Of a stretch of DNA of 64,000 nucleotides, positions 1 to 64,000 are shown in pieces. The stretch comes from Desulfonispora thiosulfatigenes DSM 11270 (GTDB lineage Bacteria > Bacillota > Peptococcia > Peptococcales > Desulfonisporaceae). The notes beneath the pieces are model-generated. The model saw only the letters and a program-made list of their open reading frames with translations, was not told the origin of the DNA and searched no databases. Numbering within the stretch: position 1 is the first letter of the stretch; the number at the start of each line of letters is the position of its first letter. The stretch lies in contig NZ_FWWT01000022.1 in NCBI RefSeq assembly GCF_900176035.1, positions 1-64,000 of the forward strand, written 5' to 3'. Position numbers and translations under genes: made by a program.

Positions 1-441
1 AACATGCTCAGTGCTTGTATCAACAGGAGCTGAATCATCTTGGCGTTGTATATTAACAGCCTTACCTGATGAATTCATTTTAGCCCTTCTCCCACGTTTC
101 TTATCTCTTAAGGCATCAGGACCAGCCGCTCTATAATCATTTACCCACCTAGCGATAAGAGCATTATTATTAATCCCTATCGAAAGAGCCAGTTCCTGAT
201 AAGATACCTCACTTGTTAAATAAGACTCTACCACACCAAGCTTAAATTCAAAAGAATAAGCTTCGTTCTTTCTTGAACGTTTTAATCCATCATCACCAAG
301 TTCTTCGTAGTAATGTACCCAATTGAGAACTTGTCTTCTGTTTTTTACTCCATATTTTTCTGCTAAAAAAGTATAACCTCCTTCGCCACGTAAATATGCA
401 TCTACAACTTTCTTTTTAAACTCATAACTGTATGCAGCCAT
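1..441 (-). CDS. IS3-family transposase OrfA (helix-turn-helix protein), partial
   Basis: Open for 147 codons from ATG at 441 with no stop before the left edge; the C-terminus is outside the window. It has two tandem helix-turn-helix units. The first starts YSYEFKKKVVDAYLRGEGGY and the second starts YSFEFKLGVVESYL, followed by a basic KKRGRR stretch, which is the usual plan of IS150-type OrfA. A GGAGG ribosome-binding site lies at 453-457 on the minus strand. In this family OrfA binds the element ends and the OrfAB frameshift fusion is the transposase; that part cannot be seen here. No internal stop or frameshift is seen, so the element could be intact. Confidence 0.85.
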   Translation of the reverse strand, partial: MAAYSYEFKKKVVDAYLRGEGGYTFLAEKYGVKNRRQVLNWVHYYEELGDDGLKRSRKNEAYSFEFKLGVVESYLTSEVSYQELALSIGINNNALIARWVNDYRAAGPDALRDKKRGRRAKMNSSGKAVNIQRQDDSAPVDTSTEHV

Positions 442-448
442 AAAAATA

Positions 449-493
449 CCGACCTCCAATTGTTAGATTTTTGGTCTAACTTTTGGGGGTCGG
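449..493. repeat. imperfect palindrome spanning the IS end and the orfA ribosome-binding site
   Basis: About 19 bases on each side pair with three mismatches around a short loop (CCGACCTCCAA... against ...TTTTGGGGGTCGG). One arm includes the GGAGG ribosome-binding site of orfA and the other is the outer terminal repeat. In a transcript entering the element from outside, the ribosome-binding site would be folded away; a transcript starting inside would not contain the outer arm. Confidence 0.6.
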
Positions 494-586
494 TACAAAA
501 CCGAAGGTGCCTTTCCTATGTCCATTTTCAGGTTTTAAATTTTAGCTAGAAATAATATTCCCGATAAATGTACAGGACAATAAAAA

Positions 587-1474
587 CTACATTTTTATCT
601 TGTTTCTTGCAAATTTACTTTTTAGTGATTCTTCGTCTGTATTTTCGATAACTTTATTTAAAGTAGCAATCAAATCTTGTTTATTCCGAGGCATGATTCC
701 AGATAGTGGTACTGTGTTTGAAGGGTGTTGCGCTGAGAACACGGTACTATTTTCTAAGCTTAAATTTTCAATTAATGTCTTAAGTTCGATAAGTCTTTCT
801 AGTTCAGAAGCTTCTTTAAAATCTCCACTTAAATAGTCATTATGTAACTTTGTTCCTGGTACTAAGGTTAAAGACATAGGAAAAATTCCTTTAGATTTCA
901 CTTCATTTAATAATTTTGCGGTGTCAATAGCATTAGCTATTCCCTTATCTTTACCGGCAACCCCGTACATAATTATAGAAAAAAATCTGATACCTACTTC
1001 ATTTAATCTTTGCATTTGTGCTTTAGTTTCTTTGGCTGTAGTTCCTTTATTAATGTTTTTTAAAACCTCATCATTTCCACTTTCAAGGCCAATATATAAA
1101 TCCCCTATCCCTAAAGATTTTAATTCTCTTAATTCTTCTATAGTTTTTGTTTTAATTCCCTTGATAGAAGCATACATGGAAATAGTTTTACACTTAGGCA
1201 AATATTTTTTAATTAATAGGGCAATTGTTTTTAATCTCTCAGCGCTTAAGGAAAAAGGATCACCATTTAATAAATAAATTCTTTTTATCGTAGTGTTAAG
1301 GGTGATAAGTTCTTTTAAATCTTCTTCGATTTGTGCTAAACTTGTCATTTCAAATTTAATATCTTTATACATACCACAATAAGTACAATTATTATGAGAG
1401 CAACCAGAGGTAACTTGAAGTAAAATAGTATTTGCCTCTAATGGTGGTCTGTATATAGTTTCATCATAATGCAC
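587..1474 (-). CDS. radical SAM protein
   Basis: A 295-residue radical SAM enzyme of unknown substrate. The iron-sulfur motif is C25-X4-C30-X2-C33 (GCSHNNCTYCGMY), a spacing used by one uncharacterised radical SAM group, followed by the SAM-binding GDPF and the GLESG strand. Cys residues outside the motif are few, so a second auxiliary cluster is unlikely. The start is GTG at 1474 with an AAAGGAG site upstream. It is a single gene between the IS element and a long A+T-rich gap, so the neighbourhood does not help to predict its reaction. The family is certain; the function is not recognised. Confidence 0.85.
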   Translation of the reverse strand: MHYDETIYRPPLEANTILLQVTSGCSHNNCTYCGMYKDIKFEMTSLAQIEEDLKELITLNTTIKRIYLLNGDPFSLSAERLKTIALLIKKYLPKCKTISMYASIKGIKTKTIEELRELKSLGIGDLYIGLESGNDEVLKNINKGTTAKETKAQMQRLNEVGIRFFSIIMYGVAGKDKGIANAIDTAKLLNEVKSKGIFPMSLTLVPGTKLHNDYLSGDFKEASELERLIELKTLIENLSLENSTVFSAQHPSNTVPLSGIMPRNKQDLIATLNKVIENTDEESLKSKFARNKIKM

Positions 1475-1732
1475 AAAAACAGCTCCTTTGTATGTCTATT
1501 TTAAGATAACTTATGCCTTTTTTAAATTTATTAAAATATTTCTAGATTGAAAAGGAAAGTTCCTCTATAATAGGGTTAAGGTATTACTAGAGTTATAAAA
1601 GAGAAAATTTTTAATTGCAGGAACTTTTCAAATTTTAGCGAATATTTATTTATTGTAGAATGGTAGATTTTTATCAGTAGGATTTTTTTATTTATAATCA
1701 GTTATATTGTTAGTATGGAAGGACGGAAGGAA
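1475..1732. other. A+T-rich gap with no recognised gene
   Basis: About 260 bases between the radical SAM gene and a tiny open frame. A TATAAT-like hexamer lies near 1567, but its best -35 partner is too close (about 13 bases) to call a promoter with confidence. I see no tRNA, riboswitch or repeat here. Confidence 0.4.
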
Positions 1733-1822
1733 ATGAATACATTAATTTTTATTAACAGTGGCCTTTTATTTTTTATAGGCTTTATTCTTATAAATAAAAC
1801 CAAAACCCTAAAATTTTCCTAA
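1733..1822 (+). CDS. possible 29-residue hydrophobic peptide
   Basis: ATG at 1733 is preceded by a purine-rich site (GGACGGAAGGAA) and opens a 29-codon frame that encodes one hydrophobic segment (residues about 3-20, LIFINSGLLFFIGFILI) followed by a short Lys/Thr tail. Its last codons and stop lie in the left arm of the terminator at 1796-1845. It could be a small membrane peptide, a leader peptide, or chance. Nothing in the sequence decides between these. I do not recognise a family. Confidence 0.3.
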   Translation: MNTLIFINSGLLFFIGFILINKTKTLKFS

Positions 1823-1845
1823 AAGGGGTTTTGGTTTTTGTTGTC
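1796..1845 (+). terminator. rho-independent terminator
   Basis: AAAACCAAAACCC (1796-1808) pairs with GGGTTTTGGTTTT (1826-1838), followed by T-rich sequence. It lies 30-80 bases ahead of paaK. It could end a short upstream transcript or act as an attenuator for the paaK operon. Confidence 0.65.
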
Positions 1846-1877
1846 TTTTTTAGAATCTATTGAAGGGGTTGAGCTAA

Positions 1878-3173
1878 ATGATTTGGGACAAAGAAAACGA
1901 ATGTATGTCACGAAGTAAATTAGAAGCTTTACAATTAGAAAGATTAAAAAGTACTTTAAATAGGGTGTATACTAAAGTTCCACAGTACAAACAGAAACTT
2001 GATAAACTAGGAATTAAACCTGAAGATATTAAAACTCTTAAAGATTTAAGCAAACTTCCATTTACCACCAAAGATGATTTAAGGGATAATTATCCTTTTG
2101 GACTGTTTACTGTCCCAAAGAAAGAATTGGTAAGGATCCATGCTTCTTCTGGAACTACCGGAAAACCAGTAGTTGTGGGTTATACTAAAAATGATATGGA
2201 AACGTGGACTGGTCTTGCTGCTCGAATGGTTAGTTTAGCAGGTGTTACCGACAATGATGTTGGACAAATGGCATTTAGTTATGGATTATTTACAGGTGGT
2301 TTTGGTTTACATTATGGTTTAGAAAGAGTAGGGGCAATGGTAGTTCCAGCTTCGGGCGGAAATACTGAAAAGCAACTTATGTTAATGAAAGATTTTGGCA
2401 CGACTGCTTTAGTTTGTACACCTTCTTACGCATTATATATTGCGGAAGTGGCCGAGAAAATGGGTATTGATATGTCTAAATCGCCTCTTAGATTAGGATT
2501 ATTTGGTGGAGAGCCATGGTCTGAAGAAATGAGAAGTGAAATAGAACGAAGATTATCAATTGTAGCAACAGATAATTATGGTTTAAGCGAAGTTATGGGC
2601 CCTGGTGTATCAGGAGAATGTGAATTTAAAGATGGACAACATATAGCAGAAGATCATTTTATTGTAGAGACAATTAACCCTGATACAGGAGAGGTTTTAG
2701 AACCAGGGCAAAAAGGAGAACTAGTATTTACCAGTATCACAAAAGAAGCTTTTCCAGTAATTCGTTTTAGAACGAAAGATTTATCAATTATAAATCAAGA
2801 TAAATGTGCTTGTGGTAGAACAACAGCTCGTATGGCAAGAGTCTCTGCTAGAACAGATGATATGTTAATTATTAGAGGGGTAAATGTATTTCCTTCTCAA
2901 ATAGAAAGTGTAATACTTAATATTGATGCAGTAGCTCCACATTACCAAATAAATGTATATAAGACAGGCCATTTAGATGTTCTTGAAGTTATGGTAGAAT
3001 TAGTAGATGAAACGCTTCTAGAAAGATATGGAGAACTAGAAAAATTAGTAAAGACTATTCAGCATAAACTACACAATGTATTATCAATAAATGCTAAAGT
3101 AAAACTAGTTGAACCGAATACTATTGAAAGAACAGCTGGTAAGGCAAAAAGAGTATTTGACCATAGAAAATAA
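1878..3173 (+). CDS. paaK: phenylacetate-CoA ligase
   Basis: A 431-residue adenylate-forming enzyme of the PaaK family, which activates phenylacetate or related aryl acids to CoA thioesters with ATP. The AMP-binding loop SSGTTGKP is at residues 90-97 and the acyl-adenylate motif DNYGLSE near 234; RFRTKDLS and the C-terminal domain ([11 protein letters not shown]) are also present. Length is normal. It overlaps the long open frame of iorA, whose true start lies 19 bases after the paaK stop. In anaerobes paaK is often found next to iorAB, where it is thought to act on the arylacetyl product of the oxidoreductase; the direction in vivo is not shown by the sequence. Confidence 0.93.
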
Positions 3174-3192
3174 TGAAAGAAAGGTTGTCGCT

Positions 3193-4920
3193 ATGAAGAA
3201 TTTACTTACAGGAAACGAAGCAATTGCAAGAGGAGCATGGGAAGCTGGAGTTAATGTAGTTACAGCTTATCCAGGAACCCCAAGTACTGAAATAACTAAA
3301 AATGCAGCTTGTTATGAAGAAATCTATGCAGAGTGGTCACCTAATGAAAAGGTTGCCTTAGAAGTAGGAATAGGGGCATCAATTGCTGGAGCAAGGGTTT
3401 TAGTAGCTATGAAGCATGTAGGCGTAAATGTTGCAGCTGACCCACTATTAACTTTTGCCTATACAGGGGTTAATGGAGGATTAGTTTTAGTATCAGCAGA
3501 TGATCCAGGTATGCATAGTTCTCAAAATGAACAAGATAATAGATATTACGGGAAAATGGCTAAAATACCCATTCTAGAACCTGCTAATAGCCAGGAAGCT
3601 AAAGATTATACAAAATTAGCCTTTGAAATAAGTGAAAAGTTTGATACACCAGTAATTTTAAGAATTACTACAAGGGTAGCTCATTCACAATCATTAGTAG
3701 AACTTTCAGAAAGAACTAATGTTGATTTAAAAGAGTATGTAAAAAATCCTGCTAAATATATTATGACACCAGCTAATGCAAGGAATCGTCATGTTTATGT
3801 GGAGGATCGTTTACTTAAATTAAAAGAATATAATGAAACAAATGCTATTAATAAAATTGAATGGGCAAGTAAGAAAATTGGCATTATTACAAGTGGTATA
3901 AGTTACCAATATATTAAAGAAGTTTTAAAAGATGTATCTATTATGAAAATAGGTATGTCATTCCCTTTACCTACTGATTTAATTACTGATTTTGCTTCAC
4001 AGGTTGAAGAAGTTTATGTGATTGAAGAATTAGAACCATTTATCGAAGATAGTTTAAAAGTTTTAGGAATAAAGGTTATTGGTAAAGAAGTATTTTCTAA
4101 TATCGGAGAAATTCATGCTGAAACTATTGCTGAAAAAATATTAGATCAAAAACCAGAACATTTAGAATCTGATGATATTCCAGTTAGGCCTCCAGTTTTA
4201 TGTCCTGGCTGTCCTCATAGAGGAGTATTTTATGTTTTAAATAAGTTAAAAGTTGTAGTAACGGGAGATATTGGTTGTTATACCCTAGGAAGTGCACCGC
4301 CTTTATCAAGTATGGACACTACTATTTGTATGGGAGCTAGTATTGGAACAGCGCTTGGAATGGAAAAGGCTAGAGGAAAAGAATTTGCGCAAAACTTAGT
4401 AGCAGTGATTGGAGATTCTACTTTTATTCATTCTGGAATTACTGGATTAATAGATGTTGTCTACAATAAAGGTACAACCACAACTTTAATTTTAGATAAT
4501 CGAATTACAGGTATGACAGGGCATCAACATAATCCAGTTAGTGGATTTACGATTAAAGGGGAACCAACGAAAGAAGTTAATTTGGAATTATTAGTAAAAG
4601 CCGTTGGAATAGAAAGAGTAGTAACTATAGATCCTTTTGACTTAAAAGGTTTAGAAGAAACATTAAAATCTGAATTAAAAATAGATGAACCATCAGTTAT
4701 TATTTGCAGAAGACCTTGTGCTTTAATTGAAAAGAAAAAGGATGTTAAGCCTTTAAAGGTTAATCTGGATGAATGTATCGGCTGTAAAATGTGCTTAAAG
4801 CTAGGCTGTCCAGGAATAGTTAAGGTAGATGATAAAGTGCGAATTAATCCTACCCAGTGTAATGGCTGTGGGTTATGTGCAACAGTTTGTCCTAAAGGCG
4901 CTATCAAGGGGGATAATTAA
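3193..4920 (+). CDS. iorA: indolepyruvate ferredoxin oxidoreductase, alpha subunit
   Basis: The catalytic subunit (575 residues) of the thiamine-diphosphate enzyme that oxidatively decarboxylates arylpyruvates (from Trp, Phe, Tyr) to aryl-CoA while reducing ferredoxin. The N-terminal pyrimidine-binding domain starts GNEAIARGAWEAG. A TPP-binding core follows (CPGCPHRG, GDIGCYTLG, GDSTFIHSG), and two [4Fe-4S] motifs stand at the C-terminus (CIGCKMCLKLGCPG and CNGCGLCATVCPKGA). The frame is open from 3109, but ATG 3193 fits the family N-terminus and has a GAAAGAAAGG site. It is followed by iorB after 2 bases. Confidence 0.95.
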   Translation: MKNLLTGNEAIARGAWEAGVNVVTAYPGTPSTEITKNAACYEEIYAEWSPNEKVALEVGIGASIAGARVLVAMKHVGVNVAADPLLTFAYTGVNGGLVLVSADDPGMHSSQNEQDNRYYGKMAKIPILEPANSQEAKDYTKLAFEISEKFDTPVILRITTRVAHSQSLVELSERTNVDLKEYVKNPAKYIMTPANARNRHVYVEDRLLKLKEYNETNAINKIEWASKKIGIITSGISYQYIKEVLKDVSIMKIGMSFPLPTDLITDFASQVEEVYVIEELEPFIEDSLKVLGIKVIGKEVFSNIGEIHAETIAEKILDQKPEHLESDDIPVRPPVLCPGCPHRGVFYVLNKLKVVVTGDIGCYTLGSAPPLSSMDTTICMGASIGTALGMEKARGKEFAQNLVAVIGDSTFIHSGITGLIDVVYNKGTTTTLILDNRITGMTGHQHNPVSGFTIKGEPTKEVNLELLVKAVGIERVVTIDPFDLKGLEETLKSELKIDEPSVIICRRPCALIEKKKDVKPLKVNLDECIGCKMCLKLGCPGIVKVDDKVRINPTQCNGCGLCATVCPKGAIKGDN

Positions 4921-4922
4921 TT

Positions 4923-5498
4923 ATGAATAATATTACAAATATCTTAATTGTTGGCGTTGGTGGACAAGGAACTATTTTAGCAAGTAGAGTTCTTTCTAGG
5001 GTAGCTCAGAGCTTAGGTCAGGACGTTAAAGTATCAGAGATACATGGTATGGCTCAACGGGGTGGTAGTGTTGTTACCCAAGTAAGGTTTGGAAGCGAGG
5101 TAGCATCACCTATTATTCAAAAAGGGCAGGCAGATATTATTTTAGCCTTTGAAAGATTAGAAGGTTTAAGATGGTTACCATATTTAAAAAAAGAAGGAAA
5201 GATTATTGTTAATGATCAAAGAATAGATCCAATGCCTGTTATTTCAGGAAATGCGATTTATCCTGAAAACATAGCAGAAAAAATAGAATCTCGCGCCAAT
5301 AAATTAATTTTAGTAGATGCACTTGAAAAAGCTACTTTGAGCGGAAATGCAAAAGCGGTTAATGTGGTTTTATTAGGAGTATTATCTAAAATATTGGAGA
5401 TAGATCACGAAATTTGGTTAGATGTATTAAAAAATACTGTACCTCCTAAATTTTTAGAAGCAAATATCAATGCTTTTGAAGCTGGAAGAAATTATTAA
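4923..5498 (+). CDS. iorB: indolepyruvate ferredoxin oxidoreductase, beta subunit
   Basis: The gamma-type (POR/IOR) partner subunit of IorA, 191 residues, with the N-terminal VGVGGQGTILASRVL nucleotide-binding-like loop and the SEIHGMAQRGGSV signature of this family. It has no iron-sulfur motif, as expected, since those are on IorA. The start is ATG 4923, 2 bases after the iorA stop, with a GGGGG site inside the end of iorA, so the two are co-translated. A strong terminator follows directly, closing the paaK-iorA-iorB unit. Confidence 0.95.
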   Translation: MNNITNILIVGVGGQGTILASRVLSRVAQSLGQDVKVSEIHGMAQRGGSVVTQVRFGSEVASPIIQKGQADIILAFERLEGLRWLPYLKKEGKIIVNDQRIDPMPVISGNAIYPENIAEKIESRANKLILVDALEKATLSGNAKAVNVVLLGVLSKILEIDHEIWLDVLKNTVPPKFLEANINAFEAGRNY

Positions 5499-5526
5499 AG
5501 CAGGCAATTATGCCTGCTTTTTTTTG
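5497..5526 (+). terminator. rho-independent terminator after iorB
   Basis: AAAGCAGGCA and TGCCTGCTTT pair around an ATTA loop and are followed by a run of Ts. The left arm begins in the iorB stop region. Confidence 0.9.
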
Positions 5527-5597
5527 TAACCTTGTAAAGTAGTTTTAAATAGACTGTTGTTAGATAGTTTATTTATTACTTTGGAGGGAAAGAGTAA

Positions 5598-6500
5598 ATG
5601 TTATCAAGAGAAAGATATATTCAAAAGTCTTTAGAAACTAATTTGTTTTTTGCGCGCATTATGAAAGATCATGCTTTATTTTTAGCCTTGGGATTTACCC
5701 CTAAAGATGCTAATCTTATGCAAATGGCTTTACAATTTAAAAGTAGCTATTCTATTTTACTAACTAGAGTGACTAGTCTTTCTAATGGATTAATTAGTAA
5801 AAATGTACTTGAATCAGGAGAAATAGTAACAGAATATACTCTTTTAGCAGAACAAATGACTCAAGATTATACTGGAGTTCCTATCAATACAAATATAACA
5901 AAAGCACAGCTTGACTTAATGGGAGGAACCCCAGGATATATTAATCCGATGCTAGATCAACAAGTATTTATGCTTAATCAGGAAGCAATAAATTTAACAA
6001 CTTCATTTATTCAATTTAAATCTAAAGTTTTATTTGATGTTTTAGAATGTAGATTATTTACTAGAAATTATCCGTTAATGATTGATCATCTTATTGAGGA
6101 AGCTAATTTTTATGTAGAAATATTAAGAAGCTTACAGAATTATCAAAATGCGTATAAGAAGAAAGATGCTAAAGTATTAGCCTTATTTTGGAATGATATT
6201 ATGTCAGAACATGCGAAGTTCATGCGAGGTATGTTTGACCCTACAGAAAAGGATTTAATTGAAAAGGCAAATTATTTTGCTCATGAGTTTGAAGAATTAG
6301 TTGAAGAATCTCAAGAGGATGATTATCTGATAGAGAGTTTAGAAGAAACACGAGAAATAATAAAATTTAAGACTTCAGGACTAGAAGGTTTACTATCTTG
6401 TAAAATCAAGTCTATTATAGTTCCTTTACTAGGAGATCATGTGTTAAGGGAAGCTAATCATTATCTAAGGGTTTTAAAGGAAGAAAAGAAAGGGCGCTAA
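5598..6500 (+). CDS. DUF2935 domain protein
   Basis: A 300-residue, all-helical cytoplasmic protein of the DUF2935 family, found in Firmicutes. The two halves look alike: each starts with a helix carrying a conserved His (MKDHALFLALGF and MSEHAKFMRGMF) and has Glu-rich helices (EEANFYVEILR and EANHYLRVLKEE). This pattern of His and Glu suggests a duplicated ferritin-like or metal-binding four-helix bundle; that is inference. GGAGGG precedes ATG 5598. It is a single-gene unit between two terminators. The physiological role is unknown. Confidence 0.8.
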   Translation: MLSRERYIQKSLETNLFFARIMKDHALFLALGFTPKDANLMQMALQFKSSYSILLTRVTSLSNGLISKNVLESGEIVTEYTLLAEQMTQDYTGVPINTNITKAQLDLMGGTPGYINPMLDQQVFMLNQEAINLTTSFIQFKSKVLFDVLECRLFTRNYPLMIDHLIEEANFYVEILRSLQNYQNAYKKKDAKVLALFWNDIMSEHAKFMRGMFDPTEKDLIEKANYFAHEFEELVEESQEDDYLIESLEETREIIKFKTSGLEGLLSCKIKSIIVPLLGDHVLREANHYLRVLKEEKKGR

Positions 6501-6517
6501 TTAAAGATAATATTATG

Positions 6518-6566
6518 GATACATGGATAGTATATTTTAAGACTATCCATGTATCTATTTTGATTT
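6518..6566 (+). terminator. hairpin terminator after the DUF2935 gene
   Basis: GATACATGGATAGT (6518-6531) pairs perfectly with ACTATCCATGTATC (6542-6555); a T-rich but broken tail follows. Likely a terminator. Confidence 0.7.
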
Positions 6567-6710
6567 TGGTTAGAATTAACTTATAAGTACATACTAGAAT
6601 AAAGGAATTATTATTTTATGTAATAATATACGATAAATTGCAGGAATTAATTAATAAAAGAAGAATATATACATTTTAAGAGAATTTCATGAACAATAGG
6701 AGGAAATATA

Positions 6711-6998
6711 ATGGAAATGGGCAGTAATAATAGAGTTGTTATAACTGTTGTAGGAAAAGATAAAGTGGGTATTATAGCAAAGGTGACCAATGTTTTAGCA
6801 GACAAGGAAGTCAATGTATTAGATATAAGCCAAACAATTTTACAAGACTTTTTTACAATGATTATGATTGTTGATATAACTAGTTGTAAGGTAGATTTTA
6901 ATACTTTAAAAGAAAGTTTAGAACAAAAAGGGCAAGAAATTGGAATGAAAATAACTGTGCAACATGAGGACGTATTTCAATACATGCATCGTATCTAG
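6711..6998 (+). CDS. ACT domain protein (UPF0237)
   Basis: A 95-residue single ACT domain, VVITVVGKDKVGIIAKVTNVL at the N-terminus, of the UPF0237 family (GcvR-like small ligand-binding regulators). GGAGG precedes ATG 6711. It is 12 bases upstream of the PFL-family gene, an arrangement conserved in many Firmicutes and Archaea, which suggests that the ACT domain senses a small molecule (probably an amino acid) for its partner. The ligand is not known. Confidence 0.9.
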   Translation: MEMGSNNRVVITVVGKDKVGIIAKVTNVLADKEVNVLDISQTILQDFFTMIMIVDITSCKVDFNTLKESLEQKGQEIGMKITVQHEDVFQYMHRI

Positions 6999-7010
6999 GA
7001 GGGAATAAGA

Positions 7011-8378
7011 GTGCCTTTTTCAATAAATAATGATGAAATATTAGAAACAATAAGGATGGTTGAGACTGAAAACTTTGATATTAGAACGGTCACTTTAGGA
7101 ATTTCTCTAAGAGATTGCCCGCATCCTGATTCTAAAATAGCATGTCAAAACATTTACGATAAAATTACCAAAAAAGCAGAAAATTTAGTTAAAGTAGGAG
7201 AAGATATCGAAAAACATTTTGGTATCCCAATAATTAATAAAAGAATTTCTGTAACTCCTATTGCTCAGATAGCAGAGGCAAGCAAAACTGATAATTATGT
7301 CGATTTTGCCCTTGCATTAGATAAAGCAGCGAAGGAAGTAGGAGTTAACTTTATTGGTGGATTTTCTAGTCTAGTAGAAAAGGGAATGACCATTGGGGAT
7401 GAAAGATTAATTCGTTCTATTCCTGAAAGTTTAGCTAGAACAGAGAGAGTTTGCTCATCAGTTAACATCGGTACAACAAAAGCGGGAATTAATATGGACG
7501 CTGTAAGATGGATGGGTGAAATTATCAAAGAAACAGCAGAACTTACTAAGGATAAAGATGGACTTGGGTGTGCAAAATTAGTTGTATTTTGTAATGTGCC
7601 AGAGGACAATCCTTTTATGGCAGGTGCCTTACATGGTGTAGGAGAACCAGAAAGTGTAATAAATATTGGTGTTAGTGGTCCAGGAGTAGTAGCTAATGTT
7701 GTAAAAAAACACCCTGATGTCCCTTTTGGTGTTTTAGCTAATAAAATAAAACAAACTGCGTTTAAAATAACTCGTATGGGTGAATTAGTAGGAAATGAAG
7801 CTGGGAAAAGACTAGGCGTTCCTTTTGGAATAGTTGATTTATCTTTAGCCCCAACACCAGCAGTAGGAGATAGTGTAGCTGATATTTTAGAATCAATGGG
7901 TCTTGAAAGAGTTGGTACTCATGGAACAACTGCAGCCCTGGCTCTTCTTAATGATGCAGTTAAAAAAGGTGGGGCTATGGCATCTTCTTATGTTGGGGGA
8001 TTAAGTGGTGCCTTTATTCCAGTAAGTGAAGATGCTGGGATGATTAGGGCAGTAGAAGAAAAAGCATTGAGCTTAAATAAATTAGAAGCAATGACCTGCG
8101 TATGTTCAGTTGGTTTAGATATGATTGCTGTACCAGGAGATACTAGTGCAGCAACACTATCAGCTATTATTGCTGATGAGGCAGCTATTGGGATGGTTAA
8201 TAAAAAAACAACAGCTGTTAGAATAATCCCTGTTCCAGGTAAAAAGCTTGGAGAGATGGTTGTGTTTGGGGGATTATTAGGACGAGCTCCTATTATGGAG
8301 GTAAATCCATTTAGTGCTAGTGAATTCATTAAACGAGGTGGAAGAATCCCAGCACCTATTCATGCTTTAACTAATTAA
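7011..8378 (+). CDS. PFL family protein (UPF0210/DUF711)
   Basis: A 455-residue protein of UPF0210, a family that adopts a pyruvate-formate-lyase-like barrel but has no shown activity. It starts GTG at 7011 with a GGAGGG site and covers the full family length, with [21 protein letters not shown] at the front and Gly-rich segments such as GVSGPGVV and AATLSAI further on. I see no C-terminal glycyl radical motif. Co-transcribed with the ACT-domain gene and ended by a strong terminator. Confidence 0.88.
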
Positions 8379-8410
8379 AAATGTTATTTTAAAACAAAAG
8401 GTAAACTTTA

Positions 8411-8433
8411 GGGCAAATATGCCCTTTTTTTTA
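8411..8433 (+). terminator. rho-independent terminator after the PFL-family gene
   Basis: GGGCA-AATA-TGCCC followed by eight Ts. Confidence 0.9.
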
Positions 8434-8552
8434 TCTAAAAAGGTTATTTTCTTAATACCTACTCTTTTTTTATAGCTTACTTTTTAAACTTAAGAAATTA
8501 TGAATTATCTTAAATTATTAAGGCAAACTAAAAAAGAGTAGGAGGTGTAAAG

Positions 8553-9098
8553 TTGGATAATGCAAGGAAAAAACTTGAAGAAGTTAAAAATGACTATGAA
8601 AATGTGCTAAATAGTGTTAATGAAGGATTAAATTCAGCGATGAATGAAGGGCTTTCAGAATTATCCGTTTATGACAACCATCCAGGAGATATAGGTACAG
8701 AAATGTATGAACGAGAAAAAGATATAGGTACAAGAGTTTATTTAGAAAATCAAATAAAAAAGGTAGAAGATGCTTTTCATAATTTAGATAAAGGTAAGTA
8801 TGGCATTTGTGAACAATGTCAAAAACAAATACCCAAAGAAAGGCTAGAAATATTGCCCTTTACTACTATGTGTGTAAATTGTAGTCAACAATTTTCAGAA
8901 GATGAATATAATCATTATAAGAGACCAGTAGAACAGCAAATTGTAAAGCCTCCATTTAATGAACAAAGTATAGATTCTAATCTATCAGGATTTGATGGGG
9001 AAGATGCTTGGGCGCAAGTAGCTTATTACGGTACTTCAGAAACTCCATATGAAACAGGAGCAATAGATTATAAAGATATGTATAATGATCAAGAATAG
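8553..9098 (+). CDS. TraR/DksA zinc-finger protein, YteA type
   Basis: 181 residues, starting TTG at 8553 after an AGGAGGTG site. A helical N-terminal half is followed by a four-cysteine zinc finger, C86-X2-C89 and C107-X2-C110, as in DksA/TraR proteins. The C-terminal part (GFDGEDAWAQVAYYGTSETP) is typical of the YteA subfamily, which is mostly restricted to spore formers. The function is not established; DksA homologues bind RNA polymerase. It is a single gene ended by a terminator, just upstream of lspA. Confidence 0.85.
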   Translation: MDNARKKLEEVKNDYENVLNSVNEGLNSAMNEGLSELSVYDNHPGDIGTEMYEREKDIGTRVYLENQIKKVEDAFHNLDKGKYGICEQCQKQIPKERLEILPFTTMCVNCSQQFSEDEYNHYKRPVEQQIVKPPFNEQSIDSNLSGFDGEDAWAQVAYYGTSETPYETGAIDYKDMYNDQE

Positions 9099-9102
9099 TT
9101 AC

Positions 9103-9133
9103 ATCAAAAACCGCTCTTGGAGCGGTTTTTGAT
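9103..9133 (+). terminator. rho-independent terminator after the yteA-like gene
   Basis: ATCAAAAACCGCTC and GAGCGGTTTTTGAT pair around a TTG loop. Confidence 0.9.
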
Positions 9134-9181
9134 TTGTGATATACTGTAGTGTGGGAGTATGTGTATAAGGAGTGACTTAAT

Positions 9182-9621
9182 TTGGTTTTTTGGTTAACAG
9201 CCGTAATAATTTTAATTTTAGATCAAGGAAGTAAGTATTTGATTAAAAGTAATTTTAATTTATTTGATAGTGTACCTTTAATACCCAATATTTTTCATCT
9301 AACGTATATTGAAAATCCTGGTGCTGCTTTTGGTATGTTAGCTCATAAACGACTTTTTTTTATTTTAATCACATTTGTCATATTAGCAATTATTTTTTAT
9401 TTATATATGAAAATGGGGAAAAGTAACAAGGTCTTAGATATCTCCCTTGGGTTAGTAGTTGGTGGAGCAATAGGTAATCTACTAGATAGATTATTAACTG
9501 GAACTGTAACAGATTTTTTTGATTTTAGGGTTTTTCCAATTTTCAATATAGCTGATTCTGCAATAGTTATTGGGATGATAATAGTTGCTTATCAATTTAT
9601 AATTAAGGGAGAGGAATTTTA

Positions 9622-9622
<1 letters not shown>
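9182..9622 (+). CDS. lspA: lipoprotein signal peptidase (signal peptidase II)
   Basis: A membrane aspartic protease (146 residues, four predicted membrane segments) that cleaves the signal peptide of prolipoproteins after lipidation. Family signatures are present: IENPGAAFGML, GNLLDRLLTGTVTDFFDF and FNIADSAIVIG; the Asp residues in the last two are the catalytic pair. It starts TTG at 9182 and overlaps rluD by one base, the common lspA-rluD pairing. An extended -10-like TGATATACT lies at 9138-9145. Confidence 0.95.
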
Positions 9623-11087
<1,465 letters not shown>

Positions 11088-11125
11088 AATAGATTATTAA
11101 CAACAAAATAATGGGGGTAATAAAT

Positions 11126-12037
11126 TTGATTAATGATAGCCTTAAAGTTTTTATGCAAGTAGTTGACAAAAATAGTTTCTCTAAGGCGGCTAAAGCACTC
11201 TCCCTAACTCAACCAGCGGTAAGTTTTCAGATTCATACATTAGAACAATACTATGGTACTGTATTGTTTGACCGTGTTAATAGAAATATTTCTTTAACTG
11301 TAGCAGGAGAGTTATTGCTTAAATATGCTAAGAAAATGATTCAATTACAATCTGAAATTGAAAATAGTATTGAAGATTTAACAGGTACTATTAAAGGTAA
11401 ATTAGTTGTAGGTGGAAGTACTACTGTTGGAGAGTTTATTTTGCCTCCACTAGTTGGTAATTTTAAAAAGAAATTTACACAAGTAGATATAAGACTATGT
11501 ATCAATAATTCTAAAGAAACTGAAAGAATGGTTTTAAATGATATTATTGATATAGGAATAATAGAAGGACCTGCAAGTTCTGAAGATTTAATTAAAGAAA
11601 AATTTATAGATGATGAATTAGTTCTTGTTACATCAACAAATCACCCGTGGGCTAGTATAGATGATATTTCAGTATTCAAACTTAAAGATTATCCTTTTAT
11701 ATGTAGAGAAAAAGGATCAGGGACTAGACATGTAATTGAAAGTACTTTAAAAGAAGTAGGATTTCCTTTGGAAAATCTAAATGTTGCTATGGAATTAGGG
11801 AGTACATCAGCAATCACAGCTGCGGTAAAAAATGATTTAGGTATGTCTATTATTTCAAAATGGGCTGCTAGAGAAATGGTAGAAGAAGGACTATTATCTA
11901 CTACTAAACTTGACGAAACTAAGTTTACGAGACAATTTACAATTATCATGAAAAAAGATAAATTTAGAACTCATGCTATAGAGGAGTTTTTAGGGTTTTT
12001 AAATACTGATAAATTAAAGAGGATTGCTAAAGATTAA
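11126..12037 (+). CDS. LysR-family transcriptional regulator (copy 1)
   Basis: A LysR-type regulator with an N-terminal winged helix-turn-helix (SFSKAAKALSLTQPAVSFQI) and a C-terminal substrate-binding fold. The open frame reaches ATG 11111, but TTG 11126 has the GGGGGT site and aligns with the start of the neighbouring paralogue (LINDSLKVF against MLNDSIRVF), so I take 11126. It is 70 bases upstream of a close paralogue on the same strand. Inducer and targets are unknown; CysB/CysL-like effector domains often sense sulfur or redox metabolites. Confidence 0.85.
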   Translation: MINDSLKVFMQVVDKNSFSKAAKALSLTQPAVSFQIHTLEQYYGTVLFDRVNRNISLTVAGELLLKYAKKMIQLQSEIENSIEDLTGTIKGKLVVGGSTTVGEFILPPLVGNFKKKFTQVDIRLCINNSKETERMVLNDIIDIGIIEGPASSEDLIKEKFIDDELVLVTSTNHPWASIDDISVFKLKDYPFICREKGSGTRHVIESTLKEVGFPLENLNVAMELGSTSAITAAVKNDLGMSIISKWAAREMVEEGLLSTTKLDETKFTRQFTIIMKKDKFRTHAIEEFLGFLNTDKLKRIAKD

Positions 12038-12107
12038 GTATTCTCTATATATTATAATATTAAATAAATTCTGAAAATAGAATAGCATTCAAGGAAGGAT
12101 GGAATAA

Positions 12108-13019
12108 ATGTTAAATGATAGCATAAGAGTTTTTTTAACCGTTGTAGATAAAAAAAGTTTTTCTAAAGCTGCAAAAGCTTTGTTCCTAACACAACCTGCA
12201 GTTAGTTTTCAAATTCAAACATTAGAAGAGTATTATAGTACAAGATTATTTGATCGAATTAATAGACATATCTCTTTAACTGAATCTGGAAAATTATTAC
12301 TTGATTATTCTGATAAAATGACCGAATTACAATCAGATCTGGAAAGAGAAATGCAGGAACTTACGGGTACTGTAAAAGGACGTTTATTAGTTGGTGCAAG
12401 TACAACTATTGGTGAATATCTAGCGCCGCAGTTATTAGGTGCATTTAAAAAGAAATATCCTGAGGTTGATCTAATTTTAGAAGTTGGTAATACAGAGGAT
12501 ATAGAAAGTAAAATACATTCAACTAATCTAGATATTGGATTAGTTGAAGGACCAGTTACAGGTAAGGATATCGAAAAAGAGTTCTTTATTGAAGACCATC
12601 TTTGTGTAATAACTAGTGTCAATCATCCTTGGGCAAAAGAGAAAAGTATATCTATTTTCGAATTAGATAAATATCCTTTAATCTCTAGAGAAAAAGGATC
12701 AGGTACACGTAAGGTATATGAAGATGGTTTAAAAAAGGCAGGTTTTCCTCCAAATAATCTTAATATTAGTATGGAATTTGGAAGTACTAATGCTATTAAG
12801 GCGGCTGTAGCTAACGATTTAGGTATATCAATTATTTCTAAATGGGCTGCTAAAGAAAAAGCAAAGTTAGGAAGAATTGCTAAAATGGATTTACAAGAAG
12901 TAGAACTTGAAAGACCATTTAATATTATTTATCATAAGAAAAAGTTTCATAGTCAAGCTACAGATGGTTTCTTGAAGTTTTTAAAATCGGATGAAGCTTT
13001 GGAAATTTTAGAACAATAA
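12108..13019 (+). CDS. LysR-family transcriptional regulator (copy 2)
   Basis: 303 residues, a paralogue of the preceding gene throughout its length: matching HTH (SFSKAAKALFLTQPAVSFQI), the same ISREKGSGTRKVYE ligand-site segment (ICREKGSGTRHVIE in copy 1) and the same ISIISKWAAKE stretch. It starts ATG at 12108 after AAGGAAGG. The pair looks like an old tandem duplication that has diverged, mostly in the effector domain. A terminator separates it from the flavoprotein gene downstream, a possible target. Confidence 0.9.
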   Translation: MLNDSIRVFLTVVDKKSFSKAAKALFLTQPAVSFQIQTLEEYYSTRLFDRINRHISLTESGKLLLDYSDKMTELQSDLEREMQELTGTVKGRLLVGASTTIGEYLAPQLLGAFKKKYPEVDLILEVGNTEDIESKIHSTNLDIGLVEGPVTGKDIEKEFFIEDHLCVITSVNHPWAKEKSISIFELDKYPLISREKGSGTRKVYEDGLKKAGFPPNNLNISMEFGSTNAIKAAVANDLGISIISKWAAKEKAKLGRIAKMDLQEVELERPFNIIYHKKKFHSQATDGFLKFLKSDEALEILEQ

Positions 13020-13087
13020 AACCAGTATTTAAGGATTATTTATAAACCTTTTCCTGCCTGCGTTATTTTAGGTAAATATTTTTCATT

Positions 13088-13121
13088 AAAAATATCATCT
13101 TTTAAAGATGGTATTTTTTTA
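13088..13121 (+). terminator. terminator after the second LysR gene
   Basis: AAAAATATCATCTTT pairs with AAAGATGGTATTTTT (one G-T pair), ending in a T run. Confidence 0.8.
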
Positions 13122-13171
13122 TGCGCATTATTTTTAGTTTTTATTACAAACTAAAAGGAAGAGGTGATGAA

Positions 13172-14047
13172 ATGGATATTCCTAAAATAGATATTTTAGT
13201 GATTGGATGTGGACCAGCTGGTATGTCAGCTGCGATAAATGCTACCATAAGAAAGAAAAAAACTATTATTTATGGAGGTAGTTTTTGCAGTCAAAAATTA
13301 AACAAAGCACCACATATAGATAATTATTTGGGTTGTTATGATATATCTGGTGAAGATTTAAGGAGAAAGTATTTAAATCATATTGAAAAATTTGGTATTG
13401 AAATAGTAAATGAGAAAATTGATAGTATCTATATTTCTAAAGATGAATTTAATGTAGTTTCAAAAGGTAAGGTCTTAATTTGCAAATCCATTATTTTAGC
13501 AGTAGGAATAGAGACTGTTGGCTATTTGCCTAATGAGCAAAATTTACTAGGCAAAGGCGTATCTTATTGTGCTACTTGTGATGGAGGGTTATATAAAAAT
13601 AAAGTAGTAGGTGTAGTTGGTTATAATAAAAAGGCAGAGGAAGAACTAAAGTTTTTAGAAGGATTAGCTAAGCAAGTTTACTATATACCGATGTATAAAG
13701 AGATAGGTGAAGTAGGATCTACTACAACAATTATAAAAGAAAAGCCACAAGAAATAATAGGTAAAGAAAAATTAGAAGGTATTTTAATTAATGATGAGAT
13801 TATTAATTTAGAAGGTCTTTTTTTACTAAAAGAAACAATTCCACCGAAAGATTTATTACAAGGATTAAATATAGATGATAAAGATATAGTTGTAAATAGA
13901 AAAATGGAAACTAATATTCCAGGTGTATATGCTGCTGGAGATGTTACCGGTGAACCTTATCAACTTGCTAAAGCTGTTGGAGAAGGAGCTATAGCAGGGT
14001 TAAGTGCTGCAGCTTATTTAGAAGGTAAAGAAAAAAGGTTGGATTAA
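13172..14047 (+). CDS. thioredoxin-reductase-like flavoprotein lacking NADPH motifs
   Basis: A 291-residue flavoprotein of the low-molecular-weight thioredoxin reductase fold. FAD-binding GCGPAGMSA is at residues 12-20, the redox-active disulfide is C133-A-T-C136, and the FAD-binding GDVTGEP is near the C-terminus. The central domain, which in standard TrxB has a GGGDSA loop and an HRR motif for NADPH, reads GVVGYNKKAEEE and YYIPMYKE instead, and is short. This resembles the pyridine-nucleotide-independent, ferredoxin-linked thioredoxin reductases known from clostridia, but membership is inferred. ATG 13172 has an AGGAAGAGGTG site; the 17 codons upstream are probably not translated. Its stop overlaps that of rqcH. 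Confidence 0.8.
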   Translation: MDIPKIDILVIGCGPAGMSAAINATIRKKKTIIYGGSFCSQKLNKAPHIDNYLGCYDISGEDLRRKYLNHIEKFGIEIVNEKIDSIYISKDEFNVVSKGKVLICKSIILAVGIETVGYLPNEQNLLGKGVSYCATCDGGLYKNKVVGVVGYNKKAEEELKFLEGLAKQVYYIPMYKEIGEVGSTTTIIKEKPQEIIGKEKLEGILINDEIINLEGLFLLKETIPPKDLLQGLNIDDKDIVVNRKMETNIPGVYAAGDVTGEPYQLAKAVGEGAIAGLSAAAYLEGKEKRLD

Positions 14048-14062
14048 TCCAACCTTTTTTCT
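14029..14062. terminator. bidirectional terminator, perfect 34-base palindrome over two stop codons
   Basis: Positions 14029-14045 are the exact reverse complement of 14046-14062. The A/T-rich arms give a T run in both directions. It holds the last codons and stops of the flavoprotein gene (plus) and rqcH (minus), which overlap at 14044-14047. Confidence 0.88.
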
Positions 14063-15813
14063 AAGAGTTTATTGATATTTTCTTCATTAGGTGTGATATA
14101 AATTGTTTTTTGGTTTTCATAAATTACCATTCCAGGTTTAACTCCATTTGGTTTTTTAACATGTTTTACTAAGGTATAATCAACTGGAACTTGAGAAGAA
14201 TTACGAGCCTTGCTAAAATATGCTGCTATCTCAGCGCTAGTTTCTAAAACATGAGCGGGTATTTCTTTATTTTCAGGGTTTTTAATTATAACATGTGAAC
14301 CAGGTATGTCTTTAGTATGAAGCCATGTATCTAAAGATCTTCCAATCTTAAAGGTTACATAATCATTTTGTTTATTATTTTTTCCAAAATAGACTTGAAA
14401 ATCATCTATTATAAGGCTAAGTGGAGCATTTTGTTTGAAAGCTTTTTCTTTCTTTTTAGATATTTTCTTTTTAAGATAACTTTCTTCTTCCATTTCAATC
14501 CGTATTTCTTGTAAATCAATTAAATTATCTGCTTTTTGCAAGCTGTGGGCGATGGTTTCTAAATAATCAACTTCTTTATTTACTATATCAGCTTGTTCTT
14601 TAGATTTTTCCGCTCCAATTTTTGCCTTAGTATATTTATTAAAATACTTTTGTGCATTTTCATTTGGTGTTAAATGGGGATCCAGTGGAATTTCTATTAA
14701 TTCTTGTTGCTCAGAATAAAAGTTAGGAACTATAGCCTTATCACCTTGTTTTATTTGATAAAGGTTAGCTGTTAGCAATTCTCCCCAAATTTTGTATTTT
14801 TCGCATACTTTCCCATCTGAAATTTTTTCGTATTGTAGATTAAGTTTTTTTCCACATCGATCTAATTCTCGTTTAACTATTTTTTGTAAGTCGAGAACCT
14901 TCTGGCTTAGTACATTTTTATCTTCTTTTTGCCCAATATAAGTTTCAAGTAAATTACTCATACTTGGTAATGTTCTTTGCTCACTTGAAGCAAATTGATT
15001 TAATTCAAAAGGTGCAAAAGCAATAGGTATATCATTATCAAAAACAATTGTAGGTTTAAAATTATGAGTATCTAAAATTTCTTTGAGCCACGTTATAGAT
15101 TGAAAAAGTTTTGAGTATTCATATTGACCAAGAAATTCTAAACCAGTATTAGGATCAAGATTTGATCTAATTGAAATTTCTCTTGCAGTTTGGGGACTAA
15201 ATCCCGAAATAGTATTAATTAGAGCCTTGGTAATTGTTGTTTCAGGTGATAAATCTAAAAAGGCCTTTATTAAATCCTGCTCAGATAAATCTGTAGGAAG
15301 TTTTTTATTTTGGGGAGGTGGAGATACATATTCATAACCAGGTAGAACTTCACGATAACTGGTAGTTGAGGTTGTTAAACGTTTAATGCTGTCAATAATT
15401 AAGCCGGTTTCTGGGTTATACAAGATTATATTACTATGTTTACCCATGAACTCTCCAATTAAAACACGTTTCGCCTTTTCTCCTAGTTCATCTATAATCT
15501 CAAAGGTAAAAGAAACTACCCTTTCTAAACCATCTTGTTTAATTTCCAGAAGTCTAGCACCTTCTAAGTGCTTTCGTAAAACCATACAAAACAAAGGTGG
15601 AGTACTTGGATTTGACCTGGTTTTATCTGTTATATGAAAACGAGTTGTTTGTGGGTGGTTAGATACAAGTAATTTAAAAGATTTATTTGGTTTCCTAATT
15701 GATATAATAACTGTATTTTTATCTGGTTGATGAATTTTATCAACACGTCCAGTAGTTAATAAATGATTTAATTCGTGTGTTAAAGAATTAATAAGAATTC
15801 CATCTAGTGCCAT
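14044..15813 (-). CDS. rqcH: Rqc2 homologue RqcH (NFACT family, formerly fibronectin-binding protein A)
   Basis: 589 residues. The N-terminal NFACT-N domain (MALDGILINSLTHELNHLL), a central coiled-coil and the C-terminal NFACT-R domain (GRSLDTWLHTKDIPGSHVII) are in the usual order. In bacteria RqcH binds 50S subunits blocked with peptidyl-tRNA and recruits tRNA-Ala to add C-terminal alanine tails that mark the stalled peptide for degradation. ATG 15813 has a GGAGGTG site. It is transcribed away from the P-type ATPase and convergent with the flavoprotein gene, sharing a terminator and four bases of stop codon with it. Confidence 0.93.
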   Translation of the reverse strand: MALDGILINSLTHELNHLLTTGRVDKIHQPDKNTVIISIRKPNKSFKLLVSNHPQTTRFHITDKTRSNPSTPPLFCMVLRKHLEGARLLEIKQDGLERVVSFTFEIIDELGEKAKRVLIGEFMGKHSNIILYNPETGLIIDSIKRLTTSTTSYREVLPGYEYVSPPPQNKKLPTDLSEQDLIKAFLDLSPETTITKALINTISGFSPQTAREISIRSNLDPNTGLEFLGQYEYSKLFQSITWLKEILDTHNFKPTIVFDNDIPIAFAPFELNQFASSEQRTLPSMSNLLETYIGQKEDKNVLSQKVLDLQKIVKRELDRCGKKLNLQYEKISDGKVCEKYKIWGELLTANLYQIKQGDKAIVPNFYSEQQELIEIPLDPHLTPNENAQKYFNKYTKAKIGAEKSKEQADIVNKEVDYLETIAHSLQKADNLIDLQEIRIEMEEESYLKKKISKKKEKAFKQNAPLSLIIDDFQVYFGKNNKQNDYVTFKIGRSLDTWLHTKDIPGSHVIIKNPENKEIPAHVLETSAEIAAYFSKARNSSQVPVDYTLVKHVKKPNGVKPGMVIYENQKTIYITPNEENINKLLEKRLD

Positions 15814-15981
15814 ACTTACACCTCCTGTTTTAGAAGTATATCTTTTTTAAAACATCCTGTCTAGTTTTAACAATTTAGTAAGTGATTAATATTTTAACTT
15901 ATGATTCTTTACTCATTTTTTTATTTAGCCTTGCATAATAATTACTTAGTAATAATTTTGCAAAAAAGTGAGGGAGAAGGC

Positions 15982-18723
15982 GTGGAGTTAAAAGAGTGGC
16001 ACTACCGGGATAAAGATGATGTTTTGAAAGAATTTCAGGTTGATGAAAAAAAAGGTATTACTTATGTTGAAGCCATGAGAAGATTAGAATTAGTTGGTCA
16101 TAATGAATTACGTAAACAAAAAACAGTATCTCCAATTGTTGTTTTTTTTAATCAATTTAAAGACTTCATGATAATTATTTTATTAATGGCTACCCTAATA
16201 TCAGGAATGCTAGGTGAATATGCTGATGCAATAACAATTATAGCAATAGTATTTTTAAATGCAATTTTAGGTTTTGTGCAAGAATATAGGGCTGAAAAAT
16301 CTATGGAAGCGTTAAAAAAACTAATAGCACCTGATGCTTTAGTAATTAGAAATGGAGTAAAGGTTAAAATACCTGCTCGTGAACTTGTTCCAGGAGATAT
16401 TGTAGCTTTAGAAACAGGAGATATTGTTCCTGCAGATTTAAGAATACTAGAAGCAAATCAACTAGAAGTTGAAGAATCGGCATTAACAGGTGAATCTCTA
16501 CCTGTTAAAAAATGTACTAAAGCTATTAAAGAAAAAAATGTGGGTATTGGTGATAGATTAAATATGGGTTACTCTGGTACTACAGTAACCAGGGGAAAGG
16601 CACTAGGTGTAGTTGTTTATACTGGTATGGAAACGGAAATGGGGCAAATTGCTGGATTAATTCAGAAAGTTCAAGATGATACAACACCACTTCAAAAAAG
16701 ATTAGAGCAACTCGGAAAATGGTTAGTAGTTTTTTGTTTGGTAATTGTATTGGTAGTAGTAGTAACAGGTATTTTAAGAGGAGAAGATTTTTATGCAATG
16801 ATTTTAACAGGGGTTAGTTTAGCCGTTGCTGCAATCCCTGAAGGCTTACCAGCTATTGTTACTATTGCCTTAGCAGTAGGCGTGCAAAAAATGATTAAAA
16901 AGAATTCTATAATTAGAAAATTACCTGCAGTAGAAACATTAGGTTGTGCTACAGTAATTTGTTCAGATAAAACAGGTACATTAACTCAAAATGAAATGAC
17001 TGTACGTAAAGTATTTTTAGCTGATGAGGAAATAGATGTAACTGGAGAAGGTTATGAGCCAAAAGGTGAGTTTCATGGCGGAAATGACAAAAATAAAACT
17101 GCTTTACAGCTTTTATCTAAAATAGCAGCACTATGTAATGATTCCTCTCTAAATAAAAACGAGACTGCTATTACAGGACTGTTTAGAAATAACGATAAAA
17201 GTTCTTGGAAAATAATTGGAGATCCTACAGAAGGAGCATTATTAGTACTTGCAATGAAAGCAGGAATGTGGAGAGAAAAGATAGAAAATAAAGAAGAAAG
17301 AGTTTATAGCTTACCTTTTGATTCTACTCGTAAAAGAATGTCTGTTATTTATACAAATAATAAGCATTTAAATGTTTATACAAAGGGTGCCCCTGATATA
17401 ATCTTAGAAAGATGTAGTCATGTTTTATGGGAAGGCAAAATAACGCCTTTAACCGTACAACTAAGGGAGAAAATCTTATCTAATAATGATTACATGGCAA
17501 AACAAGCATTAAGGGTTTTAGGGCTTGCTTTTAAGGAACTTCCTAAAGGATATAAATATGAAGAAAATGAAAAGGAAATAGAGGATAATTTAGTATTTGT
17601 TGGTTTAGCAGGAATGATTGACCCTCCAAGAAATGAAGCTGCTGAAGCTGTGAGTACATGTAAAAAAGCAGGCATAAAAACTGTAATGATAACAGGAGAT
17701 CATAAAATTACCGCTCAAGCCGTAGCAAGTGAGCTGAAAATATATAATAAAGATGATCTTGTTTTAACTGGAAATGATTTAGATAATATGAGTGATAAAG
17801 AATTAAAAAGAGTAGTTAATAAGGTATCAGTATATGCTCGCGTATCCCCTAAACATAAATTAAGAATAGTGAAGGCATTAAAGAAACAAGGTCAAGTTGT
17901 AGCAATGACTGGTGATGGCGTAAATGATGCACCAGCAGTTAAAGAAGCTGATATTGGTATTTCAATGGGTATTTCAGGAACAGACGTTACAAAGGAGTCT
18001 TCTTCTATGATATTAGGAGATGACAATTTTGCTACAATTGTTTCAGCTGTTAAAGAAGGAAGGGCGATTTACGATAATATTCGTAAATTCATTAGATATC
18101 TATTATCATGTAATGTAGGAGAAGTTTTAACCATGTTTGTAGCAACACTAATAGGACTTCCGTTACCGCTACTTCCAATACAAATATTATGGGTTAATTT
18201 AGTTACAGATGGTTTACCTGCAATGGCTTTAGGTGTGGATCCAGCTGATCCAGATATAATGAAAAGGGATCCTCGTCACCCTAAAGAAAGTATTTTTGCT
18301 CATGGTTTATCCAGGAGAATAATAGTAAGAGGAACCTTAATTTGTATAAGTACATTAGCAGTGTTTATTATTGGCTTTTATACGAATAATTCAAATTTAG
18401 AATTAGCTAGAACGATGGCTTTTTCTGCGCTAGTATTTTCTCAATTATTTCATGTTTTTGATTGTAGGTCAGAAAAATATTCGATATTTGAAATAGGTTT
18501 ATTTTCTAATCCATTTTTAGTAGGAGCTGTTAGTTTTTCTGTTTTAATGCATTTAAGTGTAATTTATCTGCCTTTTTTACAACCTATTTTCAAAACTCAA
18601 AGTTTAGGTTTTTTTGATTGGTTTGTGATTTTAAGTATTTCTGCTGGTACGACAATTTTACAATTATTATATCGCTCTTTCAAAAGAGTTAGCTTAAGAA
18701 AAACAATTTTTTCAAAAGCTTAA
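15982..18723 (+). CDS. calcium-type P-type cation-transporting ATPase
   Basis: A 913-residue P2A-type ATPase: N-terminal actuator with LTGES, phosphorylation motif DKTGTLTQ with catalytic D329, a TGDGVNDAPA hinge, and about ten membrane segments. The PEGLPAI segment and WVNLVTDGLPAMALG place it with SERCA/PMCA-like Ca2+ pumps (Bacillus YloB type), which export Ca2+ from the cytoplasm. The frame is open to ATG 15901, but GTG 15982 follows a GAGGGAGAAGG site and gives the family N-terminus (ELKEWHYRDKDDVLKEF), so it is preferred. A hairpin follows the stop. Confidence 0.93.
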   Translation: MELKEWHYRDKDDVLKEFQVDEKKGITYVEAMRRLELVGHNELRKQKTVSPIVVFFNQFKDFMIIILLMATLISGMLGEYADAITIIAIVFLNAILGFVQEYRAEKSMEALKKLIAPDALVIRNGVKVKIPARELVPGDIVALETGDIVPADLRILEANQLEVEESALTGESLPVKKCTKAIKEKNVGIGDRLNMGYSGTTVTRGKALGVVVYTGMETEMGQIAGLIQKVQDDTTPLQKRLEQLGKWLVVFCLVIVLVVVVTGILRGEDFYAMILTGVSLAVAAIPEGLPAIVTIALAVGVQKMIKKNSIIRKLPAVETLGCATVICSDKTGTLTQNEMTVRKVFLADEEIDVTGEGYEPKGEFHGGNDKNKTALQLLSKIAALCNDSSLNKNETAITGLFRNNDKSSWKIIGDPTEGALLVLAMKAGMWREKIENKEERVYSLPFDSTRKRMSVIYTNNKHLNVYTKGAPDIILERCSHVLWEGKITPLTVQLREKILSNNDYMAKQALRVLGLAFKELPKGYKYEENEKEIEDNLVFVGLAGMIDPPRNEAAEAVSTCKKAGIKTVMITGDHKITAQAVASELKIYNKDDLVLTGNDLDNMSDKELKRVVNKVSVYARVSPKHKLRIVKALKKQGQVVAMTGDGVNDAPAVKEADIGISMGISGTDVTKESSSMILGDDNFATIVSAVKEGRAIYDNIRKFIRYLLSCNVGEVLTMFVATLIGLPLPLLPIQILWVNLVTDGLPAMALGVDPADPDIMKRDPRHPKESIFAHGLSRRIIVRGTLICISTLAVFIIGFYTNNSNLELARTMAFSALVFSQLFHVFDCRSEKYSIFEIGLFSNPFLVGAVSFSVLMHLSVIYLPFLQPIFKTQSLGFFDWFVILSISAGTTILQLLYRSFKRVSLRKTIFSKA

Positions 18724-18756
18724 AGTAAAGTGGCCTTAGCCACTTTACTTTAAGTT
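18721..18756 (+). terminator. hairpin after the Ca2+-type ATPase
   Basis: TAAAGTAAAGTGGC (from the stop codon) pairs with GCCACTTTACTTTA around a CTTA loop. The tail is weak in Ts, so termination may be partial and allow reading into dapF. Confidence 0.7.
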
Positions 18757-18781
18757 ATTATAATTTTAGGAGGAAATTTTC

Positions 18782-19612
18782 ATGAAATTCACCAAAATGC
18801 ATGGTTTAGGCAATGACTTTATTTTAGTAGATGCTATTACTGAACAAATAAAAGAGGATTATTCACATCTTAGTAGGAAGATATGTGATAGACATTTTGG
18901 CATAGGTGCTGATGGACTAATTTTAGTATTACCATCAGAAAAAGAAGATATTAAAATGCGTATTTTTAATCCAGATGGCAGCGAACCAGAAATGTGTGGA
19001 AATGGTTTAAGATGTTTTGCTAAATTTGTATATGAAAAAGGTATTGTATCTAAGAAAATTATGACAGTTGAAACTTTAGCAGGTACAATGATACCAGAAT
19101 TAATTTTAGATAATAATAAGGTTATAAATATTAAGGTTGACATGGGACAACCTATTTTAGAAAGATCCTTAATCCCGATGTTAGGGAATAGTGGACAAGT
19201 TATTGAAGAAACAATAATAGTAGAAGGTAAAGAATTCAAAGTAACAGCAGTTAGCATGGGGAATCCTCATTGTATAATATTCGTACCAGATATTAATGAA
19301 ATAGATATTTATAAATGGGGTCCATTAGTTGAAAGTCATGAACTTTTCCCCAATAAAACTAATGTTGAATTTGTCCAAATAATTAATGAAGAAAAGGTTA
19401 TTATGCGTGTCTGGGAGAGAGGAGCAGGAATAACTAATGCTTGCGGGACAGGTGCTTGTGCGACTTTAGTTGCAGCTAATCTTTCAGGAAAAACTAGTAA
19501 AAAGGCCGAGGTTCAGTTATTAGGAGGTAGCCTTTATATAGAGTGGCTTCTAAATGGACATGTCTTAATGACAGGTTCTGCTACAAACGTGTTTCAGGGG
19601 GAATACTTATGA
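18782..19612 (+). CDS. dapF: diaminopimelate epimerase
   Basis: Cytoplasmic cofactor-free racemase (276 residues) that turns LL-diaminopimelate into the meso form for peptidoglycan and lysine. The two catalytic cysteines are C72 (EMCGNGLRCF) and C221 (TNACGTGACAT). AGGAGG precedes ATG 18782. Its stop overlaps the yicC start (ATGA at 19609-19612), so the two are coupled. Confidence 0.97.
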   Translation: MKFTKMHGLGNDFILVDAITEQIKEDYSHLSRKICDRHFGIGADGLILVLPSEKEDIKMRIFNPDGSEPEMCGNGLRCFAKFVYEKGIVSKKIMTVETLAGTMIPELILDNNKVINIKVDMGQPILERSLIPMLGNSGQVIEETIIVEGKEFKVTAVSMGNPHCIIFVPDINEIDIYKWGPLVESHELFPNKTNVEFVQIINEEKVIMRVWERGAGITNACGTGACATLVAANLSGKTSKKAEVQLLGGSLYIEWLLNGHVLMTGSATNVFQGEYL

Positions 19613-20484
19613 TTCATAGTATGACTGGTTATGGTAGAGGAGAAGAAGAGGGGCTAGGTTTAGAATTTGTTGTTGAAGTTAAATCAGTTAACCATCGATA
19701 TAGTGAAATAGTTATTAAGCAACCAAGACAATATATATTATTAGAAGATTATTTAAGAAAACTAGTACAAAAGTATATAAGTAGAGGACGCGTTGACTTA
19801 TTTATTAAGGTTAAGGAAATAGATCAAAAGAAATCTCAAATCAAAGTTGACAAAGACCTAGCCATAGATTATTATAATTCTTTAAATGAGCTAGCTAAAG
19901 ATTTGAAAATTTCTTCTGATGTTAGTATTTATGAGATAGCTTCTTTACCTGAAGTAATTAAAGAAGAAGAAAATGAAACTGATTTAGAACAGGTAAAAAA
20001 GGTTATTGAAAAGGCTACTGTGAAGGCATTAGATGGTTTATTAAGCATGAGAGAGGCAGAAGGAAAGACATTATTTGAAGATTTAATTAGCAGAATAAGT
20101 AATTTAAAAGATTATCAAGCAAAAATTATAGCGAGAAGCCCAATCATGTTAGATGAATATAGAGAAAGGCTTCGTAAAAGAATAGAAGAGCTTTTAATTG
20201 AACAAGTTGATGAAAACAGACTAAATCAAGAAGTGATATTCATGGTTGAAAAAAGCAATGTTACTGAAGAGTTAATTAGATTAGATAGTCATTTTGATCA
20301 ATTTATAAATACATTGAATTATGAAGGTGCTGTTGGTAGAAAGCTGGACTTTTTGGTTCAGGAAATGAATAGGGAAACTAATACAATAGGATCCAAAGCT
20401 AATGATTTGGAAATTGCACATTTAGTAGTAGAAATGAAAACTGAGCTTGAGAAAATAAGAGAACAAATTCAAAATATTGAATAA
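19609..20484 (+). CDS. yicC: YicC family endoribonuclease
   Basis: 291 residues, starting at ATG 19609, which overlaps the dapF stop and gives the conserved MIHSMTGYGRGE N-terminus; a longer frame inside dapF is not needed. The C-terminal half holds the YicC/DUF1732 signature (YRERLRKRIEELL, FLVQEMNRETNTIGSKAND). YicC proteins are metal-dependent endoribonucleases involved in RNA decay, shown in E. coli and B. subtilis. In Firmicutes it commonly precedes remA-gmk-rpoZ, as here. Confidence 0.93.
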   Translation: MIHSMTGYGRGEEEGLGLEFVVEVKSVNHRYSEIVIKQPRQYILLEDYLRKLVQKYISRGRVDLFIKVKEIDQKKSQIKVDKDLAIDYYNSLNELAKDLKISSDVSIYEIASLPEVIKEEENETDLEQVKKVIEKATVKALDGLLSMREAEGKTLFEDLISRISNLKDYQAKIIARSPIMLDEYRERLRKRIEELLIEQVDENRLNQEVIFMVEKSNVTEELIRLDSHFDQFINTLNYEGAVGRKLDFLVQEMNRETNTIGSKANDLEIAHLVVEMKTELEKIREQIQNIE

Positions 20485-20542
20485 ATATTATATTTTTTTA
20501 GTTAATCTTATTAGTTATTGGCATAATATATAGGAGGTTAAC

Positions 20543-20818
20543 ATGGATATAAAGCTAATAAATATTGGTTTTGGTAATATCGTTGTAGCAAATAGAATTA
20601 TAGCCATAATTAGCCCTGAATCTGCACCAATAAAAAGAATTATACAAGAGTCAAGAGATAAAGGTATGTTAGTCGATGCTACGTATGGACGTAGGACTAG
20701 AGCGGTTGTGATAACAGATAGTGATCATGTGATTCTATCTGCTGTTCAACCAGAAACTGTTGCCCATCGTTTAGTGGTAAAAGACACACCCGTACATAAT
20801 GATGAAGATGAGCAATAA
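20543..20818 (+). CDS. remA: extracellular matrix regulator RemA (DUF370)
   Basis: 91 residues, the whole of the DUF370 family ([33 protein letters not shown]). In B. subtilis RemA is a ring-forming DNA-binding protein that activates biofilm matrix and osmoprotectant genes; in Clostridia the family is almost universal and its targets are mostly unknown. AGGAGG precedes ATG 20543. It lies between yicC and gmk, the standard clostridial position. Confidence 0.92.
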
Positions 20819-20833
20819 AAGGAGCTGTTCGTA

Positions 20834-21430
20834 ATGGATGTAAACGAAGAGGGATTATTAATTATCCTTTCTGGTCCTTCAGGTGCAGGCAAAGGAACCA
20901 TTTGTAAAAGGCTTTTAAAAGAGATAGATGTTAAATTATCAATTTCAGCCACTACTCGTAAACCAAGAAATGGAGAGGTGCACGGGAAAGAGTACTTTTT
21001 TATAACAAAAGAAGAATTTGAAGCAAAATTAGAAGAGAATGAATTTTTAGAGTGGGCAAAGGTATATGATAATTATTATGGAACTCCCAATGAATATGTA
21101 GAAGAAATCTTAAATGATGGACATAATTGCATATTAGAGATTGACCCACAAGGAGCTAAAAAGGTTAAAGAAAAAAGACCTGACGCAATTTATTTATTTA
21201 TAATCCCTCCTTCTATGCAGGAATTAGAAGAACGTTTAAAAGGGAGAGGAACTGAAACAAATATAGAAATTGAAAAAAGATTAGGTAATGTTTGTAATGA
21301 AATGGAGTACCTGGGAATCTATGATTATGTTATTGTAAATGATATTGTTGAAAAAGCAGTGGAAAAGGTAAAAGCAATAATTTTGGCAGAAAAGTGTAAA
21401 GCAAAAAGAAATAATTATTATATTTTTTAA
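20834..21430 (+). CDS. gmk: guanylate kinase
   Basis: 198 residues; phosphorylates GMP to GDP with ATP. P-loop GPSGAGKGT near the N-terminus, ISATTRKPRNGEVHGKEYFF for GMP binding, and GRGTETNIEIEKRL in the lid. AAAGGAG precedes ATG 20834. Followed by rpoZ after 15 bases. Confidence 0.96.
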   Translation: MDVNEEGLLIILSGPSGAGKGTICKRLLKEIDVKLSISATTRKPRNGEVHGKEYFFITKEEFEAKLEENEFLEWAKVYDNYYGTPNEYVEEILNDGHNCILEIDPQGAKKVKEKRPDAIYLFIIPPSMQELEERLKGRGTETNIEIEKRLGNVCNEMEYLGIYDYVIVNDIVEKAVEKVKAIILAEKCKAKRNNYYIF

Positions 21431-21445
21431 TAGAGGATGATAAAA

Positions 21446-21652
21446 ATGAATAAACCATCTATAGATGTGTTGATGACTAAAGTAGATAGTAAATACTCTT
21501 TAGTTGTGGCTACAGCTAAAAGAGCTCGCCTTATTGTTGAACAAGAACCACCACTTATAAAAATCGAATCTACTAAACCAGTTACCATAGCCTTACATGA
21601 AATTGCTGGCGATAAAATAAGATACGAAAGAACTAAGACGGGAATTAAATAA
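21446..21652 (+). CDS. rpoZ: RNA polymerase omega subunit
   Basis: 68 residues. The omega fold is recognisable (VDSKYSLVVATAKRARLIVE) and the gene sits between gmk and coaBC, the usual place. Omega binds the beta-prime subunit and assists RNA polymerase assembly. I choose ATG 21446 because a GAGG site lies about 10 bases before it; ATG 21437 would have no room for a site. Confidence 0.92.
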   Translation: MNKPSIDVLMTKVDSKYSLVVATAKRARLIVEQEPPLIKIESTKPVTIALHEIAGDKIRYERTKTGIK

Positions 21653-21657
21653 ATAAT

Positions 21658-22857
21658 ATGTTAAAAGATAAAAATATTGTAATAGGAATAACGGGAGGAA
21701 TAGCTGCTTATAAGTCTTGTGAGATTATTAGTCTAATGAAAAAAAGTGGGGCAAATATTCACTGTGTTATGACAAAAGAAGCTATGCAGTTTATTACTCC
21801 TTTAACCCTAAGAACTTTATCTGGTAATGAGGTTATTACAGATTTATTTTCTGAGTCTAAGAATTGGAATGTAGAGCATATATCTTTAGCTAAAATGGCA
21901 GATGTTTTTTTAGTTGCACCTGCAACTGCAAACATAATTGGGAAAATAGCAAATGGTATTTGTGATGATTTCCTTACTACAACTATTATGGCTACAAAGG
22001 CTAAAGTCGTATTTGCTCCAGCCATGAACGTTAATATGTATGAAAATCCAATTTTAAAGGACAATATAAGTAAGTTGAAACATTTGGGGTATGAGTTTAT
22101 TGATCCTATCGTAGGGAATCTTGCGTGTGGAGATAGTGGTAAAGGAAAAATGGCTGATCCTAAGGATATAGTGAATTATTTATATAATTTATCTGGAAAA
22201 AAACAAGACTTAAAAGGTGTCTCTATTTTAATTACAGCTGGTCCAACAAGGGAGCTTATTGATCCTGTAAGATATATTACAAATCGTAGTTCAGGAAAAA
22301 TGGGCTATGCAATAGCAAGAGTAGCCAAAGAACGTGGCGCAGATGTTACCTTAATATCAGGGCCGACAAATTTACCTAGACCTGAAGGGATCAAGTTTAT
22401 TCAAATAGAAACTGCATTAGAAATGTTTACTAAAGTAAAAGAAAATTTTGCTAGTAATAATATTGTAATTAAAGCAGCTGCGGTTGCTGATTATAGACCT
22501 AAAAATATTGCCAATCAAAAAATTAAAAAATCTGATGGTGACATGCATATTGAATTAGAACGTAACCCTGATATTTTAGCCTTTCTTGGAGAACAAAAAG
22601 GTGATAAAATTCTTGTAGGCTTTGCAGCTGAAACAAATGATTTAACTCAAAATGCGTTAACTAAACTTAAAAAGAAGAATTTAGACCTTATAGTAGCTAA
22701 TGACGTGAGTCAAGAGGGTGCAGGATTTAACTATGATACAAATAAGGTAACAATTTTTTCTGCCACAAAAGAAACAAATAAGTTGCCGTTAATGAGTAAA
22801 TTAGATGTTGCCGATAAAATAATAGATGAAGCTGTAACTTTATTAAAAAAGGAGTGA
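21658..22857 (+). CDS. coaBC: bifunctional phosphopantothenoylcysteine decarboxylase / phosphopantothenate-cysteine ligase
   Basis: 399 residues, two fused enzymes of coenzyme A synthesis. The N-terminal flavin-dependent CoaC half ([25 protein letters not shown]) decarboxylates 4'-phosphopantothenoyl-cysteine; the C-terminal CoaB half ([31 protein letters not shown]) ligates cysteine to 4'-phosphopantothenate. It starts 5 bases after rpoZ with no clear ribosome-binding site, so it is probably translated by coupling. Confidence 0.95.
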
Positions 22858-22865
22858 AATTTCCA

Positions 22866-24053
22866 GTGCGTAAATTATTTACATCTGAATCAGTAACTGA
22901 AGGACATCCTGATAAAATTGCCGATCAGATTTCTGATGCAGTATTAGATGCAATTTTTGAACATGATCCAACCGCAAGAGTAGCATGTGAAACAGCTGTT
23001 ACAACTGGCTTAGTTCTTGTTATGGGGGAAATATCCACATCATGTTATGTAGATATTCCAAAGGTAGTAAGAAATACAATTCGAGAAATTGGTTATGATA
23101 GAGCAAAATATGGTTTTGACTGTGATACCTGCGCAGTATTAACAGCTATAGATGAACAATCTGTCGATATTGCTTTAGGTGTAGATATGGCTCTAGAAGC
23201 AAGAGAAGGTGAAATGACAGATTCTGAAATTGAATCTTTAGGTGCTGGAGACCAAGGGATGATGTTTGGTTATGCTACCGATGAAACTCCAGAATATATG
23301 CCTATGCCAATTAGTTTAGCGCATAAATTAACGAGAAAACTATCTGAAGTAAGAAAAAGTGGCGAATTAAACTATATATTACCAGATGGAAAATCTCAGG
23401 TAACTATTGAGTATGATGGGGATAAACCAGTTAGAATCGACACAATTGTAATTTCAACCCAGCATAAGGAAGAGGTTACTTTAGCAACTATTAGAGAAGA
23501 AGTAATAGAAAAAGTAGTAAGGCCAGTATTACCTAAAGAGTTCATAGATGAAAATACTCGTTTCTTAATAAATCCTACGGGCAGATTTGTTATTGGTGGA
23601 CCTCAAGGGGATTCTGGTTTAACAGGAAGAAAAATTATCGTAGACACTTATGGTGGTAAAGCGAAACATGGCGGTGGAGCCTTTTCTGGAAAGGATCCAA
23701 CAAAGGTAGATAGATCAGCTGCTTATGCTGCTAGATACGTTGCTAAAAACATTGTAGCTGCAGGTCTTGCAAAAAGATGCGAAATTCAATTAGCATATGC
23801 AATAGGTGTAGCTGAACCTGTTTCAATCCTAGTAGATACTTTTGGGACAAGTAGTGTATCAGAAGAGAAAATTGTTAGTGCAGTAAAAAATATCTTTGAT
23901 TTAAGACCTACAGGTATTATTAAAGAATTAGATTTAAGAAAACCAATCTATAAACAAACAGCTGCTTATGGACATTTTGGTAGAACCGATGTTGAATTAC
24001 CTTGGGAAAAACTAGATAAGGTTGAATTACTAAAAAAAGAAGTTGGGCTTTAG
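22866..24053 (+). CDS. metK: S-adenosylmethionine synthetase
   Basis: 395 residues; makes SAM from methionine and ATP. Signatures: [32 protein letters not shown] and [21 protein letters not shown] take GTG 22866 as the start: AAGGAG lies 11 bases ahead and the product begins [14 protein letters not shown], as in other MetK. The frame extends to GTG 22854, which lies inside coaBC and on the ribosome-binding site itself. No SAM riboswitch is seen in front; expression appears to come from the upstream operon. Confidence 0.96.
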
Positions 24054-24094
24054 GCTCAATTTCTTTTTGTTTTACAAATTTTTAATTGAAGCAA

Positions 24095-24142
24095 GTTCTT
24101 AATTCAGGTGGAGATTCTTCTACTCCACCTGAATTCTAGAAC
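24095..24142 (+). repeat. large hairpin 1 between metK and priA
   Basis: A 13-base perfect arm AATTCAGGTGGAG pairs with CTCCACCTGAATT; a further five pairs (GTTCT with AGAAC) extend it past a small bulge. No T run follows, so it is not a standard terminator. Confidence 0.7.
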
Positions 24143-24152
24143 TGCAAATGCA

Positions 24153-24212
24153 TGACTTAGTTGGCGTTTGACCCCCGCCTAAATAGGCGGGAGACTTACG
24201 CCAAGTTAGTCA
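24153..24212 (+). repeat. large hairpin 2, nested stems, between metK and priA
   Basis: The inner stem CCCGCCT-AAAT-AGGCGGG (24174-24191) is perfect. The outer stem pairs 24153-24167 with 24198-24212 with two mismatches. G+C in the inner stem is far above the surroundings. It could be a structured RNA, a small repeat element, or part of a 3' UTR. Confidence 0.65.
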
Positions 24213-24252
24213 GGTTAAATATATCTAAAATCACAATAAAAGGAAGAGTTAA

Positions 24253-26694
24253 ATGCAAAACTTAGTTGCAGTTGTAGTTAACTTGCCAAAGCAAAGTGAA
24301 AAGCAAATATTGTATTATAAGTTTCCAGAAAAAATGGTGGATATACTTAAAATAGGTTGTAGGGTGCTTGTTCCAGTAGGGAATGCTTTACGAGAAGGTT
24401 ATGTTGTAGATTTCCCTGAAACGTCTGAGATTAAAAAGCTGAAAGAAATAGCGCAAATATTAGAGGATAAACCACTTATACCTGAAGAATTAATGAAATT
24501 AGCCCTTTGGATTAGTAAGTCATATTTAAGTCCTATTCATAAAGTTATTGAGCAAATAATTCCTCCTGCTATGAGAATAGAGCCAGATAGGTGGGTAAGA
24601 CTTTTAGAAAATAATGAGCTAAGTATTTCTTTAAGTGTTTTAGATGTGAGGGTTGCTAATATCCTTAGTTCTTTAGAGAATGGACCAGTAAAATTAAATT
24701 CTTTATTAAGAAAATACGGAGGAGACATAAATAGTAGTTTACAGGATCTCAAGCAAAGAGGCTTAATAGAAATTTTTCTAGACTTTAAGACTAAAGAAAC
24801 TAATAGCTCTGTTACAATAATTGAAAAGATAGTAAAAAAAGAAGAATATGATAATGTATTAAAAGAATTAAAGAGAGCTCCTATTCAGTTGAAAATACTA
24901 AACATTTTAGATACTGTAGGCCAAATAGAACAACAAAAGCTTTTAAAAGAATACTCACTTAATTTGTCTTCAATAAACGCACTCGAAAAAAAAGGCTATA
25001 TAAGAAAACATAAGCTAAAAAAAGAAAGAACTCCTGAGCTTAATGAGGAATTTCTTAATCATAAAAAGCTTACCTTAAATGATTCTCAGCAAAATGCAGT
25101 TAGTTTAATTACGAAGGCCATAAATGAAAATCAGTTGGAGACCTTTTTGTTACATGGCGTAACTGGTAGTGGCAAAACAGAGGTCTATTTAAGGTCTATT
25201 ATAAATGCCGTTAATCAAGGCAAAGGAGCTTTACTTTTAGTTCCAGAGATATCCCTTACTCATCAAACAATTGGGAGATTTAAAGGAGTTTTGGGTCAGC
25301 AGGTAGTAGTTTTACATAGCGGCTTATCTGAGGGTGAAAGATTAGATGCTTGGAATGCCCTAAGGTCAGGTAATGCTAAAGTAGCTATTGGAGTTCGGAG
25401 TGCTGTTTTTGCACCTGTACAAAACTTAGGGATTATTATCATTGATGAAGAGCATGAATCTACCTATAAGCAAACCGAACCGGATCCTCGTTATCATACA
25501 AGAGATGTAGCAATAGAAAGAATTAGAAACTTAAATGGTGTTTTAATTTTAGGTAGTGCTACGCCTTCTATAGAAACGTATTACAATGCAAAACAAAATA
25601 ATTATACTTTAATTGAATTAGCTCAAAGGGTTAAAGCAAATCCTTTACCTAAAGTAGAAGTAGTTGATTTGAAAAATGAACTAGAATCAGGAAATAAAAG
25701 TATTTTTAGTAGAGTACTTCATCAAAGTATCTCAGACACCCTAGCAAAGGGAGAACAAGTAATATTATTTATGAATAGAAGGGGATATTCTACTTTTGTT
25801 CTTTGTAGGGAATGTGGAGAATCTTTAATGTGTAAAAACTGTTCAATAAGTTTAACTTATCATTTTGTAAATTCAGAAATGAGATGCCATTATTGTAACT
25901 ACAGGGCTAGCGTTCCGACAAAATGTCCTCATTGTGGAAGTAAATATATTCGATATTTTGGTTCAGGAACCCAGCAAGTTGAAGTGGAATTAATTAAAGC
26001 CTTTCCGGGAATTAAAGTTACGCGGATGGATGTAGATACGACAACGAGAAAAAACTCTCATCAAGAGCTTTTAGCAGAATTTAGTAAAGGGGAAACCCAG
26101 GTTTTACTAGGAACTCAAATGATAGCTAAAGGATTAGACTTTCCAAATGTTACATTAGTAGGTGTGATAGCTGCTGATACTTCTTTAAACTTACCTGACT
26201 TTAGAGCTGGAGAAAAAACATTTCAATTAATTACTCAAGTAGCAGGTAGAACTGGCAGAGGTGACAAAATTGGAAAAGTAATCGTGCAAACTTATAATCC
26301 TGAACACTATGCCATTATCCATGCTAAAAATCACGATTATAAGTCTTTTTATGAAAAAGAAATTGAACAAAGGCAAATAATAGGTTATCCACCTTTTAAT
26401 AGTCTAGTACGAATTATTATTAACGGACATGAAGAAGATATTGTAATGAACTTAGCAGAAAAAATAGGATTAGATTTAAAGAATATTTCAAAGGATAAAA
26501 TAGAAATATTTGGACCTGCTCCAGCCCCTTTAGCAAAAATCCAAAATAGATTTAGATGGCAAATTATTTTAAAAGCAAATAGTTTAGATTTTTTACGTAA
26601 AGTAGCTTGGCATGAATATAAAAAATATGTAAACCTAAAGGAATATAATCAATTACGGATAATTATTGATATTGAGCCTCAAAGTATTCTATAA
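24253..26694 (+). CDS. priA: primosomal replication restart helicase PriA
   Basis: 813 residues. An N-terminal 3'-DNA-binding and winged-helix region is followed by an SF2 helicase core with Walker A GVTGSGKTEVY near residue 302, DEEH near 398, and two zinc-binding cysteine pairs groups (CRECGESLMCKNC and CHYC...CPHC, about 517-565) inserted in the core. PriA reloads the replicative helicase at stalled forks. AAAGGAAGAG precedes ATG 24253. It begins the long co-directional run that continues through def and fmt. Confidence 0.96.
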   Translation: MQNLVAVVVNLPKQSEKQILYYKFPEKMVDILKIGCRVLVPVGNALREGYVVDFPETSEIKKLKEIAQILEDKPLIPEELMKLALWISKSYLSPIHKVIEQIIPPAMRIEPDRWVRLLENNELSISLSVLDVRVANILSSLENGPVKLNSLLRKYGGDINSSLQDLKQRGLIEIFLDFKTKETNSSVTIIEKIVKKEEYDNVLKELKRAPIQLKILNILDTVGQIEQQKLLKEYSLNLSSINALEKKGYIRKHKLKKERTPELNEEFLNHKKLTLNDSQQNAVSLITKAINENQLETFLLHGVTGSGKTEVYLRSIINAVNQGKGALLLVPEISLTHQTIGRFKGVLGQQVVVLHSGLSEGERLDAWNALRSGNAKVAIGVRSAVFAPVQNLGIIIIDEEHESTYKQTEPDPRYHTRDVAIERIRNLNGVLILGSATPSIETYYNAKQNNYTLIELAQRVKANPLPKVEVVDLKNELESGNKSIFSRVLHQSISDTLAKGEQVILFMNRRGYSTFVLCRECGESLMCKNCSISLTYHFVNSEMRCHYCNYRASVPTKCPHCGSKYIRYFGSGTQQVEVELIKAFPGIKVTRMDVDTTTRKNSHQELLAEFSKGETQVLLGTQMIAKGLDFPNVTLVGVIAADTSLNLPDFRAGEKTFQLITQVAGRTGRGDKIGKVIVQTYNPEHYAIIHAKNHDYKSFYEKEIEQRQIIGYPPFNSLVRIIINGHEEDIVMNLAEKIGLDLKNISKDKIEIFGPAPAPLAKIQNRFRWQIILKANSLDFLRKVAWHEYKKYVNLKEYNQLRIIIDIEPQSIL

Positions 26695-26742
26695 TGAGAT
26701 AATAGGAAACATAACAAAGAAGCTTTATATTGGGAGGAAATT

Positions 26743-27198
26743 ATGGCTATATATAACATAGTAAAAAAAGAAGAAACTGTTTTACGGGAAAAATCAAAGT
26801 ATGTTAAAAATATTACAAAAAATGTTGAGAAACTTTTAGATAATATGGCTGAGACTATGTATGAATCTAAAGGCGTAGGCCTAGCTGCCCCGCAAGTAGG
26901 TGTATTAAAAAGAGTAGTAGTTATTGATGTAGGAGAAGGTCTAATTGAGTTAATAAATCCAGAAATTATCGATTCAAAAGGCAGCGAGACTGATTATGAA
27001 GGTTGTTTAAGTTGCCCAGGTATAGTAGGAGAAGTAACAAGAGCTAAAGAAGTAAAAGTTAAAGGATTAGATCGAAAAGGAAATGAAGTTATAATTGAAG
27101 GTGATGAACTACTTGCTAGATGCTTACAGCATGAAATAGATCACTTAGAAGGCATTTTATTTATTGATAAAGCACAAAAAATACAAACAACACCCTAA
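26743..27198 (+). CDS. def: peptide deformylase
   Basis: 151 residues; removes the N-formyl group of nascent proteins. All three metal-site motifs are present: [18 protein letters not shown] and [15 protein letters not shown] precedes ATG 26743. Followed 12 bases later by fmt, the enzyme that puts the formyl group on the initiator tRNA. Confidence 0.97.
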
Positions 27199-27210
27199 GG
27201 AGGTAACTTT

Positions 27211-28161
27211 ATGCGGGTATTATTTATGGGAACACCTGACTTTGCAGTTAGTTCATTAGAATATTTAGTTAAAGCTAATTATGAAGTAATAGGTGTGGTC
27301 ACCCAACCAGATAGACAGAAGGGAAGAGGCAAAAAGATAACCGCTCCTCCTGTAAAACAAAAAGCATTAGAACTAGGATTGCCAATTTTTCAACCGGAAA
27401 AAGTAAGAAATGAAGAATTTATAGAAATTTTAAAAGAATTAAATCCTGATATTATTGTAGTGGTAGCCTTTGGACAAATCTTACCTAAGGATATTTTAGA
27501 ATTACCTAGTTTTGGTTGTATTAATGTCCATGCATCCTTATTACCAAAGTACAGAGGGGCAGCGCCTATCCACTGGTCAATAATTAATGGAGAAACAAAA
27601 ACAGGAATTACGACCATGTATATGAATGAAGGATTAGATACAGGCGATATGTTATTAAAAGAAGAAATTTTAATTGATAACAATATGAATTCAGGAGAAC
27701 TACATGATGAATTAGCAGAATTAGGTGGGGAGCTTTTGGTCAGAACGCTTGATCTTTTACAAAAAAATAAAATTATTCCACAACCCCAAAATGACCAGGA
27801 GTCTACATATGCCTCCCTATTAAAAAAGGAGCATGAAGTAATCTCTTGGGATGAGAATTCTACTAATATTCATAATTTAGTCAGGGGTATGAATCCTTGG
27901 CCAGGTGCATATACTGTATGTAATAATGAACGTCTTAAAATACTTGAAACAAGGTTAAATAACCTGGAAAGTAGTGGAGATAAAAGTAAAGTAGGCACGA
28001 TTATTGAAGTGGATAATGATGGATTTTGGGTTAAAACAGAAGATGATAAATTATTAATTACAAAAGTCCAACCTGCTGGAAAAAAGGCTATGCTTGCCAA
28101 AGATTTTATAAATGGATATAAGATTAAGACCGGTCTAGTATTAGGTGATCAAGGTGTATGA
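27211..28161 (+). CDS. fmt: methionyl-tRNA formyltransferase
   Basis: 316 residues; formylates Met-tRNA(fMet) with 10-formyltetrahydrofolate. The catalytic domain contains FMGTPDFAVSSLEYL at the start and INVHASLLPKYRGAAPI with the conserved active-site residues; the C-terminal OB-like domain is present. AAGGAGG precedes ATG 27211. The end overlaps the next gene. Confidence 0.97.
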   Translation: MRVLFMGTPDFAVSSLEYLVKANYEVIGVVTQPDRQKGRGKKITAPPVKQKALELGLPIFQPEKVRNEEFIEILKELNPDIIVVVAFGQILPKDILELPSFGCINVHASLLPKYRGAAPIHWSIINGETKTGITTMYMNEGLDTGDMLLKEEILIDNNMNSGELHDELAELGGELLVRTLDLLQKNKIIPQPQNDQESTYASLLKKEHEVISWDENSTNIHNLVRGMNPWPGAYTVCNNERLKILETRLNNLESSGDKSKVGTIIEVDNDGFWVKTEDDKLLITKVQPAGKKAMLAKDFINGYKIKTGLVLGDQGV

Positions 28162-28912
28162 AACAAATAAACGGTTATTTATTTTTCTCTTATTATTAAG
28201 CTTTAGTGGTTTACTGATTAGTTTTTATTTAGCTTATTTGATTGCTACTGGTTTATCACCTATTTTTAATCGAATTTTTCTGGTAATTAGTTTTATTCTT
28301 GTGACCTTTTTGTTTTTATTTTTTGGAATAGGAATAGCTTTATTAATATATAGTTTATGGAGTTCCAAACCCATTAACTCAAATAAGTTAATTAAAAAGA
28401 GTATTTTGTTTTTATATCCAAATGCTTTACGAATAGGGAAGTGGTTTGGGTTAAGCTCAGATAAAATAAAAAATTCCTATATCCAAGTTAATAACGAATT
28501 GGTGAAACTAAAAAAATATAAAATGTTACCTGAAGATATATTAATACTAGCTCCTCATTGTCTACAAAATGTAAAATGTCCTCATAAGATAACAATTGAT
28601 GTAAATAATTGCAAAAACTGTGGGTTGTGTAAGGTGGGGTCATTATTAATGGTAAGTAATAAATATAATGTTGATATTGTAATAGCAACAGGTGGAACCT
28701 TTGCACGAAAGTTTGTTGCTGAGAAAAGGCCAAAGGCAATTATAGCTATTGCTTGTGAAAGAGATTTGACTAGTGGAATCCAAGATGTTAAAGATATTCC
28801 TGTATTAGGTGTTCTTAATGAAAGACCAGAAGGACCTTGTTATAATACACAAGTAAGTTTAGGGCAAGTTGAAAATGCAATTAACTTTTTTTTAAAAGGG
28901 GGACATAAATAA
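28145..28912 (+). CDS. DUF116 domain protein with N-terminal membrane segments
   Basis: 255 residues. Two hydrophobic helices (about residues 10-30 and 40-70) anchor a cytoplasmic DUF116 domain that has a cysteine cluster (CLQNVKCPHK and NCKNCGLC) suited to bind a metal or Fe-S cluster, and a second conserved region around IAIACERDLTSGIQDV. Function unknown; in Clostridia it is regularly found between fmt and the zinc peptidase gene, as here. The start is uncertain: GTG 28145 or GTG 28154, both inside the end of fmt. Confidence 0.83.
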   Translation: MIKVYETNKRLFIFLLLLSFSGLLISFYLAYLIATGLSPIFNRIFLVISFILVTFLFLFFGIGIALLIYSLWSSKPINSNKLIKKSILFLYPNALRIGKWFGLSSDKIKNSYIQVNNELVKLKKYKMLPEDILILAPHCLQNVKCPHKITIDVNNCKNCGLCKVGSLLMVSNKYNVDIVIATGGTFARKFVAEKRPKAIIAIACERDLTSGIQDVKDIPVLGVLNERPEGPCYNTQVSLGQVENAINFFLKGGHK

Positions 28913-29610
28913 TGTTTTTTCCAATATTTGATCCTACGATGATTTTATTAATACCAGGAATTCTACTCGCGTTTTATGCACAAACTAAAGTTCAATCAAC
29001 CTTTAGAAAATATTCTAAGGTGTCATCAAAAAGAAATGTTACGGGAGCCCAGGTAGCAAGAGCTATTTTAGATGATCAAGGATTAACCAATGTAGCAGTT
29101 GAAGCTACACCTGGACAATTATCGGATCATTATGATCCTAGAACTAAGGTGGTAAGATTATCTAATGATGTTTATCATAGCAGTTCTCTGGCATCCTTAG
29201 GAGTTGCTGCACATGAAGTAGGTCATGCGATACAAGATGATACGGGTTATTTACCATTACATTTTAGAAGCACTTTAGTTCCTGTAACCCAAATTGGTTC
29301 AACTTTATCTTTTCCACTGTTACTAATAGGATTATTAATGAGTGCACCTTTTCTTGTAAAGGCAGGAGTATATTTGTTTTCTGCAGTAGTAGTATTTCAG
29401 CTTGTAACTTTGCCTGTTGAATTTAATGCTAGTAATAGAGCCTTAAATATTTTAGGTTCACAAAGATTTTTAGATAATGATGAAATTAAAAAAACAAAGA
29501 AAGTTTTAGATGCAGCTGCCCTTACTTATGTTGCTGCAGCATTAATGGCTGCCCTTAATTTAATTAGACTATTATTAATTTCTGGTCTTTTAGGAAGAAG
29601 TGATGACTAA
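28912..29610 (+). CDS. membrane zinc metallopeptidase (YugP family)
   Basis: 232 residues. H101-E-V-G-H105 is the zinc-binding HEXXH motif; three or four hydrophobic segments (N-terminal, about 125-150, 155-170 and near the C-terminus) place it in the membrane. This is the Zn_peptidase_2 family, of unknown substrate, typical of the fmt-DUF116-rsmB operon in Firmicutes. ATG 28912 overlaps the DUF116 stop by one base and its stop overlaps rsmB. Confidence 0.88.
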   Translation: MFFPIFDPTMILLIPGILLAFYAQTKVQSTFRKYSKVSSKRNVTGAQVARAILDDQGLTNVAVEATPGQLSDHYDPRTKVVRLSNDVYHSSSLASLGVAAHEVGHAIQDDTGYLPLHFRSTLVPVTQIGSTLSFPLLLIGLLMSAPFLVKAGVYLFSAVVVFQLVTLPVEFNASNRALNILGSQRFLDNDEIKKTKKVLDAAALTYVAAALMAALNLIRLLLISGLLGRSDD

Positions 29611-30950
29611 TGAATGCTAGAGATTTAGCTTTAAACGTAATCTTTGAAGTTAATGAAAAGTTAGCTTATGCAAATATCGAACTAGATAAAGCACTTAAAA
29701 ATGCAAAATTAGCTGATCAAAGAGATAAAGGACTAGTAACCGATTTAGTTTATGGCACTATCAAATATAAAGGACGTTTAGACTATATAATTAATCAGTT
29801 TGCTAAACCTAAGGTCAATAAAATGGCTCCTATGATTAGAAATATCATCCGTATGGGACTTTATCAGATAATCTTTCTTGATAAAGTCCCTATTTCTGCA
29901 GCTATAAATGAATCAGTTAACCTAGGAAAAAGATACGGACATAAAGGAACAGTTGGTTTTATTAATGGAGTATTACGTAATATAGCAAGAAACTTAGAAA
30001 ATATAAAATATCCTAATAAAAATTCACAGCCCATTGAATACTTGGCGAGTTTTTATTCCTTTCCTAATTGGATGATAAAAGGCTGGGTAAAAGATTTTGG
30101 TATCGATAACACAGAAACTTTATGTGAATATTTTAATAATCCCTCACCTTTGTGGATAAGAACTAATTCCTTAAAGACAAATAGGGAAGAACTACAAGAA
30201 AGGCTTCAAAATGAAAACATTGAAACAGTTAAAAGCGAAAAGGTACCTGAAGGTTTAAGATTAATAAATAATACAGGTATGACTAAATTAAATACTTTTA
30301 AGGAAGGACTCTTTACTGTTCAAGATGAAAGCTCCATGATTGTAAGTCATGTCTTAAATCCTAAAAATAAAGATTTCATAATCGATACCTGTAGTGCTCC
30401 AGGAGGAAAAACAGGACATATGGCACAACTTATGGGAAATGAGGGAAAAATATTAGCCCTAGATATTCATGAACATAGGTTAGAATTAATAAAAGAAAAC
30501 TGTACAAGATTAGGAATAACAAATGTAGATACAAAATTAGTAGATGCTAGGGAAATTTCAGCTCATATTCATGAATTAGTAGATGGAATATTAGTAGATG
30601 CACCCTGTTCTGGATTAGGAGTATTAGGAAGACGACCAGATGCAAGATGGAAAAAGGAAGAAAAGGATATTAAAGAATTAAGTAATTTGCAATTTGAGAT
30701 ATTACAAAGTGCGTCTAAATTAGTTAAATCTAAAGGGACGTTAATTTATAGCACTTGTACAATTGATTCCAGAGAAAATAAAGAAGTAGTACAAAGATTT
30801 TTAGAATATAGTCCAGATTTTTATTTAGATGATAGCTTAAATGAATATTTGCCATATAATACAGAAGAAGGCAAAGAAGGGTATATTCAATTCTTACCTT
30901 TTGCCCATAAGATGGATGGGTTTTTTATTGCGAGATTAAAAAGGAAATGA
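29610..30950 (+). CDS. rsmB: 16S rRNA (cytosine-967-C5) methyltransferase
   Basis: 446 residues, with an N-terminal NusB-like RNA-binding domain (about 1-140) and a C-terminal SAM-dependent methyltransferase domain. DTCSAPGGKTGHMA binds SAM, DAPCSGLGVLGRRPD and STCTID hold the two conserved cysteines of m5C methyltransferases. ATG 29610 overlaps the peptidase gene by one base; rlmN follows after 20 bases. Confidence 0.95.
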   Translation: MNARDLALNVIFEVNEKLAYANIELDKALKNAKLADQRDKGLVTDLVYGTIKYKGRLDYIINQFAKPKVNKMAPMIRNIIRMGLYQIIFLDKVPISAAINESVNLGKRYGHKGTVGFINGVLRNIARNLENIKYPNKNSQPIEYLASFYSFPNWMIKGWVKDFGIDNTETLCEYFNNPSPLWIRTNSLKTNREELQERLQNENIETVKSEKVPEGLRLINNTGMTKLNTFKEGLFTVQDESSMIVSHVLNPKNKDFIIDTCSAPGGKTGHMAQLMGNEGKILALDIHEHRLELIKENCTRLGITNVDTKLVDAREISAHIHELVDGILVDAPCSGLGVLGRRPDARWKKEEKDIKELSNLQFEILQSASKLVKSKGTLIYSTCTIDSRENKEVVQRFLEYSPDFYLDDSLNEYLPYNTEEGKEGYIQFLPFAHKMDGFFIARLKRK

Positions 30951-30970
30951 AAAATTGAGAGGTTACATTT

Positions 30971-32023
30971 ATGTTAATTGATTTACGTTCATTAAATTTA
31001 GAAGAATTAGAGAAATTAATGCTAGAACTACAAGAAAGTAAATTTAGAAGTAAACAGATTTTTAGCTGGGTACATGCTAAAGGAGTTTCTAATTTTGCAG
31101 AAATGACAAATGTACCTGGTAAATTACGTGATAAATTGCTAGAAAAAACAGTGTTAAATGAACTAGATTTAATTAAATCCCAAGTTTCTAAGGATGGGAC
31201 AACAAAGTATTTATTAAAATTAGCGGATAATAATTATATTGAATGTGTTCTAATGAAATATCAAGGAACAAAAGCAAGAAAAAGAAATACCTTGTGTATA
31301 TCTAGTCAAGTTGGATGTGCAATGGGATGTGGTTTTTGTGCAACTGGAAAAGGTGGATTTACTAGAAATTTAAGTGTCGGTGAAATCTTAGGTCAGGTTT
31401 ACCTAGTTACTAAACTTGAAAGTATATATGAAGAAAATTTTAAAATAAATAATGTTGTTTATATGGGCATGGGTGAACCTCTTTTGAATTTTACTAACGT
31501 TATTAAGTCAATTTATTTATTAAATAATTCTGAGGGTCAAAATATAGGAATGCGCAGGATTACTGTGTCAACATGTGGAATAGTACCTAAAATTATAGAA
31601 CTAGCTGATTTAGATTTAGATTTAGTTTTAGCTATATCCCTACATGCAGCCACAGATACGGAGAGATCAAAGTTAATGCCTGTTAATAATAAATATCCTC
31701 TTAGTGATTTAAAGAATGCATGTAAATATTATATAGAAAAGACTAAACGCCGCATAACCTTTGAATATGCTTTAGTTAATGATGTTAATGATAATGCAGA
31801 AGACGCTAAAGATTTAGCTAATTATTTAAAAGATTTAATGTGCCATATAAATCTTATTCCAGTTAATCCTGTTAATAAAATTCATACAAGGCCTAGTAGA
31901 AAAAAAGTAACTGATTTTTCAAATTGGTTAAATAAATTTGGGATAAATGCCAGTATTAGAGAAGAAAAAGGTTTAGATATTGATGGGGCATGTGGTCAAT
32001 TAAGCGGTAGAATGGAGGAATAA
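30971..32023 (+). CDS. rlmN: 23S rRNA (adenine-2503-C2) / tRNA (adenine-37-C2) methyltransferase RlmN
   Basis: 350 residues; a radical SAM enzyme. The iron-sulfur motif is C116-X3-C120-X2-C123 (CAMGCGFCATG), and the GMGEPLLNF and STCGIVPKI segments are conserved. Methylation of A2503 helps decoding and peptide transit. A GAGAGG site precedes ATG 30971. The next gene starts directly after its stop. Confidence 0.96.
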   Translation: MLIDLRSLNLEELEKLMLELQESKFRSKQIFSWVHAKGVSNFAEMTNVPGKLRDKLLEKTVLNELDLIKSQVSKDGTTKYLLKLADNNYIECVLMKYQGTKARKRNTLCISSQVGCAMGCGFCATGKGGFTRNLSVGEILGQVYLVTKLESIYEENFKINNVVYMGMGEPLLNFTNVIKSIYLLNNSEGQNIGMRRITVSTCGIVPKIIELADLDLDLVLAISLHAATDTERSKLMPVNNKYPLSDLKNACKYYIEKTKRRITFEYALVNDVNDNAEDAKDLANYLKDLMCHINLIPVNPVNKIHTRPSRKKVTDFSNWLNKFGINASIREEKGLDIDGACGQLSGRMEE

Positions 32024-32404
32024 ATGTTTGTGTTTGATAGTAGTGGAAATATACTTCTTTTAATCACATTATATATGTTCTTGGCATTATTATACTTAGA
32101 GATTAGAAAATACAATAAAGATCAAATGGATTTTGCACTTTTATTGGTTATTAGTGATTTTAAAAATGATGATACTTCTTATACAAAAGGTGAAATAATA
32201 TTAATAAATAAAGATAGAAGATTAAGTTTTGCTAATCAAGAAATAACTTTAAAAAATGGAAACTTACTTTTAAAAGTTAAGGATGACTTTCAAACTGTTT
32301 CTAAAGGAGAATTAGTTGAATTTGCAGGAGGTTCCCTGCAGTTAGTGGGGTGTAGTAATGAAGGTAAAATCATTGACGAATATTGGCTTAGTGAGAAAGG
32401 TTAA
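32024..32404 (+). CDS. small membrane-anchored protein, possible degenerate FHA domain
   Basis: 126 residues. One N-terminal membrane helix (about 9-26) is followed by about 80 residues rich in beta strands. In many Firmicutes an FHA-domain gene occupies this position before the PP2C phosphatase. The final strands here (GELVEFAGGSLQLVG) resemble the end of an FHA domain, but the phosphothreonine-binding GR and SxxH residues are absent. So it is an FHA-like domain that probably does not bind phosphothreonine, or a different beta fold. It overlaps the PP2C gene by 47 bases. Confidence 0.65.
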   Translation: MFVFDSSGNILLLITLYMFLALLYLEIRKYNKDQMDFALLLVISDFKNDDTSYTKGEIILINKDRRLSFANQEITLKNGNLLLKVKDDFQTVSKGELVEFAGGSLQLVGCSNEGKIIDEYWLSEKG

Positions 32405-33071
32405 CGAAGATAGCTATTTAGTTGATGAAGTTCGTAATCTTTTTGTTGTTGCTGACGGTATGGGTGGACATAAAGGAGGAGAATTAGCCAGTACAATAGC
32501 AATTAAAACTATTGATGACTTCTGTATAATAGATAAGAATTTAGAAAATTTTAATGAGCTTTTAAGAAAAACGATCGAAAAAGCTAATTCTTTAATTTAT
32601 AATAAGGCTCATACCGATGAAGGATTTGTAGGTATGGGTACGACGATAACTGCAATAATTATGCATAAAGATAGATTACATATAGCCAATATAGGTGATA
32701 GTAGAGCTTATTTAATTACTAAAGACAAAATTTGTTTATTAACACAAGATCACTCATTAGTTAGGGAATTAATGAATACTGGTGAAATTACCGAAGAAGA
32801 AGCTAATAATCATCCCAATAAAAACATTTTGACAAGAGCACTTGGCATTGAACAAGATGTTAAGGTAGATTTATTCGAAAGGGAAATAAAGCCTGGAGAA
32901 TGTATATTATTGTGTACAGATGGACTCACAAATCAAGTTAAAGACGAGGAAATATTTAATATAATTACTAATAATAAATTAGAAGAAGCTGTTAATAATT
33001 TGATGGATTTAGCTTTAAAAAGAGGTGGAAAAGATAATATTACCCTAGTATTGGTAAATTATAATGAATAA
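32358..33071 (+). CDS. prpC: PP2C-family protein serine/threonine phosphatase
   Basis: 237 residues (Stp/PrpC family). Metal-binding acidic motifs are complete: RKVNEDSY, VADGMGGHKGG, IGDSRAYL, CTDGLTNQV and GGKDNITLVL. It removes phosphate from targets of the adjacent PrkC kinase. ATG 32358 lies inside the preceding gene, so its translation is coupled with it; its stop overlaps the ftsW-like gene by eight bases. Confidence 0.94.
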   Translation: MKVKSLTNIGLVRKVNEDSYLVDEVRNLFVVADGMGGHKGGELASTIAIKTIDDFCIIDKNLENFNELLRKTIEKANSLIYNKAHTDEGFVGMGTTITAIIMHKDRLHIANIGDSRAYLITKDKICLLTQDHSLVRELMNTGEITEEEANNHPNKNILTRALGIEQDVKVDLFEREIKPGECILLCTDGLTNQVKDEEIFNIITNNKLEEAVNNLMDLALKRGGKDNITLVLVNYNE

Positions 33072-34488
33072 TTTTTTACAAGATTTTAAACTATTTTTTT
33101 TAAATATAATTGTAATTTTATTAAGCAATATTAATCTTATAATTCAGGAAACAGAAATTCCAAATTTAATATTTTATAATATTATTTTAATTGTATCTTT
33201 ATTTTTAGTAAAACTATTTATTATAAAGGTTTTACAAGTAAAAAACTTAATATTTGATATTATATCATTATTAATAAGTTTGGGCTGGATATTCTTAATT
33301 AGATTAAATCCATATTTAGCTCCAAGACAGTTACTCTGGATATGTATAGGTTTAATCGTGATGTTAGTAATCTTTTTTATTGTAAAAAACATACCTATGG
33401 ACTTTATTAAAAACAATAAATATTTATGGTTAATTATTACTTTAACTTTACTTATTTTACCTCTTCTTAAAGGTGTTGAAGTAGGGGGAGCCACTAGTTG
33501 GCTGCAATTAGGTAAAATTAGATTTCAATCTTCTGAGCTAGCTAAAATTTTTTATTTAGTTTTTTTAACAAGCCTAATTAGAGAAAGTACTTTCATAAAA
33601 GGTAAGGGTTTCTTTTTAGCTTGGATAGGTACACTAAGTAGTGTTGCTATCTTAGTATTACAAAAGGATTTAGGAATGGCGCTAGTTTTTTATCTTACAT
33701 TTTTACTAATTATATATTTAACTACTAAAAAAATTACGAGTCAAGTTTGGGGAATCATTATACTACTTTTAGCTGCTATTGTGGCATATTACTATTTTCC
33801 TCATGTAAGGTTTAGAATTCTTACCTGGTTAAGTCCTTGGGAAAATCCTCATACTAGTGGGTACCAAATAATTTTCTCTTTATTTTCATTTTCCAATGGA
33901 GGGATTCTAGGAGTAGGTTTAGGTAATGGATTTTCTAAGTTTATCCCAGAAGTACATACTGATTTTATGTTTGCAGCAATAGGTGAACAGTTAGGACTTT
34001 TAGGATCGATAAGCATAATATTGCTTTATTTATTATTTTTGTTTTTTTGTTATCATGAAATAAAGTTTATACCTACCAAAGGGCGTAGAATATTAGCCTT
34101 AGGTTTATCTGCGATTATGGTTATAGAATCTTTTGTTATTATGGCAGGGGTTTCAAAATTAATCCCACTTACTGGTTTGCCTTTACCTTTTATGGGTTAT
34201 GGAGGAAGTGCAGTAATAACAAATTTTATAAATTTAGGTTTTATTTTAGCTTTAACCAGTAACAAGTCTATTACTGTACAGATGGAAGAAGAAGGTTTAA
34301 ATTATATATTTAAAATAATTTGGATTGTAGCGTTAGCTTTGATTTTAAATCTTACATACTGGCAGGTAATAAAGAGCAATTCGATGAAACAACATCCATT
34401 GAATCCTAGATATAGGATAATTAAAACAGTACATAGTACTAATATACCAACTTCGTTACACAAAGTTATAGAACGAAATGAGGTGTAA
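33064..34488 (+). CDS. FtsW/RodA/SpoVE family (SEDS) glycosyltransferase
   Basis: 474 residues, about 11-12 membrane segments. The SEDS signatures are present: GGATSWLQLGKIRFQSSELA near the middle, SGYQIIFSLFSFSNGGILGVG, and PLPFMGYGGSA at the C-terminus. SEDS proteins polymerise lipid II into glycan strands. Which of FtsW, RodA or SpoVE it corresponds to cannot be decided; this copy is in the kinase cluster, as in many Clostridia and Actinobacteria. It starts at ATG 33064 inside prpC and ends 2 bases before prkC. Confidence 0.9.
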   Translation: MNNFLQDFKLFFLNIIVILLSNINLIIQETEIPNLIFYNIILIVSLFLVKLFIIKVLQVKNLIFDIISLLISLGWIFLIRLNPYLAPRQLLWICIGLIVMLVIFFIVKNIPMDFIKNNKYLWLIITLTLLILPLLKGVEVGGATSWLQLGKIRFQSSELAKIFYLVFLTSLIRESTFIKGKGFFLAWIGTLSSVAILVLQKDLGMALVFYLTFLLIIYLTTKKITSQVWGIIILLLAAIVAYYYFPHVRFRILTWLSPWENPHTSGYQIIFSLFSFSNGGILGVGLGNGFSKFIPEVHTDFMFAAIGEQLGLLGSISIILLYLLFLFFCYHEIKFIPTKGRRILALGLSAIMVIESFVIMAGVSKLIPLTGLPLPFMGYGGSAVITNFINLGFILALTSNKSITVQMEEEGLNYIFKIIWIVALALILNLTYWQVIKSNSMKQHPLNPRYRIIKTVHSTNIPTSLHKVIERNEV

Positions 34489-34490
34489 GA

Positions 34491-36353
34491 GTGATAGGGA
34501 AAAATCTAGGTGGAAGATATCAGATATTATCACCTATAGGCGAAGGTGGCATGTCAGTTGTATATAAAGCAAAGGACCTACTTTTAAGCCGATTAGTAGC
34601 TGTTAAAGTACTAAGAGAACAGTTTACCAGTGATAATGAATTCGTTAAGAGATTTAGAAGAGAAGCACAAGCTGCAGCAAGTTTATCTCATGCCAATATC
34701 GTAGGTATATATGATGTTGGGCAAGATGAAAATTTATATTATCTAGTAATGGAATATATTGAAGGTGAAAACTTAAAAGAGATTATAAAAGAAAAAGGTA
34801 TGATCTCACAAGAAGAAACTATTTATATTGTCAAGCAAATTTGTGATGCCTTAGAACATGCTCATAAAAATGACCTAGTTCATAGGGATATTAAGCCACA
34901 TAATATTTTGATAAATAAAGAAGGATTAATTAAGGTAACAGACTTTGGTATAGCTAGAGCTGTTAGCGCTGCAACTGTTACACATACAAAAGGTATCTTA
35001 GGTTCTGTTCATTATTTTTCACCTGAACAAGCAAAAGGAGAAATAGCAGGTCATAAATCTGATATATATTCACTAGGGATACTTCTTTATGAAATGATAA
35101 CTGGACAATTACCTTTTGAAGGTGATTCTCCAATTAGTATAGCCTTGCAACATATTCAAAAGGATCCCATTAAGCCTAGAGAAATTAATCCTAATATAAA
35201 TCAAGATTTAGAAAATGTTATTTTAAAGTGTATTGCTAAAGATAGCAATGATCGTTATGAAAGTTTTAGTAATATAAAAAATGATTTGCAAGATATTCAT
35301 GAGGGAAAACTTATTCAAATAGAGGTTAAGGAAAATAAAAAGTTTGACACAAATTCTTTAGAAAATACAATTGTGTTCAGTGATAAATTAGAACCCAATA
35401 AATCTATAAATAATAAAAAGAAAAAGAAAAAGATAAAACCAACCGGATATGCTCTTATAATATTTATTGGATTAATTTTACTTGTGGGATCTACTTGGTC
35501 ATTTTCTAAACTTTTCATAAAACAGGATGTAATAGTACCAGATGTACAAAATTTAACTGTATCTGAGGGTAAAAGACTATTAAAAGATAAAAAATTAAAT
35601 TTAGAAATTAAAAATGAAATAGAAGATGATGAAGTACCTGAGGGTAGAATTATCAGCCAAGATCCTTTACCAGATGCTAAAATAAAGTCCAAAAGAACGG
35701 TGATGGTAATTGTAAGTAAAGGGGTATCGAAGGTTTTAGTTCCAGATATAGTTGGGTATACAGAAGCAGAAGCAGAAATACGACTAACTAACAAGGAATT
35801 AGAAATTGGTGAAATCACCAATGAATATAATGATGAATATCCAATTGGGAGAGTAATAAATCAATATCCAAGATTTGAAGACGAGGTAACAAAAAATAGT
35901 AAAATAGATTTAGTAATTAGTAAAGGATCAAGACCTAATTTTAAATCTATGATAAGTTTAATAGGTCTTGACTTAAATGTTGCAGAAGCGAGAATATTAG
36001 AGCAAGGTTTAGTTTTAAGTGGAGTTACCAAAAAACCTAGTAATCAATATGGAGAAAATATAGTTTTTGAGCAAGATCCAGCTGTAGGTGGGCGTGTTAA
36101 AGCAGGAACTAAAGTAAATTTAATAATAAGTTCTGGGACTGCAAATAATTCTAGTGAATCAAAGGTAGCTGTAAAGTTAACTAGGCCTGGGAATTTAATT
36201 ATCGAAGTATCTGATGCTAATGGTGAACGCGAAGTATATAATGAACAACATCAAAAAGATGATGTTATTACTAAAAATGTTACTTATAATGGGCAAGCTA
36301 CAATAACAGTATATTTAGATGATGAAATTATTTTACAAAAAAATGAGCAATAG
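34491..36353 (+). CDS. prkC: Ser/Thr protein kinase with PASTA repeats (PknB/PrkC)
   Basis: 620 residues. The cytoplasmic kinase domain spans about 1-270 (GEGGMSVVYKA, catalytic HRDIKPHN near 131, DFG). A Lys-rich linker ends in the membrane helix at about 320-340. Three extracellular PASTA repeats follow (about 345-550), each beginning with a VPDxx or equivalent segment, then a beta-rich C-terminal tail. PASTA domains bind muropeptides or lipid II; PrkC phosphorylates division, wall and translation proteins and triggers spore germination in B. subtilis. It starts GTG 34491. prpC, a SEDS protein and rsgA flank it, the classic cluster. Confidence 0.95.
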   Translation: MIGKNLGGRYQILSPIGEGGMSVVYKAKDLLLSRLVAVKVLREQFTSDNEFVKRFRREAQAAASLSHANIVGIYDVGQDENLYYLVMEYIEGENLKEIIKEKGMISQEETIYIVKQICDALEHAHKNDLVHRDIKPHNILINKEGLIKVTDFGIARAVSAATVTHTKGILGSVHYFSPEQAKGEIAGHKSDIYSLGILLYEMITGQLPFEGDSPISIALQHIQKDPIKPREINPNINQDLENVILKCIAKDSNDRYESFSNIKNDLQDIHEGKLIQIEVKENKKFDTNSLENTIVFSDKLEPNKSINNKKKKKKIKPTGYALIIFIGLILLVGSTWSFSKLFIKQDVIVPDVQNLTVSEGKRLLKDKKLNLEIKNEIEDDEVPEGRIISQDPLPDAKIKSKRTVMVIVSKGVSKVLVPDIVGYTEAEAEIRLTNKELEIGEITNEYNDEYPIGRVINQYPRFEDEVTKNSKIDLVISKGSRPNFKSMISLIGLDLNVAEARILEQGLVLSGVTKKPSNQYGENIVFEQDPAVGGRVKAGTKVNLIISSGTANNSSESKVAVKLTRPGNLIIEVSDANGEREVYNEQHQKDDVITKNVTYNGQATITVYLDDEIILQKNEQ

Positions 36354-36376
36354 ACTAGAATAAGGGAGAGATAAGT

Positions 36377-37252
36377 ATCGAAGGGATAATCTTAAAGGGG
36401 TATAGTGGTTTTTATTATGTAGAATATAATAATCAAATATATGAATGCTCATTAAGAGGTAAAAATAAATTAATAAACTCTAAATTTTTACCTGGGGATC
36501 AAGTGATATTTAGTATTATATCTGACTTTAAAGGTGTAATAGAAAAAGTATTACCAAGAAAAAATGAATTAACAAGACCCCCAATTGCTAATGTAGATCA
36601 GGTTATTATTGTTAATGCTTGTTTAAATCCTCCACCTGATTTTTGGATGATTGATCGTCTAACTATTTTGGCGCTTTGGAATAAAACAAAACCAATTCTT
36701 TGTTTTAATAAAAGTGATTTAGTAACGGAAGATGAATTAAATAGAATTAGAAGTATTTATGAGAAAGCTAATTTCAAGGTAATTTTTACTAGTAGCAAAC
36801 AGAACATAGGTATAGATGAGTTAAAAGAAACATTAACTGGAAAGAAATCTGTTTTTGCCGGTTTGTCTGGAGTAGGAAAATCTAGTTTATTAAATTCTTT
36901 ACAAACAGAATTAAAATTACAAACAGGAGAAATTAGTAACAAATTAAAAAGGGGAAAACATACAACACGTCATGTTGAATTTCTTCCTTTTACATTTGGT
37001 GGCCTAGTAGCAGATACACCAGGATTTAGTTCTCTTGATTTACCCAAGGATATTGTAAGAGAACAATTTTCTTGGTTATTTCCGGAGATATATGCTTATC
37101 AAAATGAATGCAAATTCTCAACTTGTTTGCATAACAAGGAGCCAAAATGCGCTGTAAAGGAAGCTGTTAGCTTAGGAAAAATAAGTGAAAATAGATATAA
37201 AAATTATTTGGCATTTTTAGAAGAAGTTATAAGCAATGAAAGGAGTTATTAA
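36377..37252 (+). CDS. rsgA: ribosome small-subunit-dependent GTPase RsgA, probable non-ATG start
   Basis: A circularly permuted GTPase that helps 30S maturation: N-terminal OB fold, GTPase with NKSD (G4), SGVGKSS (G1) and DTPGFS (G3), then a zinc domain (CKFSTCLHNKEPKC). The first canonical start codon in frame is GTG 36503, which would remove about 42 residues of the OB fold. The upstream codons clearly encode that fold (GIILKGYSGFYYVEYN, CSLRGKNK, FLPGD), back to a stop at 36356-36358, with no ATG, GTG or TTG. The likely start is ATC 36377, nine bases after AAGGGAGAG, giving a 291-residue protein; ATA 36371 is the alternative. Confidence 0.88.
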   Translation: MEGIILKGYSGFYYVEYNNQIYECSLRGKNKLINSKFLPGDQVIFSIISDFKGVIEKVLPRKNELTRPPIANVDQVIIVNACLNPPPDFWMIDRLTILALWNKTKPILCFNKSDLVTEDELNRIRSIYEKANFKVIFTSSKQNIGIDELKETLTGKKSVFAGLSGVGKSSLLNSLQTELKLQTGEISNKLKRGKHTTRHVEFLPFTFGGLVADTPGFSSLDLPKDIVREQFSWLFPEIYAYQNECKFSTCLHNKEPKCAVKEAVSLGKISENRYKNYLAFLEEVISNERSY

Positions 37253-37253
37253 A

Positions 37254-37907
37254 TTGATAAAGATCGCACCATCATTATTGTCAGCTGATTTTAGTTGTTT
37301 AAAAGAGGAGGTAGAAAGTATAGAGACGGCAGGAGCCGATTGGTTACATCTTGATATCATGGATGGTCATTTTGTTCCTAATATTACTTTTGGACCTTTA
37401 GTTTTAAAAGCCTTAAAAAAACATTCTAATTTATTTTTCGATACTCATTTAATGATTGAGAATCCTGATAAATATATACAGGAATTTGTTAGTGCAGGAG
37501 CTGATTTAATTACAGTTCATGCAGAAACAACACCTCATTTGCATAGGACTATCCAAAATATAAAGTCTTTAGGAGTTAAGGCCGGTGTATCGTTAAATCC
37601 TTCAACTCCACTTAATGTTTTAGAATATGTTATAGAAGATATTGATTTAGTTCTTTTAATGAGCGTTAATCCTGGATTTGGAGGGCAAAAATTCATCCGA
37701 AGCGTTGTCTGTAAGATAAATGCTTTAAAAAAATTAATAGATGAAAAGAACTTAAATTTAAGTATTCAAATTGATGGTGGAATTAATAAAGAAACCGCAC
37801 CTCTTGTAGTTGAAGCTGGGGCAGATGTTTTAGTTGCAGGGTCTGCTATCTTTGGTCATGAAAACAGGAAAAAGGCCATAGATGACATTAAAAAGTCTTA
37901 TGCTTGA
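37254..37907 (+). CDS. rpe: ribulose-phosphate 3-epimerase
   Basis: 217 residues, TIM barrel; interconverts ribulose 5-phosphate and xylulose 5-phosphate. IAPSLLSADF at the N-terminus, HLDIMDGHFVPNITFGP and SVNPGFGGQKF are diagnostic, with catalytic Asp in the first and fourth strands' motifs (DIMDG, DGGIN). The start is TTG 37254, with AAAGGAG eight bases before; the in-frame ATG 37236 lies in rsgA and would add residues not found in the family. Last gene of the long operon. Confidence 0.95.
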   Translation: MIKIAPSLLSADFSCLKEEVESIETAGADWLHLDIMDGHFVPNITFGPLVLKALKKHSNLFFDTHLMIENPDKYIQEFVSAGADLITVHAETTPHLHRTIQNIKSLGVKAGVSLNPSTPLNVLEYVIEDIDLVLLMSVNPGFGGQKFIRSVVCKINALKKLIDEKNLNLSIQIDGGINKETAPLVVEAGADVLVAGSAIFGHENRKKAIDDIKKSYA

Positions 37908-37982
37908 CTTTTAAGCGCGATTTGATAATATTTAAGTAAATAATATAATATTCCTTCGGGGTTAGGTAAAAAGGAGAATATA

Positions 37983-38552
37983 ATGAATACAAAAATTTTA
38001 ACTAGAATAGGGTTATTAGCAGCCTTTGGCTTAGTTTTACAGATTTTCTCTTTTCCACTTCCCTTTTTTCCTGAATTCCTTCGGTATGATGCTGCAGAAT
38101 TGCCAGCCTTAATTGCTGCCTTCGCTTTAGGACCATGGTATGGGGTTTTAGTAGATTTTCTAAAAAACATTTTGTCGCTCTTTGTAGGTATGGCACCAGC
38201 TGGTATTATTGGTATAACAGCTAATTTTATTGCAGGAGCTACCTTTTCTCTAGTAGCAGGTACTATCTATTTTACGAAGAAAACTAAAGCTAGAGCTTTT
38301 ATAGGGATAGTATTAGGAGTGGTTTTAACAACAATTGTTATGGTTGTTGCAAATTATTTTTGGTTACTACCATTATGGGGTATTCCAAAAAGTGGAGTAC
38401 TGGAATTATTAGCTATTTCAATTATTCCTTTTAATATAATTAAAGGATTAATGACAGGAACTTTAACTTTTGTTTTATATAAAAAGGTAAAAAGTATTTT
38501 TGAACCAGTTTTTAAAAGTAAAAAGAAGCAAGTTTTAAATAAGTTAGGGTAA
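37983..38552 (+). CDS. ribU: ECF transporter substrate-binding subunit, riboflavin type
   Basis: 189 residues, about five or six membrane segments. The second segment region FPLPFFPEFLRYDAAELPAL and the KNILSLFVG and PFNIIKGLMTG parts match the S component RibU, which binds riboflavin and works with a shared EcfAA'T module encoded elsewhere. AAAGGAG precedes ATG 37983. The substrate assignment rests on these motifs; a related vitamin cannot be excluded. The 75-base leader has no complete FMN aptamer. Confidence 0.75.
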   Translation: MNTKILTRIGLLAAFGLVLQIFSFPLPFFPEFLRYDAAELPALIAAFALGPWYGVLVDFLKNILSLFVGMAPAGIIGITANFIAGATFSLVAGTIYFTKKTKARAFIGIVLGVVLTTIVMVVANYFWLLPLWGIPKSGVLELLAISIIPFNIIKGLMTGTLTFVLYKKVKSIFEPVFKSKKKQVLNKLG

Positions 38553-38569
38553 ATCCCTAGCTTTTTTTA
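38541..38569 (+). terminator. terminator after ribU
   Basis: AGTTAGGG pairs with CCCTAGCT (one G-T pair) and seven Ts follow. The left arm is formed by the last codons of the gene. Confidence 0.85.
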
Positions 38570-38657
38570 TTTATATTAAGTTTAAAAATAAGGTATACTT
38601 ATTTTATCATCAAACAGAATTATTTTTATAATCTCAGAATTCTTAGGAGGAATATAT

Positions 38658-39548
38658 ATGCAAAATAATATAGTAAGATCTACAGCATTAAATGGTACAT
38701 TACGGGTTTCATCAGTAATTACTACAAATGTTATTGACGAAGCACGTCTAAAGCATGATACTTTCCCTGTAGCCACAGCAGCACTAGGAAGGGTAATCAC
38801 GGGTACGTTATTATTAAGTTGGGGTTTAAAAGAAGAAGGAACTATAACCGTAAGGGTTTTAGGTGATGGACCTTTAGGAGGAATAATAGCAATAGCAAAT
38901 TCTCAGGGAGAAGTAAGAGGATATGTGCAAGAGCCCCATGTGTATTTACCACTTAATAGCGCAGGTAAAATAGACGTTGGTGGAGGTGTCGGAGCGGGTT
39001 CGTTATATATAACTAAGGATTTAGGATTAGAACGACCATATACGGGCAGTACACCTTTAATTACAGGTGAAATAGGAGATGACTTAGCTAAGTATTTATT
39101 AGATTCTGAGCAAACTCCTTCTTTAGTTTCCTTAGGTGTTTTAGTAGATAAAGATAATTCCGTTTTAGCATCTGGTGGAATTATTATTCAGGCATTGCCT
39201 GGAGCAGAGGAAGAAGCCTTGATTAAAATCGAAGAAAATCTTAAAGACGTAAAGCCAATTAGTACTTTAATAAAAGAAGGCTTAGATGCTAAAGGATTAA
39301 TTGGTGAGTATTTAAAAGGTATTGATATTAAAATACTGGATGAAAAGCCGGTAATGTTTAAATGTGAATGTAGTAAAGATAAATTAGAAAATATTTTAAT
39401 AAGTTTAGGTGATAAAGAAATCAAGGATATTGTTGAAACTGAAGGACGAGCTGAAATTAGATGTCATTTTTGTAACGAAGAATATTTATTTAATAAAGAT
39501 GATTTGGAGAAATTAGTAGAAGAAATAAATAATAACAAAAATAAATAG
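38658..39548 (+). CDS. hslO: redox-regulated chaperone Hsp33
   Basis: 296 residues. The C-terminal redox switch is complete, CEC followed by CHFC about 29 residues later; these cysteines bind zinc when reduced, and form disulfides that activate the holdase under oxidative stress. The N-terminal part (VRSTALNGTLRVSSVITTN) is the normal Hsp33 beginning. AGGAGG precedes ATG 38658, which has its own unit between two terminators. Confidence 0.96.
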   Translation: MQNNIVRSTALNGTLRVSSVITTNVIDEARLKHDTFPVATAALGRVITGTLLLSWGLKEEGTITVRVLGDGPLGGIIAIANSQGEVRGYVQEPHVYLPLNSAGKIDVGGGVGAGSLYITKDLGLERPYTGSTPLITGEIGDDLAKYLLDSEQTPSLVSLGVLVDKDNSVLASGGIIIQALPGAEEEALIKIEENLKDVKPISTLIKEGLDAKGLIGEYLKGIDIKILDEKPVMFKCECSKDKLENILISLGDKEIKDIVETEGRAEIRCHFCNEEYLFNKDDLEKLVEEINNNKNK

Positions 39549-39578
39549 TAATAAAATATTAATATATAAAATAGTATT

Positions 39579-39609
39579 AAAAAAAGGTGACTTAAAGTCA
39601 CCTTTTTTA
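39579..39609. terminator. bidirectional terminator between hslO and rpmB
   Basis: AAAAAAGGTGACT and AGTCACCTTTTTT are complementary, with A and T runs on the outer sides, so it can end transcripts from both convergent genes. Confidence 0.88.
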
Positions 39610-39616
39610 TAGTTAA

Positions 39617-39808
39617 TTAGACTGCACGCGTAACTTTGCCTGAACGCAGACAACGCGTACATACATTTATACGTTTTGGAGTACCGTTAATGATTGCTCT
39701 AACTCTTTGCAGGTTAGGTGCCCATTTTCTCTTACTTCTGATATGAGAGTGACTTACTTGCATACCAGTAGATACTCCTTTATTACAAATTTCACATTTT
39801 CTAGCCAT
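39617..39808 (-). CDS. rpmB: 50S ribosomal protein L28
   Basis: 63 residues. MARKCEICNKG and CTRCLRSGKV carry four cysteines, so this is the zinc-binding form of L28. HSHIRSKRKWAPNLQ is the conserved core. The start is ATG 39808 with GGAGGTG upstream; a longer frame from 39817 would add three residues and place the ribosome-binding site badly. Transcribed alone on the minus strand, as is common for this gene. Confidence 0.96.
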   Translation of the reverse strand: MARKCEICNKGVSTGMQVSHSHIRSKRKWAPNLQRVRAIINGTPKRINVCTRCLRSGKVTRAV

Positions 39809-39956
39809 GGTGTACACACCTCCTTATATAAACCACATATGCATACTAATCGACAGTAAATTCACTGTTTAATTCTAACAAAATACTATGTTTATTGCAA
39901 GGTTTAATAATATAACTTAATATAATCTTAATACAAAAAATAGTAGGAGTGATATT

Positions 39957-40931
39957 TTGAAAAATAAAATTTTAAATATAATAAGTAGTTCAGCAGAATA
40001 TATATCTGGAGAGGAAATAAGTAATAAATATGGTGTATCGAGAACTGCAATTTGGAAGCACATAAATGCTTTAAAACAAGAAGGTTATCAAATTGAATCA
40101 TTCCCCAGAAAAGGTTATAAATTAATCCAAAGACCAGATATTTTACTAGAAAATGAAGTCTTGACTAATTTAAACACGAGTAAATGGGGTAAAGAAAAAT
40201 TTTATTTTTTAAATGAAGTTGACTCGACAAATAATTATGCTAAAAAATTAGCTAGTGAGGGTAAGCCTGAAGGAACGGTAATAGTAGCTGAAGAACAGTC
40301 AGCTGGTAAGGGAAGGTTAAGTAGAAAATGGATTTCAGCTAAAGGAAAAGGAATATGGACGTCTTTTATTTTAAGACCTAATATACTACCTAATTTTGCA
40401 GCTCAGATTACATTAGTTATGGCAGTGGGTATGATTAAAGCACTAGAAAAGAATCTAGGAGTCTCAGCAAAAATTAAGTGGCCTAATGATATTTTAATTA
40501 ATGATCTCAAGGTATGTGGAATCTTAACAGAAATGTCCGCGGAGATAGATCGTATAAATTATGTCATTGTCGGAATTGGACTTAATGTAAATCAATCAAA
40601 TGATGACTTTCCAGACGAAATACAAGATAGTGCAACGTCACTAAAAATATGTTTAGGTAAAGAAATTAAAAGAGTGCAAATGTTACAGGTTATTTTAGAA
40701 GAAATAGAAAAGGTCTATAACTTATATTTAGAAAAAGGGTTTTCAGAAATTTTAGATGAATGGAAAAACAATTCTTGTACTTTAGGGCAAGAGGTTATAG
40801 TTAAGATGCCAAAAGAGATAATTGAAGGAATGGCCATAGATATAGACTCGGGGGGATGCTTAATTGTAAAAGATAAAGAAAATATAATACATAAAATAAT
40901 TGCAGGAGATGTTTTAGTGCGTAAAAAGTAA
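39957..40931 (+). CDS. birA: biotin-[acetyl-CoA-carboxylase] ligase / biotin repressor
   Basis: 324 residues. An N-terminal winged helix (EEISNKYGVSRTAIWKHINAL) makes it the bifunctional type, which also represses biotin genes. The ligase domain has the GKGRLSRKW biotinoyl-AMP loop, the KWPNDI segment and the C-terminal SH3-like domain. It starts TTG 39957 after AGGAGTG. It is near the biotin carrier of the decarboxylase operon, its likely main substrate here. Confidence 0.95.
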   Translation: MKNKILNIISSSAEYISGEEISNKYGVSRTAIWKHINALKQEGYQIESFPRKGYKLIQRPDILLENEVLTNLNTSKWGKEKFYFLNEVDSTNNYAKKLASEGKPEGTVIVAEEQSAGKGRLSRKWISAKGKGIWTSFILRPNILPNFAAQITLVMAVGMIKALEKNLGVSAKIKWPNDILINDLKVCGILTEMSAEIDRINYVIVGIGLNVNQSNDDFPDEIQDSATSLKICLGKEIKRVQMLQVILEEIEKVYNLYLEKGFSEILDEWKNNSCTLGQEVIVKMPKEIIEGMAIDIDSGGCLIVKDKENIIHKIIAGDVLVRKK

Positions 40932-40940
40932 TTCCATTAT

Positions 40941-40972
40941 AATAACTGGCTATAAGTGATTAGCCAGTTATT
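40941..40972 (+). terminator. hairpin after birA
   Basis: AATAACTGGCTA pairs with TAGCCAGTTATT. The tail lacks a strong T run, so termination is probable rather than certain. Confidence 0.6.
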
Positions 40973-41156
40973 GATAATTACTATAATTGCAAATTAGAAA
41001 TTTCTATTTTAAAGATGAAAAAGAGGAATAATTTACTTAAAAAAATTATTTATAACTATAATGAAATGTTTTATTATATACTTAGTGAAGTAATATTCTG
41101 AATATTGCAGGTATTATATTGTTTTCAAACAAATCAAAAAATGAGGAGGTTATTTT

Positions 41157-42416
41157 ATGGCAACATCAACAATTACCCTGATAGTTTTAGCAATTGCCGC
41201 AATTTTATTTGTAACAGAAATTATTCCCTTAGCAGTTACCGCTATGTCAGTACCGGTTATTTTAGCTTTAACAGGCGTGTTAGACGCTAAAAAAGAAGCA
41301 TTTTCAGGACTTATGGATACTAGTGTACTTTTATTTGCAGGTATGTTCGTGGTAGGTGCTGCTCTGTTTGAAACGGGAGTAGCGAAAAAGATTGGTGATA
41401 GCGTTGTAAAAATTGCTGGAACGAGTGAAATAAGATTAACTTTCGGAGTTATGTTTATTGCAGCAGCACTTTCAGCAGTATTAAGTAATACAGGAACTAC
41501 CGCAGTATTACTTCCAGTTGCTATTGGAATCGCAGGTTCAGCAGGTTGGAGTAGAGGTAAGATCTTAATGCCTTTAGCTTTTGCAGCAGGTATGGGTGGA
41601 ATTATCACTTTAGTAGGAACTCCTCCAAATTTAGCTGCTAATGCTGTTTTAAACACAGCAAAATTACCACCATTTGGATTTTTTGAATTTGCTTACATAG
41701 GTATTCCGATTACAGTTGCAGGTATTATTTATATGTTAACCTTAGGAAGAAAGTTAATTCCAGATCGCAATCCTGATGATATGTCTGAAGAAGCTGTTGA
41801 AGAAGTAAAAGTAGTTCCTTTTGCAAAACAATTTATCTCTGTAGCAATTTTATTAGGTGTAGTTTTAATCATGGCTTTTGACATTATACCTCTACACGTA
41901 GCAGCCATAACAGGAGCTTTATTATGTGTAGTAACAGGTTGTTTAAATGAAAAGCAAGCTTATAGATCAATTGATTGGACTACAATATTTTTATTTGCAG
42001 GAATGTTACCTTTAGCTAAAGCTATGGAGATAACTGGAGCAGGTGCAATTATTGCTGATAGTGTTGTAGGAATGATGGGGGATAATGTTGGTCCATATGC
42101 TGTTATGACTGCTTTATTTTTCTTATCAGCTATTCTTAGTCAATTTATGTCAAACACAGCTTGTGCCGCTTTATTATGTCCGATCGGTTTAGCTATCGCT
42201 AATTCTTTAGGTGCAAGTCCTCAAGCTATAGTATTAACAATTGCAGTTGCAGCATCTTGTGCTTTTGCGACCCCTGTAGGAACTCCTCCTAATACTTTAG
42301 TTTTAGGACCAGGTGGATTTAAGTTTGTGGATTATATCAAAGTTGGAACACCTTTAATAGTTATTTGTTATTTAGTGTGTATGGCTGTTATCCCGATAGT
42401 ATGGCCATTCTATTAA
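41157..42416 (+). CDS. SLC13 family (DASS) sodium/anion symporter
   Basis: 419 residues, about 10-12 membrane segments, with two inverted halves. Each half carries an SNT-containing re-entrant loop (LSNTGTTAVLLP and MSNTACAALLCP) followed by a GTPPN motif, which is the Na+/substrate site of the divalent anion:sodium symporters. Likely substrates are dicarboxylates such as succinate or malate; sulfate or others are possible. AGGAGG precedes ATG 41157. Being Na+-driven, it would fit with the sodium-pumping decarboxylase encoded next, but a terminator separates them. Confidence 0.88.
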   Translation: MATSTITLIVLAIAAILFVTEIIPLAVTAMSVPVILALTGVLDAKKEAFSGLMDTSVLLFAGMFVVGAALFETGVAKKIGDSVVKIAGTSEIRLTFGVMFIAAALSAVLSNTGTTAVLLPVAIGIAGSAGWSRGKILMPLAFAAGMGGIITLVGTPPNLAANAVLNTAKLPPFGFFEFAYIGIPITVAGIIYMLTLGRKLIPDRNPDDMSEEAVEEVKVVPFAKQFISVAILLGVVLIMAFDIIPLHVAAITGALLCVVTGCLNEKQAYRSIDWTTIFLFAGMLPLAKAMEITGAGAIIADSVVGMMGDNVGPYAVMTALFFLSAILSQFMSNTACAALLCPIGLAIANSLGASPQAIVLTIAVAASCAFATPVGTPPNTLVLGPGGFKFVDYIKVGTPLIVICYLVCMAVIPIVWPFY

Positions 42417-42430
42417 AAAGTACATAAATT

Positions 42431-42488
42431 AAAAAGGGTTGTCTCTAGGCTAGAAAATGTTTTCTAGTTCAGAGACGCCCTTTTTTTA
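42431..42488 (+). terminator. terminator after the SLC13 gene
   Basis: A long stem: AAGGGTTGTCTCT with AGAGACGCCCTT, with an inner CTAGAAAA...TTTTCTAG stem, then seven Ts. Confidence 0.9.
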
Positions 42489-42617
42489 TTCAATTTGTGT
42501 ATACAGTATAATTTTTGCAAGGTCTATGGTAATAAGTGTATAATTATTAGATGGTATTTGTGATTATTACCAAATTCTATTATATAAAAAATAAAAATCA
42601 ATATTTTTAAGAAAAAT

Positions 42618-42636
42618 ATTATGACATGGTACTAAA
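42618..42636. promoter_or_regulatory. FapR-like operator, site 1 of the mmd operon
   Basis: ATTATGACATGGTACTAAA has the same 9-1-9 plan as the site at fapR, with a perfect GGTACTAA right half; the left half is degenerate. It lies near the -35 region of a candidate promoter whose -10 is about 42653-42658 (TATATT). Resemblance to the FapR consensus (an inverted repeat of TTAGTACC) is seen; binding is inferred. Confidence 0.4.
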
Positions 42637-42658
42637 ATCAAAATAATTGTGATATATT

Positions 42659-42677
42659 ATTAGGAGTAGGTACTAAA
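42659..42677. promoter_or_regulatory. FapR-like operator, site 2 of the mmd operon
   Basis: ATTAGGAGTAGGTACTAAA begins 41 bases after site 1, directly downstream of the candidate -10 and 26 bases before the mmdA start. Left half matches 6 of 9 and right half 8 of 9 of the inverted repeat. Confidence 0.45.
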
Positions 42678-42702
42678 ACATTCGATTCAAGGGGTGAATT
42701 AA

Positions 42703-44253
42703 ATGAGCACGGGAAAAAAAATCGCAGACCTTAAAGAATTATCGGCAAAAATAGATTTAGGTGGTGGCGAAAAGGCTATCTTAAAGCAACATGAAAAAGG
42801 TAAATATACAGCTAGAGAAAGATTATTAATGATATTTGATGAAGATTCATTTATTGAATTAGATAAATTTGTAAAACATCGCTGTACCAATTTTGGCATG
42901 GAAAAGGTTGAAGCACCAGGAGAAGGTGTAATAACAGGATATGGAACAATTAATGGACGATTAGTTTATGCTTATGCGCAGGACTTTACCGTAATAGGTG
43001 GATCTTTAGGTGAAATGCATGCTAAGAAGATTTGTAAGGTTATGGATTTAGCTATGAAGGTTGGTGCTCCTTGCATAGGTTTAAATGATTCAGGAGGAGC
43101 AAGAATCCAAGAAGCCGTTGATGCTTTAAGTGGTTATGGTAATATTTTCTATAGAAATACTAAAGCATCAGGTGTAATTCCCCAAATTTCAGTAATTATG
43201 GGACCTTGTGCAGGTGGTGCAGTTTATTCTCCAGCGATTACTGATTTTATTTTTATGGTTAAGGATACATCTCAAATGTTTATCACAGGTCCTCAAGTAA
43301 TAAAGGCAGTTACAGGTGAAGAGGTAAGCGCAGAAAAATTAGGTGGTGCTGTAACTCATAATACTACAAGTGGAGTTGCACATTTTGCTGCTGAAAACGA
43401 AGCAGAATGCATAAATCAAATTAAAACTTTGTTAAGTTACATACCTAATAACAATTTAGAAGAAGCCCCAACTTTTTATACAGGTGATGATCCTTCTAGA
43501 ATAGAAGAAGCACTTGATAAAATAATTCCCGATAATCCAAATGAGGCTTATGATATGAAGGATATTATAGCTACCATTGCAGATAATGGAGAATATTTTG
43601 AAGTTAAACAAAATTATGCTCAAAATATTATTACAGCTTATATTAGATTAAATGGCAGAAGTATTGGAGTAATCGCAAATCAACCTAAGGTAAAAGCAGG
43701 TTGCTTAGACATAGATGCTTCAGACAAAGCAGCAAGATTTGTTAGATTTTGTGATGCTTTTAATATACCAGTGTTAAATATTGTTGATGTCCCTGGTTTT
43801 TTACCTGGAACTAATCAAGAGTATGCTGGAATAATTCGTCATGGTGCAAAAATGTTGTATGCATATTGTGAGGCAACAGTACCTAAGGTAACTTTAGTTA
43901 CGAGAAAAGCTTATGGTGGAGCCTACATAGCCATGTGTTCAAAGGAATTAGGTGCTGATCAAGTTATTGCTTGGCCTACTGCTGAAATAGCCGTTATGGG
44001 AGCAAGTGGAGCGGCAAATGTTATTTTCCGTAAAGACATAAATAATGCTTCTGATCCAGAAAGTAAACGTGCTGAGGTAATCAAAGATTATGAAGATCGT
44101 TTTGCAACACCTTATGTGGCAGCTGAAAGAGGTTATGTAGATATGATTATTGAGCCAAAGGTTACTAGGTCAGTTTTAGTTAATGCATTTGAAATGCTGG
44201 CAACTAAAAGAGAAAATGTTCCTGCTAAAAAGCATGGTAATATTCCTCTCTAA
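42703..44253 (+). CDS. mmdA: (methyl)malonyl-CoA decarboxylase, carboxyltransferase alpha subunit
   Basis: 516 residues, the acyl-CoA carboxyltransferase of a Na+-translocating decarboxylase. It has the two crotonase-like halves with the oxyanion-hole glycines (NDSGGARIQEAVDALSGYG, GPCAGGAVYSP and the later GGAYIAMCSK, MGASGAANV). It moves CO2 from methylmalonyl-CoA (or malonyl-CoA) to biotin on the carrier subunit. The presence of gamma, biotin and beta subunit genes next to it favours a decarboxylase over a carboxylase. AAGGGGTG precedes ATG 42703. Substrate choice between methylmalonyl- and malonyl-CoA is not decided. Confidence 0.92.
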   Translation: MSTGKKIADLKELSAKIDLGGGEKAILKQHEKGKYTARERLLMIFDEDSFIELDKFVKHRCTNFGMEKVEAPGEGVITGYGTINGRLVYAYAQDFTVIGGSLGEMHAKKICKVMDLAMKVGAPCIGLNDSGGARIQEAVDALSGYGNIFYRNTKASGVIPQISVIMGPCAGGAVYSPAITDFIFMVKDTSQMFITGPQVIKAVTGEEVSAEKLGGAVTHNTTSGVAHFAAENEAECINQIKTLLSYIPNNNLEEAPTFYTGDDPSRIEEALDKIIPDNPNEAYDMKDIIATIADNGEYFEVKQNYAQNIITAYIRLNGRSIGVIANQPKVKAGCLDIDASDKAARFVRFCDAFNIPVLNIVDVPGFLPGTNQEYAGIIRHGAKMLYAYCEATVPKVTLVTRKAYGGAYIAMCSKELGADQVIAWPTAEIAVMGASGAANVIFRKDINNASDPESKRAEVIKDYEDRFATPYVAAERGYVDMIIEPKVTRSVLVNAFEMLATKRENVPAKKHGNIPL

Positions 44254-44279
44254 AAATCTAATAACAAGGAGGAATTATA

Positions 44280-44618
44280 ATGTGGTTATATGGTTTGAAG
44301 GTTGCAGCTTTAGGCATAGGAATAGTATTTATTGCCCTTATAGCATTAATGTATTTAATCAAAGCACAATCTTATTTACTTGATTTATTTACAAAAAAAG
44401 AAAAAAGTATTATAGAAGTTCCTAATGATAAAAATCCAGAAGTAACTAAAAATAAAGATGAGGAAGATCCTGAAGAATTAGTAGCCGTAATTTCTGCAGC
44501 AATAGCAGCCCTTGGTCATCAGGTAGCTATTAAAAAAATTACCAGAATACAAGGATCTAGTGGGGCAAATTGGTCTCAAGCTAATCGCTTAGATGCCATG
44601 AATACTCGTAGAATATAA
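44280..44618 (+). CDS. mmdD: decarboxylase small membrane subunit (OadG/MmdD family)
   Basis: 112 residues. One N-terminal membrane helix (about 3-28) is followed by an acidic linker and a conserved C-terminal stretch (EELVAVISAAIAALGH). Small subunits of this family hold the alpha and beta subunits together. AAGGAGG precedes ATG 44280. It lies between the alpha and the biotin carrier genes, as in Veillonella and Propionigenium. Confidence 0.88.
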   Translation: MWLYGLKVAALGIGIVFIALIALMYLIKAQSYLLDLFTKKEKSIIEVPNDKNPEVTKNKDEEDPEELVAVISAAIAALGHQVAIKKITRIQGSSGANWSQANRLDAMNTRRI

Positions 44619-44644
44619 TTATTTTATTTAAAGGAGAAGTTTTT

Positions 44645-45034
44645 ATGAAAAAATTCAATATAAAGGTTAATGGAAATTCTTATGAAGTCGAGGTTGAAGA
44701 AGTAGGAGGAAGCACTAGCACGACTACCCCTATAAGTAAGCCAGTTATTAAACCAGTTCCAAATCCAACTCCTACTCCCATAGTAGAAAAGCAGGTTATG
44801 CCTAAAACAGCAAATGCTTCAGGTGAAGAAGTTACATCGCCGATGCCAGGAAAAATTTTAAGAGTTATAAAGGGAGAAGGATCCAATGTAAAAGCAGGTG
44901 AAGTTGTTTTAATTTTAGAGGCTATGAAAATGGAAAATGAAATAACTGCTGGAGCTGATGGAAAAATCACACAAATGGCTGTAAGTGAAGGTGCTACAGT
45001 TCAGTCTGGTGAAAGATTATTTATTCTTAGCTAG
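44645..45034 (+). CDS. mmdC: biotin carrier subunit of the decarboxylase
   Basis: 129 residues. A short N-terminal domain, a Pro/Thr/Lys-rich flexible linker (about 30-55) and a C-terminal biotinyl domain with EAMKMENE, whose central Lys is biotinylated. The linker lets biotin shuttle between the alpha active site and the membrane beta subunit. AAAGGAG precedes ATG 44645. BirA (39957-40931) is the probable ligase. Confidence 0.94.
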   Translation: MKKFNIKVNGNSYEVEVEEVGGSTSTTTPISKPVIKPVPNPTPTPIVEKQVMPKTANASGEEVTSPMPGKILRVIKGEGSNVKAGEVVLILEAMKMENEITAGADGKITQMAVSEGATVQSGERLFILS

Positions 45035-45060
45035 GAATAGACGAGAGGGGTTGAAGAAAG

Positions 45061-46239
45061 ATGGGATATGAAATAAACCTGGGAGAAGCTCTCGTGCATC
45101 TAGTCAAATCAACAGGTTTTGCTACAATAAGCTATCAACAAGTCATTATGATATTTGTTTCTTTTATTTTATTATATCTTGCGATTAAAAAACAATATGA
45201 GCCATTATTATTATTACCAATAGCCTTTGGTATGCTATTAGCTAATTTTCCAGGAACAGGAATTTCAAGTCCACCGGTTTATGGTGATCCTAATGATATT
45301 CACCATATGACAGAACCGGGAGGATTGTTATATTGGCTTTATCAAGGTGTAAAGCTTGGAATTTATCCACCTCTAATTTTTTTAGGTGTAGGTGTAATGA
45401 CGGATTTTGGACCTTTAATTGCAAATCCTAAGACACTTCTTTTAGGGGCGGCAGCACAACTTGGAATTTTTGTTACTTTTATTGGTGCTTTAGCATTAGG
45501 TTTTTCGCCAACAGAAGCAGCTTCAACAGGTATTATTGGAGGAGCAGATGGACCAACAGCCATATTTGTAGCTTCTAAACTTGCGCCTCACTTATTAGGC
45601 CCAATTGCAGTAGCTGCATACTCATATATGGCATTAGTTCCGATTATTCAACCACCAATAATGAGGGCTTTAACAACTAAAGAACAAAGAATGGTCGTGA
45701 TGGAACAATTACGAGAGGTGTCTAAATTAGAAAGAATTATTTTTCCAGTTGCCGTTACAGTTGTTGTAACCTTATTACTTCCTACTGCAGCACCTTTAGT
45801 AGGTATGCTGATGTTAGGTAATTTATTCCGCGAATCTGGAGTAGTTGGACGTTTAACAGATACAGCTCAAAATGCATTAATAAATATTATTACAATATTT
45901 CTAGGAGTAACTGTAGGAGCAACTGCTACCGCGGAAGCATTTCTTACTGCTTCAACAATTAAAATTATTGTAATGGGATTATTAGCTTTTTGTATTGGAA
46001 CAGGTGGCGGGGTACTTTTAGGTAGATTAATGTATGTTGTCACAAAAGGTAAAGTAAATCCTTTAATTGGTTCAGCGGGAGTATCAGCAGTACCAATGGC
46101 AGCTAGGGTATCGCAAGTAGTAGGTCAACAAGAAAATCCACGGAATTTCCTACTAATGCATGCAATGGGACCAAATGTAGCTGGTGTAATTGGTTCAGCA
46201 GTAGCTGCAGGTGTATTGTTATCGTTATATGGTTCATAA
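45061..46239 (+). CDS. mmdB: Na+-translocating decarboxylase beta subunit
   Basis: 392 residues, about nine to eleven membrane segments. [10 protein letters not shown], carrying the Asp essential for Na+ coupling in OadB, and the [15 protein letters not shown] segment near the end are diagnostic. It decarboxylates carboxybiotin and exports Na+. GAGAGGGG precedes ATG 45061. Last gene of the operon, followed by a strong terminator. Confidence 0.95.
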
Positions 46240-46251
46240 TATTAAAATTAC

Positions 46252-46282
46252 AAGGAGAATGAAATTTCATTCTCCTTTTTTC
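46252..46282 (+). terminator. terminator after the mmd operon
   Basis: AAGGAGAATGAAA pairs exactly with TTTCATTCTCCTT and a T run follows. Confidence 0.92.
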
Positions 46283-46293
46283 TGTTCCATACA

Positions 46294-46302
46294 TGCTATA
46301 AT
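46294..46302 (+). promoter_or_regulatory. extended -10 promoter of recG
   Basis: TGCTATAAT is a perfect extended -10 (TGnTATAAT), about 30 bases ahead of the recG start. A good -35 is not seen; the extended -10 may compensate. Confidence 0.5.
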
Positions 46303-46333
46303 TAAAGCAATATTTATTGATAGGTGATAATAT

Positions 46334-48811
46334 ATGTTATTAAAAGAAAAACAAGAATTAATTTTAAAAGCACTTAAAGCTGAAAAAAACTTAAAATACT
46401 GTAATAGTGGAGTTATTGGAGGATTTGATAGTTTTATTTTAAGTAATTTACCTAAATTAGCTTTAGGAGAGGTAAAATTACACGAATACACTCATGAATT
46501 TAATAAATACACCGAATTAACTTTACAGGAAAGACATTTGTTGCTAAAAAAGTTAGAATTAGAAATTAAAAATAAACTTAATACTAAAGAAGAAGGAATC
46601 TTTTCGCCCAAGGTAATAGAGATAAAAAACCAAAAAGAAAATGTTGAAGAACAAAGTGATAAAAATCAAAATATGCAACTAGATAACAATATTAAACAAA
46701 GTGATATAGAGAAAAGCAAGCAACCCACAAGTGAAAAGGTGCAAATTAATAAAAAACAGATTAAATCAAAAGAATATAGCATTACAGAAAGTGCGTTAAA
46801 TAATATTGCTGAAATAGGATCAAAGAAAATAAGTCACTTAAAAAGACTGGGTATTGAAAATATTGAGGATATTTTATATTATTTCCCCAGAAGATATGAA
46901 GATCGTTCCCAGGTTAGAAATATCAGCGAATTAGTAGATGGCGAAGTAAATACAATTTTAGCCACAATTAAATCGGTAGAAGTAGTTACGCCACGACCCA
47001 GACTAAAAATATTAAAGGCTATTTTAGAAGATACTACAGGCGTAATAACGGCTATTTGGTATAATCAAACTTTTTTAAAGAATAAATTAAATAAGGATAA
47101 GAAAATATATCTTACGGGTAAAGTAGATATGCGTTTTGAAAAACAAATCAAAGTAAGTGATTATACTTTCTTTAACGAATCTAACAACGAAAATCCAGGA
47201 ATTGTGCCAATTTATCCTGCTGTAGAAGGTATTTCGCAAAAAATGATTACAAGTATTATTAAAACTACCCTGAATCAATATTTAACTACGATCAAAGAAT
47301 ACTTACCACCAGAAATTTTAAAAGAATATCATTTAATGTCTATTAAAGAAGCAATTAGAGAAATACATTTTCCAAGTAATTGGTATTTGCAAAACAAGGC
47401 TAGATATCGACTTGTTTTTGAGGAATTATTAATTTTACAACTAGGTATTAAAAGCCTACGAAAAGTAACTAAAAACAATACAGGCATAAGTCATGTAAAG
47501 AAGGAAAAATTAACCACATATTTTCTTGAAAGTTTACCATATAAATTAACAGATGCTCAATTTAAAGTAATTGGGGATATAAATAAGGATATGGAAAGCA
47601 CTCACTCTATGAATCGCTTAATTCAAGGTGATGTAGGATCAGGAAAAACAGTAGTTGCGATATGGGCTTTGTTAAAGGCAATAGCTGGTGGTTATCAGGG
47701 TGCGTTAATGGCTCCTACGGAAATTTTAGCTGAACAACATTATTTGAGCTTTTTAGAAATTCTAGTTCCACTTGGAATAATACCTGTACTGTTAACAGGG
47801 AGCATGACTAAAAAAGAAAAAAGTGAAAAGTCATTAGGAATATTGCAGGGAAAGTATAAATTAATTATTGGTACTCATGCTTTAATTCAAAATGAAGTAG
47901 TATTTGATAATTTAGGAATAGTAGTAATTGATGAACAACATCGTTTTGGGGTTAATCAAAGATTTGAACTGCAAAAGAAAGGTTTATCTCCAGACTTACT
48001 AGTGATGACAGCTACACCTATTCCTAGAAGCTTAGCATTAACCTTATATGGTGATATGGAGTTATCGGTGATAGATGAGTTGCCTCCAGGAAGACAAAGC
48101 GTTAAAACGTATCATTTAGATGAGAAGGAAATAGATAGAGTTTATAATTTTATGAGAAAAGAAGTTACCCTAGGAGGACAAGTATATATAGTTTGTCCTT
48201 TAGTAGAAGAATCAGAAAAACTTGATTTGGAAAATGCAACTAATCTAGCAGAATATTTAAGTAAGGATGTTTTTCCAGAATTAAATGTAGGTTTGATCCA
48301 TGGTAGGCTAAAAGTTTCTGAAAAAGAAAATGTTATGCAAAAGTTTAGAGCAGGAGAGATTAATATTTTAGTTGCTACAACAGTTATTGAAGTAGGTGTA
48401 AATGTACCTAATGCTACTGTAATGATGATTAAAAATGCAGAAAGATTTGGTTTAGCGCAGCTGCATCAGTTAAGAGGAAGAGTAGGAAGAAGTTCTAAAA
48501 AGTCTTATTGTATTTTAATCTCTAATCTTAAAAGTAAAGAAAGTAGAGCTAGAATGGAAATAATGACGAGTTCAACGGATGGCTTTATTATTGCAGAGCA
48601 GGATTTAAACTTAAGAGGTCCCGGAGACTTTTTTGGCACAAGACAACATGGTTTACCAAGTTTGAAAATTGCAGATATTATTAAAGACCATACTATTATG
48701 GAAGTAACTAAGGATTTAGCGATGAGGATATTAACTGAAGATGCAGAGTCTAGTAAATATAATTTATTAATGAGGCATGTTTATCGAAAATTTAAAACTA
48801 CTACTATTTAA
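46334..48811 (+). CDS. recG: ATP-dependent DNA helicase RecG, with N-terminal extension
   Basis: 825 residues against about 680 in most Firmicutes. The first about 150 residues are an extra, mostly helical, highly charged region (Lys/Asn/Gln-rich near 90-145) with no match that I recognise. The usual wedge OB domain then begins (IGSKKISHLKRLGIENIEDIL), followed by Walker A GDVGSGKTVV at 433 and DEQH at about 533, and the RecG C-terminal QLHQLRGRVGRS. RecG remodels stalled forks and Holliday junctions. The start ATG 46334 has a weak AGGTGAT site; residues 1-50 look well structured and are in the frame from that codon. Confidence 0.93.
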   Translation: MLLKEKQELILKALKAEKNLKYCNSGVIGGFDSFILSNLPKLALGEVKLHEYTHEFNKYTELTLQERHLLLKKLELEIKNKLNTKEEGIFSPKVIEIKNQKENVEEQSDKNQNMQLDNNIKQSDIEKSKQPTSEKVQINKKQIKSKEYSITESALNNIAEIGSKKISHLKRLGIENIEDILYYFPRRYEDRSQVRNISELVDGEVNTILATIKSVEVVTPRPRLKILKAILEDTTGVITAIWYNQTFLKNKLNKDKKIYLTGKVDMRFEKQIKVSDYTFFNESNNENPGIVPIYPAVEGISQKMITSIIKTTLNQYLTTIKEYLPPEILKEYHLMSIKEAIREIHFPSNWYLQNKARYRLVFEELLILQLGIKSLRKVTKNNTGISHVKKEKLTTYFLESLPYKLTDAQFKVIGDINKDMESTHSMNRLIQGDVGSGKTVVAIWALLKAIAGGYQGALMAPTEILAEQHYLSFLEILVPLGIIPVLLTGSMTKKEKSEKSLGILQGKYKLIIGTHALIQNEVVFDNLGIVVIDEQHRFGVNQRFELQKKGLSPDLLVMTATPIPRSLALTLYGDMELSVIDELPPGRQSVKTYHLDEKEIDRVYNFMRKEVTLGGQVYIVCPLVEESEKLDLENATNLAEYLSKDVFPELNVGLIHGRLKVSEKENVMQKFRAGEINILVATTVIEVGVNVPNATVMMIKNAERFGLAQLHQLRGRVGRSSKKSYCILISNLKSKESRARMEIMTSSTDGFIIAEQDLNLRGPGDFFGTRQHGLPSLKIADIIKDHTIMEVTKDLAMRILTEDAESSKYNLLMRHVYRKFKTTTI

Positions 48812-48849
48812 TCGTTATAAAAGACTATTCTTTTATAACGATTTTTTTT
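48810..48849 (+). terminator. terminator after recG
   Basis: AATCGTTATAAAAG pairs with CTTTTATAACGATT, then a T run. Confidence 0.92.
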
Positions 48850-48911
48850 AGAAAAATATCTCAGTTTAAAATCTTAAAAAAAATGCAAACTAAGTGAAAG
48901 GAGGTTTTAAT

Positions 48912-49040
48912 ATGAAAAAGAAATCAAAAGAACATGAATTAAAAAACTTAAAATATGAATTTGCGCAGGAAATGGGCATAACTGATATTCCCGATAATCC
49001 TACTGCTAAGAAAAACGAAAATAAAAACAATTCAAAATAA
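48912..49040 (+). CDS. short alpha/beta-type SASP-like protein, 42 residues
   Basis: Begins ATG 48912 after a strong AAAGGAGG site. The 42-residue product is basic and contains LKYEFAQEMGI (residues 13-23), which matches the first conserved segment of alpha/beta SASPs including the site cut by the Gpr protease. The second SASP segment (GG..VRRMI..A) is missing, so it is a half-size member or a gene that lost its end. It stands 72 bases ahead of two full SASP genes and near gpr, supporting a spore role. Confidence 0.7.
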   Translation: MKKKSKEHELKNLKYEFAQEMGITDIPDNPTAKKNENKNNSK

Positions 49041-49111
49041 AAGGTAAATAATACTAGAATAATAATCTTAAAACTGCACACAATATTAGTACAGAAAGGA
49101 GGTGAAACAAA

Positions 49112-49339
49112 ATGTCAAGAAGCACAAACAAACCAGCTGTTGAAGGAGCTAAGTCATTCTTAGATCAATTCAAATATGAGACTGCAAACGAATTAGGAAT
49201 TGCAAACTACAACCAAATCGATAAAGGTCAATTAACTTCTCGTGAAAATGGATATGTTGGTGGATATATGGTTAGAAAAATGATTCAGTATGCTGAGCAA
49301 AACATGGGAAATGAAATGAACCAACCCCCACAACAATAA
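49112..49339 (+). CDS. alpha/beta-type small acid-soluble spore protein (copy 1)
   Basis: 75 residues. Both conserved segments of the family are present: FKYETANELGI (Gpr cleavage region) and NGYVGGYMVRKMIQYAE (DNA-binding helix). SASPs coat spore DNA, protecting it from UV and heat, and are degraded in germination. A perfect AAGGAGGTG site precedes ATG 49112. The protein is identical to that of the next gene. Confidence 0.95.
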   Translation: MSRSTNKPAVEGAKSFLDQFKYETANELGIANYNQIDKGQLTSRENGYVGGYMVRKMIQYAEQNMGNEMNQPPQQ

Positions 49340-49431
49340 TATGTAGCTTGAGTAAAAAATAAAAGGTGTCAAAAATTAATCTAAATTAAATTAAATTAAA
49401 ATAGATATTAAAATTATAAGGAGGAATTACT

Positions 49432-49659
49432 ATGTCAAGAAGTACAAATAAACCAGCTGTTGAAGGTGCTAAGTCATTTTTAGATCAATTTAAATATGAG
49501 ACTGCAAATGAATTAGGAATTGCAAACTACAACCAAATCGATAAAGGTCAATTAACTTCTCGTGAAAATGGATATGTTGGTGGATATATGGTTAGAAAAA
49601 TGATTCAGTATGCTGAGCAAAACATGGGAAATGAAATGAATCAACCTCCACAACAATAA
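49432..49659 (+). CDS. alpha/beta-type small acid-soluble spore protein (copy 2)
   Basis: 75 residues, identical in protein sequence to copy 1. At DNA level about 130 bases in the middle and 3' part are the same, while silent third-position differences (such as AGC/AGT, TTC/TTT) are found only in the first 80 or so bases and at the very end. AAGGAGG precedes ATG 49432. The 92-base gap between the copies differs from the leader of copy 1. Confidence 0.95.
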   Translation: MSRSTNKPAVEGAKSFLDQFKYETANELGIANYNQIDKGQLTSRENGYVGGYMVRKMIQYAEQNMGNEMNQPPQQ

Positions 49660-49690
49660 ATTGTTTTAAAACATTTAAATAGATAATTAT

Positions 49691-49722
49691 AAACAAGCAG
49701 ATATTTATATCTGCTTGTTTAT
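49691..49722. terminator. bidirectional terminator between the SASP gene and gpr
   Basis: AAACAAGCAGATA and TATCTGCTTGTTT pair; A and T runs lie on the outer sides. Confidence 0.85.
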
Positions 49723-49732
49723 ATGTAAAAAA

Positions 49733-50719
49733 TTATTGTAAATAGTTAGCAACCTCTTCAGGCATAGCCGGATGAAGAGAGTCAGTTAAAGCAAGGGCAA
49801 TTACTTGTGAAGTATTTCTTATTAAATCATCTACTTCTTTAGGAGTAACCATTAAACTATTGGTATAAGGATTTAAAACTTTATCCAAAATTATTCTAAG
49901 CATCGGTGGATTTAATTCCTTAGATAATTCTTTTAATGGAGGTCTTTCCTTTAATTCATCTACGAAATTATCAATAATATCTTTAGCAATTATACTAGAA
50001 TTTACTACTGTAGGAACACCGATTGCAATTACTGGAACACCCATAAAATCTTGATTTATGGAAGCTCTTTTATTACCTACACCAGAACCAGGATTAATAC
50101 CTGTGTTAGATATTTGAATAGTTGAACCTATTCTACTAACGCTTCCAGCAGCTAAAGCATCAATAACAATTAAGGCTTTAGGAGAAGTTTTTTCTACGAT
50201 TCCTTTAATTATTTCAGCAGTTTCAATACCAGTAATACCTAAAACACCTGGTGCAATTACACTTACAGGTCTAAGTCCATTCGTTAATTCCTCTGGGACT
50301 CTGCCATGTAGGTGTCTAGTAGCCATTGTTTTTTCTACAACCTGTGGTCCTAAAGCATCAGGAGTAGCATTCCAGTTTCCAAGACCTACTATTAAAACGC
50401 TATCATCTTCGGTTTTAAAAGGATATATGGTTTTTAATTGCTCAGATAATACTTTACTTAAATCAGCATGTAAAGCTTTATTATTAATTCTTAAAGACTC
50501 TGATTCAATTGTAATATAATCACCGATGGGTTTACCAATAATACCAGAACCTTTACTATCTAATACTTTTACAACTTTCACAGTACAATTGTCAAAAGAT
50601 TCTTCACTTAAGCTAACTCCAGGTATTTCTCCTCCCCTGGTACCTCTAACAACGTCATGTGCTTCTAGGGCTAAGTCTAAATTAATATTAAGATCTTTAT
50701 AAAATCGTTCTTTATCCAT
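49733..50719 (-). CDS. gpr: germination protease (spore endopeptidase Gpr)
   Basis: 328 residues. The family segments GVSLSEESFDNCTVKVVKV, GLGNWNATPDALGP and VIDALAAGSVSRIGSTIQIS are present, and the N-terminal stretch includes the pro-sequence that Gpr removes itself when the spore core acidifies. Gpr cuts SASPs at the conserved Glu-X-Ala site during germination. ATG 50719 has an AGGAGG site. It is convergent with the two SASP genes, so the protease is encoded beside its own substrates. Confidence 0.95.
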   Translation of the reverse strand: MDKERFYKDLNINLDLALEAHDVVRGTRGGEIPGVSLSEESFDNCTVKVVKVLDSKGSGIIGKPIGDYITIESESLRINNKALHADLSKVLSEQLKTIYPFKTEDDSVLIVGLGNWNATPDALGPQVVEKTMATRHLHGRVPEELTNGLRPVSVIAPGVLGITGIETAEIIKGIVEKTSPKALIVIDALAAGSVSRIGSTIQISNTGINPGSGVGNKRASINQDFMGVPVIAIGVPTVVNSSIIAKDIIDNFVDELKERPPLKELSKELNPPMLRIILDKVLNPYTNSLMVTPKEVDDLIRNTSQVIALALTDSLHPAMPEEVANYLQ

Positions 50720-50778
50720 AAATACCTCCTATTATTTTTTAAAAGTGTATTTGTATTATTTCCAAATTAACAAAAAAA

Positions 50779-50800
50779 AACGCAGTATAAACTGCGAAAA
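50779..50800. other. small hairpin upstream of gpr
   Basis: CGCAGTATAAACTGCG is a short inverted repeat in the 246-base gap between gpr and rsmD. It could be an operator or transcript structure; nothing more can be said. The rest of the gap is A+T-rich and, apart from the rsmD promoter, holds nothing I recognise. Confidence 0.35.
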
Positions 50801-50935
50801 GGAAAAAACAAGGGGGGAAAGTTTTAATTACATTCTTAGTATGCACAACTGACTAAAAGATATACAATTAATTAAAAAATGTATAGTAAATAAGCAAATT
50901 ATATTTTTTAACCAATACTAAATATTTATGCTTTG

Positions 50936-50944
50936 TGCTATAAT
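50936..50944 (+). promoter_or_regulatory. extended -10 promoter of rsmD
   Basis: TGCTATAAT (extended -10, consensus) lies 22 bases ahead of the rsmD start codon. No good -35 is visible. Confidence 0.5.
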
Positions 50945-50965
50945 ATTTTATAGAGGTGGATATAA

Positions 50966-51517
50966 ATGAGAATTATTGCAGGATTATGTAAAGGCAAAAA
51001 TCTCAAATCACTTAAAGGCATGAACACTCGTCCTACTTCTGATAGAGTGAAAGAAGCAGTCTTTAGTGTTTTAACAAATAAGATTGTAGACCAAAAAGTA
51101 CTAGATTTATTTGGAGGGACAGGCAATATTGGTTTAGAAGCTTTAAGCCGTGGTTGTTCTTCGGTTGTTTTCGTAGAAAAAAACATTAAAGCAATGCAGA
51201 TAATTAAAGAAAATGTGGCTGATTGTGGTTTTGCTGAAAAAGTAAGTTATTTTAACTTAGATGCCTTTAAAGCAGTAAGTGTACTAAAAGAAAATAAACA
51301 ATCATTCAATTTAATTTATCTTGACCCACCTTATAATCTTGAAATTTTAGATTCTTTATTAGAAACACTAGTTAAATCTAATATATTAGAACCTTTAGCT
51401 ATTATTGTAGTTGAGTCATCTAAAAATACTCAAATTGCTGAGAAAATAGAAAATTTGGAAAAAGTAAAAGAAAATATATATGGTGATACGAAAATTACTT
51501 ATTACCAATTATTGTAG
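50966..51517 (+). CDS. rsmD: 16S rRNA (guanine-966-N2) methyltransferase
   Basis: 183 residues. MRIIAGLCKGKNLKSLKG at the N-terminus, the SAM-binding LDLFGGTGNIGLEALSRG and the catalytic DPPY (near residue 119-122) identify RsmD. AGAGGTGG precedes ATG 50966. In most Clostridia coaD follows; here the coiled-coil gene follows directly. Confidence 0.95.
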   Translation: MRIIAGLCKGKNLKSLKGMNTRPTSDRVKEAVFSVLTNKIVDQKVLDLFGGTGNIGLEALSRGCSSVVFVEKNIKAMQIIKENVADCGFAEKVSYFNLDAFKAVSVLKENKQSFNLIYLDPPYNLEILDSLLETLVKSNILEPLAIIVVESSKNTQIAEKIENLEKVKENIYGDTKITYYQLL

Positions 51518-51526
51518 GGGGTAAGT

Positions 51527-51985
51527 ATGGAAATTTATAAAATTCTGGATGAATTAGAAGCTGAAATTGAAAAATGTGCGAGAATACCACTTACGGACAA
51601 AATTGTGATTAAAGACGAAATCTTATTTGACTATATTGATCAAATGAGAGCAAACGTACCAGAAGATATGAGAACTGGTCAATTAATTAGAGATGAAAGA
51701 GAAAAAATCATCGAAGAGGCAAAAGCTAAAGCCAATGAAATTTTAACAAATGCTAAATCTCAAGTACTTGAAATTACAGATGAATCTGAAATTACGAAAT
51801 TAGCTGAACAAAAAGGTGACAAGATGTTAGAATCAGCTAGAAGACAGTCTGAAGAGCTGATTCGAGGTGCTTTAGAATACGCTGATGATTTAATGTCAAA
51901 TTTGCAAGATCAATTTGAACAAAACTTAGCACTTATAAAAGAAGGCAGACAACAAATAAAGGATACTAATAAGCAGGTTGATTAA
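51527..51985 (+). CDS. coiled-coil protein of unknown function
   Basis: 152 residues, almost entirely helical and charged, with a long predicted coiled-coil from about residue 60 to the end (RDEREKIIEEAKAKANEIL). Similar proteins are annotated loosely as ATPase or V-type ATPase subunit H-like; the resemblance is to the stalk-type coiled-coil and does not show a function. GGGGG precedes ATG 51527, 9 bases after rsmD. Its stop codon overlaps that of ylbJ on the other strand within a terminator. Confidence 0.75.
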   Translation: MEIYKILDELEAEIEKCARIPLTDKIVIKDEILFDYIDQMRANVPEDMRTGQLIRDEREKIIEEAKAKANEILTNAKSQVLEITDESEITKLAEQKGDKMLESARRQSEELIRGALEYADDLMSNLQDQFEQNLALIKEGRQQIKDTNKQVD

Positions 51986-52003
51986 ACCTGCTTATTTTTT
52001 TTT
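51968..52003. terminator. bidirectional terminator over two overlapping stop codons
   Basis: AATAAGCAGGTT and AACCTGCTTATT pair around a GATTA loop; T and A runs flank the stem. It contains the last codons of both the coiled-coil gene (plus) and ylbJ (minus), whose stops overlap at 51982-51985. Confidence 0.88.
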
Positions 52004-53181
52004 GCTAAGGTAAGGACAAATGATATAAATATTAACGTTACTAAAGCTAAAAGAGCAAATACAAGGTTAAATTTTAAGTAACCTAAAGTATGATAATTAA
52101 CTTGTGTAAAGGGCATATTAAAGACAGGTAAATTACTGTCCATAATTTTTAATACAGGGTCATATAAAAGATTTATTAAAAAACATGAAATAACCCCATG
52201 TAGTAGACGGCTAAAGATATATTTACTAATGGGTATATCCATTTTCCCTACTATACTTGTAACTTGAGCTTGAATAGAAAGACCACTCCAACCTAATATA
52301 AAACTAACTATAATCAATTGTTCTATAAGTGGGGCATTTGTTTCAGCTGCTGTTTTTGCACCTAAGGTCATTTCAAAAAATCCTGTGGTAATAGCTTGAC
52401 TAAAAGAACTATCTAAACCTAAAAACATTAAACCTTTACCAAGAACAATTTGAAGTACCACAAATAGGGAAGAATTTTTAAGTATTTCTAAAAAAACCGA
52501 AAAGAATACAACAAAACCACCAATTAACAAGATGTTTTTAATGGACTTATTAACAGCATTACCTAAAATTATTCCTAAAGGTTTCTTATTTTTAATTAAA
52601 GAACTAATGGCTGAATGAATTTTGCTTGTAAAACTAGAATTTTTAGATACATTTAAATAATTTGATTTAGACGAAAATATTCCTAAAGTTATTCCTAAAA
52701 TAATATTGGCTCCATAATGACAGATAGCCAAAAGAATTCCTAAACTAGGGTTATTAAACATGCCAATAGGGATAGCAACAAGTAAAAATACTGGACTAGC
52801 GTTGTTTGTAAAACAAATTAAACGTGTAGCCTCTTCTTTAGTACAAACATCGTTTTCTAATAATTGATTGGTTAAAACAGCACCCATTGGAAAACCTGAA
52901 GTTAAGCCCATAGCTAAAACAAAACCAGCTTCGCCTGGTTGTTTAAAAAGAGGTCTCATTATATTTTCCAAAAGTACACCTAATAGACGAACAATACCTA
53001 ATTCTACCATTAAATCTGTGATGATAAAAAAAGGAAGTAAAGAAGGGATTAATACAGTAGACCAAGTTTTAAGTCCAAAACCTGCTCCATTAAAAGTTTC
53101 TTCTGGGTGTAAAATCATACTAATAACTAAATAAAGTGTAAACAAGGATATTATAAAACGTAAAATATAATTTTTTTTCAC
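51982..53181 (-). CDS. ylbJ: sporulation integral membrane protein YlbJ
   Basis: 399 residues, about 8-10 membrane segments of the nucleoside-recognition (Gate) domain family (GLTSGFPMGAVLTNQLLE, NNASPVFLLV). In B. subtilis YlbJ is made in the mother cell under sigma-E and is needed for spore cortex formation. ATG 53181 begins MKKNYILRFIISLFTLYL, a good first membrane segment. Minus strand, upstream neighbour tmcAL in the same direction. Confidence 0.9.
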   Translation of the reverse strand: MKKNYILRFIISLFTLYLVISMILHPEETFNGAGFGLKTWSTVLIPSLLPFFIITDLMVELGIVRLLGVLLENIMRPLFKQPGEAGFVLAMGLTSGFPMGAVLTNQLLENDVCTKEEATRLICFTNNASPVFLLVAIPIGMFNNPSLGILLAICHYGANIILGITLGIFSSKSNYLNVSKNSSFTSKIHSAISSLIKNKKPLGIILGNAVNKSIKNILLIGGFVVFFSVFLEILKNSSLFVVLQIVLGKGLMFLGLDSSFSQAITTGFFEMTLGAKTAAETNAPLIEQLIIVSFILGWSGLSIQAQVTSIVGKMDIPISKYIFSRLLHGVISCFLINLLYDPVLKIMDSNLPVFNMPFTQVNYHTLGYLKFNLVFALLALVTLIFISFVLTLAKKNKQV

Positions 53182-53240
53182 AGTATTTACCCCTAAAAAG
53201 AATTATTAGTAAATTATACTGCTAATACGCTAAGATATGA

Positions 53241-54461
53241 TTAAATTAAATATTTTATCGGAGAATTATAATAGTCTTGTTTACCATAGCGTTGATTAGG
53301 GTTAGGCAAAGCTAGACTATATAGATCTGAGGCTCTAGCTTCTAAATCTAATATTTTTTTTCCAGTTGAATCTACTATTTTAAAGGCATTAGAAAATCTA
53401 TTAATAAGGGGTAATTCACTTGAAGATTTCATATGTTTTAAAAGAGATTGTCCTTTAGAATTAAAACCTAATATACGCAGATATTTTGGCTCTTTTAAAT
53501 CTAGGCTTTTTTCATAATTTAGGTAGATATGGGTTAATGAACGCTGAATTTTTGTATAAGTATATCTTTTAGTTTTTAATTCAGTAAGTAGTTCTTTGAT
53601 ACTACTATGCTTTTGAGCAGACTGATAAATTCTATTTTCTAGGCCTTCATTTATTTCAATAATTTTTTGTAATTCTAAAGGGTTTGTCCTTCGAATAATA
53701 GCTATAATATTTTGTTCTAAATTATCTAGAAAAAGAGGACCTTTGCCATCTTTGAAATCATTTTCGAGTATTTCTCGAGTAAAAGAAGGTACATGATTTT
53801 TCCAGTTAGGATCATTGTTTTTTATTAATTTTCGAATAGCAGAAGCACTGGCAAAACCATGATTAGGGTCAAGGCTATGATAATCACCTTTGCGTAAAAT
53901 CCCAACAGGTGTAATATCATTTTTCAAAATATCTAGAACTTGTAAGTAAGCTAAAGCTAAAATATTATTAGGATTATCCAATTCTCTTAAATCATCATTT
54001 TTTAAATCTAATACTTTTTCTAGGGTTAAAATACGTGCTTTAGGATATGAAAAACCAGCACCTAAAAAGTCATGTAACACAGATTTATATAATGCATCTT
54101 CATTATTAATAACCTGGGCAATTTTTTGTAACTGTAAAAGATTATTTGCCTCAGTTCCAAAGGATAGATGAGTAACAACACCAGATTTTACTAAGGATGT
54201 AACTGCACCAGTGGCATAATAAAAGGCACTACGACATGAAAACGCAACTGGTAATTCAATTACTAAATCTATTCCTGCGTGAAGTGCCATTTTAGTTCTA
54301 GACCATTTATCAACTATTGAAGGTTCTCCCCTTTGGAGAAAGTTACTAGCAAGGATACAGACCGTTATATCAGGATTTACACTTTTCTTAGCTTCATTAA
54401 GGTGATATAAATGACCATAATGAAAAGGATTATATTCGGCTATTATACTTAAAACTTTCAT
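53241..54461 (-). CDS. tmcAL: tRNA(Met) cytidine acetate ligase (YlbM family)
   Basis: 406 residues, a nucleotidyltransferase-fold enzyme. IIAEYNPFHYGHLYHL holds the HxGH motif (H14-Y-G-H17). In Bacillus TmcAL makes N4-acetylcytidine at the wobble position of elongator tRNA-Met from acetate and ATP. Length and the C-terminal region (SDLYSLALPNPNQRYGKQDY) are as in the family. ATG 54461 has an AAGGAAG site. It is divergent from pta. Confidence 0.92.
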   Translation of the reverse strand: MKVLSIIAEYNPFHYGHLYHLNEAKKSVNPDITVCILASNFLQRGEPSIVDKWSRTKMALHAGIDLVIELPVAFSCRSAFYYATGAVTSLVKSGVVTHLSFGTEANNLLQLQKIAQVINNEDALYKSVLHDFLGAGFSYPKARILTLEKVLDLKNDDLRELDNPNNILALAYLQVLDILKNDITPVGILRKGDYHSLDPNHGFASASAIRKLIKNNDPNWKNHVPSFTREILENDFKDGKGPLFLDNLEQNIIAIIRRTNPLELQKIIEINEGLENRIYQSAQKHSSIKELLTELKTKRYTYTKIQRSLTHIYLNYEKSLDLKEPKYLRILGFNSKGQSLLKHMKSSSELPLINRFSNAFKIVDSTGKKILDLEARASDLYSLALPNPNQRYGKQDYYNSPIKYLI

Positions 54462-54628
54462 AATAAATCTTTCCTTCTTTTCTTAATTTGTGTTTAGTTA
54501 TATACTAACAAGTACATTTAATATACATTCTACTAGATACTTTTTAATTTTTTTTGTTATCTATAGTCAAAATTTGTTACACTATTATATGAGGTATTAA
54601 AATTATACCAAAGAAAGGGGTATTTTCA

Positions 54629-55618
54629 ATGAACTTAATAGAAAGTATAAAAGAAAAGGCAAAAGCAAAAAATGCAACTATTGTTTTACCAGAAGGAACA
54701 GAGGAAAGAACGGTACAGGCTGCTGGTATTATAAGTAAAGAAGGTATTGCTAATGTAATTCTTCTTGGAAAAGAAGAAGAAGTTAAAAATGTGGCTAAAA
54801 CTAATAATGTGGATTTATCAAATGTCCAAATTATTTTCCCGGAAAATCATGCTAAATTTGAAGAGTATGCTAATACTTTATTTGAATTAAGAAAAGCTAA
54901 AGGCATGACCTTAGAAGATGCTAAAAAATTAACTAAAAACTCATTATATTTTGGTGCACTAATGGTTAAAAGTGGTGATGCTTCTGGAATGGTAGCTGGA
55001 GCTGAAAATACAACAGGAAATGTTTTAAGACCTGCTTTACAAATCATCAAAACAGAAAAAGGTATATCTTCAGTGTCAGGTGCATTCATTATGATTGTTC
55101 CTAATAGTGAATATGGTGAAGAAGGAATAACCATTTTTGCAGATTGTGCTGTTAATCCTGTACCTACAGCAGAACAAATGGCCGAAAATGCGTTTTTATC
55201 CGCAAGAACTGCTAAAGATTTAGTGGGTTTTGAGCCAAAGGTAGCAATGCTTTCTTTTTCTTCTAAGGGAAGTGCAAAGCATGAATTAGTTGAAAAAGTA
55301 GCAAATGCAACTCAAATTGCTAAAGAAAGATATCCTGAGCTGATTGTAGATGGTGAATTACAAGCAGACGCAGCATTAGTACCTTCAGTAGGAACTAAAA
55401 AAGCGCCTGATAGTAAAGTTGCAGGACGAGCAAATGTATTAGTTTTCCCAGATCTACAAGCTGGTAATATTGGATATAAATTAGTAGAACGTTTTGCTAA
55501 AGGCGAGGCCATTGGTCCTATTTTACAAGGGATGGCAAAACCAGTAAATGACCTTTCTCGCGGATGTAGTGTAGATGATGTGGTAAATACTGTAGCTATT
55601 ACTGCTCTACAAAGTTAA
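54629..55618 (+). CDS. pta: phosphate acetyltransferase
   Basis: 329 residues, single-domain Pta, which interconverts acetyl-CoA and acetyl phosphate. IVLPEGTEERTVQAA, KSGDASGMVAGAENTTGNVLRP and the C-terminal NIGYKLVERFA are conserved. AAAGGGG precedes ATG 54629. Acetate kinase (ackA), which usually follows in Clostridia, is not here, so the partner enzyme must be encoded elsewhere or is absent. Confidence 0.95.
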   Translation: MNLIESIKEKAKAKNATIVLPEGTEERTVQAAGIISKEGIANVILLGKEEEVKNVAKTNNVDLSNVQIIFPENHAKFEEYANTLFELRKAKGMTLEDAKKLTKNSLYFGALMVKSGDASGMVAGAENTTGNVLRPALQIIKTEKGISSVSGAFIMIVPNSEYGEEGITIFADCAVNPVPTAEQMAENAFLSARTAKDLVGFEPKVAMLSFSSKGSAKHELVEKVANATQIAKERYPELIVDGELQADAALVPSVGTKKAPDSKVAGRANVLVFPDLQAGNIGYKLVERFAKGEAIGPILQGMAKPVNDLSRGCSVDDVVNTVAITALQS

Positions 55619-55648
55619 ATCTTTACTTAACGGTTAAGAATTATTGGA

Positions 55649-55678
55649 TTGACAACTATAATTAAAGACATATATAAT
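55649..55678 (+). promoter_or_regulatory. sigma-A-type promoter of yceD-rpmF
   Basis: TTGACA (55649-55654) and TATAAT (55673-55678), both matching the consensus exactly, with an 18-base spacer. It lies 44 bases ahead of the TTG start of yceD. Confidence 0.82.
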
Positions 55679-55721
55679 GAGAAGGTCGTCTAGGGTCCTT
55701 ATTTTAATATGAGGTGATAAA

Positions 55722-56237
55722 TTGATTATTAATCTAGCAAAACTGATGAATTCTAATGATGTGAAACATCGTGTTAGCTTTATTATGGACAAACTTGTAT
55801 TACCTGAAGATATAAAATTAGAAAGTCCCCTAGAAATATCTTTAGACATAGCCTTTGATAATCAGATAATTACAGTTGAAGGGGATTTCGAGGTGCATTT
55901 ACACTCCAACTGTGATAGATGTATCGAAAATGCTTCATTCGCTTTAAATGTAACTATAAAAGAAAAGTTAATTAAACAGTCGGATCTTTGTTATTTAAGT
56001 AATTTAAGTCAGGAAACAATAGATGAAGAGTATCAGGTTTTATATAGCCTTGATTTAGATTTAACTGATTTAGTTACGGAAAACATAATTCTTAATTTAC
56101 CAACTAAAATCCTATGTAGTGAAGCATGCAAAGGGATTTGTCCTTATTGTGGCAAAAATTTAAATAAAGAAAAATGTAATTGTGCTAATGAGCAAATTGA
56201 TCCACGTTTAGCTATTTTAGCTGAATTTAAAAAGTAA
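55722..56237 (+). CDS. yceD: DUF177 (YceD) protein
   Basis: 171 residues. The YceD family carries a conserved cysteine pattern (NCDRC in the middle and [23 protein letters not shown] at the C-terminus) and is linked to rpmF in most bacteria; the plant and bacterial homologues are needed for 23S rRNA processing or accumulation. The start is TTG 55722 with a GAGGTG site. Followed 17 bases later by rpmF. Confidence 0.9.
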
Positions 56238-56254
56238 TACGAGGAGGTGTAAAC

Positions 56255-56443
56255 ATGGGAGTTCAACAAAGTAGAAGATCTAAAAGTAGAACAAGAAAGA
56301 AAAGATCTATGTGGGCTAGATTAGACACCCCTACAAGAATGGAATGTCCTCAATGTCACGAAGCGAAGATGCCCCATAGAGTTTGTCCTTCATGTGGTTT
56401 TTACAAAAACCGTGAAGCTATTAAAGTTAATGCAGCAGAGTAA
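56255..56443 (+). CDS. rpmF: 50S ribosomal protein L32
   Basis: 62 residues with four cysteines ([18 protein letters not shown]), so the zinc-binding form. The start is ATG 56255 with GAGGAGG upstream. L32 is slightly longer than the common Ala/Val-start form at its basic N-terminus. A terminator follows before fapR. Confidence 0.96.
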
Positions 56444-56472
56444 GAGTAAGCTTAAAGCTTACTCTTTTTTTA
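56443..56472 (+). terminator. terminator after rpmF
   Basis: AGAGTAAGCTT pairs with AAGCTTACTCT, then a T run. Confidence 0.9.
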
Positions 56473-56517
56473 TCTTTTTATATAAATACAAAATATGTAA
56501 AAATCTTTAGTTTTATA

Positions 56518-56546
56518 TTGATTTTTCTGAATCATTATATTATACT
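56518..56546 (+). promoter_or_regulatory. promoter of the fapR-plsX-fab operon
   Basis: TTGATT (56518-56523), a 17-base spacer and TATACT (56541-56546). The FapR-like operator follows within a few bases, at the expected transcription start, which fits with self-repression. Confidence 0.72.
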
Positions 56547-56550
56547 TTGT

Positions 56551-56569
56551 ATTGTTATCTGGTACTAAT
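56551..56569. promoter_or_regulatory. FapR-like operator
   Basis: ATTGTTATCTGGTACTAAT: the right half GGTACTAAT is perfect for the FapR inverted repeat, and 6 of 9 positions of the left half fit. Position at the transcription start of fapR agrees with the known autoregulation of FapR, whose release is triggered by malonyl-CoA. Confidence 0.6.
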
Positions 56570-56596
56570 ACAAGATGTAAAAGGTTGTCGGATTTT

Positions 56597-57151
56597 ATGA
56601 AAAAAAGAGTTCCTAAAATGCAAAGACAAGAAATCTTACAAAGAAATTTGTCGACCAATCCCTTTATAACGGATGAAGATTTAGCCGAGGAGTTTAACTG
56701 TAGCATTCAAACTATTCGTTTGGATAGACTAGAGCTTGGAATTCCAGAGGTTAGAGAAAGAATGAAGCAAGTAGCTGAAAAAAACTATACCAAGGTTAGA
56801 TCTGTAATAAATTCAGAAATTGTTGGTGAATTAGTAGAACTAGAATTAGGAAAAAAGGCTACTTCAATTATGGAAGTTACTTCTGATATGGTCTCAATGA
56901 AAAGTAAGGTTTGTCGTGGTCATCATATTTTTTCACAAGCAAATATGTTAGCTATGGCATTAATTGACGCTGATGTTGTTTTAACAGGAAGTGCTAGAGT
57001 TAGATATCGTAGACCAGTTTATTTAAAAGAAAAAGTAATTGCTACTGCATTTATAGCTAGAAATCATGGTAATAAACATTTAGTTAAAGTAGTTTCAAAA
57101 GTAGGGGCTGAAGAAGTATTCACAGCAAAGTTTATTATTGTTTCTAGATAG
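56597..57151 (+). CDS. fapR: fatty-acid synthesis repressor FapR
   Basis: 184 residues. A small N-terminal DNA-binding domain (RQEILQRNLSTNPFITDEDL, DLAEEFNCSIQTIRLDR) is joined to a hot-dog domain that binds malonyl-CoA (VYLKEKVIATAFI). FapR represses fatty-acid and phospholipid genes until malonyl-CoA builds up. ATG 56597 is the start; the open frame goes back to 56552, but that stretch contains the operator. First gene of the operon that follows. Confidence 0.93.
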   Translation: MKKRVPKMQRQEILQRNLSTNPFITDEDLAEEFNCSIQTIRLDRLELGIPEVRERMKQVAEKNYTKVRSVINSEIVGELVELELGKKATSIMEVTSDMVSMKSKVCRGHHIFSQANMLAMALIDADVVLTGSARVRYRRPVYLKEKVIATAFIARNHGNKHLVKVVSKVGAEEVFTAKFIIVSR

Positions 57152-57163
57152 GGGGAATTTAAA

Positions 57164-58159
57164 GTGCGAATTGCATTAGATGCTATGGGTGGAGATCATG
57201 CCCCTAAGGAAATAGTTCAAGGCGCAATAGAAGCAATAAATAAATATTCTTTTATTGAAAAAATATTTATTGTAGGTCACAAGGATAAAATTAACCCATA
57301 TTTAGAAAATGGACAAAATAAACTAGAAATTATTCACGCTTCTGAAAATATTACAATGGACGATATACCTACGGTGTCTTATCGAACAAAAAAGGATGCT
57401 TCTATATCAATTGCCGCTAAAATGGTTAAAGATAAAGAGGCAGATGCCCTTATTTCAGCAGGTAGCACAGGTGCCCAAATGGTAGCAAGCCTATTTGGTA
57501 TAGGTAGAATTAAGGCAGTAGATAGACCTGCAATTGCAACAGTGCTTCCAACTTTAGAAGGATATAAGCTTTTACTTGATATAGGAGCAAATACAAATTG
57601 TAAAGTTAAAAATTTAAAGCAGTTTGCCATGATGGGAAGTATCTATGCTGAAAAGATATTAGAAATTAAAAATCCCAAAATTGCTCTTATTAATAATGGA
57701 ACTGAAAAAACAAAGGGAAATGAATTGGTACAACAAACTTACATTGAACTTGAAAATATGCCAGGAATTAATTTTACTGGTAATATTGAAGGTAGAGATA
57801 TTTTACTAGGTAGTGCTGATGTCATGGTCTGTGATGGGTTTGTTGGTAATATAGTTTTAAAGTTAATTGAAGGTATGGCTAAAGCTGTTACAAGTTTAGC
57901 AAAAGAAGAAATAGATAAAAGTATACGGGCTAAAATAGGCGCTGGTTTATTATTACCGGTGGTAAAAGAATTAAAATCTAAATTAGATTATTCAGAATAT
58001 GGTGGAGCCCCACTATTAGGGATAGATGGAATTAGTATAATTTGTCATGGAAGTTCAAAAGCAAAAGCTATATGTAATTCAATTAATATCGCATATAATT
58101 GTCATAAAAGTGATTTAATTAAAATTATGACAAATAATTTAAAAATGGGTGACGTATAA
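57164..58159 (+). CDS. plsX: phosphate acyltransferase PlsX
   Basis: 331 residues; makes acyl-phosphate from acyl-ACP for the first step of phospholipid synthesis. LDAMGGDHAPKEIV, SAGSTGA, and VCDGFVGNIVLK are conserved. GTG 57164 is preceded by GGGGG, 12 bases after fapR. Its stop abuts fabH. Confidence 0.96.
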   Translation: MRIALDAMGGDHAPKEIVQGAIEAINKYSFIEKIFIVGHKDKINPYLENGQNKLEIIHASENITMDDIPTVSYRTKKDASISIAAKMVKDKEADALISAGSTGAQMVASLFGIGRIKAVDRPAIATVLPTLEGYKLLLDIGANTNCKVKNLKQFAMMGSIYAEKILEIKNPKIALINNGTEKTKGNELVQQTYIELENMPGINFTGNIEGRDILLGSADVMVCDGFVGNIVLKLIEGMAKAVTSLAKEEIDKSIRAKIGAGLLLPVVKELKSKLDYSEYGGAPLLGIDGISIICHGSSKAKAICNSINIAYNCHKSDLIKIMTNNLKMGDV

Positions 58160-59140
58160 ATGGATATAAAACTTTTACCTGTTGGTGTAATTGGAACAGG
58201 TTCATATTTACCGGATATGGTAATAACAAACAAAGATTTAGAAAAAATGGTAGATACAAATGATGAATGGATCACTTCTAGAACTGGGATTAAAGAAAGA
58301 AGAAAAGCTGATTGTGAAAAATCAACTTCATACATGGCATCAATGGCTGCAAAAAAGGCCTTAGAAAATGCAAATGTAAAAGCTGAAGAAATAGACATGA
58401 TTATTGTAGCAACAATAACTCCAGACATGTTTTTTCCATCAACGGCTTGTTTAGTACAAGAACAAATAGGAGCGGTAAATGCCGCAGCTGTTGATTTAGG
58501 AGCTGCTTGCACAGGCTTTATTTATAGTCTGGCTTTTGCAAGTAATTTAATTTCTACAGGAATGTATAAAAAGATTTTAGTTATAGGTTCAGAAACATTA
58601 ACTCGTATTTTAGATCCAAAGGATCGTAATACTTTAGTTCTATTTGGGGATGGAGCAGGTGCATGTGTATTGTCCCAAGTAGAAGAAGGAAGTGGGTTTT
58701 TATCTTTTGACTTAGGTTCTGATGGTAAAGGAGCAAATCTTTTATACTCTAGTGCTACAATTAATAGTGAAAGCGTAGCAAAAGGTGATCATTATTTAAA
58801 AATGGCAGGTAATGAAGTCTTTAAATTTGCTATTCGGATATTAAATGAAACTGCCCAAAAGGCATTAGAAAAAGCTGGTTTAACAAAAGAAGAATTAGAC
58901 TTTTTAGTACCTCATCAAGCTAATAAAAGAATTATCCAATCAGCGATGAAAAGATTAGATATTTCTGAAGATAAGGTGTACGTAAATTTAGATAAGTATG
59001 GTAATATGTCAGGAGCAAGTATTCCTGTAGCGTTAGATGAAGCAGTAAGAAATGGAAAAGTAAAAAAAGGCGACAATATAATTTTAGTAGGGTTTGGAGC
59101 AGGGTTAACCTGGGGATCATGTGTAATTAGGTGGGTTTAG
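58160..59140 (+). CDS. fabH: beta-ketoacyl-ACP synthase III
   Basis: 326 residues; condenses acetyl-CoA (or branched acyl-CoA) with malonyl-ACP to begin fatty acid synthesis. The catalytic triad is visible: C117 (GAACTGF), H252 (PHQANKR) and Asn in the NMSGAS segment's preceding loop near 282. A GIGSYLP-like N-terminus (GVIGTGSYLPD) fits. ATG 58160 starts directly after the plsX stop. Confidence 0.96.
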   Translation: MDIKLLPVGVIGTGSYLPDMVITNKDLEKMVDTNDEWITSRTGIKERRKADCEKSTSYMASMAAKKALENANVKAEEIDMIIVATITPDMFFPSTACLVQEQIGAVNAAAVDLGAACTGFIYSLAFASNLISTGMYKKILVIGSETLTRILDPKDRNTLVLFGDGAGACVLSQVEEGSGFLSFDLGSDGKGANLLYSSATINSESVAKGDHYLKMAGNEVFKFAIRILNETAQKALEKAGLTKEELDFLVPHQANKRIIQSAMKRLDISEDKVYVNLDKYGNMSGASIPVALDEAVRNGKVKKGDNIILVGFGAGLTWGSCVIRWV

Positions 59141-59156
59141 TTAAGGAGGATTAAAA

Positions 59157-60095
59157 ATGTTAAAAACAGACTTATGTGATTTATTAGGAGTACAATATCC
59201 AATTATTCAAGGTGGTATGGCATGGGTAGCAACAGGTGAATTAGCAGCAGCAGTATCAAATGCAGGTGGCCTGGGTATTATTGGAGCAGGTAGTGCGCCA
59301 AAGGAAATTGTGCGCGGACAGATAAAAAAGGCAAAAGAATTAACTAATAAACCTTTTGGTGTAAATATATATTTTATTTCTCCTTTTGTGGATGATATTA
59401 TAGACCTTGTAATTGAAGAAAATATTAAAATTATAACAACTGGTGCTGGAAATCCAGGTAAATATATTAGTAGGTTTAAAGAAGCAGGAATAAAAGTTTT
59501 TCCTTTAGTATCCTCAGTAGCTCTTGCTAGAAGACTTGAGAAAATTGGTGTGGATGGTTTAATAGCAGAAGGCCTTGAATGTGGAGGTCATGTAGGGGAA
59601 TTAACTACGATGGCTTTAGTTCCTCAAATTGTGGATGCAGTGAATATACCAGTAATCGCAGCTGGCGGAATTTTTGATGCTAGAGGCGTAGTAGCTGCAC
59701 TCAGCTTTGGAGTACAAGGAGTACAAATGGGAACTAGATTTGTATGTGCTGAAGAATGTACTGTCCATGAAAATTATAAAGAAGCCTTAATTAAAGCAAA
59801 AGATCGTGATACAGTTTTAACTGGAACTTCTGGTCATAAAGTACGAGTTGTAAAAAATAAATTAACGAGAACATTTGATGAATTAGTAGAGAATAATGCA
59901 ACAGAAGAAGAGTTTGAAAAACTAGGTGCAGGCAGATTAAGAATGGCTGTAGTAGATGGAGATATTCAAATGGGATCAATTATGGCAGGTCAAGTAGCAT
60001 CAATGATTAAAAAAGTTCAACCTGCTAAAGAAATTATTGAAGAAATAGTAACTGAAACAAGCGAAATTATAAATAACTTAAAAAGGTTTTTGTAA
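59157..60095 (+). CDS. fabK: enoyl-ACP reductase FabK (FMN-dependent)
   Basis: 312 residues. A TIM-barrel FMN enzyme of the nitronate monooxygenase superfamily; PIIQGGMAWVATGELAAAVS, GLECGGHVGELTT and AAGGIFDARG are the FabK signatures. It reduces enoyl-ACP with NAD(P)H in the elongation cycle. No FabI is seen in the cluster, so this is probably the main enoyl reductase. AAGGAGG precedes ATG 59157. Confidence 0.93.
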   Translation: MLKTDLCDLLGVQYPIIQGGMAWVATGELAAAVSNAGGLGIIGAGSAPKEIVRGQIKKAKELTNKPFGVNIYFISPFVDDIIDLVIEENIKIITTGAGNPGKYISRFKEAGIKVFPLVSSVALARRLEKIGVDGLIAEGLECGGHVGELTTMALVPQIVDAVNIPVIAAGGIFDARGVVAALSFGVQGVQMGTRFVCAEECTVHENYKEALIKAKDRDTVLTGTSGHKVRVVKNKLTRTFDELVENNATEEEFEKLGAGRLRMAVVDGDIQMGSIMAGQVASMIKKVQPAKEIIEEIVTETSEIINNLKRFL

Positions 60096-60105
60096 GGAGG
60101 AAATT

Positions 60106-61047
60106 ATGAGTAAAATAGCCTTTGTTTTTCCAGGGCAAGGTTCACAGTGTATAGGAATGGGAAGAGAAATGGTAAATAATTTTCCTTGTGCAAAAGAAAC
60201 CTTTGAGTTAGCTGATAAGCGCCTGGGTTATAAACTTTCAGATTTATGTTTTAATGGTCCAGAAGAAAAACTTAAATTAACAGTACATACTCAACCTGCG
60301 TTATTAACTACAAGTATTGCATGCTTGAGAGTATTAGAGGAAAATGGGGTAAAGCCTGACTATGTTGCAGGACATAGTTTAGGAGAATACTCAGCTCTTG
60401 TAGCAGCTAAAGCAATCGAGTTTTCCGATGCTGTATGGCTAGTAGAACAACGTGGAAAGTATATGCAAGAGGCAGTTGTCCCAGGAGAAGGAAGTATGGC
60501 AGCTATCCTTGGTTTAGATGAAGAAAGCGTTTATAAATTATGTGAAAAGTGTCAGGACTTAGGTGTTATTGAGCCAGCTAATTTTAATTGTCCTGGCCAA
60601 ATAGTGGTTGCTGGAGCTACCCCTGCAATAAATAAGGCTGTTGAAGTGGCTAAAGAACTGGGTGCTAAAAGGGCTATTCCACTTGCAGTAAGTGGCCCAT
60701 TTCATTCTTCATTACTAGAAGCAGCTGGAAATAATCTTGGCTTAGCGATAGAAAAGATCACTATTAATAATCCGGAAGTTCCTGTTATTGCTAATGTAAG
60801 TGCCGGAGAGGTATCTACTAAAGAAGAAATTGAAGAATCTTTAATTAGGCAAGTTAGTAGTTCAGTAAAATGGGAACAGTCCGTTAGATATTTAATAAAT
60901 AAAGGAGTAACAACATTTATTGAAATTGGTTCTGGTAAAGTTCTTACTGGATTAATTAAAAAAATAGATAAAAGTGTAAATGTACATAATGTTTCAGATC
61001 CTACTTCTTTGGAGCAGACCTTAGAAGGTTTAAAGGAGGCTTTATAA
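60106..61047 (+). CDS. fabD: malonyl-CoA:ACP transacylase
   Basis: 313 residues. The nucleophile S91 is in GHSLGEYSAL, with the oxyanion-hole FPGQGSQ at the N-terminus and the catalytic His in GPFHSSLLE. It loads malonyl onto ACP. AAGGAGG precedes ATG 60106. fabG starts immediately after its stop. Confidence 0.97.
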   Translation: MSKIAFVFPGQGSQCIGMGREMVNNFPCAKETFELADKRLGYKLSDLCFNGPEEKLKLTVHTQPALLTTSIACLRVLEENGVKPDYVAGHSLGEYSALVAAKAIEFSDAVWLVEQRGKYMQEAVVPGEGSMAAILGLDEESVYKLCEKCQDLGVIEPANFNCPGQIVVAGATPAINKAVEVAKELGAKRAIPLAVSGPFHSSLLEAAGNNLGLAIEKITINNPEVPVIANVSAGEVSTKEEIEESLIRQVSSSVKWEQSVRYLINKGVTTFIEIGSGKVLTGLIKKIDKSVNVHNVSDPTSLEQTLEGLKEAL

Positions 61048-61791
61048 ATGAGTGGAACAAAAAAGATAGCAGTTGTTACCGGTGCATCCAGAGGAATAGG
61101 CAGAGCCATAGCTTTAAAGCTAGCTAAGGAAGGTATTAAAGTCGCTGTAAACTATAATGGTAGTGAAGATAAAGCCAAAGAGGTCTTAAGTGAAATTATC
61201 GCAAGTGGTGGAGAAGGAATAATAGTGAAAGCTAATATTTCAAACGCTGAAGATGTAGCTAAAATGTTTGAAACCGTAGAAAATGAACTTGGTAAGGTAG
61301 ATATTTTAGTTAATAATGCAGGTATAACAAAAGATAATCTCATTATGCGTATGAAAGAAGAAGAATGGGATAGTGTAATAGAAACTAATTTAAAAGGTGC
61401 TTTTAATTGTATTAAAGCAATTAGTAGAGGTATGATAAAACAAAAGGCTGGAAAAATAATCAACATAGCTTCTGTAGTAGCTTTAGCAGGTAATGTAGGC
61501 CAAAGTAATTACGTAGCAGCAAAGGCAGGTATTATTGGATTAACTAAATCGGTTGCTTTAGAATTTGCAAGTAGAGGAATCCAGGTTAATGCAGTAGCAC
61601 CAGGGTTTATTTCAACTGACATGACTGATGCTCTTCCTGATAATATCAAAGAACAATTATTAGAGCGCATTCCAGTAAAAAAACTTGGTACCCCTGAAGA
61701 TGTTGCAAATACAGTTGCTTTCTTAGCTTCACCTGAAAGTGACTATATAACAGGGCAAGTTATTAATGTCAATGGTGGAATGTATGTATAA
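61048..61791 (+). CDS. fabG: 3-oxoacyl-ACP reductase
   Basis: 247 residues, short-chain dehydrogenase. The NADPH loop [21 protein letters not shown], and the catalytic Ser-Tyr-Lys ([15 protein letters not shown]) are all present. It reduces 3-oxoacyl-ACP. ATG 61048 follows the fabD stop directly, with AAAGGAGG inside fabD. Confidence 0.97.
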
Positions 61792-61823
61792 AAAAGTTAT
61801 AGATTTGGAAGGGGGTGAACTGG

Positions 61824-62051
61824 GTGGAGATTTTTGATAAAGTTAAAGATATAGTTATTGATCAACTTAATGTAGATGCTGAAGAAGTATCTTTAGAAAC
61901 TAGCTTTGAGGAATTAAATGCAGACTCTTTAGATGTTGTTGAAATGGTAATGGCATTAGAGGAAGAGTTTGATATCGAAATACCTGATGAAGATGCTGAG
62001 AAAATTAGAAGCATTGGAGCAGCGGTTCAATACATCAAGGCTAAGATTTAA
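61824..62051 (+). CDS. acpP: acyl carrier protein
   Basis: 75 residues, very acidic. The phosphopantetheine Ser is S35 in [10 protein letters not shown]. The start is GTG 61824, with GGAAGGGGG about eight bases ahead; an in-frame GTG at 61815 lies on that site and would add three residues. It follows fabG by 32 bases and ends at a terminator. Confidence 0.95.
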
Positions 62052-62066
62052 TTATGATTAATATTA

Positions 62067-62097
62067 AAAGTCCCGTGGTTTACTACGGGACTTTATT
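62067..62097 (+). terminator. hairpin after acpP
   Basis: AAAGTCCCGT pairs with ACGGGACTTT. The T run is short and mixed, so some reading into the next genes is likely. Confidence 0.75.
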
Positions 62098-62124
62098 CAA
62101 ATAAATAGTTTGGAGGGTATTAAC

Positions 62125-63069
62125 TTGAAACTGCCTAATTTAAAAATTGGAAATTTAATGCCCCGTTATCCCATAATACAAGGTGGAATGGCTGTTCGTA
62201 TTTCCACTTCGCGCTTAGCTAGTGCTGTTGCTGAAGCTGGTGGTATCGGTCTAATTGCTGCAACTGGTATGGATAAAGATGAATTAAAAAAAGAAATAAG
62301 GTTAGCAAGAGAGAAAACTCAAGGTATAATAGGTATAAATATAATGTTTGCAGCTACCAAGTTTAAAGAATTAGTTTTTACAGCTTTAGATGAAGGTATT
62401 GATTTAATCGTTCAAGGTGCTGGTTTTTCGAGAGATATTTTCTCTTGGTGTAAAGATGCTGACACTCCTTTTATTCCAATAGTTTCAACTCCCAAATTGG
62501 CTGTAATTTCTGAGCGCCTTGGAGCAGCTGCTATAGTGGCTGAAGGAAAGGAAGCTGGAGGACACTTAGGTACAGAAGATTCAATGAGAGATATTTTGCC
62601 TAAAGTAAAAAAAGTTGTATCTATACCTGTTATAGCTGCTGGTGGTATAGTTGATGCAAGAGACATGCAAGAAGCATTTAGCTTAGGAGCAAATGGGGTG
62701 CAAATGGGAATTAGATTTGCAGCTAGCAAGGAAGCAAATGGATCAGATAATCTTAAAGAATTATATGTAAAATCCACAAAAGAAGATATTGTTTTAGTAG
62801 ATAGTCCCGTTGGCTTAATGGGAAGAGCACTACGAAATGAATTTACAGATAAATTATTAGCGGGAAATATAAAAGAACCTCAAACTTGTAATGGATGCTT
62901 AAAAAAATGCAAACATAATTTTTGCATTATGGAAGCTTTAAATAATGCTCAAAAAGGAAACTTATCTGAAGGGTTAGCCTTTTCAGGTGAGTATATCGAT
63001 AAAATTACAGAAATCTTATCTGCACAAGAAATTATAAATAGATTAGTACAAGAGTATGAGTCTTTTTAA
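62125..63069 (+). CDS. second FabK-like / nitronate monooxygenase family protein
   Basis: 314 residues, paralogous in fold to fabK (YPIIQGGMAVRISTSRLASA, GKEAGGHLG, AAGGIVDARD). It has a C-terminal cysteine cluster (CNGCLKKCKHNFC, about residues 257-269) that the fabK of this cluster lacks. The start is TTG 62125 with GGAGGG upstream, though the frame opens at 62110. It could be a second enoyl-ACP reductase or a nitronate monooxygenase-type flavin oxidoreductase; its place between acpP and fabF favours lipid metabolism. Confidence 0.78.
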   Translation: MKLPNLKIGNLMPRYPIIQGGMAVRISTSRLASAVAEAGGIGLIAATGMDKDELKKEIRLAREKTQGIIGINIMFAATKFKELVFTALDEGIDLIVQGAGFSRDIFSWCKDADTPFIPIVSTPKLAVISERLGAAAIVAEGKEAGGHLGTEDSMRDILPKVKKVVSIPVIAAGGIVDARDMQEAFSLGANGVQMGIRFAASKEANGSDNLKELYVKSTKEDIVLVDSPVGLMGRALRNEFTDKLLAGNIKEPQTCNGCLKKCKHNFCIMEALNNAQKGNLSEGLAFSGEYIDKITEILSAQEIINRLVQEYESF

Positions 63070-63112
63070 TTTTCTCCGACTTTAGAAATTTTTCAAAAAG
63101 AGGTGTTTTTGT

Positions 63113-64000
63113 TTGCTAAAAAAGAGAGTAGTAATAACCGGATTAGGAATAGTATCCCCAGTAGGAACAGGAAAAGAAAAGTTTTGGACTAATTTAATAA
63201 ATGGACAATCAGGAATAGGTCCAATAACTAAATTTGATGCTTCAGAAGTGTCTAGTAAAATTGCTGGAGAAGTAGATGATTTTGAAGTTACTGATTTTAT
63301 CGATAAAAAAGAAGCTCGGAGAATGGACTTATTTACCCAATATGCAGTTGGTGCATCGTTAATGGCTCTTGAGGATAGTAAATTAGATATGAATACTATG
63401 GATCCTCATAAGGTTGGTGTAGTTCTAGGTTCAGGTGTAGGTGGTATAGGTACCTTAGAAGAGCAGTGTAATGTTTTAGCTGAAAAAGGTTCAAGAAGAG
63501 TAAGCCCATTAATGGTTCCGATGATGATAATTAATATGGCTGCTGGTCAAGTAGGTATATCAATAGGGGCTAAAGGACCAAACCTTAGTGTAGTTAGTGC
63601 ATGTGCTTCTGGAACTCATGCAGTTGGAGATGCTTTTAAGTTAATTCAAAGAGGCGATGCAGAAGTAGTATTTACAGGTGGGTCAGAAGCTTCAATAACC
63701 CCACTTGCAGTTTCAGGATTTTGTTCAATGAAAGCCTTATCAAAACGTAATGATGACCCAACTAAAGCTAGTAGACCTTTTGATAAAGATAGAGATGGGT
63801 TTGTAATTGCAGAAGGTTCTGTAGTTTTAGTTTTAGAAAGCTTAGAACATGCTTTAGAAAGAAAAGCAGAAATTTATGCTGAAGTTTTAGGATATGGATT
63901 AACCTGTGATGCTCACCATATTACTGCCCCATCCCCAGATGGTGAAGGCGCAGCAAGATCTATGGAAATGGCGATAAAAGATGCAGGATTAACACCAGAA
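63113..64000 (+). CDS. fabF: beta-ketoacyl-ACP synthase II, partial
   Basis: The first 296 codons of FabF; the rest is beyond the right edge. TTG 63113 has an AGAGGTG site and gives LKKRVVITGLGIVSPVGTG. The catalytic Cys is in VVSACASGTHA, and DRDGFVIAEGSVVLVLE is conserved. It carries out the chain-elongating condensation with malonyl-ACP. No stop or frameshift within the visible part. Confidence 0.96.
   Translation, partial: MLKKRVVITGLGIVSPVGTGKEKFWTNLINGQSGIGPITKFDASEVSSKIAGEVDDFEVTDFIDKKEARRMDLFTQYAVGASLMALEDSKLDMNTMDPHKVGVVLGSGVGGIGTLEEQCNVLAEKGSRRVSPLMVPMMIINMAAGQVGISIGAKGPNLSVVSACASGTHAVGDAFKLIQRGDAEVVFTGGSEASITPLAVSGFCSMKALSKRNDDPTKASRPFDKDRDGFVIAEGSVVLVLESLEHALERKAEIYAEVLGYGLTCDAHHITAPSPDGEGAARSMEMAIKDAGLTPE

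Follow-up and report, generated by a model that had tools for sequence, protein, structure and literature searches.

The rsgA gene of this genome probably starts at ATC (position 36377), a rare and inefficient start codon, and the sequence features around it point to a weak AUC start within a small class of genes with AUH starts. The AUH start of the RNase J gene, rnj, is the more notable result, as it is found across the order. Annotation of start codons assumes ATG, GTG or TTG, and genes with AUH starts are therefore truncated or missed. If the rsgA start is real, a ribosome-assembly GTPase joins the few genes known to start in this way. RNase J, with its AUH start across the clade, is a conserved case, and here the start codon may tune the amount of a central enzyme of RNA processing. 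The features of the window (the whole stretch of 64,000 nucleotides analysed) that are relevant to rsgA are as follows.

34491–36353, plus strand: PknB-like protein kinase/PASTA gene, upstream of rsgA, with its stop 23 nt before the ATC.
36356–36358, plus strand: TAG, in-frame stop closing the rsgA frame upstream.
36362–36370, plus strand: AAGGGAGAG, Shine-Dalgarno (SD) sequence of rsgA, duplex with the 16S 3′ end −8.8 kcal/mol.
36371–36373, plus strand: ATA, alternative near-cognate codon, zero bases from the end of the SD and rejected on spacing.
36377–36379, plus strand: ATC, proposed start codon of rsgA, based on SD spacing, the family boundary and alignment with the starts of relatives.
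36377–37252, plus strand: rsgA, small ribosomal subunit biogenesis GTPase, 291 residues from the ATC.
36503–36505, plus strand: GTG, first canonical in-frame start, whose use would delete 42 residues and with them most of the OB-fold domain.
37236–37907, plus strand: rpe (ribulose-phosphate 3-epimerase-like), downstream of rsgA.

Position 36359 opens the rsgA frame, which extends to 37252 and ends with the stop codon at 37250–37252. The first-pass annotation reported that the frame following the TAG contains no ATG, GTG, TTG or CTG before GTG 36503, and that this GTG cuts into the fold, and both statements were confirmed. Among the 58 genes in the window, rsgA has the most open codons ahead of the first canonical start, namely 48, and the next highest value is 22. 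The start of rpe is either ATG 37236 or TTG 37254, with the better SD sequence at the TTG.

The product belongs to the RsgA (YjeQ/EngC) GTPases, as both the OB-fold N-terminal domain and the circularly permuted GTPase domain score above the curated cut-offs (TIGR00157, 250.2 bits, cut-off 100; RsgA_N, PF16745, 49, cut-off 27; RsgA_GTPase, PF03193, 187, cut-off 30). The closest solved structures are 1u0l and 1t9h. The RsgA_N match covers residues 8–61 of the frame read from 36359, and the conserved fold thus starts at GAA 36380, the codon directly after the ATC; the alignment with the Bacillus subtilis RsgA (1t9h) starts at the same residue. Hence, translation beginning at the ATC would supply the whole domain. 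It had been claimed that the RsgA fold reaches back to the in-frame stop. This holds from GAA 36380, but codons 36359–36376 (NKGEIS) are outside the family match and hold the SD sequence. Codons 36380–36502 share 73–78 % protein identity with the five nearest relatives, compared with 61–65 % over the remainder of rsgA, and in both parts about half of the identical residues differ in codon. Conservation of the protein together with a comparable proportion of synonymous changes indicates that selection acts on a coding region at 36380–36502. The minus strand of contig C5 (L002, 95632–96441) carries another RsgA-like GTPase gene, 33 % identical and with a frame of 362 codons, that has an ATG start preceded by AGGAGG.

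An AUH codon follows an SD sequence at the usual distance, and no canonical start is compatible with the conserved N-terminus. The distance from the end of AAGGGAGAG to ATC 36377 is 6 nt (7 nt by duplex), not the nine bases given earlier. The initial proposal left the choice between ATC and ATA open. ATC 36377 is the likely start, because ATA 36371 touches the SD sequence while the ATC is 6 nt from it. Duplex energies assume a standard anti-SD, as the assembly holds only a partial 16S rRNA gene. Prediction of RNA structure around the rsgA start revealed nothing notable (z −0.84).

The relatives available for comparison of rsgA are from outside the genus and family, and the nearest RsgA is 67 % identical; a scan of named genomes recovered only distant RsgA homologues. 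In 28 of 28 relatives inspected individually, the rsgA start is ATG, GTG or TTG, located either at the position aligned with the ATC or upstream of it. A near-cognate rsgA start was thus conserved in 0 of 28 relatives, none of which is from the same genus or family. Of 20 additional start regions classified automatically, 16 were canonical and four received no clear call. In three relatives (L008, L016 and L017), the codon aligned with the ATC is itself ATG or GTG. The first-pass annotation had stated that its reading would be contradicted by relatives with a canonical codon here, and such codons were found in other families of the order (ATG in G007, GTG in G001 and ATG in G018), in RsgA proteins that are only 53–67 % identical and do not separate a recent change from an error. 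The uniformly canonical starts of the 28 relatives imply that the ATC either arose in this lineage or results from an error. As a regulatory feature of rsgA it is not conserved, in contrast to the starts of infC or, within the order, of the RNase J gene.

Further genes with AUH starts were sought in approximately 1.21 Mb, about half of the genome (996 gene calls), using three joint criteria: a strong SD sequence, an ATH codon at the distance expected of a start, and the lack of any canonical start that could serve. Those found were truB (GGGGAGGTTTCTAAA then ATT), rnj (AAAAAGGAGTGGAATTTT then ATA), rodZ (TTGGAGGTGTGGT then ATC ATA, with either codon as the start), ccpN (CAGGTGGTGAATAAAG then ATA) and a gene for a YkvI-like membrane protein (CCGGAGGTGAAGTAAT then ATA). 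Two genes for secreted proteins with ATT (C22:307665–308810 and C17:59483–60322) were spotted by eye. In infC, GGAGGTGACAAGT is followed by ATT, and there is an in-frame GTG three codons upstream. Family assignments were TruB, RNase J and RodZ-like, and CcpN scored above its cut-off. Relatives of truB have canonical codons near the N-terminus in all 17 readable cases, as do those of the YkvI-like gene, and infC in relatives has ATT or ATA wherever it could be read. Judged from these comparisons, there is a conserved set, infC, rnj and ccpN, and a private set, rsgA, truB and the YkvI-like gene. A strong SD sequence followed by a possible CTG start was also seen on the minus strand of C13 (105446–106117), in a gene with no family match.

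When counted codon by codon, the enrichment of ATH behind strong SD sequences (ATA, 4 against 1.75 expected) is too small to stand alone, and the case for AUH starts therefore rests on inspection of the genes and the conservation in RNase J. Control scans covered 393 kb from G010 and G001 (311 gene calls) and 398 kb from G037 (319 gene calls). These 630 gene calls included a few candidates, one of them clear, an ATA start in G037. An excess of AUH use over relatives was not found, with approximately eight in 996 gene calls here against a few weak candidates in the 630 control calls. Based on these counts, AUH use appears to be general at a low level. The gene in G037 (L188; contig C1, approximately 1.363 Mb) has its ATA behind GAGGGGGG and an N-terminus lacking a canonical start, and it resembles the PSRP kinase/phosphorylase family.

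The rnj gene of this genome is located as follows.

C23:22320–24005, minus strand: rnj (L200).

In 18 of 19 species of the order (L200 together with L201–L219), the only start available to rnj is ATT, ATA or ATC. These ATH starts are preceded by strong SD sequences (−9.4 to −16.5 kcal/mol) at spacings of 5–8. Outside the order, among approximately 54 sequences, 53 start regions were canonical and one had ATT (G054, L277). Using the lower count, 16 of 19 against 1 of 54, Fisher's test gives p = 3e-12, a value that is descriptive as the species are related. The leaders (L200–L219) also share TATAAT (18 of 19; shuffle mean 3.3) and, between it and the SD sequence, TCTGGTTCGGC or TTTGGTCGG (15 of 19; shuffle mean 0.3), and this conserved leader may be a control element of the RNase J mRNA. 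No paper on RNase J, or on rsgA, with such a start was found in the open-licence literature.

Not all readings of the rsgA start require an AUC codon. Translation from GTG 36503, the first canonical start in frame, would give a shortened RsgA, or the gene could be decaying. However, the SD sequence of this GTG is weak (−5.5 kcal/mol), the 42 residues lost match RsgA_N and are from the better-conserved part of the protein, and the remainder of rsgA is intact with its GTPase motifs present. This makes both forms of the explanation very unlikely. Start at another near-cognate codon is highly improbable. ATA 36371, ATA 36386 and ATC 36389 are all in frame, but the first abuts the SD sequence, and the others fall within the conserved motif EGIILKG, at distances of 15 and 18 nt from the SD sequence. 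The N-terminus could also be provided by a frameshift, either from the upstream frame, as there is an A7 run at the end of pknB, or from ATG 36343, which opens a six-codon frame. We consider the probability of this negligible, since TAG 36356 closes the rsgA frame, the frame of ATG 36343 lacks an SD sequence and stops at TAA 36361, and such a fusion is absent in relatives. A pknB–rsgA frameshift or fusion is ruled out by the in-frame stops.

A sequencing or assembly error, such that the deposited base is wrong and the true codon is canonical (e.g. ATG), deserves more weight. The ATC in rsgA is unique to this genome among the relatives compared, and several conserved genes in the assembly appear to be frameshifted, in most cases at A-runs:

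C22, near 70089: ftsY.
C22, 284150–284320: recN.
C22, 173296: glycogen phosphorylase.
C22, 232305: ahcY.

These may be homopolymer sequencing errors, or programmed or transcriptional slippage. However, the apparent errors are changes in A-run length, and there is no A-run between the SD sequence and 36390, nor is there an ATG, GTG or TTG near the SD sequence that one indel could bring into frame. Error would also leave unexplained a group of genes that deviate only in the third base of the start codon and retain the SD sequence and spacing. The several other AUH-start genes in the genome make an error less likely for the rsgA ATC, and we regard it as unlikely.

For the preferred reading, a start at ATC 36377, altered initiation components were considered and rejected. 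The initiator tRNA is ordinary (three identical copies, CAU anticodon, C1:A72), and IF3 aligns normally with those of relatives. The simplest mechanism is therefore that initiation proceeds in the normal way despite the mismatch at the third base. The usual initiator tRNA (CAU) would start rsgA at the AUC, with AAGGGAGAG positioning this codon in the P site and compensating for the third-position mismatch. Ribosomes terminating pknB at 36353 may re-initiate on rsgA directly downstream. A near-cognate start of presumably low efficiency would keep RsgA synthesis low and should make it sensitive to the level or activity of IF3.

The earlier interpretation was that rsgA could be controlled through start-codon fidelity. 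It gains from ATC 36377 being the best start and from the other AUH-start genes, including infC (ATT), and loses from the lack of conservation of the ATC. Such control is possible by analogy, but an old regulatory role is disfavoured because the ATC is not conserved, and regulation has a fair alternative in drift towards a weak start that is tolerated. In a wider proposal, which we consider rather unlikely, the AUH starts of this lineage would define a limited group of genes, including several for RNA or ribosome maturation (infC, rnj, rsgA and truB), and the translation of this group would rise jointly when IF3 or initiation fidelity falls. IF3 status would thereby be coupled to the assembly of 30S subunits and to the processing of RNA, with the order-wide AUH start of RNase J as the conserved core.

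Among known systems, the near-cognate start of infC (AUU, AUC or AUA) is repressed by IF3 (autoregulation). As in infC, the proposed AUH start of rsgA is behind an SD sequence, and its AUC is shared with Streptomyces infC, which starts at AUC (PMC5472188). However, the infC start is conserved and the product is the discriminator itself, whereas the rsgA ATC is not conserved. In Streptomyces, IF3 also represses the GTC start of sigR, and can thus set the level of another gene via its start codon (PMC5472188), but both codon and gene differ from those here, and the effect of IF3 is experimental for sigR and inferred for rsgA. In Escherichia coli, an inefficient AUU start is described as limiting expression of pcnB (as cited in PMC13009471), again an inefficient near-cognate start, though with a different codon and in a different gene. 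In Staphylococcus aureus, ccpN has an AUA start in Ribo-Ret data, reported to be conserved in B. subtilis (PMC13009471). In reporters, this start yields approximately 10 % of the expression obtained with AUG, a value that reaches 30 % in rich medium (PMC13009471). As the AUA start was shown experimentally, the recovery of ATA in the ccpN of this genome is an outside check on the scan method. Like rsgA, ccpN is a non-initiation-factor gene with a near-cognate start and an SD sequence, but its start is conserved between genera and its SD sequence is longer, while that of rsgA is moderate and the start is not conserved.
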